DNA from: an uncultured Saprospiraceae bacterium
GTDB taxonomy: Bacteria > Bacteroidota > Bacteroidia > Chitinophagales > Saprospiraceae
Reading direction: 5' to 3'
Length of the DNA: 39,826 nt
NCBI GenBank assembly: GCA_937922815.1
Contig: CALAJP010000197.1
Span: forward strand, 1-39,826
Shown here: one piece after another, positions 1 to 39,826 of the stretch
Layout of the letters: each line of letters opens with the position of its first letter
Numbering within the stretch: position 1 is the first letter of the stretch
Position numbers and translations under genes: made by a program
Notes under the pieces: model-generated
Databases searched by the model: none
Told to the model about the DNA's origin: nothing
What the model saw: the letters and a program-made list of their open reading frames with translations, nothing else

Positions 1-1
1 T

Positions 2-373
2 GAACTTGACTCATGGACAGACGCTAAACGAGTCATAATGGTAGAAAGCAAAAGAGAATTCAAGAATGGAGAAGAAAAAGTAAGTTCACAACTTAGGTTT
101 TATATAAGCAGTAAAGAAGAGAATGCTTCCTATTTTGGAACCTGCACAAGGAATCACTGGAGCATTGAAAATCACCTCCATTGGTATTTAGACGTAGTCT
201 TTCATGAAGATTTACAACGAGTTAGGAATGATTATGCAGCTGATAATATGTCAACACTTCGGAAAATGGCTTTACAATTATTATTGAAACATAAAGGGAA
301 AGATAGCCTAAAGAAAGTACGAAAAAGAGCGGCTTGGAATGAATGCTTTTTGACCCTTAATTCTATTATTTGA
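2..373 (+). CDS. ISAs1-family transposase, C-terminal part (cut by window edge)
   Basis: This is the carboxyl end of a DDE transposase of the ISAs1 (H-repeat) type. The reading frame is open from base 2 and continues leftwards out of the window; the first visible ATG (38) is internal. The visible part contains the family block with RNHWSIENHLHW, where the Glu is expected to be the last acidic residue of the DDE triad, followed by the conserved DVVFHED and RVRNDYAADN stretches and a Lys-rich end. The gene stops at 373, and the usual short non-coding tail of the element should follow. A small hairpin (376-381 with 389-394) lies there, but I could not identify a terminal inverted repeat. Whether the copy is intact upstream cannot be judged. 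It lies next to the catabolic operon on its left. Confidence 0.85.
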   Translation, partial: ELDSWTDAKRVIMVESKREFKNGEEKVSSQLRFYISSKEENASYFGTCTRNHWSIENHLHWYLDVVFHEDLQRVRNDYAADNMSTLRKMALQLLLKHKGKDSLKKVRKRAAWNECFLTLNSII

Positions 374-438
374 TGCAATCAACCTATATGATTGTGATGT
401 TTCTTACGAATTGCCGACTGATTTTGTAGGGAAAATGA

Positions 439-467
439 AAAAAATAGGCAGTTTGAATCAAACTGCC
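439..467 (-). terminator. Rho-independent terminator of the sugar/polyol operon
   Basis: Read on the minus strand, a 9-base-pair perfect stem (GGCAGTTTG with CAAACTGCC, at 447-467) closes a 3-base loop and is followed by TATTTTTTTTC. It starts 17 bases after the kinase stop codon and ends the six-gene minus-strand operon. Confidence 0.85.
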
Positions 468-483
468 ATGACAACTCGTCAAA

Positions 484-1380
484 TTAACCCATTACAGCTA
501 ACGGATTTACTAAAAATGTTATATCTTCTTTTTTTATAGGTTTTGTTGCTCCTTTCTGAGAGGTAATAATTGCACCAACAGCACATGCATATTCTAAGGC
601 TTTAGTGGGTGATGTATTTTCTAATAGTTGGTATAGTAATGAAGCTAAAAAGGCATCGCCAGCTCCAACTGTATCTACAACATTAGTTCTGAACCCACTA
701 TGGTAACTAAATCTATCGCCTTTCAGTAAAACAGCTCCGTGTCTGCCTTTGGTTACACAAATTTCATTAGTGTTTGTGTTCGTAGCAATAAATTTTATGT
801 TTTTCTCCATAGATGAATAAGGTGATCCAAAAAGTGCCGCTATTTCATATAATTCGTCGTCATTTAATTTTATAAAATCTGCTTTGAGCATCATTTTATG
901 TAATAACTCCTTGTTGTAAAATGGAGCTCTAAGATTTACATCAAAAACCTTGTATTTAGCATTTTTTAATAATTCAAACAACGTTTCTTTAGACTTGATA
1001 TTTCGACAAGATAAACTACCATAAACCAAAGCATCTGATTTAGATACAAGAGATGATAGTTGATTTTCGTATTCGATATTATCCCAAGCAGATGGATTTA
1101 ATATATCATATGTTGCTGACCCTTTTGGATTTAAGGCTACTTTGGCAATTCCTGTTGAATAGTCCTTGTCTACTTGAATGAAGTCTGTGTTTATTTCATT
1201 TTTTTGAAGAAAAGAAATGATTTTTTCTCCGTCAATATCGTTTCCTACTCTACTAATTATTGTAGTCTCAAGTCCTAATTGTTTAAGTCTTAAGCCTACG
1301 TTTAGAGGGGCTCCGCCGATACTTTTACCGTTGGAGAAACAATCAAATAATACTTCTCCAAAGCAAATTACATTTTTCAT
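484..1380 (-). CDS. PfkB-family carbohydrate kinase, probable fructokinase
   Basis: A 298-residue ribokinase-fold sugar kinase, the usual length for fructokinases. The N-terminal substrate motif GGAPLNVG is at about residues 22-29 and the C-terminal PfkB signature DTVGAGDAF ends at residue 244, which makes Asp242 the expected catalytic base. The N-terminal CFGEVLFD is typical of the fructokinase branch. The ATG overlaps the stop codon of the dehydrogenase gene upstream (ATGA), so the two are translationally coupled and probably act in sequence: polyol is oxidised to a ketose, which is phosphorylated to a ketose phosphate (fructose to fructose 6-phosphate if the polyol is mannitol or sorbitol). 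It is the last gene before a terminator. Ribulo- or other ketokinase activity cannot be excluded, because substrate specificity in this family is not readable from motifs. Confidence 0.82.
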   Translation of the reverse strand: MKNVICFGEVLFDCFSNGKSIGGAPLNVGLRLKQLGLETTIISRVGNDIDGEKIISFLQKNEINTDFIQVDKDYSTGIAKVALNPKGSATYDILNPSAWDNIEYENQLSSLVSKSDALVYGSLSCRNIKSKETLFELLKNAKYKVFDVNLRAPFYNKELLHKMMLKADFIKLNDDELYEIAALFGSPYSSMEKNIKFIATNTNTNEICVTKGRHGAVLLKGDRFSYHSGFRTNVVDTVGAGDAFLASLLYQLLENTSPTKALEYACAVGAIITSQKGATKPIKKEDITFLVNPLAVMG

Positions 1381-2873
1381 AATACATTAACTTTCTCGTT
1401 CATTAATTGTAAACACTCTTGCAAAGATTTTTCTCTAATCATTTTTAATGATTTAATAAATTCCTCTTTAAAACGCTCGTTTTTAGATAAGTCTCCAAAT
1501 ATTTTTTCAATCTCAATAAATCGTACTGGGTCTTGATGAGAATATGCTGCTGCTCTAATTAATATATTACTCATATCATCTTCTATCGAATAAGTTTTGC
1601 CATTTTTATCTACCCCATCATTGTATCTACACCAAGTGGCTATCACAAAAGCTAAATGGCTAATTTGCCCTCCTGTATTTAATTGGTCTTTTAATGTTGA
1701 TAATAGAAATATTGGAACTTTAGACGAACTTTCGTAGCAGATTCGAGAGATTAAATCTTTTATATGATTATTCTTGAAGCGCATAAATAGACTCTCTTTG
1801 TAAGATTCTAAATTAAGTTCCCCTAAATCGCCTAATGTTGGACTTACTTCTATATCCATGAAATTTTTTAGAAAAGCAATAATTTCTTCATCGTTAGCTG
1901 CTTCGTCGATAGTTTCATAGCCTTGAATAGCCCCTAAAAACCCCAAAATAGAGTGTCCTGCATTTAGCAGCCTTAGTTTCATTTGCTCAAAAGGAATTAC
2001 ATTTTCGACAAATTGGACACCTGCTTTTTCCCATTTAGGACGTCCGTTAATAAAGTTGTCCTCTACAACCCATTGTATGAATGGTTCGCAAACTACTGGC
2101 CATTGATCATCGATTAGAAATTCATTATTTAACAATTCTGAATCTTCAATTACAGTAACAGGCGTAATTCTATCTACCATCGAATTGGGGAAAGAAACAT
2201 TAGCTTCTATCCAAGTGGCTAGTTGAGGTTCTGCTTTTTCGACATAACTAAGTAAGGCATTTTTAATTACTTTTCCATTTTCTTGAATATTATCGCAAGA
2301 CTGTATAGTACATCCTCCTATATTTCTTAACATTCTCAATTTAAGTGCTTGGCTTAAATACCCAAATACTGTTTTGGGAGAATTAGGGTTTTTCATATCT
2401 TCAACAATGACAGGGTTGCTATAGTCGAATTTTCCTGTGGCCTTATTTAGGTTGTATCCTCCTTCTGTAATGGTCATCGAAATGATTTTAATATCAGGAT
2501 GCGCCATTTTTTCAATAACTGCAATTGGGTTTTCTGGGGCGAATATATATTCAACAATCGAGGCGATTATTCTGGCAACATAAGAGCCATCGTGCCCTTT
2601 GACCAATAGGGTGTATAACCCATCTTGGTCTTTTAGTATATTGTATATTTTTCTATCGTAATCTAGTAGACCAATGCCGCATATACCATAGTCCAACACC
2701 CCGTATTTGTTCATGAGTTCATCAGTATAGAATGCTTGATGAGAACGGTGAAAGTTGCCAACACCAATGTGAACAATACTTGTTTTTACGGCATCTCTAT
2801 TGTATGATGGAACTAAAACACTAGATGGAATTAGTTCTAAATTTTCTTGATTGAGTTCTACTATATTTTTCAT
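1377..2873 (-). CDS. Long-chain polyol dehydrogenase, mannitol 2-dehydrogenase / fructuronate reductase family
   Basis: A 498-residue NAD(P)-dependent enzyme of the long-chain mannitol dehydrogenase family, oxidising a sugar alcohol to a ketose (for mannitol, fructose). The N-terminal Rossmann segment is HIGVGNFHRSHQAFY at about residues 35-49. The family catalytic signature KxxxxNxxH is present as Lys299, Asn304 and His307, and Asn195 (in CDN) matches the second catalytic Asn. The offset from Pseudomonas mannitol 2-dehydrogenase numbering is a constant 4 residues at all these points. Related members reduce fructuronate or tagaturonate or oxidise arabitol. A mannitol, sorbitol or arabitol role is favoured here by the neighbouring fructokinase and sugar transporter and the absence of uronate genes. 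It overlaps the kinase gene by 4 bases and lies 151 bases after the permease gene. Confidence 0.85.
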   Translation of the reverse strand: MKNIVELNQENLELIPSSVLVPSYNRDAVKTSIVHIGVGNFHRSHQAFYTDELMNKYGVLDYGICGIGLLDYDRKIYNILKDQDGLYTLLVKGHDGSYVARIIASIVEYIFAPENPIAVIEKMAHPDIKIISMTITEGGYNLNKATGKFDYSNPVIVEDMKNPNSPKTVFGYLSQALKLRMLRNIGGCTIQSCDNIQENGKVIKNALLSYVEKAEPQLATWIEANVSFPNSMVDRITPVTVIEDSELLNNEFLIDDQWPVVCEPFIQWVVEDNFINGRPKWEKAGVQFVENVIPFEQMKLRLLNAGHSILGFLGAIQGYETIDEAANDEEIIAFLKNFMDIEVSPTLGDLGELNLESYKESLFMRFKNNHIKDLISRICYESSSKVPIFLLSTLKDQLNTGGQISHLAFVIATWCRYNDGVDKNGKTYSIEDDMSNILIRAAAYSHQDPVRFIEIEKIFGDLSKNERFKEEFIKSLKMIREKSLQECLQLMNEKVNVL

Positions 2874-2987
2874 AAAATTAGAAATGTGTTAAGTTTGACC
2901 TTTAAAAATTAAACCATTTAGAGATTCCTTTTGAATGCTTTTTAGTTACTACTTTTCATTTTAAGAATCAATTTTTATAAGAGAAAA

Positions 2988-3016
2988 TACTTGTCACCAT
3001 ATTTTGATGACAAGTA
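2988..3016 (-). other. Intra-operon hairpin between transport and catabolic genes
   Basis: A 9-base-pair perfect inverted repeat (TACTTGTCA at 2988-2996, TGACAAGTA at 3008-3016, 11-base loop) begins 8 bases after the permease stop codon. On the minus strand it is followed by TATTTTC, a poor U-tract, so it is more likely a partial terminator or an RNA-stability element than a full stop. It divides the operon into a transport half and an enzyme half. The remaining bases up to the dehydrogenase start (2874-2987) show no other clear element. Confidence 0.5.
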
Positions 3017-3024
3017 CAGGGTAA

Positions 3025-3993
3025 TCATTTTCCTTCAAAGCGTTGTAATAAAACCGCAAAAATAATAATCGCTCCTTTTACTACTTGTTGTGGGTATGAA
3101 GGTACGTTTAATAGGTTTAGAATATTCCCTATCAGACCAAGAATTAATACTCCCATTAATGTATTAATAACCGTTCCTTTTCCTCCGTTAAGGCTAGCTC
3201 CTCCAATGACAACTGCAGCAATAGCATCTAATTCCCATGCCATTCCCATGTTAGGTGACCCTAGGTTTGTTCTAGAAGCAACGATAACAGCAGCTACTGC
3301 CGCTAATGAACCCGAAATAGCATAGACTAAAAATTTATATTTATTCACTTTGATACCAGAAAGTCGTGAAGCGTCTTCATTACTTCCCATTGCTATAATT
3401 AGTCTACCAAATACATTATATCTCAAAACGACCATCGCTATTATAACAATAAGAAAAAACACAATGGCTATATTCGGAATTCCGAGAAATGAATTGTTTG
3501 CAAAATTTGACATAAATTCACCACCTGCAGTATTGAAAGTAATTGGAGAACCTTTGGCGTAAATAAATGCCAACCCTCTCGCAACTGTCATTAGCGCTAA
3601 TGTGGCTATAAAGGGAGCCATTTTTTGAAATGCAACTAAGTAGCCTGCAACACTACCGAGGGCAAACCCTATAACTATGGTTGCTATAATGGCGACAGGT
3701 AAAATGACGCTGTTTACCAATATGGCAAAGGTTACTGCCAGTAAGGCGACCATAGAACCAACTGACAAGTCTATTCCTCCTGTGAGAATTACGATAAGCA
3801 TTCCTATGCTTATGATACCTATTCCAGAAACTTGTTTTAATAAATTTGATAGATTGACAGATGTGAAAAATACATCTGAAATAATTGCAGAGAATACAAC
3901 TAAAAGAACAAAAATTAATATCGTGTTGTATTTTATGAGTAACTTAACCAAGCCTCCTGGACTACTAAGTTCTTGTTTTAGATTTAAAGCCAT
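3025..3993 (-). CDS. Sugar ABC transporter permease, RbsC-like
   Basis: A 322-residue, very hydrophobic inner-membrane protein of the ribose/xylose/galactose (BPD_transp_2) permease family. The family signature GGIDLSVGSMVAL follows the second membrane helix, and the segment GGASLNGGKGT lies near residue 265. It forms the membrane channel for the ATPase encoded just upstream (12-base gap) and receives substrate from the binding lipoprotein two genes upstream. Its length matches RbsC (about 320). The N-terminal cytoplasmic stretch is short and starts with MALNLKQEL. RbsABC-type systems carry pentoses, hexoses or polyols, and the operon enzymes point to a sugar alcohol or ketose here. Only one permease gene is present, so a homodimeric channel is expected. 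Confidence 0.9.
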   Translation of the reverse strand: MALNLKQELSSPGGLVKLLIKYNTILIFVLLVVFSAIISDVFFTSVNLSNLLKQVSGIGIISIGMLIVILTGGIDLSVGSMVALLAVTFAILVNSVILPVAIIATIVIGFALGSVAGYLVAFQKMAPFIATLALMTVARGLAFIYAKGSPITFNTAGGEFMSNFANNSFLGIPNIAIVFFLIVIIAMVVLRYNVFGRLIIAMGSNEDASRLSGIKVNKYKFLVYAISGSLAAVAAVIVASRTNLGSPNMGMAWELDAIAAVVIGGASLNGGKGTVINTLMGVLILGLIGNILNLLNVPSYPQQVVKGAIIIFAVLLQRFEGK

Positions 3994-4005
3994 AATTTTA
4001 TATTT

Positions 4006-5529
4006 TTAAACTGTTACTTTTAAGGGTTCACCGATAGAGTACCGTAATATGTTTTCTTCCGAAAATTCTTCTTTAGATAATTCGCCGTAAATAGTACCTT
4101 CATGCATCACTAAAATTCGATCTGCAATTCCCATTATTTCTGGCATATCAGAAGAGATTACGATTATACCTACGCCCTTTTCAGCTACTTCATTAATAAG
4201 GTTATAAATTTCTACTTTTGCTCCTACATCTACTCCCCGTGTGGGTTCATCAATCAGGATAACTTCACTGTCAATGCTTAACCATTTCGCTAAAGCGACT
4301 TTTTGTTGATTTCCCCCACTTAGATTTTTGACATCTACCTCTGAACTGGGCGTTTTAATGTTTAATTTTTTAATTAGCGATTGAACATTTTCATATTCTA
4401 CATCGGTGTTTATAAAACCAAACTTATCTGAAATAGGGTCAAAACTGGTTACACTAATATTCTTACGAATAGACAAAGGTAAAAATACACCTTCTTCTTT
4501 TCTATCTTCAGAAACGAAACCAATTTGGTGTCCGACTGCTTGTACAGGAGATTTGGTATTGATTTTTTCCCCATTAAGAATTAGCTCACCAGATTTTTTT
4601 GCAAATTCCCCAAAGATGAGTTTAGCGGTTTCCGTTCTACCACTTCCTCCAAGTCCAGCAATTCCAAGGACTTCACCTGGTCTTACTGAAAAGGAAACGT
4701 CATGAACAAGGTTGTATTTCCCCGAGAGGTTTCTAACTTCAAAAATGGGTTCAGAACCAATAGTAGCAGTTCTTTCGGGATATAAATCTTTCAATTCTCT
4801 ACCAATCATTAATCTAATTACTCCATCTGTGTCGATTTCTGATGTCGGCATACTACCAGTATCTACTCCGTCTTTAAGAACAGTTATAGAATCTGCTATT
4901 TTAAATATCTCTTCTAAATGATGAGATATGTATATTATAGAAATCCCTTCTTTTTTGAGACGAAACAGGTTGTTAAATAATTTTTGAATATCAGTAGGGT
5001 CAAAAACGGTAGTGGGCTCATCAAGAATTAATACTTTGGTGTCCTCAGAAAGTGCTTTTGCTATCTCAACTACTTGTTTTTGAACAATGCTTAAATCTCT
5101 TACAATTGCTTTTGGGTCAATGTCAAAGCCCAAAGATTGAATGAGTTCCTGAGCATCATTTATAAGTTCTTTCCAATTCATCCAAAACTTACTTGCACCT
5201 AATTTGTGCAAGTAAATATTTTCAGCAACAGATAAATCATTTACCAAAGACAACTCTTGATAAACCACACTGATTCCAAGGACTTGACCGTCATGCGTGT
5301 TTTTTGGAGTTATTTCCTTACCATCTAAAAGTACCTTTCCTGAATCTTTTTGATGAACACCACTCAGAATTTTAACTAAAGTAGACTTTCCAGCACCATT
5401 TTCACCTAAAAGAGCATGGATTTCACCTGGCCTTACTTTTAGATTAACATTTTCTAATACAGAAACGACACCAAAGCTTTTAGATATTCCAGTCATTTCA
5501 ACTCGATATTCACTATTTGAATTTTGCAT
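4006..5529 (-). CDS. Sugar ABC transporter ATP-binding protein, RbsA/MglA-like, two ATPase domains
   Basis: A 507-residue fused double ATPase, the standard architecture of RbsA/MglA/XylG. Domain 1 has Walker A GENGAGKST near residue 43, the family-typical degenerate signature LSIVQKQ, and Walker B VLILDEPTT. Domain 2 has an eroded Walker A (GLGGSGRTE, lacking the Lys), an intact LSGGNQQK signature and Walker B VILIDEPTRGVD. The degenerate second Walker A is normal for this family, with one competent site per subunit. It powers uptake through the permease encoded 12 bases downstream and lies 20 bases after the binding-protein gene. Family membership is certain; the substrate is inferred only from the operon. 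Confidence 0.93.
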   Translation of the reverse strand: MQNSNSEYRVEMTGISKSFGVVSVLENVNLKVRPGEIHALLGENGAGKSTLVKILSGVHQKDSGKVLLDGKEITPKNTHDGQVLGISVVYQELSLVNDLSVAENIYLHKLGASKFWMNWKELINDAQELIQSLGFDIDPKAIVRDLSIVQKQVVEIAKALSEDTKVLILDEPTTVFDPTDIQKLFNNLFRLKKEGISIIYISHHLEEIFKIADSITVLKDGVDTGSMPTSEIDTDGVIRLMIGRELKDLYPERTATIGSEPIFEVRNLSGKYNLVHDVSFSVRPGEVLGIAGLGGSGRTETAKLIFGEFAKKSGELILNGEKINTKSPVQAVGHQIGFVSEDRKEEGVFLPLSIRKNISVTSFDPISDKFGFINTDVEYENVQSLIKKLNIKTPSSEVDVKNLSGGNQQKVALAKWLSIDSEVILIDEPTRGVDVGAKVEIYNLINEVAEKGVGIIVISSDMPEIMGIADRILVMHEGTIYGELSKEEFSEENILRYSIGEPLKVTV

Positions 5530-5549
5530 ATCAGTTATGTTTTTGGTGA

Positions 5550-6629
5550 TTAAAATAATGCCTCAGGGTTGTAATGTTGTGCTGCATTATCTTTAGTGAT
5601 TAATAAAGGTGGAGTGTAAGAAGTTTTTGCAAAATCTCTCTTTCCATTCATATATTGTATAGAATATTGAACTGCATTTTTGCCAATTTGAACAGGACTA
5701 TTCATCGCCGTACAGCCATAAAAGTCAGAATCCATGATGTATTTAATAGCTTCTTTTTGTCCATCGGCACCAGCTACAATCAATATGTCATCGGTTTTTC
5801 CTGCTTGAGCGATTGCTTTGATGGCTCCCAAAACGCAAACATCCGATTCTGTGATTACTACATTAATGTCAGGGTGTGCCACTAAAACATCTTCCATTGC
5901 TTTAAGTCCTCCTGCATAAGACCAGTTCGTGTACATTTGAGTTTTTACATTTAGGTTGATATGACCTAATGTTCTCAATTGTTCTTCAGTAATGCCTTGT
6001 AGTAACCCTTGTTTTCTAGTTCTTCCTACTGGGTTACCTGCATTACCGCTTAATAAAGCAATATTCATATCTTTTTTGCCAAACTGTTTTGCCAACCATT
6101 CTCCCGCTAGCATACCATTTGCCAAATTGTTAGATTGTACCGTAGTTACATATTCTGCATCAGGACTGATAGAACTATCTATAATAAAGACAGGAATTCC
6201 AGCTTTTTTTGCAGCCTTTGTAACTCCAACTAATGCGTCTGGATCTAATGGGTTTAATAATAAAACATCAACCCCTTTGGTTATTAAATCCTCAACGGCA
6301 GCTACTTGTTTATTAATGTCGTTTTGGCCGTCTGCGGATAAGAATACCATTCCATTTTTTTCGACAGTTTCTTTTATGCTTTTTTGTAGTGCTTGATAAT
6401 AAGGGGCGTTTAGAGATGGTGTACAATACCCTATTTTTTTTCCTTTTAAGTCAATTTTACTGTCAATCACTTCTCCTATGCTTTCGTTAGCGCTAGCAGA
6501 ATTGCTATTGTTGGAGGCTGAAGAATTGTTGGGTTCGACACAACTACCGAAAAATAATGTTAGTAAAATAATAAATGCGAAGGGCTTAGAAAACGCATTT
6601 AATACTGATTGTATAGTGTTTTGTTTCAT
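5550..6629 (-). CDS. Periplasmic sugar-binding lipoprotein, RbsB-like
   Basis: A 359-residue substrate-binding protein of the periplasmic-binding/LacI-fold type (Peripla_BP_4). A 29-residue signal with lipobox FFGSC predicts lipidation at Cys30, followed by a Ser/Asn/Ala linker to about residue 55. Family features include KKIGYCTPSLNAPYYQ near residue 65, DGQNDINKQVAAVEDLI near 100, GVDVLLLNPLDPDAL near 120, and the C-terminal hinge segment with AVQYSIQYMNG. Binding proteins of diderms are usually soluble; a lipidated form keeps it at a membrane, as is common in Bacteroidota. It delivers substrate to the permease and ATPase encoded downstream. Preference for a polyol over ribose is an inference from the downstream dehydrogenase. 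Confidence 0.88.
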   Translation of the reverse strand: MKQNTIQSVLNAFSKPFAFIILLTLFFGSCVEPNNSSASNNSNSASANESIGEVIDSKIDLKGKKIGYCTPSLNAPYYQALQKSIKETVEKNGMVFLSADGQNDINKQVAAVEDLITKGVDVLLLNPLDPDALVGVTKAAKKAGIPVFIIDSSISPDAEYVTTVQSNNLANGMLAGEWLAKQFGKKDMNIALLSGNAGNPVGRTRKQGLLQGITEEQLRTLGHINLNVKTQMYTNWSYAGGLKAMEDVLVAHPDINVVITESDVCVLGAIKAIAQAGKTDDILIVAGADGQKEAIKYIMDSDFYGCTAMNSPVQIGKNAVQYSIQYMNGKRDFAKTSYTPPLLITKDNAAQHYNPEALF

Positions 6630-6669
6630 AATGTGTGGTATAATTGGTTAGAAATTTTATGTTTTAGGG

Positions 6670-7587
6670 TTAAAATAGGGTGATATCTAATTGGATAACA
6701 GTTACTTTTTTCTCAGGATTCCACATTCCCATAACTTCAACAGGAATAGTGTGGTTTCCAATTTTTACTTTTTTAGACAAAGCTAAAGCTGCATTGATTA
6801 CATTTCCTCTACCTTCAGTGTAGAATGTTTTGTCGGTAAAAAATGACCATGCACCACCAACAATCATGTCTAGGTTGTAATCTTTTTTCTGCCATAGGTT
6901 TTGTCTTATCTCTAGGTAGTTTGTCCACGAATTGTCAATGGTTCCGTCACTATTCCTAACGAAATCTTTTTGACCTCCTCCTAATATTGTTGCTAAGTAT
7001 AATAGTGTTTTAGGGTTGGGTTTGTAACCAAAGTTTAAATCAACAAAATTATGGTTTTGGTCTCTATCAAAACTCCAATAGTTTAGTTCTTCTCCTCGTT
7101 CTGCAACACCTGTAAAGTTGTTGTGAGACACTGCTTCTACAAAAAATGATTCTGAAAATCGATATACTGCGTAGATAGAAACTTCTTTGTAGTTTGCATT
7201 AACTCTAAAGTCATCGTTTGGATCCCTTGGTGTACCATTATCGTTGGTAACGTCGATACTGTTGAAGCCTGCAGCTCCCCATATACCAGCGGTAAATTTT
7301 TTATCTCGACTGTTATATTCCATGTTAGTAGCGAATATGGGGGTCTCACTCACTATAAATCCATGCCAAAGATGCATGTTTTTAAGATGGACTCCGACAT
7401 CAAATGCTTTGTAGTCATCTTCCATTTTTTCTTCTTCTTGAGTTGTCGGTGATCTAGTTTCCATTTTTTCATCTTGGGCTTCAATATTCATTGATACACA
7501 CAACAATAATAAGATAAAAAAAGAAATTCTCGAAAACGTAGTGCCTTTATAGGTTCTGTTTTGAAGGGGCATTTTTGTTAGTTTCAT
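6670..7587 (-). CDS. Predicted outer-membrane beta-barrel protein, first gene of the sugar/polyol operon
   Basis: A 305-residue exported protein. Residues 1 to about 38 form a signal peptide ending in NIEAQ, then a charged Glu/Lys/Thr linker, then alternating amphipathic strands rich in aromatic residues. The protein ends in QLDITLF, a terminal aromatic residue on a beta-strand, as expected for BAM-assembled barrels. I do not recognise a named family. As first gene of the operon, 40 bases before the binding lipoprotein, it could be the substrate-specific outer-membrane channel, replacing the SusC/SusD pair usual in Bacteroidota. The start at 7587 gives MKLTKMPLQ and a long n-region; the internal Met6 is an alternative. 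The operon has no other outer-membrane component. Confidence 0.6.
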   Translation of the reverse strand: MKLTKMPLQNRTYKGTTFSRISFFILLLLCVSMNIEAQDEKMETRSPTTQEEEKMEDDYKAFDVGVHLKNMHLWHGFIVSETPIFATNMEYNSRDKKFTAGIWGAAGFNSIDVTNDNGTPRDPNDDFRVNANYKEVSIYAVYRFSESFFVEAVSHNNFTGVAERGEELNYWSFDRDQNHNFVDLNFGYKPNPKTLLYLATILGGGQKDFVRNSDGTIDNSWTNYLEIRQNLWQKKDYNLDMIVGGAWSFFTDKTFYTEGRGNVINAALALSKKVKIGNHTIPVEVMGMWNPEKKVTVIQLDITLF

Positions 7588-7701
7588 AAGTAGAGGTTTA
7601 AAATTAATATGTTCGATTTATCTAAGACGAATAACAAGGTTCTTTCTTGTTTTAGTTACTTATTTTTTGGTAGTAGGTTTTGTTTGAGTAGTATTCTTAT
7701 T

Positions 7702-7720
7702 AAACGTATTAAGTACGTTT
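7702..7720. promoter_or_regulatory. Operator palindrome, copy 1 (operon-proximal)
   Basis: AAACGTATTAAGTACGTTT: perfect 7-base arms around a 5-base centre. Copy 2 at 7880-7898 differs at only two of 19 positions, and the flanking bases are also shared (T before, GTT after). A duplicated near-perfect palindrome in a divergent regulator/operon spacer is the expected form of the binding site of the neighbouring dimeric winged-helix regulator. Confidence 0.75.
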
Positions 7721-7879
7721 GTTGTGTAAATCTAGTAAACTTTTATTCTTAAACAAACTTTTCTTGAATAAAAATGAAAATTTATATACTTAAAAGATTG
7801 AAAAGAATGTTTTTTTCGATATTTAATTCTATTTGAAGGTTCTTTTGTGAAATAATACATATATAGATTTATGCTAAAT

Positions 7880-7898
7880 AAACGTTTTAATTACGTTT
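7880..7898. promoter_or_regulatory. Operator palindrome, copy 2 (regulator-proximal)
   Basis: AAACGTTTTAATTACGTTT: 6-base arms around a 7-base centre, the second copy of the motif at 7702-7720. It lies 146 bases upstream of the regulator start, placed for autoregulation. Centre-to-centre distance to copy 1 is 178 bases, close to 17 helical turns at 10.5 bases per turn, so both sites would face the same side of the DNA. Confidence 0.75.
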
Positions 7899-8044
7899 GT
7901 TTTGTGTTGTTGTAAATAATTGATTGTTTAGATTTAGTTGAGATTCAAAAAAAAGCAACTAAGTAAGCTTTTATCGTTTATCATTCTAATTATAATCTCA
8001 ATTGTGTTAGTTTTATATTCGATAAACAAAACTTAGTTTGTAAA

Positions 8045-8785
8045 ATGGATTTTAGAAGCATATCAAACATATCTGTTGACTGTGTGATTTTTAGCCTTGG
8101 TTCGGATGGGATAAGTGTTTTTTTGAAGAAAAGAATACTCCATATGTTTAGTGATAAACTTCCAAGCATAGATGACTGGATTTTGCCAGGACAGAATGTG
8201 TTGAAAAGTATGCCTATAGAATATTCAGCGGATCAGGTATTTAAAGAGAGTGTGGGATTAGAAAACTCTTACAAAAAACAGTTTACGACATTTGGAAATC
8301 CCGATAGAATTAAAAGTAAAAAGGATGAATTATGGTTGAAAAGTAAAGGTTCAGAAGCAAGGATAATATCCATAGCGTATTATTTTCTTTTGCCTAAAAA
8401 TAGATTGGATGAATCAATTTTTAATACTGCCTCAAATGGCTGGTTTCATATTGATAACTTACCTGAATTAGGTTTCGATCATAGAGAAATAATAGAAAAA
8501 GCTTTTCAAGAATTAAAAAATAAAGCATTTTCTCAGCCCTTGATTTTTGAATTATTACCAAGTAAGTTTACGCTTAATGAGTTACAGTTTGCGTACGAGT
8601 CATTGTATGGTCTGACGATAGATAATAGGAATTTTCGCAAAAAAGTTATTAATAAGCCATACATTATTTCTTTAGAAGAGAAAAGAATTATGGAAAATGC
8701 TAAAAAGCCGGCGAAAGTATTTATGTTTAGTATGGATGTCTATAATCAAACCAAAAACAAAAAAAGCGTTATTTTACCACAATAA
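8045..8785 (+). CDS. Nudix-fold winged-helix transcriptional regulator, NrtR/AraR type
   Basis: A 246-residue protein with the two-part layout of NrtR-type regulators: an N-terminal Nudix-like domain (about residues 8-150) and a C-terminal winged helix (about 155-230, with the segment FTLNELQFAYESLYG followed by IDNRNFRKKVI, highly typical of this group). The Nudix-box region, about residues 49-73, lacks the catalytic Glu cluster (REUxEE), so the domain probably binds a ligand instead of hydrolysing one. Members of this group control NAD synthesis or, in Bacteroidota, sugar use (AraR- and XylR-like). Its divergent position beside the polyol operon and the two shared palindromes point to local control by a sugar or sugar-phosphate ligand. 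Repressor versus activator cannot be decided from sequence. Confidence 0.85.
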   Translation: MDFRSISNISVDCVIFSLGSDGISVFLKKRILHMFSDKLPSIDDWILPGQNVLKSMPIEYSADQVFKESVGLENSYKKQFTTFGNPDRIKSKKDELWLKSKGSEARIISIAYYFLLPKNRLDESIFNTASNGWFHIDNLPELGFDHREIIEKAFQELKNKAFSQPLIFELLPSKFTLNELQFAYESLYGLTIDNRNFRKKVINKPYIISLEEKRIMENAKKPAKVFMFSMDVYNQTKNKKSVILPQ

Positions 8786-8877
8786 GTAATACTTCGTTTG
8801 TTGTTTGAACAGAAGGAGTCTAAAGCTTGTTAGTGTTTAGTTATTCGTATTAAATTCAAATTTTAAATCCTAAAACT

Positions 8878-9405
8878 GTGAATAAAACATTTATAATAAT
8901 ACTTATTGTTGCTTTGTTTTTTGTAGGGAAATATTTTTATATGAAGCCATCGCAAGGAACAGGAGAATCTGCATTTGAATTTGAGGCCAAATTAATAGAT
9001 GGTTCTTCGTTTAAGTTGTCAGACTTGAAAGGGCAGTATGTTCTTGTCGATTTTTGGGGGAGTTGGTGTGGTCCTTGCCGAAAAGCGAATCCTAAATTGG
9101 TGCAGCTTCATAATCAATTCAAGGATACAAAATTTGAAGATGCGTCAGGGTTTCAAATATTATCTATTGGAATTGAAGAAAGCGAATTGAGGTGGAAAAA
9201 TGCTATTCAGAAAGATGGTTTGAATTGGAAATATCACGTTTTAGACAAGACGGAGAGTTTACGATTCTTTAATTCTCCGATTGCTACACAGTTTGGAATT
9301 AAAGAAGTTCCAACCACATTTTTATTAAATCCCGATGGACTTATCATTGCTACAAATGCTACGGCTGAAAAAATGGCAGCTACATTATCTGAAAAAATAC
9401 GCTAA
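8878..9405 (+). CDS. Membrane-anchored thiol-disulfide oxidoreductase, TlpA/ResA-like
   Basis: A 175-residue thioredoxin-fold protein. Residues 2-21 form one hydrophobic helix (signal anchor), so the domain faces the periplasm. The active site WCGPC is at residues 63-67 (Cys64, Cys67), preceded by VLVDFWGSW, and the cis-Pro loop is in EVPTTF. Layout and length match TlpA/ResA-like reductases that maintain cytochrome c or other exported thiols. The start is a GTG at 8878; no in-frame ATG precedes the hydrophobic segment, and the next Met is at residue 22, which would remove the anchor. It stands alone, 92 bases after the regulator gene and 140 bases before grpE. No cytochrome maturation genes are nearby, so its partner is unknown. 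Confidence 0.85.
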   Translation: MNKTFIIILIVALFFVGKYFYMKPSQGTGESAFEFEAKLIDGSSFKLSDLKGQYVLVDFWGSWCGPCRKANPKLVQLHNQFKDTKFEDASGFQILSIGIEESELRWKNAIQKDGLNWKYHVLDKTESLRFFNSPIATQFGIKEVPTTFLLNPDGLIIATNATAEKMAATLSEKIR

Positions 9406-9419
9406 ATAACTGATTTTAC

Positions 9420-9441
9420 TGTCAGATTGACCCTATCTTTG
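9420..9441 (+). promoter_or_regulatory. Probable grpE-dnaJ promoter with upstream inverted repeat
   Basis: TATCTTTG at 9434-9441 matches the Bacteroidota -7 consensus TAnnTTTG. Directly upstream is an imperfect inverted repeat TGTCA-GAT-TGACC (9420-9432), in the -33 to -15 spacer region where an operator or alternative recognition element could sit. No TTTG element is seen at the usual -33 distance. The leader to the grpE ATG would be about 100 bases. Confidence 0.4.
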
Positions 9442-9545
9442 CGATGGCTTAAAAGTTGCCTACCTAAAAATAGACTTTTCCTTCTTGATACAACTATTTC
9501 AAGAGGTAAAACCAATTTGATTAAAATTAAAAAAGGTGTCTTAAA

Positions 9546-10118
9546 ATGACAGAAGAAGAAAAAAAAGTAAGCGAGGAAGTCGAAAATGAAACGACTGAAA
9601 CGGCAGAAGAACAAACGGTTCCTGAACAGGAAACTGAACAACCTTTGTCAGAAACAGAAATACTAACACAGAAAAACGAAGATTTGAAACAACAAGTCAA
9701 CGAATTAAAAGATAAATATACTCGTCTTAATGCCGATTTTGATAACTTCAGAAGACGTATGGCTAAAGAAAGATTGGAAGCAAAAACAAGTATTACTAAA
9801 GGTGTTATTGCAGAATTTCTTGAAGTAGCGGATGATTTTGATAGAGCTAAAGCAAATGCGGATGACGAATCAAATGAAGAAGTATTTTCAGAAGGGGTGA
9901 ATATTGTTTTCAATAAGTTTTTCAAAATATTAGAATCTCGTGGTGTGAAAGCGATGGAATCTAATGGTGCTGATTTTGACACTGATTTTCACGAAGCTAT
10001 TACAAAAATTCCTGCTGGAGATGAATCTATGAAAGGTAAAGTAATTGATACCATCCAAAAAGGATATTTTTTAAATGAATCTATCATTCGACATGCCAAA
10101 GTTGTAGTCGGAGAGTAA
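9546..10118 (+). CDS. grpE: Nucleotide exchange factor GrpE
   Basis: A 190-residue cytoplasmic co-chaperone that releases ADP from DnaK. The N-terminal 30 residues are highly acidic and disordered (Glu/Thr-rich), followed by a long coiled-coil helix (about 30-85) with the conserved KYTRLNADFDNFRRR, then the beta-wing domain ending GYFLNESIIRHAKVVVGE, close to the family C-terminal consensus. Length is typical (about 190). dnaJ follows after 30 bases in the same direction, the standard pair; dnaK itself is not in the window. The ATG at 9546 is the only start that keeps the whole acidic N-terminus. A candidate promoter lies about 100 bases upstream. Confidence 0.96.
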   Translation: MTEEEKKVSEEVENETTETAEEQTVPEQETEQPLSETEILTQKNEDLKQQVNELKDKYTRLNADFDNFRRRMAKERLEAKTSITKGVIAEFLEVADDFDRAKANADDESNEEVFSEGVNIVFNKFFKILESRGVKAMESNGADFDTDFHEAITKIPAGDESMKGKVIDTIQKGYFLNESIIRHAKVVVGE

Positions 10119-10148
10119 TCTTATAATTTTAATCGTTTTTATATCATT

Positions 10149-11306
10149 ATGGCAAAAAGAGATTATTACGAGGTGTTAGGTGTTGCTAAGACTGCTACAG
10201 CTCAAGAAATGAAAAAGGCATACCGAAAAATAGCTATGAAATATCATCCAGATAAAAACCCTGGTGATAAATCGGTAGAAGAAAAATTTAAAGAAGCTGC
10301 AGAGGCTTACGAAGTGCTTTCTGACGAAAATAAACGTGCCAAGTACGACCGTTTTGGTCATGCAGGAGTAGACGGTAATTTCGGAGGTGGAGGAAGATCG
10401 GGTTCTATGGAAGATATATTTTCACAGTTTGGAGATATATTTTCTGACGGAAGTCCTTTCGAATCTTTCTTCGGCGGTGGTGGAGGCGGAAGACGCTCGA
10501 GCCGTGGCGGAGGACAAAGAGGAACAAACCTACGTATCAAATTAGCACTGACTTACGAAGAAATTGCAAAAGGTGTAACCAAGAAAATTAAGGTTAATAA
10601 AGATGCTAAGTGTGGTACTTGTAATGGTTCGGGAGCTAAAAATGCTCAGGCAGTAAGAACTTGTAATACTTGTGGTGGACAAGGAGTAGTTCGTCAGATA
10701 AGATCTACTTTTTTGGGGCAAATGCAGACAACAGGGACTTGTCCGTCTTGTAATGGTAAAGGAAATACGATTATAGATAAATGTGGAACTTGTAGCGGTG
10801 CGGGTACGACTAAAAATGCAGAAACGATAGAAATTGAAGTTCCTGCAGGAGTTTCTGATGGAATACAATTATCTATGCAAGGCAAAGGTAATGCGGGTAA
10901 AAACGGTGCTCCTTCTGGTGACTTGATTATACAAATTGAAGAAAAAGAACATGACCTTTTCGAAAGAGACGGGAATAATCTTTTGTACGATTTATATATC
11001 AGTTTTCCTGATGCTGCATTGGGTACTTCAGTAGAAATCCCAACCTTGGATAGTAAGGTGAAAATTAAAATACCTCCTGGTTCTCAGAGCGGAAAAGTAT
11101 TCCGTTTGAAAGGAAAAGGATTTAAAGATATCCAATCTTATCAAATAGGAGACCTTTTGGTTCATGTTAATATTTGGACGCCAAAAGAATTAACTCGAAC
11201 TGAAAAAGAATTGTTAGAGAAATTGAGAACGATGGAAAATATCGTTCCTAATCCTGGTAAAAATGAAAAAGGTTTCTTCGATAGAATGAAGCAATACTTT
11301 AATTAA
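10149..11306 (+). CDS. dnaJ: Chaperone protein DnaJ
   Basis: A 385-residue type I Hsp40 that delivers clients to DnaK and stimulates its ATPase. The J domain occupies residues 1-70 with the essential HPD at 33-35. It is followed by a Gly/Phe-rich linker (about 75-130, with a poly-Gly run), then four CxxCxGxG zinc repeats ([32 protein letters not shown]) at about 155-220, then the two beta-domains of the client-binding C-terminus. All zinc ligands are present. It sits 30 bases after grpE, and a strong hairpin terminator begins 24 bases after the stop, so grpE-dnaJ form a closed unit. Confidence 0.97.
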
Positions 11307-11330
11307 GAGTATAAGGGTATAAATAAAAAA

Positions 11331-11367
11331 CGGTCATTTTTCGATATTGAGAAATGACCGTTTTTTT
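11331..11367 (+). terminator. Terminator after dnaJ
   Basis: CGGTCATTT (11331-11339) pairs with AAATGACCG (11352-11360), flanked by a run of six A and a run of seven T, so the stem extends through A-T pairs into the U-tract. It is strong on the plus strand. Confidence 0.88.
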
Positions 11368-11622
11368 GTATGCTAGAATGGGGTTTTTAGTTACAAATTT
11401 TCGAAAAAAATGAAATCGTTTATTTTATAGGAATCAGAAAATAACAGAGATAATTCGTTTTGGAAGGAAGTGATGAATTAAAAATAGGTCTTGGGTTGGA
11501 TTTTGATAATATCAATGCTCAAAAACACTTTTCTCGTCCGTTTACCGTAAATTTGTGGTTTTCGATATGTAGCAAGATATAAGTTGCTAATTAAAATATT
11601 GATAGCTTAAAAAAAGTAATTA
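11368..11622 (+). promoter_or_regulatory. Intergenic region with candidate prfC promoter
   Basis: The only clear element in this spacer is TAAATTTG at 11548-11555, a perfect match to the Bacteroidota -7 consensus, which would give a leader of about 60 bases before prfC. No TTTG or TTG is seen 19-21 bases upstream of it. No convincing open frame or RNA structure was seen in the rest. Confidence 0.4.
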
Positions 11623-13203
11623 ATGAAAGAGCGAATTGCAGAAATAAAGAGAAGAAGAACATTCGGAATCGTTTCGCATCCTGATGCAGGTAAAACTACC
11701 TTGACTGAAAAACTATTGTTATTTGGTGGAGCCATACAAGTTGCTGGTGCTGTTAAGTCTAATAAAATTAAAAAAACGGCGACTTCCGATTTTATGGAGA
11801 TAGAGAAACAGAGAGGGATTTCTGTAGCGACTTCAGTAATGGCTTTCGATTATAAAGGCAAAAAAGTAAATATTTTAGATACGCCTGGTCACAAAGATTT
11901 TGCAGAAGATACTTACCGAACTTTAACAGCTGTGGATAGTGTGATTGTGGTGATTGATGTTGCAAAAGGGGTGGAGGAGCAAACTGAAAACTTAGTTAAA
12001 GTATGTCGGTTGCGAAAAACGCCTATCATCGTTTTTATTAATAAATTAGATAGGGAAGGAAAAGATGCTTTCGATTTATTAGATGAATTAGAAGAAAAAT
12101 TAGGTTTGAGTGTTCGTCCTTTGTCTTGGCCTATCGGAATGGGACAGCGTTTTCAAGGAGTTTATGATTTGTATCAAAAAAAGTTAATCCTTTTTAGACC
12201 ACATAGTAAACAACAAGATGATGTCATCGAATTTACAGATATAAATGATGAGAGTTTAGACGGTTTTGTGGGAGAAGAAGCGGCAGAAACATTACGTGAA
12301 GAAGTGGGAATGATTGAGGAGGTTTACGACCCATTAAATCAAGAAGAATATTTGGAAGGTGAAATATCTCCAGTATTTTTTGGTTCGGCAGTTAATAATT
12401 TTGGAGTAAAAGAATTGTTAGATTGTTTTGTCGAAATAGCACCATCTCCACTACCAAGAACAACAGAAGAAAGAGATATTTTGCCTGATGATGAACGTTT
12501 TACGGGTTTTGTATTTAAGATTCATGCCAATATGGATCCCAAACATAGAGACCGATTAGCTTTCATGAGAATATGTAGTGGCGTTTTTGAAAGAAATACC
12601 AATTATTATCATGTTCGTCATAATCGTAAAATGAAATTTCCCAACCCAACTGCATTTATGGCAAATAAGAAGGAAATTTTAGATGTTGCATACCCAGGGG
12701 ACGTAGTGGGGTTATATGATTCGGGGACATTTAAAATCGGGGATACGCTAACGGCTGGCGAAAAATTATCGTTCAAAGGAATACCTTCTTTTTCTCCTGA
12801 AATTTTTAGATATGTAGACAATAAAGACCCGATGAAATATAAACAATTTGAGAAAGGAATCGACCAATTAATGGACGAAGGGGTTGCTCAGTTGTTTATT
12901 AGGCAAGAAAACAATCGAAAAATAATAGGTTGTGTAGGTTCGCTTCAATTCGATGTAATTCAGTATCGACTAGAAAATGAATATGGAGCTATGGCAGGTT
13001 ATGAACCTTTGCGTTTGGCAAAAGCTGTGTGGGTAAGTGCTCCGTCTGATGAAAAAATGAAAGAATTTGTTCAGCGTAGAAAAAGAGATATTGCTAAAGA
13101 TAAAAAAGGAAATTATGTTTTTCTGGCAGAATCTAAATGGACGTTGAATATGGTTCAAGAGAATTTCCCTGACATTACATTCCATTACACAAGTGAATTT
13201 TAG
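11623..13203 (+). CDS. prfC: Peptide chain release factor 3
   Basis: A 526-residue translational GTPase that removes RF1/RF2 from the ribosome after peptide release. The G1 loop SHPDAGKTT lies at about residues 19-27, G3 is DTPGHKDF, and G4 is INKLDRE near 140. The effector region [10 protein letters not shown] and the RF3-type insert [15 protein letters not shown] distinguish it from EF-G. Length fits RF3 (525-530). The ATG at 11623 is preceded by an A-rich stretch and gives the family N-terminus. Only 9 bases separate its stop from the ECF sigma gene downstream, so the two may be co-transcribed, which is not a known functional pairing. Confidence 0.95.
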
Positions 13204-13212
13204 ATTTGAAAA

Positions 13213-13794
13213 ATGAATAAGTCTTGGCAAATTTCGGGCAACTATAATAATGATTGGACAGACGAACAATTATTAGAACAATATAAAAAAGATAGTAACG
13301 AAAAATTTATTATTCCTCTTTTTGATAGATATATAGAATATGTTTATGGTCTGAGTTTTTCGATTCTTAAGGATGTCGAGGATGCCCAAGATGTGAGTAT
13401 GGAAATTTTTGAAAAATTGACCTCTGATTTGAAAAAATATGAGATTAAATATTTCAAATCTTGGTTATATCGTTATACTAAAAACTATTGTTTGCAACGT
13501 ATTCGCAAGGCGAAAGTAAGAGAAATTAATCCTAAAGATATGCATTTTGAAACAATAGAGCACCTTGATTTAGGGGCTATTGCTCAAGATCAAATTTTGG
13601 ATAATTGTATAGAAAACTTGAAATCGCACCAACAAGAAATAATTAAGGCCTTTTATTTTGAAAAAACGAGTTATAAACAAATTGCCAAAAACGCTTCCAT
13701 TTCTTACGATAAAGTGAGAAGTTACTTACAAAATGGGCGTAAACAAATTAAAAAATGTTTAGAAAAGAATGGCTTTGACATCTCCGCATATTGA
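13213..13794 (+). CDS. ECF-type RNA polymerase sigma factor
   Basis: A 193-residue sigma-70 factor of the extracytoplasmic-function type. Region 2 (about residues 25-95) includes LFDRYIEYVYGLSFSIL and the promoter-melting segment with SWLYRYTKNYCLQRIRK. Region 4 (about 135-190) has the helix-turn-helix with FYFEKTSYKQIAKNASISYD and the recognition helix KVRSYLQNGRKQIKK. Length is typical. The next gene, a single-pass membrane protein, overlaps its 3' end by 26 bases, the usual sigma/anti-sigma arrangement with translational coupling. It follows prfC after 9 bases. The target promoter is unknown. Confidence 0.9.
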   Translation: MNKSWQISGNYNNDWTDEQLLEQYKKDSNEKFIIPLFDRYIEYVYGLSFSILKDVEDAQDVSMEIFEKLTSDLKKYEIKYFKSWLYRYTKNYCLQRIRKAKVREINPKDMHFETIEHLDLGAIAQDQILDNCIENLKSHQQEIIKAFYFEKTSYKQIAKNASISYDKVRSYLQNGRKQIKKCLEKNGFDISAY

Positions 13795-14443
13795 AATACA
13801 AAAACAAGAACTATTACAAAAATGGTTTGATAAGTCTATTACCGATGAGGAATTACATCAGTTAGAACTGTGGGCAATTGACGATGATTTTCTATTCGAT
13901 ACTATTTCGTCAGATGAAAACCATTTAAATCATACTGAAAAAATAGCATCTGTGAGAAAAAATATTTCTGAATTGACTGTCGAAAAACAAAAGCCACTAA
14001 TTGGTTGGGCCGCAGGTATCTTAATATTAATGCTGTCTATGTTGGGAATTCAAAAGTATTTTACGCCCGATGAAGAACCTACTTCGATGGTAAAAAACAT
14101 AGAAAAAAACACAGAAACTGAAACGAATGCGGTTAGTATGTTATCAAAACAGCGTTCTGAGTCTGTTTCTAGTGCCGCATTGAAAAAATCGAGTACTATA
14201 GCCACTTTGTCTTTCGATGAGTATGTGAATAATTATTTGAAAGAGTATGAAAACTTACCGAAAGGAAAAGTTCATATAAGGGTTGAACTAAAGAATGCCC
14301 AATGGAATGTTTTAGATATTCAATCGGATTGTACGAAATGTGTTAATATCGTAAACGAAATGTTTTTAGAAATACCTGTTACATTAAATAATGTTCCAAA
14401 GGAATGGTATCAAGTTAATTTTTCCGATGCCCGTAGAAATTAA
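13769..14443 (+). CDS. Putative anti-sigma factor, single-pass membrane protein with periplasmic CxxC
   Basis: A 224-residue protein starting inside the sigma gene (ATG at 13769, overlap 26 bases). The N-terminal 75 residues are cytoplasmic and helical (KWFDKSITDEELHQLELW resembles the start of anti-sigma domains). Residues 77-95 form one membrane helix. The rest is periplasmic: a Thr/Ser/Glu-rich linker to about 140, then a small domain containing Cys188-Thr-Lys-Cys191. No zinc-type HxxxCxxC anti-sigma motif is present. The role is inferred from position and topology; a sequence match to a named anti-sigma family is not obvious. The CxxC on the outer face suggests that thiol state or a metal could be the signal. 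Confidence 0.6.
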   Translation: MALTSPHIEIQKQELLQKWFDKSITDEELHQLELWAIDDDFLFDTISSDENHLNHTEKIASVRKNISELTVEKQKPLIGWAAGILILMLSMLGIQKYFTPDEEPTSMVKNIEKNTETETNAVSMLSKQRSESVSSAALKKSSTIATLSFDEYVNNYLKEYENLPKGKVHIRVELKNAQWNVLDIQSDCTKCVNIVNEMFLEIPVTLNNVPKEWYQVNFSDARRN

Positions 14444-14521
14444 GTTTTTAGGCATAAACCTTTTTAATTGCAAAATTGTTAGGCTTACATCAATAATGAA
14501 AAAACTAAAATTAATATAGTT

Positions 14522-15130
14522 ATGAGTCAAGAAATTAAAAGTCCTGTGATGTTATACACAGAGCAGACTCCAAATCCAGAATCTTTAAAATTTGTAACCA
14601 ATCGAATGTTGTTCAACGGTACTGCCGATTTTAGAACCGTTGAGGAAGCAAAAGAATGGTCGCCTTTAGCGGTTGAGTTGTTTAACCATCCTTTTGTGAA
14701 AGGAGTTTATATTACTAACAACTTCGTTACGATTACTAAAGAGTTTAATTATGCATGGAATGACATCATGTTATCATTGAAAAATGAAATTAAGGGCTTG
14801 ATAGAAAATGAAGTAGTTCCGGTAAAAGAAGGCTATGAAGAAATAGCAAGAGAACAAGCTAAACAAAAATTGACAGAGGATTATACGGAAGAAGAAGCTG
14901 AAATTGTAACTAAAATTATAGAATTGATTGATACTTATGTGAAACCAGCTGTTGAAATGGATGGTGGAAACATTGAGTTCAAATCATATAAGGAAGGTAT
15001 TGTTACTGTGATAATGCAAGGGAGTTGTAGTGGTTGCCCTTCTTCGACAGTAACTTTGAAAAGTGGAATTGAAGGAATGTTGAAAAGAATGATTCCTGAA
15101 ATCAAAGAAGTGCAACAAGAAATGGGCTAG
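14522..15130 (+). CDS. Nfu-type iron-sulfur cluster carrier protein
   Basis: A 202-residue two-domain protein. Residues about 8-95 form the Nfu N-terminal domain (YTEQTPNPESLKFVTNRM is the characteristic start). Residues about 125-202 form the NifU C-terminal domain with the cluster-binding CxxC in GSCSGCPSS (Cys169, Cys172). Such proteins carry and deliver 4Fe-4S clusters to apo-enzymes in the cytoplasm. The layout equals mitochondrial and alphaproteobacterial Nfu, not nitrogen-fixation NifU, because the N-terminal IscU-like scaffold is absent. It is a single gene, 78 bases after the anti-sigma gene, closed by its own hairpin terminator. Confidence 0.92.
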   Translation: MSQEIKSPVMLYTEQTPNPESLKFVTNRMLFNGTADFRTVEEAKEWSPLAVELFNHPFVKGVYITNNFVTITKEFNYAWNDIMLSLKNEIKGLIENEVVPVKEGYEEIAREQAKQKLTEDYTEEEAEIVTKIIELIDTYVKPAVEMDGGNIEFKSYKEGIVTVIMQGSCSGCPSSTVTLKSGIEGMLKRMIPEIKEVQQEMG

Positions 15131-15159
15131 AGATAGTTAGATAGCTATAAACAAAAAAG

Positions 15160-15192
15160 GGTATAGAAATATAATTTCCTATACCTTATTTT
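15160..15192 (+). terminator. Terminator after the Nfu gene
   Basis: GGTATAG (15160-15166) pairs with CTATACC (15179-15185), with an inner AAAT/ATTT extension interrupted by one bulged base, followed by TTATTTTTTC. Confidence 0.75.
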
Positions 15193-15206
15193 TTCTAATA
15201 AAAGTA

Positions 15207-15258
15207 AAAAATAGGCAAACCCTATATTCGTTGAACGAAATAGTCTTTGCCTATTTTA
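15207..15258 (-). terminator. Terminator of rpsT
   Basis: On the minus strand a 9-base-pair stem (ATAGGCAAA 15211-15219 with TTTGCCTAT 15246-15254), extended by A/T pairs, begins 11 bases after the rpsT stop and ends in TATTTTTTAC. The 26-base loop contains a second small hairpin (TTCGT/ACGAA). Confidence 0.8.
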
Positions 15259-15265
15259 ATATCTT

Positions 15266-15517
15266 TTAAAGACTAGATACGAACTTAGTCAATTTGCTTT
15301 TCAAGTTAGAAGCTTTGTTCTTATGGATTTGGTTTTTCTTAGCCAATTTGTCCAACATAGAAACAACCTTTGGTAAAAACTTTTCAGCATCTGTTTTATC
15401 AGTCAAACTACGAAGTTTAGCAACTGCTGTACGTGTAGTTTTTTTATAAAATCTATTATGAAGACGCTTCTTAGCATCTTGACGCATTCTTTTTTTAGAA
15501 GACTTATGATTTGCCAT
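15266..15517 (-). CDS. rpsT: 30S ribosomal protein S20
   Basis: An 83-residue, strongly basic, all-helical protein of the small ribosomal subunit that binds 16S rRNA. The start [18 protein letters not shown] is the family N-terminus (S20 proteins begin MANxKSAxKR), and the segment [16 protein letters not shown] is conserved. Length matches (83-90). It is a single gene on the minus strand between two plus-strand units, with its own terminator downstream and a candidate -7 element (15558-15565) 41 bases upstream of the start. Confidence 0.96.
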
Positions 15518-15557
15518 AGCTTAAATTACATTAATAGCATAATTAAAAATAGAAACG

Positions 15558-15565
15558 CAAAATTA
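15558..15565 (-). promoter_or_regulatory. Candidate rpsT promoter -7 element
   Basis: TAATTTTG on the minus strand matches TAnnTTTG and predicts a leader of about 34 bases. No TTTG is present at the usual -33 distance. Confidence 0.45.
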
Positions 15566-15681
15566 CACTTTTTTTAGATAAAAGGAAATATGTTGTCGCC
15601 AAAAAGTTAAAATAACTCAAAAAACAGCATTCCTGATCAATTAAAAGGATGTTATCGCTTTTTTTGTTATTAAAAAAATGG

Positions 15682-15742
15682 ATATTTGTCCCAATATTTA
15701 TCATTTTCTTTTGATGAATACTATATTTGCCCAATTATCTTT
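15682..15742 (+). promoter_or_regulatory. Candidate sucA promoter with an imperfect tandem repeat
   Basis: TATATTTG at 15722-15729 is a perfect -7 match. The bases around it (TATTTG-CCCAAT-TATC-TTTTG) recur imperfectly about 41 bases upstream (TATTTG-TCCCAAT-TTATC-TTTTG from 15683), as if the promoter had been duplicated. A transcript from 15722 would have a leader of about 130 bases. The rest of the 351-base spacer 15518-15868 shows no open frame. Confidence 0.4.
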
Positions 15743-15868
15743 TGTTAGGGGCTGGCATTATCTTTTTTATGTCAAAAATCATTGGCTTTATTATTGCAGC
15801 CATTATGCTAACAAAAATTAACAATATTAGAATATACTAAAATTTAAAATAAAAGTATTTACTTAACA

Positions 15869-18622
15869 ATGAGCGATTATTCCTACGTATTTAATGCCCA
15901 TCCGAGTTACATCGATGAAATGTATCAAAAGTATAAAAATGACCCAAGCCAAGTAGAAGATGGCTGGAGAAGTTTTTTTCAAGGGTTTGATTTTGGTGAA
16001 ACAAGTTCTAATGGAGCTGCATCTGGATCTACAACGATTGATTTGGATACGATTCAAAAAGAATTTAAAGTAATGTCTATCATCCATGGTTATAGAGACC
16101 GTGGACACTTATTATCTACTACCAACCCCATAAAAGATAGAAAAGATAGAGCACCACATTTGACATTAGCTGATTATGGTTTGTCAGAAGCGGATAAAAA
16201 CACAGTATTCAAGTCGGGGGAAGAAATTGGTTTGAAAAATGCTACGCTGAATCAAATTTTAGATAAACTGAATAAAACTTACCTAGGAAACATAGGGTTT
16301 GAATACGCTCATATTGAAAATCACGACAAAAGATATTGGTTACGTGAGAAAATCGAAGCTAGTGCACCTGCCGATGATTTTGATTTGTCAATGGAAGAAA
16401 AGAAAAGAATTCTTACTAAATTAAATGGTGCTGTTGGTTTTGAAAATTTCTTGCACAAAAAATATGTTGGTCAAAAAAGATTTTCATTAGAAGGTGGAGA
16501 ATCAACTATTGCTGCTTTAGATTTTATGATTTCTACGGGGGGTAAAATGGATGTGGAAGAAGTCGTAATTGGTATGGCACATAGAGGAAGATTGAATGTT
16601 TTAGCCAATACCATGGGAAAAACATACGAAGAGATTTTTAATGAATTTGAAGGCGTTTCTGTTCCTGACCACCAATTTGGTGATGGTGATGTGAAGTATC
16701 ATTTGGGATATTCGTCCGAAGTAGAGACGATGTATGGCGATAAAGTGTATTTGAAATTAGCACCTAACCCTTCTCACTTGGAAGCAGTAAATACGGTAGT
16801 TCAAGGTTTTGCTAGAGCAAAAGCAGATATATTGTATGGTTCTGATTATGATAAAATTTTACCAGTACTCATTCATGGTGATGCTGCGGTAGCAGGGCAG
16901 GGGATTTCTTACGAAACTGTACAGATGTCCCAATTAGAAGGATATTATACTGGCGGAACAATTCATTTTGTAATTAATAATCAGATTGGATTTACGACTG
17001 ATTTTGAAGATGCTCGTTCATCTACATATTGTACAGCTGCGGCCAGTTTGGTTCAAGCGCCTGTTTTTCACGTTAACGGAGACGACCCAGAAGCCGTTGT
17101 TTTTGCGGTTAAATTAGCAGTAGAATATCGTCAAAAATTCAATAATGACGTATTTATAGATATGGTTTGTTATAGAAAACACGGTCATAACGAAGGTGAT
17201 GACCCTAAATTCACACAAGCCAAAATGTATGATTTGATTAGTAAGCATAAGAATCCTCGTGTTTTATATGCCGAAATATTAAATAGTCGTGGCGACCTTG
17301 AAAAAGGAATGGTGGACAAATTAGAAAAAGAATTTTGGGACGACTTACAAGCAAGGTTTGATTCTGTAAAACAAAATCATTTGCCTTATAAACTTCAAAA
17401 ACCAGAAATTGCTTGGAGTAAGTTGAAAACAACAGCCGACCCTAAGGATTTCTTAGAGTCTCCTGTTACAGGAATTGATGCTGAAACAAGAGATTTAATC
17501 ATCAATCACTTGATGAATATGCCTAAAGGCTTTACTCCGATTAGCAAGGTGAAAAGATTGTTAAAAGGAAAACAAGCTTATTTAGATGCTGGAAATCTAG
17601 ACTGGGCTATGGCAGAATTGTTAGCATATTCTTCAATCCTTATCGAAGGGAAAGATGTGAGAATGAGTGGACAAGATGTGAAAAGAGGTACTTTCTCTCA
17701 CAGGCATGCTTTCTTATACGATGCAAATACATTCGAGCCATTAAATAGACTTGACAACATTAAAGACGGTCAAGGAAAATTTAGAATTTTCAATTCACTT
17801 CTTTCTGAATTTGGGGTTTTAGGTTTTGAATTTGGTTATTCATTAGCCTCTCCACATTCGTTAGAAATATGGGAAGCTCAGTTTGGTGACTTTGCCAATG
17901 GTGCTCAAACTATGATTGATCAATTTATTTCTGCTTCTGAAAGTAAGTGGAATAGAATGAGTGGCTTAGTAATGTTGTTGCCTCATGGTTATGAAGGTCA
18001 AGGCCCGGAACATTCAAGTGCAAGGCTAGAACGTTTCTTACAGCTTTGTGGAGATTATAACATGACAGTTGCGAACCTTACAACTCCTGCTAACTTCTTC
18101 CATGTTATTAGAAGACAATTGAAGCGTGATTTTAGAAAGCCATTAATCATTATGTCTCCTAAATCTATGTTGAGACACCCTAAATGCGTTTCTACTCTTG
18201 ACGAATTTACGATTGATAATGAAAACAATAAATTCCAAGAGGTAATTGACGATGTTTCTATCAAAGACGCAAGTAAAGTTAAAAAAGCTCTTTTCTGTAC
18301 AGGAAAAGTTTATTACGACTTATTAGCTAAACAAGAGGAGCTAAATACACAAGAAGTTGCTATTGTTAGATTGGAGCAAATGTACCCTTATCCAGACCAA
18401 AAAGTGAATGCATTAAGAGCGAAATATTCGAATGCTCAATTCTATTGGGTACAAGAAGAACCATTTAATATGGGAGCTTGGCAATATATCTTCTCACAAT
18501 ACCAAGATGAGATTGTATTCAAATATATTGGTAGACGACCAGGGGCTTCTCCTGCAACTGGATTTAAGAAAATTCACGAAAAACAACAAGCTGGAATTGT
18601 AAATGAAGCTTTTCAACTATAA
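15869..18622 (+). CDS. sucA: 2-oxoglutarate dehydrogenase E1 component
   Basis: A 917-residue thiamine-diphosphate enzyme that decarboxylates 2-oxoglutarate and passes the succinyl group to the lipoyl domain of E2, in the TCA cycle. The short N-terminal E1 segment (SYIDEMYQKYKNDPSQVEDG) is the E2-docking motif. The core has GMAHRGRLNVLANTMGK, the segment HGDAAVAGQGISYETVQMS, and GDDPEAVVFAVKLAVEYRQ of the ThDP domain, then the transketolase-like domain with LPHGYEGQGPEHSSARLERFLQ, where His and Glu are active-site residues. It ends in a family-typical GRRPGASPATGF segment. Length is normal (900-940). The E2 gene sucB does not follow: a strong terminator begins about 35 bases after the stop, so sucA is monocistronic here. 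Confidence 0.97.
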   Translation: MSDYSYVFNAHPSYIDEMYQKYKNDPSQVEDGWRSFFQGFDFGETSSNGAASGSTTIDLDTIQKEFKVMSIIHGYRDRGHLLSTTNPIKDRKDRAPHLTLADYGLSEADKNTVFKSGEEIGLKNATLNQILDKLNKTYLGNIGFEYAHIENHDKRYWLREKIEASAPADDFDLSMEEKKRILTKLNGAVGFENFLHKKYVGQKRFSLEGGESTIAALDFMISTGGKMDVEEVVIGMAHRGRLNVLANTMGKTYEEIFNEFEGVSVPDHQFGDGDVKYHLGYSSEVETMYGDKVYLKLAPNPSHLEAVNTVVQGFARAKADILYGSDYDKILPVLIHGDAAVAGQGISYETVQMSQLEGYYTGGTIHFVINNQIGFTTDFEDARSSTYCTAAASLVQAPVFHVNGDDPEAVVFAVKLAVEYRQKFNNDVFIDMVCYRKHGHNEGDDPKFTQAKMYDLISKHKNPRVLYAEILNSRGDLEKGMVDKLEKEFWDDLQARFDSVKQNHLPYKLQKPEIAWSKLKTTADPKDFLESPVTGIDAETRDLIINHLMNMPKGFTPISKVKRLLKGKQAYLDAGNLDWAMAELLAYSSILIEGKDVRMSGQDVKRGTFSHRHAFLYDANTFEPLNRLDNIKDGQGKFRIFNSLLSEFGVLGFEFGYSLASPHSLEIWEAQFGDFANGAQTMIDQFISASESKWNRMSGLVMLLPHGYEGQGPEHSSARLERFLQLCGDYNMTVANLTTPANFFHVIRRQLKRDFRKPLIIMSPKSMLRHPKCVSTLDEFTIDNENNKFQEVIDDVSIKDASKVKKALFCTGKVYYDLLAKQEELNTQEVAIVRLEQMYPYPDQKVNALRAKYSNAQFYWVQEEPFNMGAWQYIFSQYQDEIVFKYIGRRPGASPATGFKKIHEKQQAGIVNEAFQL

Positions 18623-18657
18623 TGTATTAGTAGCATTATACTAGATAAAATAAATTT

Positions 18658-18703
18658 AAACGAGTCAAGTCATCAAATTAGATACTTGACTCGTTTTATT
18701 TTT
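18658..18703 (+). terminator. Terminator after sucA
   Basis: A 13-base-pair perfect stem, AAACGAGTCAAGT (18658-18670) with ACTTGACTCGTTT (18684-18696), encloses a 13-base loop and is followed by TATTTTT. Confidence 0.9.
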
Positions 18704-18959
18704 AAGGAAGTTTTTGTTAAGAATTGGGCTATATTGGACTAATAAAATAGCAATGTTAATATGTATATTTTAGACCTTTGCAAAATGTATCCGAGCGAAG
18801 CGTAAATAAAAGATGCAATTTTTAGCATAATTTGCTATTTTTGCCTACGCTTTGGTTCTTAAATGTAATAACCTTTGTGTTAATGAAACAAGATCCTTAG
18901 AAGTATTCGTACTATATAGTTTTAGGATCGTCTTTTAATCAACTTCAATCATCATTTGA
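18704..18959 (+). promoter_or_regulatory. Structured leader region upstream of the GH57 gene
   Basis: This spacer contains nested inverted repeats. The outer stem is CGAAGCGTA (18796-18804) with TACGCTTTG (18846-18854), 9 pairs with one G-U; inside it TAGCA (18823-18827) pairs with TGCTA (18833-18837). A second structure, GATCCT (18892-18897) with AGGATC (18924-18929), encloses AGTA-TTCG-TACT (18902-18913), a stem with a UUCG tetraloop. The second stem is followed by GTCTTTT and then the GH57 start about 30 bases on. It may be an RNA leader, an attenuator or a small RNA; I do not recognise a known class. CTTTG elements at 18776 and 18873 resemble promoter parts but have imperfect spacing. Confidence 0.4.
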
Positions 18960-21350
18960 ATGAATAACAAATATGTATGTATCCATGGTCATTTTTATCA
19001 GCCACCTAGAGAAAATGCTTGGCTGGAGACCATAGAATCTCAAGAATCTGCAAGTCCTTTTCATGATTGGAATGATAGAATTAATTTTGAGTGTTATGCC
19101 CCTAATGCAGCAGCACGATTGACTGATGGAGATGGAGGAATTACCAAGATTACTAACAATTATAAACGAATTAGTTTCAATATTGGACCTACTTTGTTGA
19201 ATTGGATAGAGAAACATGACCCTGGTACCTATAATAGAATATTAGAAGCTGATGTCAGAAGTCAAGAATTATTTAATGGTCATGGTTCTGCGATTGCACA
19301 GGTTTATAATCATATGATTATGCCTTTGGCAAACACTAGAGATAAAGAAACTCAGATAATTTGGGGAATTGAAGACTTTGAAAAACACTTCAATCGTAAA
19401 CCCGAAGGCATTTGGTTAGCGGAGACAGCAGTTGACTTAGAGACGCTTGAACTGTGTGAAAAGCATGGCATTAAATATACCATTTTAGCCCCTCAACAAG
19501 CACAGGCTTGCCGACACTTTGATCAAAAAGACTGGCAATTCGGAGGTGTAGATCCTAGACGACCTTATAAATGTAATTTACCCAACGGTAAAAGTATCTC
19601 TATTTTTGTTTATGATGGTCAGGTAGCTCAAGATGTGGCTTTTAAAGGCTTGTTGAATAACGGTAATAATCTATCAGATAGATTGATTGGTTGTTTAGAC
19701 GATAACGATTATCCACAATTATCTCACATCGCAACTGATGGAGAAAGCTATGGGCATCATCACCGACATGGAGAAATGGCTTTGGCTGCTTGTATTGACA
19801 ATATCAATCAGCGTGCTGACGTTCAGTTGGCAAATTACGGCATGTATTTAGAACTGTTTCCACCCGATCATGAAGTTATGATTCACGAAGATAGTTCTTG
19901 GTCATGTGTGCATGGAGTAGAACGTTGGAAATCAGACTGTGGATGTAATACAGGTGGGACAGGCTGGCATCAAAAATGGAGACCAGGTATCCGAAACATA
20001 TTAAATGACCTTAGAGATAAAACTATCCCTAAGTTCGAAGAGGTAACAGCACCTTTTACGGACGATTGTTGGGCTATGAGAAATGATTATATCAAAGTCA
20101 TTATGAACCGTTGTCCTGAATCTCTAGACGCATTTTTGAAAAGAAATTGTAAGAGAGAATTAACAGAAGACGAAAAAGTATTACTGTTTAGGGCCTTAGA
20201 GATGCAGCGTAATGCCATGTTGATGTTTACTAGTTGTGCTTGGTTCTTTGATGAAGTAAGTGGAATTGAGGTAAACCAAGTATTGCAGTATGCACTGAGG
20301 GTTATTCGTTACACCGAACAGATTACAGATGTTAATTACTTTGAAGATTTCGTGACTACGCTTAAAACCATACCTTCTAATGTTTTTGAAGATGGTTCTG
20401 TTAGTTTTATTAATAATGTAGTGCCTTCTCAATTAGAGTTAAGAAGAGCAGGGATTCATTTCGCAATTGCTTCATTATTTACTAAAGACCCAGAGAATAT
20501 ATCTCTGTATAATTATAGCTTTGAGATAAAAAAATATCAAAAGGCACATGCTGGACTTCAAAAACTTGCGACTGGACAAATAACAATGCGTTCAAAAGTT
20601 ACGCAATCCACTAAAGATTTTACGTTTAGTGTGCTTTATATTGGACAACAGAATATAGTGGGGTCTATTATGAAGGGAGTAGATGATAGCACTTTTGATG
20701 ATATGTATCATAAGAGCAAGGCGGCTTTTAAAGGAGCTAATTTAGGTAAGGTTATCTCAATAATGGAGGAATATTTTGAAGGAGATCGCTTTACTATTTG
20801 GCATTTATTTAGAGATGAAAAGAAAAAGTTGTTGCAAGATGTTTCTAAACGAAATATGCAAAAACTAGAGATTCACTTTAAAGAAATTTATGATGAAAAT
20901 TACCAATTAATGAGCGGTATGCAAGCGTCTGGGTTTCCTATTCCCAATGCTTTTATGACTGCGATTAAGCATATACTTAACTTAGATTTTCAAAACTACT
21001 TCAAGCGTCCTCAGTTGAAAATTACCGAATTACAACGATTGGCAGGAGAGTTTAAAAAGTGGGAAGTGCCTATTCAAGAAATAAAATTGGTACAGCTTTC
21101 TGCCTCAGAAAGAATTTTTCACGAAGTATCAACCTTGGAGAATGAAATGAGTCATTTGGTCGTTATTGATAAACTGAATGCGATTTTTGAAGTGTTGAAC
21201 GGAATGGATATTGATTTAGATGTGTGGAAAAGTCAAAATAAGTATTACCGAAAACTGAGACTCTTTAGACGAGGAGAAGCTGAATACCTTTCGGACGAAT
21301 GGAAAGATGCTTTCCTACGATTGGGACGAAACTTAAATGTAAACGTATAA
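18960..21350 (+). CDS. GH57-type glycoside hydrolase-like protein with DUF3536
   Basis: A 796-residue cytoplasmic protein (no signal peptide). The N-terminal half has the glycoside hydrolase family 57 barrel motifs: HGHFYQPPRENAW at residues 9-21, IWLAETAVD with the nucleophile Glu155, and ATDGESYGHHH with acid/base candidate Asp260. The C-terminal half (about 300-780, SSWSCVHGVERWKSDCGC onward) is the DUF3536 region found fused to this barrel. GH57 enzymes include alpha-amylases, amylopullulanases and branching enzymes acting on alpha-1,4-glucans, but the biochemical role of this subfamily is unknown to me. Intact catalytic positions argue for activity on an intracellular glucan. It is monocistronic, with a structured leader upstream and a shared terminator downstream. 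Confidence 0.85.
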   Translation: MNNKYVCIHGHFYQPPRENAWLETIESQESASPFHDWNDRINFECYAPNAAARLTDGDGGITKITNNYKRISFNIGPTLLNWIEKHDPGTYNRILEADVRSQELFNGHGSAIAQVYNHMIMPLANTRDKETQIIWGIEDFEKHFNRKPEGIWLAETAVDLETLELCEKHGIKYTILAPQQAQACRHFDQKDWQFGGVDPRRPYKCNLPNGKSISIFVYDGQVAQDVAFKGLLNNGNNLSDRLIGCLDDNDYPQLSHIATDGESYGHHHRHGEMALAACIDNINQRADVQLANYGMYLELFPPDHEVMIHEDSSWSCVHGVERWKSDCGCNTGGTGWHQKWRPGIRNILNDLRDKTIPKFEEVTAPFTDDCWAMRNDYIKVIMNRCPESLDAFLKRNCKRELTEDEKVLLFRALEMQRNAMLMFTSCAWFFDEVSGIEVNQVLQYALRVIRYTEQITDVNYFEDFVTTLKTIPSNVFEDGSVSFINNVVPSQLELRRAGIHFAIASLFTKDPENISLYNYSFEIKKYQKAHAGLQKLATGQITMRSKVTQSTKDFTFSVLYIGQQNIVGSIMKGVDDSTFDDMYHKSKAAFKGANLGKVISIMEEYFEGDRFTIWHLFRDEKKKLLQDVSKRNMQKLEIHFKEIYDENYQLMSGMQASGFPIPNAFMTAIKHILNLDFQNYFKRPQLKITELQRLAGEFKKWEVPIQEIKLVQLSASERIFHEVSTLENEMSHLVVIDKLNAIFEVLNGMDIDLDVWKSQNKYYRKLRLFRRGEAEYLSDEWKDAFLRLGRNLNVNV

Positions 21351-21351
21351 C

Positions 21352-21390
21352 AAAAAAGAGCTTCTAAAATTTTTTAGAAGCTCTTTTTTT
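21352..21390. terminator. Bidirectional terminator between the GH57 gene and rmlA
   Basis: GAGCTTCTAAAA (21358-21369) pairs perfectly with TTTTAGAAGCTC (21372-21383). A-runs on the left and T-runs on the right serve both strands: it ends the plus-strand GH57 gene and the minus-strand rmlA, whose stop codon lies at its edge (21389). Confidence 0.92.
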
Positions 21391-22249
21391 ACTTTATCAA
21401 ATCCAATAAGTATTGACCGTATCCAGATTTTATGAGGTCATTGCCTAGCTTTGCTAGCTGTTCTTCATTTATGTATCCTTTTTTGAAAGCAATCTCTTCG
21501 ATACACCCAATTTTTAAACCCTGTCGTTCTTCTATAACTTGAATAAACTGCCCCGCTTGCATTAATGAGGCATGTGTTCCTGTGTCTAGCCATGCAATTC
21601 CTCTTCCCATGACTCCTACACTAAGGGTATTTTTTTCTAAATAATATTTGTTTACATCTGTAATTTCGTATTCGCCACGAGCACTAGGTTTTAAGCTTTT
21701 AGCAACTTCTATTACAGAATTATCATAAAAATATAAACCAGGTATAGCGTATTTTGACTTAGGAATGGAAGGTTTTTCTTCGATAGACAATGCATTGAAA
21801 TTATCATCAAACTCAACTACACCATATCGTTCAGGGTCAGCTACTTGATAACCGAAGACTTGCCCGCCTGTTGGGTTTTTACTTTGTTTTAATAATTCAG
21901 GAAGCCCATTGCCATGAAAAATATTATCACCTAATATTAAGGCAACACTATCCTTACCAATAAACTCTTCACCAAGCACAAAAGCTTGTGCTAATCCGTT
22001 AGGAATTTGTTGCTCGATGTAGCTGAATTGACAACCGATTTGAGAACCATCTCCTAATAATCTTTTGAAATGAGGCAAATCATGAGGCGTTGATATAATT
22101 AGAATATCATTAATTTCTGCTTCTAAAAGTGTAGAAATGGGGTAATAAATCATTGGCTTATCATAAACAGGCATTAATTGTTTAGAAACGGCTTTTGTTA
22201 GTGGGTGTAACCTAGTCCCTGATCCACCTGCCAAAATGATTCCTTTCAT
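21389..22249 (-). CDS. rmlA: Glucose-1-phosphate thymidylyltransferase
   Basis: A 286-residue nucleotidyltransferase that makes dTDP-glucose from glucose 1-phosphate and dTTP, the first step of dTDP-rhamnose and other deoxysugar pathways. The N-terminus has the family signature [13 protein letters not shown] followed by [26 protein letters not shown] (about residues 104-114) holds the metal-binding Asp, and VVEFD, the conserved EEKP and the segment [12 protein letters not shown] are typical. Length equals RmlA (about 290). No rmlB, rmlC or rmlD gene is adjacent. Instead a receiver-domain gene lies 6 bases upstream in the same direction, so the two share a transcript. Confidence 0.95.
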
Positions 22250-22255
22250 TTCTTT

Positions 22256-22618
22256 TTATTTATTCATGAATAATCTTCTAACTCTTAATACGAGTTCATT
22301 AGGTTTGAACGGTTTAGTAACGAAATCGTTCGCACCTACTTCGATAGATTTTAAAATTCTATCCTCGTCCGCCATATTTCCAATCATGATAATTGGCATT
22401 TTCTTAGAAATGTTTTTTCTAATATGTTTAACTAATGAAATGCCATTCATTTCAGGTAATTCTGCGTCTAATACTGCACCAGCAATATCTTGCTCTTCTA
22501 ATATCTTTCTCGCTTCTTTATCATTTTTAGCCAATACTACTTTGAATCCATGTTTTCTAATTCTAAATTCTAGGGCCGTTAATAGTATTTCTTCGTCTTC
22601 ACAAACTAAAATATTCAT
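22256..22618 (-). CDS. Stand-alone response-regulator receiver domain protein
   Basis: A 120-residue CheY-like domain without output domain. The acidic pocket is present (Glu7, Asp8), the phospho-acceptor is Asp51 in VLDAELPEMNG, and the conserved Lys is Lys102 in TKPF. The conserved Thr/Ser that couples phosphorylation to conformation is replaced by Gly80 (IIMIGN instead of a T/S-A pattern), which is unusual. It may therefore signal atypically or bind constitutively. It is the first gene of a two-gene unit with rmlA (6-base gap), and no histidine kinase is nearby. A candidate promoter lies 58 bases upstream. Confidence 0.88.
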   Translation of the reverse strand: MNILVCEDEEILLTALEFRIRKHGFKVVLAKNDKEARKILEEQDIAGAVLDAELPEMNGISLVKHIRKNISKKMPIIMIGNMADEDRILKSIEVGANDFVTKPFKPNELVLRVRRLFMNK

Positions 22619-22675
22619 TTATAAGTTTTTGTGGTTTGTTATTCAATGATACTTAATTTTAGTGTGCAGCTATTC

Positions 22676-22683
22676 CAAATTTA
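22676..22683 (-). promoter_or_regulatory. Candidate promoter -7 element of the receiver gene and rmlA
   Basis: TAAATTTG on the minus strand, a perfect TAnnTTTG match, 58 bases from the start codon. There is no clear -33 partner. Confidence 0.4.
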
Positions 22684-22846
22684 GGTTAAAGAAATGAGAT
22701 TTTCCTCTTTAATACTTTCAATTGAAATAAACTACACAAGCCCAAGATAGGATTTCTAGCTTTTTTATTGACACAAAACATATAAAAAATGTACTAATGT
22801 ATCTAATATTTTGCCTAACAGCCAAAATGGAGCATAAGCAAGGATA

Positions 22847-23044
22847 TTATTTTCGCATTTTTTTAGGTAATAGGTGCTGTTTGCTTTTCGATTTTTTTAA
22901 ATTCCCTTTTTTATCTGTTTTAGTTGTGGACGTATTCGAAGGGCAACCATATTTTGGTGAACAAGACGATAGTTGGGCTGCAAAAAAGATAAAAGTAATA
23001 ACAGTGAAAGTGTATAAAAAATACTTTTGGGTTGAGAATTTCAT
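22847..23044 (-). CDS. Small lipoprotein
   Basis: A 65-residue protein with a clear lipoprotein signal: MKFSTQKYF, a hydrophobic stretch, then LSSC with Cys28 as the lipid site. The mature part is short (38 residues), starts CSPKYGCPSNTS, and continues as a Lys/Ser-rich basic tail. I recall short Bacteroidota lipoproteins with a similar C-x-YGCP start and basic tail; their function is not known to me. The overlapping open frame on the plus strand (22797-23093) has no such organisation. It stands alone between the receiver gene and the HU gene, both more than 200 bases away. Confidence 0.7.
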   Translation of the reverse strand: MKFSTQKYFLYTFTVITFIFFAAQLSSCSPKYGCPSNTSTTKTDKKGNLKKSKSKQHLLPKKMRK

Positions 23045-23173
23045 GAGTTATGATTTGATTTTAATATATATTAAGCAAGGAATAGTTGAATAACAATGAG
23101 CCAAAAAAGGGTCTTTTATTAACTAGTTCCTGTCAATTATGCTTACAAAATGTTAAAAGAGCAAAAAATAAGC

Positions 23174-23191
23174 CTAATATTTAAATATTAG
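23174..23191. repeat. 18-base perfect palindrome upstream of the HU promoter
   Basis: CTAATATTTAAATATTAG is a perfect 18-base palindrome just upstream of the -33 element of the HU promoter, a suitable place for a regulator or for architectural protein binding. On the minus strand it is followed by TTATTTTTTG, so it could also act as a weak terminator in that direction, although no minus-strand gene runs into it from the right. Confidence 0.5.
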
Positions 23192-23202
23192 ACTCTCATA
23201 AA

Positions 23203-23234
23203 TTTGTTAATAAGCGAGTACAAATATAAATTTG
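23203..23234 (+). promoter_or_regulatory. Promoter of the HU gene
   Basis: TTTG (23203-23206), 20 bases, then TAAATTTG (23227-23234): a full match to the Bacteroidota housekeeping promoter (TTTG-N19-21-TAnnTTTG). The -33 TTTG is itself the end of another TAAATTTG (23199-23206). The -7 lies in the near-palindrome ACAAAT-ATAA-ATTTGT, which also presents TATATTTG to the minus strand (23221-23228), so divergent transcription toward the small lipoprotein gene is possible. Confidence 0.65.
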
Positions 23235-23266
23235 TGCCTTATTCGTAATTAAAATTAAATATAAGA

Positions 23267-23542
23267 ATGAACAAAAAAGATTTAATTAAAAAGATTGCTG
23301 AGGGAGCTGAATTAACTAACGTTCAAGCTACAACTGCTCTTAACTCTACTTTAAGTGCAATCTCAGAATCTTTGCAAGATGGTAATAAAATAGCATTGGC
23401 TGGTTTTGGAATTTTCTCAATCCAAGAGCGTGCTGCTAGACAAGGTATCAACCCAAGTACTAAGCAACCAATGCAGATTCCTGCAAAAAAAGTAGTTAAA
23501 TTCAAAGCAGGTAAAGAATTAGCGGATAACGTTAATGTTTAA
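23267..23542 (+). CDS. HU-family DNA-binding protein
   Basis: A 91-residue nucleoid protein of the HU/IHF fold that bends and compacts DNA as a dimer. MNKKDLIKKIAEGAELTN is the classic N-terminus, GFGIFSIQERAARQGINPST holds the conserved beta-arm entry, and the segment with IPAKKVVKFKAGKEL closes the fold. Length is standard (90). In the arm, the bacterial consensus RxGRNPxT reads RQGINPST. It has a strong promoter upstream and a terminator downstream, so it is monocistronic. It could be named hup, but paralogues are common in Bacteroidota, so I leave the symbol empty. Confidence 0.95.
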   Translation: MNKKDLIKKIAEGAELTNVQATTALNSTLSAISESLQDGNKIALAGFGIFSIQERAARQGINPSTKQPMQIPAKKVVKFKAGKELADNVNV

Positions 23543-23572
23543 GCTTTACGTTTAACTTTTATTGTATAAAAT

Positions 23573-23616
23573 AAAACAGACTTCCTAAATCATTTAGAAA
23601 GTCTGTTTTGTTTTTT
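23573..23616. terminator. Terminator shared by the HU gene and the Spy-like gene
   Basis: AAAACAGACTT (23573-23583) pairs with AAGTCTGTTTT (23599-23609), with a further CTAAAT/ATTTAG inner stem. It is followed by GTTTTTTATT on the plus strand and by TTTTATTTTAT on the minus strand, so it serves both convergent genes. Confidence 0.85.
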
Positions 23617-24082
23617 ATTCCCTATTTTTTGGACCTTGTTTGCCCTCTCCTGGTTTTCTTATTTTTCGAACCAACTCTTTTTTGAATTTCCTTTCAGCCA
23701 TTTCTAATTTTATGATTTTCTGTGGCGATAATACTTTTTTGAAAGCTTCAATATAGCGTTTGTCCAATTCCAATTTTTCCGTTTTCATCGCGATATTGCT
23801 ATTTAATTGCTCATTAGCTTCTGCATCTGTCATTTCTAAAGGATCTTTTGCGGGTTTTCTGCTTTTTTTGAGCGTTTTAATAGCGGCATGGTATTCATTA
23901 TAAACAGGCCAAAACTTCTGAGCCTCTTCGCTGCTTAGTTTTAATTCGTCTGTGAGAAAGCCTATCTTCATGGCTTCCATTTTTGCTTTCCTCTCTTTGT
24001 GTCGCTCATCTTTAGGGGCTTGAGCAAAAACTGCCGAGGTTAAAATTATTTGAGTACAAATAAATAAAAATAAATTTTTCAT
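23615..24082 (-). CDS. Exported Spy/CpxP-like helical protein linked to an ECF sigma factor
   Basis: A 155-residue periplasmic protein. I place the start at 24082 (MKNLFLFICTQ), because it gives a normal signal peptide cleaved after AVFAQ; the longer frame from 24133 runs into the upstream gene and adds a non-signal N-terminus. The mature part is charged and helical, with ELKLSSEEAQKFWPVYNEY and LSPQKIIKLEMAERKFKKEL, the pattern of the Spy/CpxP/LTXXQ superfamily common in Bacteroidota behind ECF sigma genes. In that context such proteins are thought to sense misfolding or metals. It is the third gene of sigma / anti-sigma / Spy-like, 13 bases after the second. Confidence 0.75.
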   Translation of the reverse strand: MKNLFLFICTQIILTSAVFAQAPKDERHKERKAKMEAMKIGFLTDELKLSSEEAQKFWPVYNEYHAAIKTLKKSRKPAKDPLEMTDAEANEQLNSNIAMKTEKLELDKRYIEAFKKVLSPQKIIKLEMAERKFKKELVRKIRKPGEGKQGPKNRE

Positions 24083-24095
24083 AGGTATTTTAATT

Positions 24096-24536
24096 TTATA
24101 GGTTATTAAAGTCAATGTCGTCCCAGTCATCAATCATTTCTACATCTATTTCTGTCCATAAATAAGAATGGTCGTCAAGTTCTTCGCTTATTAGCCATTC
24201 ATCTTCTATGCTGTCCCATTCGTCTTCGAAATATGCTAATACTTCTGATTGGCTAATAGATTCGTTATATTCGTCAGTGTTTTGGGCTCGAGACAAAAAG
24301 AATATCCCAATAGCTAACACCAAACAAGCCGCAGTTACGAACGGTTTCCATAACGCAATTTTCTTTCTATGAGATAGCTTTTTTATGGTTGTAGATTCGG
24401 TAGTTTTTAGGATGTTTTCAGCCATTTCATCAAAAAAATCCGATTTTATATCAGGATCTTTATGGTCAAACGCACCTGATAGTAAAGGAAAATCTTGTTT
24501 TAGTTCCTCTTTTATTTTTGTGCTTCTATTTTTCAT
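24096..24536 (-). CDS. Putative anti-sigma factor, single-pass, with acidic Trp-rich tail
   Basis: A 146-residue protein between an ECF sigma gene (18-base gap) and the Spy-like gene. The first about 60 residues are cytoplasmic and include DFFDEMAENILKTTE. Residues 64-82 form one membrane helix. The periplasmic part is extraordinarily acidic, with alternating Trp (EDEWDSIEDEW, then WTEIDVEMIDDWDDIDF) and almost no basic residues. Similar short acidic tails occur in proteins encoded beside Bacteroidota ECF sigma genes. The anti-sigma role is inferred from order and topology, not from a recognised domain. The acidic tail could bind metal cations or the basic Spy-like partner. Confidence 0.55.
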   Translation of the reverse strand: MKNRSTKIKEELKQDFPLLSGAFDHKDPDIKSDFFDEMAENILKTTESTTIKKLSHRKKIALWKPFVTAACLVLAIGIFFLSRAQNTDEYNESISQSEVLAYFEDEWDSIEDEWLISEELDDHSYLWTEIDVEMIDDWDDIDFNNL

Positions 24537-24554
24537 GATATATAAAATTTTATT

Positions 24555-25106
24555 TTAGAGGTCTTGGTTTTTGAGGAATGTTTCAACTTTTTGGGCAGCA
24601 TGGTGATAAGAAGCTTTCAGTCCTCCTACCGAACCACCTAATAGTTCTGCCATTTCTTTGTAACTCATTTCATCAAAATACCTTAACTCAAATACTTTTT
24701 TTTGTTTTTCGGGTAATGTTTCTATTGCTTTTTGTAGTATGTTTTCTATTTCTACACTATTTAAAGTGGATTCGTCAGCACGCCAACTATATTGATCTTC
24801 TGTTGGAATGGAGTTGAAAATAGCGTAGCTTTTCTGTTGTTTTTTTAAAAAATCGTAAGATACATTTCTTGCTATTGCGTATATCCAAGTATAAAAACTA
24901 GACTCTCCTTTGAATTTTTGTAAGTGTTGAAATACTTTAATAAATACAGTCTGTGTAGCATCTTTGGCAGATTCTTGGTCGTTGAGTTTTCTTAATAAAA
25001 AGTAGAAAATTCTTTTTTGATAAGTGGCTAATAACACTTTGAAAAAATCATTTTCAGATTTTGTTTTCCAGATTACTAATAACTCTTCTTCTGTTGCTGC
25101 TTCCAA
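24555..25106 (-). CDS. ECF-type RNA polymerase sigma factor
   Basis: A 183-residue sigma factor. Region 2 (about 20-95) has LLATYQKRIFYFLLRKLND, the DATQTVFIKVFQHL core-binding helix, and SFYTWIYAIARNVSYDFLKK for promoter melting. Region 4 (about 125-180) has LPEKQKKVFELRYFDEMSYKE and MAELLGGSVGGLKASYHHA, the helix-turn-helix. It is the first gene of a minus-strand operon with an anti-sigma candidate and a Spy-like protein, so it is likely released by an envelope signal and probably controls its own operon. The upstream 250-base spacer, shared with the divergent T9SS cargo gene, carries a 10-base direct repeat. Confidence 0.94.
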   Translation of the reverse strand: MEAATEEELLVIWKTKSENDFFKVLLATYQKRIFYFLLRKLNDQESAKDATQTVFIKVFQHLQKFKGESSFYTWIYAIARNVSYDFLKKQQKSYAIFNSIPTEDQYSWRADESTLNSVEIENILQKAIETLPEKQKKVFELRYFDEMSYKEMAELLGGSVGGLKASYHHAAQKVETFLKNQDL

Positions 25107-25231
25107 TGCTATCTTTTTTGATTAATTTGTAATTTAGACGACTGTATTTGGCTAAGGTTTAATGAAGATTAAAGAAAAAAAAGAAAAACTGTTTAAAATT
25201 GATGATTTAGCCTACCTAAATAATGTACTTT

Positions 25232-25265
25232 TGGGCTTTTAATCACCATAGATAATGGGCTTTTA
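25232..25265. repeat. Direct repeat in a divergent promoter region
   Basis: TGGGCTTTTA occurs at 25232-25241 and 25256-25265, a period of 24 bases. It lies between the ECF sigma gene (minus strand) and the T9SS cargo gene (plus strand), so it could be a tandem binding site for a regulator or a sigma-recognition element for either side. Confidence 0.4.
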
Positions 25266-25356
25266 GCCTTCTAGTTATTCGTTTTTAAAACATTGAAAAT
25301 AAGCAACATTTCCAAGGGCTTTACGTTTTCAATCTAATAAAATCACATAATTTAAT

Positions 25357-28300
25357 ATGAACACTTTGAACACGAAAAATATATTTTTCCTATTGGTCTT
25401 TACGGTATTTTCTTTTGCTTTGTATGGGCAGGTAAATATCGAAGAGCGTTTTCGGATAGAACCAGATACTGATATTTCTTTTGAAGTGGACACTTCTGCG
25501 GTTAGTGGTATATTTAACAGATTGTTTATATTGAGGGGGAATATAGGTTTTTCTAATGCAAATAATTCAACGGTTACGCATATTAGTACGGACCGTAGAG
25601 ATTTAGGGATTGATACTTTGATAGTATTGATTTGTGATGATAATGATAATTTTGCAAACACTGATAATATAATAGGTTGTGATACGGTCTATTATGAAGT
25701 GACTATTGCGAGAAATCAAACTTCTCAGTCAAAAGATTGGGGAGCAGTGGAAATTTTAACAGAAATAGAAGAATGTTTACCCCTTTCAAGCCTGCCTTTT
25801 AATTCGGGACAAACAAAAGAATTTGACATAAGATTGAGCGACCGTAGTTTTGAGGATTTTGGTGCTACTTTCACTGTGAATGATAGCTGTTTTACATTCA
25901 AGGCTGATTCTGTGCCCGATTCAGACCAATTAGAGGTGTTGTTTTGCAATTTTGTAGTATGTGATACATTCAAATACACTATTTCCACTCAACAGTTTGG
26001 TTCTTTTCAAGCTACTATAGATACAGTAATTGCACAAGAAGATGCGATGGAGATTTGTTATGACATTCAAAATAAAGATGCTTTTCAAATCAATTTACTT
26101 AGCCCAGCTATTAATGATAATGGGTCGAGCTATGTCGTAAACGATACCTGTTTTACTTATCAAACTGGACTGGAAGAAGAAATGGATACTATTCGTGTTG
26201 AAGTTCGGGATAGGTTTGAGTATGATACTTTTCAATATAATGTTACTACCCAACGATTGGGCGAATTGCAATTAGATACAACTATAAATTTATCACTATG
26301 CGGTAATTTTAGTCAGAATTTTGAAATAGAAAACAGCGATTTATTTGAAATTAAAATAATCGAAGGTGGTGTTGCTGATAATAGAACGGTATTTGAAATT
26401 GATGGCTCGAGGATAAACTATGAATCGAGTGATTTGATAGATATGGATACATTTACGCTATTGGTTAGAGATGGATTTGTTTTCGATACATTCCAATATA
26501 TTGTAAATACAGCAGGAGTGGGCGGAGTAGATATATTGCCTATGTTGACTGTTCAATTGGGTGAACGAATAGAGAACTGTATTGAAATTAGTAACCCAAA
26601 CGATTATGGTGTAATTCCATTAGATTCCAGTTATTCGGATGCTAATACGGATTTTTTGTTAGAAGATAGTTGTTATACCTACGAGGCAGGAGTGATTTTG
26701 GATATAGATACCTTGCGTTTTGGTAGAAGGGTGGGGTGTTTGACGGATACCATTATTCAAATTATAAATGTGATTTCTGATACTATTGATTTACCAGTAG
26801 AGGATGATTTTTCTTATGATTCAGAATTGCCTACTGCGGATGTTTGGATAGGAAAATCAGTTTATGTCAATCGTTCTTTTGGTTATAATGCACCCAATGT
26901 TGGTGTCGCAACTATGGACGGATTAGATGATGACGGAAATCCTTATGGAAGTATTTTTGGAGAATCGGATATGTTGATTACCAAGCCAATCGATTTGAGT
27001 AGTGTTCCAGTATCTGCTACTGATACTTTGTATTTATCTTTCGAAGCTCAACCCAAAGGGCTAGGAGAAGCTCCTGAAGATGAGGATTTTTTAGTATTAG
27101 AATTTAAAGATACCGCTAATGTTTGGATAGGTATTGATACAATTATGTTAAGTGATTTTGTGTTTGATATGCCTATTTCGAATCTTGAACAAACAGCATC
27201 TTTTCAAAAATTTAATTACCCAGTAATAGATTCAGCATATTTGTATGATAATTTTCAATTTCAATTAGTGAACTATTCTTCAAACAAAGGCGCTGTTGAT
27301 ATTTGGAATATAGATGCTGTTAATTTAAGTTTAGCGAGTGCTAATTCACCTTCTTTTTTCATTGCTGAACCTATTGACTTTTCAAGGCACTTGATGAGTA
27401 GATATACTACTATGCCAAGGAATCAATTTGAATCTAATATAGCCAATGAAATAGAAGAACAATTGTTTGTTGAAATGTTTAATTATGATACTATTAATGC
27501 TACTAGTTTTGTTTTACTTGGGTCTGCTTTTTTGGTAACAATTAAAAACACAGATGAGTTGGTCGGCATTAAAGAAACTTTTGTGGGGTCGGAATTTGTA
27601 GTTGAACCCAATGAGAGCGATATTTTGAATTTTAGTAATAAGTCTGATAATGATTTTAGAGAATTATTAAATGATACTCGTAATGATGAAACGGTTGATG
27701 TTGAAGTAGAATTAAGCTATTTGAATGGGAAAACGCCCGATACCCTTCGATTCTCCAACCGCATTTTTGCACCTTATTTTGCTTATGATGACGGAACAGC
27801 AGAATCGAACTTAGCTGCTCGTGGTGGTGGAGTAAAAATAGCTGTGGAGTACGAAACTAATATTGCAGATACATTACGAAACATTCAGATGTTGATTCAG
27901 CATGCTAACGATACGCCCGATGATATTCAAATTCGTTTATGTGTATGGAGGGATAGTTTGCAAACAGAACCTGTTTTTGAAAGTAAAATTTTCAATCCTG
28001 TATTTGCTAACGAATTTGGTTTGGGGGTACAAGGGTTTACTACCTATGCCTTGATTAATGAAAATGATAGTGCCGTGGTAATTCCAATGCCTGCGGGGAA
28101 ATTCTTTATCGGTTGGGAACAAATAACCAAAGAGATTGATAATGCAATGGCTGTGGGAATGGATAGAAATACGACAAAAGGAGAAGGCAAAATATTTGCT
28201 AAATTGACAGATACTTGGAATCCGATAGCGTCTGAAAACTTCCCTGGGTCATTAATGTTAAGACCTGTTTTTGGGACAACTACTCAAGTTGCTACGCCTA

Positions 28301-28566
28301 TTGACGATATATATGCGGTTGAGAATAGTAATTATATATTATATCCAAATCCTTCGGAAGATTATATTTATTTGAAAGAGAAAAGTGAAAATAAATCCAC
28401 GCTCTTAGATTATGAAGTATATAATTCATTAGGGCAATTGCAGTTTTTTGGAAATTTCAATGAAAGAATTTCAATAAATATGTTGAATAAAGGAATTTAT
28501 TTCTTAAAATTGACATCAAGAACAGACGCTCGTTCTGTTGAGGTTATTCCATTCATTAAAAAATAA
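25357..28566 (+). CDS. Secreted T9SS cargo protein with 87-residue repeats
   Basis: A 1069-residue exported protein. The signal peptide is residues 1-25 (ending ALYGQ). About 90-480 holds five related modules, each ending in a DTxxYxV strand at residues 109, 203, 290, 377 and 464 (spacing 94, 87, 87, 87), with a matching CFTY-like strand at 178, 265, 353 and 439, probably Ig-like beta folds. Residues 480-680 resemble a jelly-roll segment seen in Bacteroidota secreted proteins (YNAPNVGVATMDGLDDDG). A further beta domain begins near 790 (AYDDGTAE). The last about 78 residues (NYILYPNPSEDYIYL to the end) form a type A T9SS sorting domain. No catalytic motif is seen; an adhesin or surface-structural role is likely. 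Confidence 0.85.
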   Translation: MNTLNTKNIFFLLVFTVFSFALYGQVNIEERFRIEPDTDISFEVDTSAVSGIFNRLFILRGNIGFSNANNSTVTHISTDRRDLGIDTLIVLICDDNDNFANTDNIIGCDTVYYEVTIARNQTSQSKDWGAVEILTEIEECLPLSSLPFNSGQTKEFDIRLSDRSFEDFGATFTVNDSCFTFKADSVPDSDQLEVLFCNFVVCDTFKYTISTQQFGSFQATIDTVIAQEDAMEICYDIQNKDAFQINLLSPAINDNGSSYVVNDTCFTYQTGLEEEMDTIRVEVRDRFEYDTFQYNVTTQRLGELQLDTTINLSLCGNFSQNFEIENSDLFEIKIIEGGVADNRTVFEIDGSRINYESSDLIDMDTFTLLVRDGFVFDTFQYIVNTAGVGGVDILPMLTVQLGERIENCIEISNPNDYGVIPLDSSYSDANTDFLLEDSCYTYEAGVILDIDTLRFGRRVGCLTDTIIQIINVISDTIDLPVEDDFSYDSELPTADVWIGKSVYVNRSFGYNAPNVGVATMDGLDDDGNPYGSIFGESDMLITKPIDLSSVPVSATDTLYLSFEAQPKGLGEAPEDEDFLVLEFKDTANVWIGIDTIMLSDFVFDMPISNLEQTASFQKFNYPVIDSAYLYDNFQFQLVNYSSNKGAVDIWNIDAVNLSLASANSPSFFIAEPIDFSRHLMSRYTTMPRNQFESNIANEIEEQLFVEMFNYDTINATSFVLLGSAFLVTIKNTDELVGIKETFVGSEFVVEPNESDILNFSNKSDNDFRELLNDTRNDETVDVEVELSYLNGKTPDTLRFSNRIFAPYFAYDDGTAESNLAARGGGVKIAVEYETNIADTLRNIQMLIQHANDTPDDIQIRLCVWRDSLQTEPVFESKIFNPVFANEFGLGVQGFTTYALINENDSAVVIPMPAGKFFIGWEQITKEIDNAMAVGMDRNTTKGEGKIFAKLTDTWNPIASENFPGSLMLRPVFGTTTQVATPIDDIYAVENSNYILYPNPSEDYIYLKEKSENKSTLLDYEVYNSLGQLQFFGNFNERISINMLNKGIYFLKLTSRTDARSVEVIPFIKK

Positions 28567-28569
28567 ATC

Positions 28570-28866
28570 ATGGAGATTACGGTACAGCAATTAAACGAAA
28601 AGATAAAGAACAAAGATAATTTTGTACTTATTGATGTAAGAGAAGATTACGAATACGAAGAATTTAATATCAACGGTCAACACATACCGTTAGGAAATTT
28701 GATGGCAGAATTGCCAAACTTAGAACAATATAAGGATGCTGATATTGTTGTGCATTGCCGTTCTGGAAAGCGTTCTGCTATGGCTCAAGAAGTGATGTTG
28801 CAGGCAGGGTTCAAAGATGTGAAAAACTTGATAGGCGGTGTGATTGCATGGCAAGAAGCTTTTTAG
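28570..28866 (+). CDS. Single-domain rhodanese-like protein
   Basis: A 98-residue cytoplasmic protein with one rhodanese domain: FVLIDVREDYEYEEFNI at the start, HIPLGNLM in the middle, and the active-site loop HCRSGKRSA with its catalytic Cys near residue 69. Such proteins transfer sulfane sulfur to thiol acceptors or help in thiol and metabolite detoxification. It starts 3 bases after the stop of the very large secreted protein, so they are probably co-transcribed although the pairing makes no obvious biochemical sense. A perfect hairpin terminator follows about 42 bases after the stop. Confidence 0.93.
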   Translation: MEITVQQLNEKIKNKDNFVLIDVREDYEYEEFNINGQHIPLGNLMAELPNLEQYKDADIVVHCRSGKRSAMAQEVMLQAGFKDVKNLIGGVIAWQEAF

Positions 28867-28907
28867 TATAGTTCTATTCGCAATGGCGATACTTATGTTC
28901 TAACAAA

Positions 28908-28947
28908 AAAAAGACTAATTTTTCAATAAAGAAAAATTAGTCTTTTT
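28908..28947 (+). terminator. Terminator after the rhodanese gene
   Basis: A 17-base-pair perfect stem, AAAAAGACTAATTTTTC (28908-28924) with GAAAAATTAGTCTTTTT (28931-28947), encloses a 6-base loop. The right arm ends in the U-run. Confidence 0.92.
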
Positions 28948-28950
28948 ACA

Positions 28951-29432
28951 ACAAATTATAATCCCATGAACATATCCAAAAAAACTTAATCTAACAAAAA
29001 GTATTAGACAGTTTAGTTAGTTAAAAAGTATTAATTGCTAAATACTTAATTGCAATATCTATAATAAATTTAATGTGTAAAAGCTCAATAAGATGTAGTT
29101 GTGAGAATAAAAATAATATTTGTTTTTATTTAACTTTCTGATTGATAGTTTTTTATGATTAACTTTTTAGTGGTAATGTGGTTAAAAATTAAGTAATTTT
29201 TAATTGTTTTCTATTCTTTTTTCTATGAAATATTAATTTTTTCCTTAAAAAAGAGACTTTTCTGTAATAAGAATGTGATTTTTAGGATTTAAGTAAAGGT
29301 TTAAATCATTAGTTCTTCAGAAATAGAGCAGTAGAAAATAAATTGAATTAATGATTCTTTGATGTTTTAAATATAGTTGAATACGGTTTGATTAGGCGTG
29401 CTTTAAAATGGGTCAAAATGATGGAAAGAGAG
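28951..29432. other. AT-rich spacer with one palindrome
   Basis: This spacer has no supported gene. It holds a 10-base perfect inverted repeat TTAAAAATTA-AG-TAATTTTTAA (29182-29203) and a 7-base one, GATTTAA/TTAAATC (29286-29307). TTTG at 29358-29361 and TTTG at 29387-29390 have spacing near that of a promoter, but the second lacks the exact TAnn prefix. No further element was seen. Confidence 0.45.
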
Positions 29433-31559
29433 ATGAAGTTAAAAAGTGTAATTTGTATATTGTTGTTTTCGGTAAGCAGTTTCGCTCAAGGAGGAGATAG
29501 TGATTATTTATCTTTGGCAAAAAAGTTTTTTGAAGCTAAAGAATATCATGATGCTTATGAGTATTATCGAAAATATAGTGTCGCTGCTTCTCTGAAAAGT
29601 TCGGACTTGGTGAATTTTGCGAGTGCAGCACATGAGTCTGGCCGCCAAAACGAATGTATTCGAATAATAGAATCGTATGCTACTGCGAGTAAAAAAATGC
29701 CTGTTGAATTGTATCGTTTACAAGCTCAAGCTTATCAGAGTCTTGGTAATCCAATAGAAGCAGCGAATAATTATAAATTATATTTAGACCAACCCAAATT
29801 AGCAATAGAAAAACAGCGTATTGTATTTGATAAACTCAAAAACTGCGCATACCTTAACGATAATTCAACACAAGTTTCAGATGCTATCATTCAGAACTTA
29901 GGAGCGGAAATCAATGGCGTATATGATGAAAGAAGACCATTGTTTAGTTCCAATTATGACGAAGTAATGTATTTTTCGGCGGTAAAAAATAATAATGTAG
30001 GCGGCAGAAGAACAGATGATGGCGTTGAAAACAGTAAAGGGAGCTACAAAGCAGATATTTTTAATACAGAAATATTAAATGGTCTGTGGCAAACGCCAGT
30101 GCGTTTGTCTTCGTTGGTTAATACTCCAAAAACAGATATTCCTATTGGTTTTGGGAACAAGGGACGGTCTTTGTTTTATTTTTCGAGTCTTAATGGTTGT
30201 GGGCACATTCTAAAAGATACTTATGTTGATAATTTAGAAGACAAGCCTTTGTTTCCTGAGAAATTTGAAGGTCCTGTATTTTCTGAAAATTGTGATATTG
30301 ATGCTCAATTTATTGACGACGGGAATTTAATCCTTTTTGCAAGTCAAACATTACCTGGTTTTGGAGGGTATGATTTGTTTGTCGTTCAAAAATCAGATAC
30401 AGGCTGGACGGAACCTGTTAATTTAGGTGCAAAAATTAATTCTGAGTACGACGAGAAATCACCTTTTTTGGCAAATGATGGGCGAAGTTTATACTTTTCT
30501 TCTAATAATCCGAAAATGAGTTACGGAGGATTCGATTTGTTTTTGGCTAATTTTGATGAAAAAAGTAAAGCGTTCTCTACACCTAAAAATTTAGGGTTAG
30601 GAATTAACAGCGTAGCCGACGATATAGATATAACGATAAACAAGGCTTACTCGATTATGTATTTTGCGAGTAATAGAAAAAGTGGCTATGGTGGGTTTGA
30701 TTTGTATGCAGGTTATTTAAAAAATGAAGTTTCGGGCAAAAATCGTTCTGTGATTCCTTATTTTACTAGTCTAATGGCTTTTGATGATGAGGATGCAGTC
30801 GTGGATGTGGATAAAGAGGAGGATAAAGAAGGATTGTTAAAAATATCAACTACACAGCATGTTTTAATAAACTCAAAATTGCCAATTTCTTTTGGTAAAA
30901 ATGCACAAATATTGGAAGAATGGGCAGATTATTTGGTGCAGCAATCGAGTCTGAATATTGGTCTGTATGGTTTTAATAATAAAAAATCGCCCAATTTTGT
31001 AGTAGATTTATTTTCCTCAGTAGATTTTAGTCAGCAAGTAAAATCATTTTTATTGGCAAAGGGCGTTCGAGAAGAACAAATTTTTATTTTCGGAGCAGGT
31101 ACTAAACATCCTATGACAGAACCGAATCATGTATTGGCGGAGAAATTGAACAATAGAGTAGAGGCATTCTTTTTTGATAAATTAGAAAACCCAATTATAG
31201 AATATAAGCTTTCGCAGGAATCTCAACGTTTAGAAGGTTTGAATGCAGGAGCTATTTTCAGGAAGCTAGCTACAGGATTGACTTACCGAATAGAATTGGT
31301 TCAAACTTCACAAGTTTGGAACGAACCTATATTGAGTACTGAATCAGATGTTTTATTAGAAAAGCTAAGTAATAATTCCTTTTCGTACACTATAGGTACT
31401 TTCAAAAAACTGTCCGATGCTCAAAAAAGGCTGGCAAAATTTCAAGAAAAATTCACGACAGCAAAAATATTTCCTTACTGGAATGGTGTACGGTTAGATA
31501 AACCAACTCTAGAATTAAAGGCTCAAGAGGATTCGTCATTAAATTATTTTGTTGATTAA
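29433..31559 (+). CDS. TPR-PD40-OmpA-like envelope protein with C-terminal SPOR-like segment
   Basis: A 708-residue exported protein. I place the start at 29433 (MKLKSVICILLF) because this gives a normal signal peptide ending SSFAQ; the ATGs at 29418 and 29421 and a TTG at 29388 only lengthen the n-region. The order is: TPR helices (about 25-130); PD40/WD40-like beta-propeller repeats (about 150-430, with DERRPLFSS, EKSPFLANDGRSLYFSS and SGYGGFDLY); a divergent OmpA-like domain (about 465-590, keeping LNNRVEAFFF but lacking most peptidoglycan-binding residues); and a SPOR-like end (about 640-700, FSYTIGTFKKLSDAQKRLAKFQ). It resembles the PorE group of envelope proteins but has no lipobox. A cell-wall-associated role is inferred. 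Confidence 0.75.
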   Translation: MKLKSVICILLFSVSSFAQGGDSDYLSLAKKFFEAKEYHDAYEYYRKYSVAASLKSSDLVNFASAAHESGRQNECIRIIESYATASKKMPVELYRLQAQAYQSLGNPIEAANNYKLYLDQPKLAIEKQRIVFDKLKNCAYLNDNSTQVSDAIIQNLGAEINGVYDERRPLFSSNYDEVMYFSAVKNNNVGGRRTDDGVENSKGSYKADIFNTEILNGLWQTPVRLSSLVNTPKTDIPIGFGNKGRSLFYFSSLNGCGHILKDTYVDNLEDKPLFPEKFEGPVFSENCDIDAQFIDDGNLILFASQTLPGFGGYDLFVVQKSDTGWTEPVNLGAKINSEYDEKSPFLANDGRSLYFSSNNPKMSYGGFDLFLANFDEKSKAFSTPKNLGLGINSVADDIDITINKAYSIMYFASNRKSGYGGFDLYAGYLKNEVSGKNRSVIPYFTSLMAFDDEDAVVDVDKEEDKEGLLKISTTQHVLINSKLPISFGKNAQILEEWADYLVQQSSLNIGLYGFNNKKSPNFVVDLFSSVDFSQQVKSFLLAKGVREEQIFIFGAGTKHPMTEPNHVLAEKLNNRVEAFFFDKLENPIIEYKLSQESQRLEGLNAGAIFRKLATGLTYRIELVQTSQVWNEPILSTESDVLLEKLSNNSFSYTIGTFKKLSDAQKRLAKFQEKFTTAKIFPYWNGVRLDKPTLELKAQEDSSLNYFVD

Positions 31560-31624
31560 ACTATTGATTATTAGCGTCTTGTGTTTAGTGGTTTAATGTT
31601 TTTTAGTTTTATTTAGCAGGGTGC

Positions 31625-31656
31625 TTGCATTATTCGATTAAATAATAGTATATTTG
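31625..31656 (+). promoter_or_regulatory. Promoter of the initiator tRNA
   Basis: TTG (31625-31627), 21 bases, then TATATTTG (31649-31656), a perfect -7 match. It places transcription start about 5 bases before the tRNA 5' end. Confidence 0.65.
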
Positions 31657-31667
31657 CAAACCAATAT

Positions 31668-31740
<73 letters not shown>

Positions 31741-31754
31741 CTAAAACGCGATAT

Positions 31755-31790
31755 AAGCCTCTAAGATTGATTTCTTAGAGGCTTTTTTGT
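31755..31790 (+). terminator. Terminator after tRNA-Met
   Basis: A 12-base-pair perfect stem, AAGCCTCTAAGA (31755-31766) with TCTTAGAGGCTT (31773-31784), encloses a 6-base loop and ends in a T-run. Confidence 0.9.
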
Positions 31791-31932
31791 TTTTATTTCG
31801 TCCTAAAAGTACAAGATAAGAATAGGTTTGGGTGCGGATCCTGCTTCCGACTAACTAGGATTAAGTTTAACATTAATCCCAAAAAATATCAATATAAACC
31901 GCCCATTCAATCACTATTCCTTATCAATTTCT

Positions 31933-31940
31933 TACATTTG
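31933..31940 (+). promoter_or_regulatory. Candidate promoter -7 element of the polyprenyl synthase operon
   Basis: TACATTTG, a perfect TAnnTTTG match, 40 bases upstream of the start codon. The -33 region has no clear TTTG. Confidence 0.45.
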
Positions 31941-31980
31941 AGTATTCGTTATTATATAGAACAATTAACCTGAGATAGAT

Positions 31981-32940
31981 ATGTTGTCAGACTTGCAAAA
32001 GCAATATTTAGAATTTGAACAGAAACAGCAATTTGATTATCAGCCTACCAGTTTGTATGACCCTGTACGTTATATAATGAGCTTGGGAGGAAAGCGAATT
32101 CGCCCACTTTTGGTTTTGGCATCTTACCAATATTTTGGAAAAGATGTAGAAGCAGTTTTATCTGCGGCATACGCTATCGAATTGTTCCATAATTTTACAT
32201 TGGTACATGACGATATAATGGACGAAGCTGATACGAGGCGAGGAAAGCCAACGGTTCATTTGAAATATGATACGAATACAGCTATTCTTTCTGGTGATGT
32301 CATGCAAATAATGGCAATTGAGTATTTGATGGCTGTTCCTTCTGACAATAGTACTGCTATGGTAAAACTGTTTTTAGAAACAAGTCGTAGAATTTGCGAT
32401 GGGCAACAAATGGACATGGAGTTCGAGAAGCAGACTGTAGTAGAAGTAGCAGATTATTTGGAAATGATAAAGTTGAAAACAGCAATTTTATTAGGAGCAT
32501 CGCTACAAATTGGAGCTGCGTTGGGTGGTGCAAATACAGTAGAGCAAAAGCATTTTTATAATATCGGTATTCATGCAGGGATAGCATTTCAGTTGCGAGA
32601 CGATTATTTAGATGCGTTCGGAGATGAGCGTTTTGGGAAACAAATAGGAGGAGATATTATTCAAGGAAAGAAAACATATTTAGTGTTGAAAACGTTTGAA
32701 AAAGCAAACCCTGAAGATACTGAACTATTGAATAGCTATCTGACGAATAATGAAATGGATGTGAATGAAAAGGTTGAAAAGGTGAAAGATTTATTTTTAA
32801 AATATGATATTCCTACGGAAATAGCTAATCTTCAAAAGGAATATGAGTCTAAGGTCGATGCATCTATTAAGGCATTAGGAATGAAAGAAGATGCTCCACT
32901 GTGTCAAATAATTAATGGTCTGCGAAACCGAAAATCATAA
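31981..32940 (+). CDS. Trans-isoprenyl diphosphate synthase (polyprenyl synthetase)
   Basis: A 319-residue enzyme that condenses isopentenyl diphosphate with allylic diphosphates. GGKRIRPLL (about residues 36-44) is the substrate-binding start. The first Asp-rich motif, DDIMDEAD, starts at Asp77-Asp78 and is followed by TRRGKPTVH. The second, RDDYLDAFGD, is near residue 209, with GKQIGGDIIQGKKTYL after it. Product length (C15, C20 or longer for menaquinone) cannot be fixed by eye. In Bacteroidota this branch is often annotated as a polyprenyl synthetase. It is the first gene of a tight five-gene cluster; the FKBP gene begins 4 bases after its stop. Confidence 0.93.
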   Translation: MLSDLQKQYLEFEQKQQFDYQPTSLYDPVRYIMSLGGKRIRPLLVLASYQYFGKDVEAVLSAAYAIELFHNFTLVHDDIMDEADTRRGKPTVHLKYDTNTAILSGDVMQIMAIEYLMAVPSDNSTAMVKLFLETSRRICDGQQMDMEFEKQTVVEVADYLEMIKLKTAILLGASLQIGAALGGANTVEQKHFYNIGIHAGIAFQLRDDYLDAFGDERFGKQIGGDIIQGKKTYLVLKTFEKANPEDTELLNSYLTNNEMDVNEKVEKVKDLFLKYDIPTEIANLQKEYESKVDASIKALGMKEDAPLCQIINGLRNRKS

Positions 32941-32943
32941 ATT

Positions 32944-33528
32944 ATGAAACTGCTGTTTTTCTTATTTTCGATAACGCTATGTTTATTTGCCTGTTCAGAG
33001 AGTAAAAAAGAAATGTCAAAAGGAGCTGTTGTTTCTGTACCTAAGGCGGATGAGGATGAACTTTTTACCCGATTGATGGGCGAATTGGTGCAAAATCCAC
33101 AAACCAACTACCAAAAAGAAAGAAATGAATTGATTAATTATGCAATGGATAATTTGATTGATTTTCAAGAAACATCTAATGGATTGATGTATTTGGTAGT
33201 GAATCCAGGAGAAGGACCTAAAGGAAAATGGGGCAAAAAGGTAAAAGTATATTACAAAGGATATTTTTCGGATGGAAAGGTTTTTGACCAAAAACTTAGA
33301 AAACAAGGTCCTCCGTTTGAATTTTTTATAGGAAATACAATTCATGCATGGAACCAAGGATTAGAGATGATTGCTCCTGGAGGAAAAATCTTATTATTAT
33401 CCCCGTCGCATTTAGCTTATGGGGAAGAAGGTGCAGGAAATGGATTGATTCCACCTAATAAACCCTTGATTTTTGAAATTGAATTTGTTTCCTTTTTAAA
33501 ACCACCCAAAGCCCCCACTGACTCGTGA
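32944..33528 (+). CDS. FKBP-type peptidyl-prolyl isomerase lipoprotein
   Basis: A 194-residue protein with a lipoprotein signal (lipobox LFAC, Cys17), a helical segment to about residue 75, and one FKBP domain (about 85-185). Active-site aromatic and acidic positions are retained: VYYKGYFSDGKVFD, the Trp in HAWNQGLE, the AYGEEGAGNGLIPP loop and the closing FEIEFVSF. It should catalyse proline isomerisation in the periplasm, aiding folding of exported proteins. The stop codon overlaps the GTG start of the next gene (GTGA), so it is coupled to a related but degenerate protein. Confidence 0.93.
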   Translation: MKLLFFLFSITLCLFACSESKKEMSKGAVVSVPKADEDELFTRLMGELVQNPQTNYQKERNELINYAMDNLIDFQETSNGLMYLVVNPGEGPKGKWGKKVKVYYKGYFSDGKVFDQKLRKQGPPFEFFIGNTIHAWNQGLEMIAPGGKILLLSPSHLAYGEEGAGNGLIPPNKPLIFEIEFVSFLKPPKAPTDS

Positions 33529-34010
33529 GAAATTATATTTATGGAATTATATTGTTTGTAGGTTGTTTGATAGCATGTCAGACAAAACATCAACAAGCCT
33601 TGTTACAAGAACCTACGGTGAAAGAAATGAATTATAAATTTCCTGAATTGGAGTCATTGGTTTCTGATAGTGATATTGTGTTTAAAGAATCTGAAACTGG
33701 GTATTTATATTTTATAGAAAACAAAGGCGTACCAATAGATTCTATAGAAGAATTCAAATTAACTTTTCATTTGAAAATTTCAGATACTACCTCTCAGGCC
33801 CTTTTCGATTCTAAGGCAATGGAAGAGCCTATGGTTGGTTACCCTAATGAATTTATGAATGTGGTGAAAGAAATTTTAACCTTTTCAAAAAAAGAAGGTT
33901 ATACATTAGCGTGGGTTCCGTATCAATTATTTAAACCAAGTATAAAAATTGGTAAACATTTTCCAACGGAACCGTTAAAGGTAGAAGTGGAGTTGTTGGC
34001 TGTGGAATAA
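33525..34010 (+). CDS. Lipoprotein with degenerate FKBP-like domain
   Basis: A 161-residue lipoprotein (lipobox LIAC, Cys18) whose GTG start overlaps the stop of the FKBP gene by 4 bases. The rest follows the FKBP pattern in order: FKLTFHLKISD in place of the first strand, LFDSKAMEEP at the FD site, then GYTLAWVPYQLFKPS where FKBPs have the AYG loop, and LKVEVELLAVE for the last strand. The key Tyr of VYYKG is Phe, the Trp of the pocket is missing, and the AYG Tyr is replaced. It is therefore probably inactive as an isomerase, perhaps a partner or decoy of its neighbour. The assignment rests on pattern alignment by eye. Confidence 0.6.
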   Translation: MRNYIYGIILFVGCLIACQTKHQQALLQEPTVKEMNYKFPELESLVSDSDIVFKESETGYLYFIENKGVPIDSIEEFKLTFHLKISDTTSQALFDSKAMEEPMVGYPNEFMNVVKEILTFSKKEGYTLAWVPYQLFKPSIKIGKHFPTEPLKVEVELLAVE

Positions 34011-34036
34011 TTTCAAAATCATAAAATAGACACATA

Positions 34037-35014
34037 ATGAAAAATATCGCTGTTTTTACATCTGGAGGAGATTCGCCAGGAATGAACCCTTGTTTAAGAG
34101 CTGTTTATAAAGCAGGTGTTAATTTCGGATTTGAAGTTTATGGAATTATGGGCGGCTATGAAGGAATTATCGATGGAGATTTTGTATTGTTGAACGAAGA
34201 AAAAGTATGGGGAATCAGCAGTAGAGGAGGTACCATATTGCGGTCGGCTCGTTCCGATCGGTTTAGAACCAAAGAAGGTAGGGCTAAGGCTTACCAAAAT
34301 TTAAAAAAAGCCAATATTGATGCTATTATCGCCATTGGCGGAGATGGTACTTTTACGGGAGCTACTGTTTTTATGAACGAGTATCCTGACATTAAAATGG
34401 TAGGTTGTCCAGGGACTATTGACAATGATTTGGTAGGGACAGATTTTACAATTGGATACGATACGGCAATTAACACGGTCGTGGAAGCTGTGGATAAAAT
34501 TCGGGATACGGCCAATTCTCACAATCGATTATTTTTTGTAGAAGTAATGGGACGAGATGCGGGCTTGATAGCCCTGCGTGCTGGGATTTCTGCTGAAGCA
34601 GACGCTATTTTGGTTCCCGAATTAACTGGAGAGCCTAATCAATTGATAGATTTACTTAGAACAAAAGAAAATAAACAAACCTCTTATATTGTTGTCGTTG
34701 CAGAAGGAGATGAACGTGGAGGTGCTAAAGCTGTAGCTGAAAAAATAAAGAAAGAATTACCGCAATTTGATACTAAAATTACGATTTTGGGACATATTCA
34801 ACGTGGAGGAAGCCCTACGGCAATGGAGCGTTTTAGGGCGGCTTGGATGGGGGCTGAGGCAGTAAAAGCATTGATGGAAAATGTGCATGGTGTAATGATA
34901 GGTATTGTTGATAACAAGATAAAAAGAACACCGTTTTCTAAAGCAATTAAACATCATAATTCTATCAATGCAGATATGGTGGATATTATGCAATTACTTT
35001 CAGTGGTAATGTAA
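34037..35014 (+). CDS. pfkA: ATP-dependent 6-phosphofructokinase
   Basis: A 325-residue glycolytic enzyme phosphorylating fructose 6-phosphate. The start FTSGGDSPGMNPCLRA is the family N-terminus. GGDGTFTGA includes Asp103 and Gly104, where a Gly (not Asp) marks ATP over pyrophosphate as donor, and PGTIDNDL (Gly126, Asp129 as base) also fits ATP use. VEVMGRDAGLIAL and HIQRGGSPTAMERF bind fructose phosphate. Length equals bacterial PfkA (about 320). It is the fourth gene of the cluster, 26 bases after the degenerate FKBP gene, with the rhomboid start immediately after its stop. It would use the fructose 6-phosphate made by the fructokinase of the 5' operon. Confidence 0.96.
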   Translation: MKNIAVFTSGGDSPGMNPCLRAVYKAGVNFGFEVYGIMGGYEGIIDGDFVLLNEEKVWGISSRGGTILRSARSDRFRTKEGRAKAYQNLKKANIDAIIAIGGDGTFTGATVFMNEYPDIKMVGCPGTIDNDLVGTDFTIGYDTAINTVVEAVDKIRDTANSHNRLFFVEVMGRDAGLIALRAGISAEADAILVPELTGEPNQLIDLLRTKENKQTSYIVVVAEGDERGGAKAVAEKIKKELPQFDTKITILGHIQRGGSPTAMERFRAAWMGAEAVKALMENVHGVMIGIVDNKIKRTPFSKAIKHHNSINADMVDIMQLLSVVM

Positions 35015-35740
35015 ATGAAAAAAAAAGAAAGTTTATCCATTCAGATTTTAAAAATGGTACGGATACCTGCAATATTGGTAGCTGTGCTTTTTGGAATACA
35101 TACCTTTCAGTATCTAATGAATGACCATTGGGGAGCGTGGGGTATTTTACCTAGGAGAGTCTCTGGGTTGGTAGGTGTTTTGACAGGCCCTTTTATTCAT
35201 GGTGATTGGGGGCATTTGATTTCAAATTCAATTCCGCTACTCGTGATGGGAGGAACGATGTATTCTTTCTATCAGAAAAGTTTCTATCAGTCTATGATTT
35301 GGATTTTTATACTGTCAGGCTTAGGAACTTGGTGTATTGGCAGGAGTAGTTTTCATATTGGATTTTCAGGGGTTATTTATGGTATGTTGACTTATGTATT
35401 ATTTTCTGGAATTTTCAGAAAAAGTAAGTCTTCTATTGTTATGTCTTTGATTTTCTTGAGTATTTATACAGGATATTTTTCGGGGGTAGTTCCTGGCGAA
35501 ATTAATGTTTCGTGGGAAGGACATTTAAGCGGTGCTATAGCAGGTATGTTAGTTGCTTATTTGTATAAAGATTCTAAAGAAGAACACGAATATGAGAAAT
35601 CTTCTATTGAAAACAGAATAAAAGAGTTCTTTCTTCCTCGAGATGCTTTCGAAAAAACAAAATGGGAACGTATTGAGGAAGAACGCCTTCGCCAACAATT
35701 AGAACAATCTAATGATTGGGAAGAAGATAGAACTTATTAG
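35015..35740 (+). CDS. Rhomboid-family intramembrane serine protease
   Basis: A 241-residue polytopic inner-membrane protein. Rhomboid motifs are present: HGDWGHLISN (His62, His67, Asn71) in the second helix, GFSG with the nucleophile Ser118, and GHLSGAIAG with His170 as base. About six hydrophobic helices lie in residues 15-183. A charged cytoplasmic tail of about 57 residues follows, very rich in Glu and Arg (EEERLRQQLEQ). The ATG directly follows the pfkA stop codon with no gap. It is likely active, because both members of the Ser-His dyad are there. The substrate is unknown; the tail may localise or regulate it. Confidence 0.9.
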   Translation: MKKKESLSIQILKMVRIPAILVAVLFGIHTFQYLMNDHWGAWGILPRRVSGLVGVLTGPFIHGDWGHLISNSIPLLVMGGTMYSFYQKSFYQSMIWIFILSGLGTWCIGRSSFHIGFSGVIYGMLTYVLFSGIFRKSKSSIVMSLIFLSIYTGYFSGVVPGEINVSWEGHLSGAIAGMLVAYLYKDSKEEHEYEKSSIENRIKEFFLPRDAFEKTKWERIEEERLRQQLEQSNDWEEDRTY

Positions 35741-35764
35741 AATAATTAGGTCAGCCGAACCGTG

Positions 35765-37675
35765 TTAATTTCGGAACGAAAAGTTAGTATCACCTATTTT
35801 TATAGCTCCTATTTCTAATGTTTTATCGCCGTCTAAGTTGATATTAAACCTAGGTTCAAATGCTTGTCCTGAATGAATGAAATTACTCTTGTCATAAAAT
35901 AGCCATACCGAATTGTGAGTAAATCCATCTCTAATATCATTGATAAATTGTCTTAGAATAACGGCATCCGATACTGTAAATCGTTGGTCACGGTTAGCGT
36001 CAGTTGCTAAACTATCCGCTAATGACAATGCACTTTCATTGAAAATATATCCATTCAAAAGAACCAAATCACTTACGGAGACCGATTGGTTAAAATCCGC
36101 TTCGTGACTCAATGAAAGGGTGTAGTTTTGTTGAGCGGTAATATCATTAAAAGAAAAATTGCCGTCTTCGTCGCTACTTATCGTTTGTAAAAGTGTATTG
36201 TCTTCCGAATCAATTAGGTCAACCTTTACATTTTTAAGAAAAGTATCGCCAAAGCTAATTTGCCCATTGATGTTGTAAGTAGCCGTTTCTTGTATAGCTC
36301 CTATTTGCAATGTATTAGTATTGTTAGGGTCTAAGTGGTCTTTTAGTCTTGTTTCTGGAGTTCCTCCGCCTTCCCAAGAAATGTCAAACCTACCGTAGAA
36401 AGTTTCTATTTCGTTAAGATTTTCAGGATTATCTGCACATTTTCCATTTCCGCCATGCATTTGTCCTATTACTTCTCCATTTTCATTAAAAAGAGGTCCT
36501 CCAGAAGAACCACCTTGAAAAGAACCTGTTTGGAATATGCCTTGCCAATGGTGAAAGGGAGGAGTACGCACTCCAATGTCCCAAGTAATGCCATTGGGGT
36601 ACTTTAGCGGAGCGTCTTTAAATGTGCTAATTTTTTTAACGTCACTATTAGGATGGTGAACCGTAAACCCTTTTTGATGGTCAGTATTAGGAGATGCATT
36701 CCAGCCACTATAACGAACATTTAGCCTTCTGGGAATGGTTGAACTAAGTTCAAGAAGTGTGAAGTCTGTATCTTCGTAACCTGACTTAAAGGTGCATCCG
36801 ATGATAGATTCATATTCAGGGGCTGTCGTTACATTATTGCAGTCAGGGGTTTGGTAATTAAAATCGAACCTCCATAAATCAAAAATTGGCGTATAATTTC
36901 CATGACAATGAAAGGCTGTTAATATAAATGGCTTCTTGTCTTCATTTATATTGTTGAGTACTGAGCCTGAACACCAGATCATATTCTCTTCGTTGGTGAT
37001 TAATATACGTACTACGCTATTTTTAGCAGACAAATGTGTAGAGTCGGTACTACAATTGATGTTTTCGTGACAATCTTGCGAGTTGTTGAATTCGGTACTC
37101 GGAACAGTGGGCGTAGGAGCTGTTCTGCTCTCTGCTAAAGGTTCTGGTCTAATAGAAGCGTAAATTCTATTAATAACGATATTTCCATTATGGACACCGT
37201 GAGGCTCGAAATATTCGATAATAAACGAGTCGTCATGGATAAAGTCGGTTATAAATTTTCCTGAAACGGGGTTGTTATCTTCTGTATATGCACCAACGAT
37301 TTGCGATTTATCTCTACTGTATAAATGAAGTAGACCTCCTTTTGCAATTTTGAAATTTTCGTAGCAAGCAGCAGTACTTAAGCTGTTTTTAGCATCTATT
37401 TCTAATTGATATATGATACCTTCTGGAGTATTGGTTTGTAGTCCCTGTTCTTTAAGGTTGATATGAACATTAGAGGGGATAGCAAAAACTTCTACGGGAG
37501 TATGAGATACTAAAGAATCTCTGTTGATTGTGGGCGTATACTGCGAAGGAATAGAGTTTCGAGAAGAGGCAAAGTCAAAGCTTTTGGGTAAGACATTTGT
37601 TTTGTTTTGAGCTAACAAATTGGAAAAGCAAAAAAAAGCAAAAAATATGGCAAATGTTAACTGGTTCTTGTTCAT
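35765..37675 (-). CDS. Secreted trypsin-fold protease, lysyl-endopeptidase-like, with dockerin-like repeats
   Basis: A 636-residue exported protease. The signal peptide ends at about residue 23 (LLAQ) and a propeptide-like region runs to about 200. The S1-type domain (about 205-430) has the catalytic triad His256 (TAFHC), Asp304 (DTDFTLLEL) and Ser391 (GSSGGPLF), with the Cys pattern of Achromobacter-type lysyl endopeptidases. Then follow a CarboxypepD-regulatory-like beta domain (about 460-540) and two dockerin-like repeats (VSVSDLVLLNGYI and DANRDQRFTVSDAVILRQF). The protein ends at IGAIKIGDTNFSFRN. In related proteins a T9SS sorting domain follows this point, but here there is none. It converges with the rhomboid gene, 24 bases apart. 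Confidence 0.85.
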   Translation of the reverse strand: MNKNQLTFAIFFAFFCFSNLLAQNKTNVLPKSFDFASSRNSIPSQYTPTINRDSLVSHTPVEVFAIPSNVHINLKEQGLQTNTPEGIIYQLEIDAKNSLSTAACYENFKIAKGGLLHLYSRDKSQIVGAYTEDNNPVSGKFITDFIHDDSFIIEYFEPHGVHNGNIVINRIYASIRPEPLAESRTAPTPTVPSTEFNNSQDCHENINCSTDSTHLSAKNSVVRILITNEENMIWCSGSVLNNINEDKKPFILTAFHCHGNYTPIFDLWRFDFNYQTPDCNNVTTAPEYESIIGCTFKSGYEDTDFTLLELSSTIPRRLNVRYSGWNASPNTDHQKGFTVHHPNSDVKKISTFKDAPLKYPNGITWDIGVRTPPFHHWQGIFQTGSFQGGSSGGPLFNENGEVIGQMHGGNGKCADNPENLNEIETFYGRFDISWEGGGTPETRLKDHLDPNNTNTLQIGAIQETATYNINGQISFGDTFLKNVKVDLIDSEDNTLLQTISSDEDGNFSFNDITAQQNYTLSLSHEADFNQSVSVSDLVLLNGYIFNESALSLADSLATDANRDQRFTVSDAVILRQFINDIRDGFTHNSVWLFYDKSNFIHSGQAFEPRFNINLDGDKTLEIGAIKIGDTNFSFRN

Positions 37676-38054
37676 GAGGGTTCGTTTTGTTAACGTTTTT
37701 GGTTCTGAAGCTCAATACTAAATAAATAATTAGAAATACCCAAAACTTTATTGCCACATTAACAACGTGGGAGTGCTTAAAGTTCCTTGAGTTTATAAAT
37801 ATTTAGACGCTTTTCAATTGCCCAAAAATAAGTTTTGAAAAAAATAAACGTTGTTTTGCATTGTAGATTGTAACGGTAGAGATGTTTTGTTAATACATTA
37901 AATGACCGATTTAACAAAAAAAAATGAGTTTTAATTATTATAATGTGTTAAAGTAGATTGTTGAGGTGAAAAATGATAGGTAATCGGTTTACAAAATCAA
38001 TTTTTTTTAGTATATTTATTTAAATCTTACAACTTACTATAATAATCATTTTTA
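37676..38054. other. Divergent spacer upstream of the protease gene
   Basis: No gene is supported here. TATTTTTG on the minus strand at 37823-37830 matches the -7 consensus and could start protease transcription with a leader of about 140 bases. TATATTTA (38011-38018), one mismatch, could serve the plus-strand gene at 38055. No palindromes of note were seen. Confidence 0.35.
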
Positions 38055-38465
38055 ATGAATCATACATTCGTAGAGCCTTTACTTGAACAAATAGAGAAAG
38101 AGTCTAATGTTTTAGACCTTGATAATCTATTATTGTTTGGGCCACAAATTTATAGTGATTCGGACTTGTTGGTTCTACAAGGTCACACAGACAGGGAGTA
38201 TAATATTTATACTCAATTAAAAGATGAAATTGTACAGTTTGGTGGCTATTCTGTTTTAATTCTTATACCAACGGCAATTTGCTATATTATGGAATTTCAG
38301 CTTGGGTTTCTATTCTTTTCTGCTCTTTTCCCGGCCTCTCTTTTTTATATTCTATTCTGTTTTATGTATTTAAGAAAGAAGTTCTTTAGTGTTCATGAGT
38401 ATTGCACTATGCAACGAATGATAGAGAAAGAGTTAATTCAAAGATCTTGTCATTCTAGTTTTTAG
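38055..38465 (+). CDS. Small membrane protein of unknown function
   Basis: A 136-residue protein I do not recognise. Residues 1-65 are soluble and mildly acidic (MNHTFVEPLLEQIEKESNVLDL). Two adjacent hydrophobic helices follow at about 66-83 and 84-107 (VLILIPTAICYIMEF, then FLFFSALFPASLFYILFCFMYL), joined by a short turn, and a basic tail of about 28 residues ends it. This fits an inner-membrane hairpin with both ends in the cytoplasm. It lies alone between the protease gene (divergent) and the Ser/Arg-rich protein gene (130 bases downstream). Codon use and base composition look like the neighbours. Confidence 0.65.
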   Translation: MNHTFVEPLLEQIEKESNVLDLDNLLLFGPQIYSDSDLLVLQGHTDREYNIYTQLKDEIVQFGGYSVLILIPTAICYIMEFQLGFLFFSALFPASLFYILFCFMYLRKKFFSVHEYCTMQRMIEKELIQRSCHSSF

Positions 38466-38625
38466 AGACCGTTTTGCCCTTGTATTAGCTGAAAAATAGT
38501 AAAATTTAACACGATTTATGCTGCTGTTAACATAAAATGTCGAATAAAATTTGCAAATTGAGGTAAATAATTTCGTATTGAAATTTTAAAACGTCGTGGT
38601 TTTATTCATTCAAATTCTAAAAATT

Positions 38626-39822
38626 ATGAAAAAACTTCTTTTTAGCTCTATTTTTTTTAGTCTAACGCTTATTTCTAGTGCAGATTTGTTAGCACAAGGA
38701 GACGCTGTCTATTATGACTATAGTCAGAGAAACACATATTCTGACAATATAAAAAACTCTGACAATCGTGATGATTACGGAACTACTTACTCTAATAGTA
38801 GTAATAACTCTTCTAGTGATTATTATGATGTAACGGACTATGATGAAAGAGATTCTAATCAAGATTCATATACAGATGACAATGGAGATACTTATGTGAC
38901 AAATAACTATTATAGCTACGAGTCTAATACCCCAGGGTATTATTCCAATAGAATTAATCGTTTTCACCGACGAGCAGTTTTTGTAAATGACCCATTTTTT
39001 TATGATGCCTATGCGGTTAATTCCGTTTTTTATCGCCCAAATGTAATTGTCTCAGTAGGTGTCGGCCCTGTTAGTGTAGGTTTTAATGATTGGGATTATG
39101 GCTATGGTGGATGGAATAGATACCGTTATGCACAGTCATGGAATTCTTATGGCATAGGCTATTATAACAACTATAGAGTGTATGATAGATATTATGCTAA
39201 TAATTATTACAGTAATAACTATTATGGCAATAATTATTGTCCTCCAAGTTCTTATACCAATAGCAGGCCTAGAAATGGTTATACGACAAGAAGGGTGTCT
39301 TCGGTAAGTAGGTCTGGGTCATCGGCAAGTACTAGAACTAGTTCTAGACAATCAGCGATAAATTCTTCTCCTAGAAGTTCTTCTCGCTCAAACTTTACTC
39401 GAACAAGCCCAAGAGCATCAACAAGAAGCACTACAACACGAGCTACATCAACACGTTCTAGCAGCGTTAGGACAAGTCCGCGTTCTTCAACCCGTTCAAG
39501 TACAGTAAGAGCAAGCCCAAGAAATACAACAACTAAGACTACAACGACTAAGACTACAACGACACGTTCTACTAATGTAAGAACAAGTCCAAGGTCTTCG
39601 TCTCGTAACGCTACCTATAATTCAACGAGGAAATCAACTTCTTCACCACGAGTTCAGTCGAGCACTAGATCTTCAAGTAGAAGTTCTTCTGTTGGATCAT
39701 CGAATAATTCATCTTCAAGAAATTCAAGCTCGGTTCGTTCATCAAGCCGTTCTAGTAGCCCTAGATCATCAAGCTCTTCAAGAAGTTCTTCTTCTAGTAG
39801 AAGTAGCCGTAGTCCAAGATAG
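38626..39822 (+). CDS. Exported Tyr/Asn-rich protein with long Ser/Arg-rich repetitive tail
   Basis: A 398-residue protein with three parts. Residues 1-25 are a signal peptide ending DLLAQ; I take the ATG at 38626 because the frame from 38596 adds a poor hydrophobic n-region. Residues 26 to about 205 are rich in Tyr, Asn, Asp and Ser, with repeats such as NYYSNNYYGNNY. From about 215 to the end the chain is almost only Ser, Arg, Thr, Pro and Asn, with recurring RTSPRSSTRSS-like units and a TTTKTTTTKTTTTR block. The tail is strongly positive and surely disordered. No T9SS domain or known fold is visible. It ends 4 bases before the window edge. An outer-surface, polyanion-binding or self-associating role is conceivable but unproven. 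Confidence 0.7.
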   Translation: MKKLLFSSIFFSLTLISSADLLAQGDAVYYDYSQRNTYSDNIKNSDNRDDYGTTYSNSSNNSSSDYYDVTDYDERDSNQDSYTDDNGDTYVTNNYYSYESNTPGYYSNRINRFHRRAVFVNDPFFYDAYAVNSVFYRPNVIVSVGVGPVSVGFNDWDYGYGGWNRYRYAQSWNSYGIGYYNNYRVYDRYYANNYYSNNYYGNNYCPPSSYTNSRPRNGYTTRRVSSVSRSGSSASTRTSSRQSAINSSPRSSSRSNFTRTSPRASTRSTTTRATSTRSSSVRTSPRSSTRSSTVRASPRNTTTKTTTTKTTTTRSTNVRTSPRSSSRNATYNSTRKSTSSPRVQSSTRSSSRSSSVGSSNNSSSRNSSSVRSSSRSSSPRSSSSSRSSSSSRSSRSPR

Positions 39823-39826
39823 TTTT

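Follow-up and report, generated by a model that had tools for sequence, protein, structure and literature searches.

Twin palindromes between a Saprospiraceae mannitol/fructose operon and a Nudix-type regulator gene: very likely landing sites of a sugar-sensing repressor

Operon, regulator and twin palindromes

The window, a contig of 39,826 nucleotides from an uncultured Saprospiraceae bacterium, contains the gene set of the mannitol utilisation operon of marine Flavobacteriia, with the ABC transporter, mannitol dehydrogenase and fructokinase genes all lying in the same direction behind a gene for a predicted outer-membrane beta-barrel (Table 1). A spacer of 457 bp separates this leftward operon from a rightward regulator gene and holds both palindromes. 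The predicted structure of the barrel protein has a pLDDT of 77 and found only weak porin matches in the fold comparison; the protein is a candidate mannitol porin, and homologues occur at 37 of 67 related loci (within the best 80 of 207 relatives). At the contig edge, a frame at 38-373 (+) that by eye resembles a transposase end adjoins the last gene of the operon.

Table 1. Features of the operon, the spacer and the regulator gene in the window
Feature	Position	Strand	Basis or remark
PfkB-type fructokinase	484..1380	-	domain match
Mannitol 2-dehydrogenase-type polyol dehydrogenase	1377..2873	-	domain match
Sugar ABC transporter permease (BPD_transp_2)	3025..3993	-	domain match
Sugar ABC transporter ATPase	4006..5529	-	domain match
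Sugar ABC transporter substrate-binding protein (Peripla_BP_4)	5550..6629	-	domain match
First operon gene, predicted outer-membrane beta-barrel, ~300 aa	6670..7587	-	no Pfam/NCBIfam match at E 0.001
Operator A (operon side), AAACGTATTAAGTACGTTT	7702..7720	.	sequence; conserved at orthologous loci; 6 bp downstream of putative -7 box
Putative operon -7 box, TAGATTTA	7727..7734	-	5/6 fixed positions of TAnnTTTG; position conserved across loci
Putative operon -33 box, TTTG	7754..7757	-	19 bp from -7 box
Operator B (regulator side), AAACGTTTTAATTACGTTT	7880..7898	.	sequence; second site in 48/62 orthologous loci
AraR/NrtR-type regulator, 246 aa	8045..8785	+	degenerate Nudix domain; winged helix with Asn at AraR-179 position

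A sequence-only reading of this DNA had drawn attention to two 19-mers in the spacer, 178 bp apart and seen nowhere else in the window. Both are present as it described, mismatched at two positions, with their centres 178 bp apart (16.95 turns at 10.5 bp per turn), and AAACGT-N7-ACGTTT has exactly two copies in the window, A and B. The mean number of copies in dinucleotide shuffles of the window was 0.02, and two copies were reached in 0 of 100 shuffles. Over the whole genome assembly (3.88 Mb, 96.6% complete) the pattern again occurs at A and B only, while further matches to the pattern of the earlier reading, with up to three mismatches allowed, each carry at least two mismatches. The shorter core ACGT-N7-ACGT is found at 15 places in the assembly, A and B included, versus 26 for a control pattern; three of the 13 other places were inspected together with one two-mismatch match, and all four lie within reading frames. 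An even-centred, Crp-like reading of A and B was ruled out, the centre being a single base.

The winged-helix domain of the regulator matches PF21906 at 68.6 bits (cut-off 27) and PF19368 at 33.9 bits (cut-off 23.8), and Pfam returned no Nudix match to the protein at E 0.001. Its best solved relative is AraR of Bacteroides thetaiotaomicron, and a structural model of the regulator (pLDDT 91.5) matches AraR with a Z of 25.2 and an rmsd of 2.1 over 211 residues. The earlier statement that the protein lacks the catalytic Nudix glutamates is right for three of the four, when aligned through AraR with the signature quoted in the partial text of PMC4666351, and wrong for E68, which remains. The arginine and the first glycine of the Nudix box are replaced as well, and G71 remains. 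R30, R88 and H146 correspond to the arabinose-contacting residues R34, R86 and H131 of AraR. Assignment to the NAD-type NrtR proteins fails, with an NCBIfam NtrR score of 77.3 against a cut-off of 400, and no NAD gene lies among the eight Pfam-searched genes at 484-9405, the other seven of which are sugar, barrel or thioredoxin genes. With its winged helix, broken Nudix box, three contact residues and 7-bp-spaced palindrome the protein falls into the AraR branch of the NrtR family. It is not an AraR orthologue proper (Asn at 179, ACGT half-sites, a mannitol-type operon and a separate clade) and represents, as judged from its sequence, an orthologous group that is new among the Nudix-type sugar regulators, of which AraR and XylR are known.

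Conservation of the sites and of a promoter element beside related regulators

Used as the sole query, the window regulator found no relative in the species genome collection. A profile from a three-sequence protein alignment, scanned against 84,980 species genomes, gave 207 relatives, and the best 80 were analysed. Sixty-seven of these 80 loci are of the window's type, defined by Asn179, and represent 66 distinct ones because L072 and L206 are the same contig. With neighbour-gene identity cut-offs of at least 40% for the kinase and at least 44% for the rest, a fructokinase is present at 60 of the 67 window-type loci, a dehydrogenase at 44, the barrel gene at 37 and ABC genes at 28 (best 80 of 207). 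By title they belong mostly to Flavobacteriaceae (Zobellia, Cellulophaga, Winogradskyella, Polaribacter, Maribacter, Flavobacterium), and others come from Dyadobacter, Ancylomarina and a Saprospiraceae.

The sequence-only reading had asked for the motif to be sought near orthologous regulators. In this comparison (best 80 of 207), AAACGT-N7-ACGTTT occurs exactly 34 times in the 28,386 bases upstream of the regulators, at 34 of the 80, versus 6 times in the 1,466,916 other bases of the loci; for AACGT-N7-ACGTT the counts are 51 upstream versus 7 elsewhere, and all other half-site gaps from 3 to 13 gave 0 upstream matches. These fixed-pattern counts are not circular, since protein similarity alone selected the loci and the window supplied the pattern, while the 96 versus 12 obtained with a weight matrix built on 39 sites of those very regions is partly so. 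Four of the six exact sites elsewhere stand before a mannitol operon at the other end of the locus and one before a permease gene; the sixth, at L187, is without explanation. Upstream of the regulators at the 13 non-window-type loci of the 80, the motif is absent. A second site was found at 48 of 62 loci, a count that omits L195, L201, L157, L209 and L210, versus a chance expectation of ~2% per region (best 80 of 207). Preservation of the motif near orthologues, the AraR-like geometry and the frequent second site thus favour the proposal that the neighbouring AraR/NrtR-like regulator uses the two sites as its operators. Because like sites recur with the same regulator and sugar genes across many Bacteroidota, the palindromes very likely serve a sugar-sensing repressor as landing sites.

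In a search for a wider regulon, the exact pattern is present in 15 of 18 genomes at 1-3 copies each, close to the level of a reversed control, and nothing is therefore claimed beyond the local operon. Within the family of the window the pairing looks rare. A close dehydrogenase was found in 41 of the 398 genomes searched, and the regulator lies alongside only in the window and in G415, where the single site is weaker and a clear -7 box is missing. This regulator was not found in the fetched stretch at the 39 other dehydrogenase loci, some of them on short contigs; four of these loci (G451, G392, G551, G396) have ABC-type operons.

The -7 box consensus of Bacteroidota is TAnnTTTG. On the operon strand, 56 of 67 rows have it next to site A, and in 50 the gap is exactly 6 bp (best 80 of 207), versus a chance rate of 3.8% of random positions; with one mismatch allowed the figures are 59 of 67 versus 21.9%. 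The search for the box covered distances of 3-12 bp from the leftmost over-threshold site. In six Flavobacterium rows (L175, L182, L188-L190, L192) this leftmost site, at 125-130 bp from the regulator, is probably site B; the cut contigs L195 and L201 had no site, and L157, L209 and L210 were read at the mannitol-operon end. A TTG is located 15-23 bp above the -7 box in 35 of 67 rows, a count without a control. The distance from operator A to the listed start codon is 115 bp in the window versus ~30 bp in most barrel-gene relatives, and the second site of barrel-type relatives is mostly weaker and positioned 40-67 bp before the regulator. A search for a regulator-gene promoter relative to site B found no position. 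The prevailing 6-bp distance between the -7 box and site A suggests that repression would occur by covering the transcription start, and we read site A as the operator of the operon and site B as an autoregulatory site.

Residue 179 and the operator half-site

In the AraR-DNA structure, as given in the partial text of PMC4666351, the operator is GTGT-N7-ACAC, Lys179 contacts the outer G at -7, and Asn181 together with Lys184 contacts inner bases. The window regulator has Asn at 179 and keeps Asn181 and Lys184, and its half-site is ACGT with the N7 gap unchanged; residue 184 is Arg in most window-type relatives. Among 124 regulators, in two of which residue 179 was not called and among which duplicates may remain, ACGT-N7-ACGT lies upstream of 48 of the 71 Asn179 regulators but of none of the 51 that have Lys or Arg there, and GTGT-N7-ACAC upstream of 0 of the 71 and 21 of the 51, respectively. 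At other gaps from 3 to 11 the same 124 gave 0 ACGT sites, and 1, 5 and 1 GTGT sites at gaps of 5, 9 and 11. The strict ACGT-N7-ACGT pattern is missing upstream of 23 of the 71 Asn179 regulators, some of which have weaker sites, and L029, outside the group, is a counter-example with Asn179 and without an ACGT site. Given that the loci are related, Fisher values for the association between residue and operator are not evidence in themselves. In the tree, all 28 of the 28 sampled rows of the Asn179 group fall into a single clade, and the Asn179/ACGT association reflects mostly one evolutionary switch. A wider radiation of Nudix-type sugar regulators in Bacteroidota, comprising mannitol/fructose, GH94 and alpha-glucan/glycolysis groups in which residue 179 sets an ACGT or a GTGT operator, is a model to which we give an even chance. 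If true, one substitution could re-aim a repressor.

L221-L233 make up a sister group with Arg or Lys at 179, and 8 of the 13 carry GTGT-type N7 sites at 32-35 bp ahead of the gene. The neighbours of L222 are a GH94 phosphorylase and a sugar transporter and that of L229 is a TonB receptor, and L233 is similar by eye; the group is probably a cellobiose-type regulator. A further related group with Lys179 (L042-L048 and L073-L075) carries GTGT-N7-ACAC in 8 of 10 scanned loci. Its neighbours include phosphofructokinase, GH31, alpha-amylase and aldehyde dehydrogenase genes as well as a weak BadF-type match, and it possibly regulates alpha-glucan and glycolysis genes.

Proposed mechanism, alternatives and known relatives

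Computed gene content, fold, pocket residues, operator geometry, site conservation and promoter placement lead us to propose, with a probability of about 0.82, that the regulator, a member of the AraR branch of the NrtR (Nudix-related) family, works as a sugar-responsive repressor, acting at A and B, released by a sugar, and blocking both the operon and its own gene. We infer binding, repression, autoregulation and the inducer as follows. Without inducer, regulator dimers would occupy operators A and B. The dimer on A, placed 6 bp downstream of the putative -7 box and over the expected start, would prevent transcription of the barrel-ABC-dehydrogenase-kinase operon from starting, and the dimer on B would let the regulator limit its own gene. 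Uptake and oxidation of mannitol would then bring a sugar, most likely fructose and next mannitol, into the closed-down Nudix pocket (R30, R88, H146), upon which the winged-helix domains would shift and both operators would be freed.

A Crp-like palindrome is found upstream of Bacteroides arabinose, xylose and fucose operons in the partial text of PMC3878776, raising the alternative that another factor, such as a Crp-like protein, recognises the palindromes, which would adjoin the Nudix gene by chance. However, that motif (TATGTTnTAnAACATA) is even-centred and differs in its letters, the ACGT sites track the regulator across operons of differing content, and they are not upstream of 13 sister-group regulators, most of which have GTGT-type sites; we find this alternative scarcely credible. 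Activation of the operon by the regulator, which is compatible with the sequence, is very unlikely given the position of site A downstream of the -7 box (exact box in 56 of 67 rows), which fits a block, and the release of AraR from DNA by its sugar (PMC4666351, partial text). The sequence-only reading had further suggested a DNA loop from helical phase, and repression might need such a loop to join the dimers at A and B on one helix face. The ~17 turns in the window, the recurrence of 178-179 bp in Wenyingzhuangia and Flavicella and the commonness of two sites speak for it. By contrast, the spacing is 147-153 bp in most Flavobacteriaceae and 87, 137, 160-164, 176-179, 187, 200, 255, 278 or 303 bp elsewhere, so that spacings (~150, 163, 178, 255, 303) differ by non-integral turns. 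Helical phase was not significant for 20 hand-picked lineage spacings at 10.5 bp (R 0.28, p 0.20), at 10.0 to 11.0 bp (p 0.13 to 0.84) or for 9 spacing classes (p 0.48). A loop is unnecessary, as site A by itself already reaches over the expected start region, and we consider the suggestion unlikely.

Returning to the sugar-released repressor, its inducer is probably fructose or mannitol, and we favour fructose because it is the metabolite common to both operon types; judged by gene content, fructose metabolism is the theme that the two types share. The regulator had been described as dedicated to sugar alcohols, which agrees with the mannitol-type dehydrogenase at 44 of 67 loci but not with 20 of 67 that have a fructokinase and no dehydrogenase in the fetched stretch, all titled Flavobacterium (best 80 of 207). 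At L182, the sole annotated dehydrogenase-less locus, a tagatose/psicose 3-epimerase is encoded together with a LamB porin and a FucP-type transporter. That mannitol or another polyol is the inducer rather than fructose is a possibility we place somewhat below even: the 44 dehydrogenase loci point that way, AraR senses the sugar degraded by its own operon, and a 2015 study reportedly found that mannitol induces the orthologous Zobellia operon. Such mannitol induction would be compatible with fructose too, however, and the Flavobacterium loci, with the epimerase and FucP-type transporter of L182, argue against a polyol.

AraR (BT0354; structures 5bs6, 5dd4, 5ddg and 5deq) and XylR are NrtR-family sugar regulators in Bacteroidetes (PMC4666351, PMC3878776; partial texts). 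AraR shares with the window regulator a Nudix-like domain joined to a winged helix, a degenerate Nudix box, the residues R34/R86/H131, two operators before the target operon and half-sites 7 bp apart. The two proteins are 36% identical in the structural alignment, and the window's has ~13-15 extra residues after the R86 position. They differ in residue 179 and half-sites (Asn with ACGT in the window, Lys with GTGT in AraR), in operator arrangement (178 bp apart versus tandem sites 3 or 42 bp apart in the partial text of PMC4666351) and in operon content (mannitol/fructose versus arabinose genes). XylR (BT0791), likened here by description only, is also a Nudix-type regulator clustered with its predicted target sugar genes, with xylose instead of mannitol/fructose. 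NrtR of Shewanella oneidensis (3gz5/3gz6), an ADP-ribose-responsive NAD repressor, has the same two-domain fold (Z 21.4) but is a weaker match than AraR, and the neighbours in the window are sugar genes.

The earlier impression that a Nudix-type regulator of sugar alcohols had not been described held up in titles and abstracts, where none appeared for mannitol or fructose, most subscription papers being outside the scope. For Zobellia galactanivorans, Groisillier in 2015 reportedly described a mannitol operon of ABC transporter, mannitol dehydrogenase and fructokinase, and is said to have named no regulator or operator for it. Zobellia uliginosa L179 has these genes in the order reported for Z. 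galactanivorans, together with the regulator and two sites. If the repressor reading is right, a switch is named for mannitol/fructose operons in at least 22 named Bacteroidota genera (hand count of titles), Nudix-type sugar sensing reaches beyond pentoses, and a change of one residue becomes a way to test how such regulators choose their DNA sites. It would also provide a compact regulator with a strong 19-bp operator at a well conserved promoter position. Brown algae have two storage carbohydrates, of which mannitol is one (PMC9296495, partial text).

Some mannitol operons, at L155 (7765-9477) and loci like it, carry a permease-like protein of 570 aa without a Pfam/NCBIfam match in the place of the ABC transporter. 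Beside the mannitol operon of Zobellia L209 and L210 there is a second dehydrogenase, along with a second regulator in which the pocket arginine (AraR R86) is replaced, and in Maribacter L157 a second-type regulator that keeps this arginine stands alone in the stretch. No operator was found before the second-type regulators of L157, L209 and L210 (loci around 8350-10730), which possibly serve another polyol.
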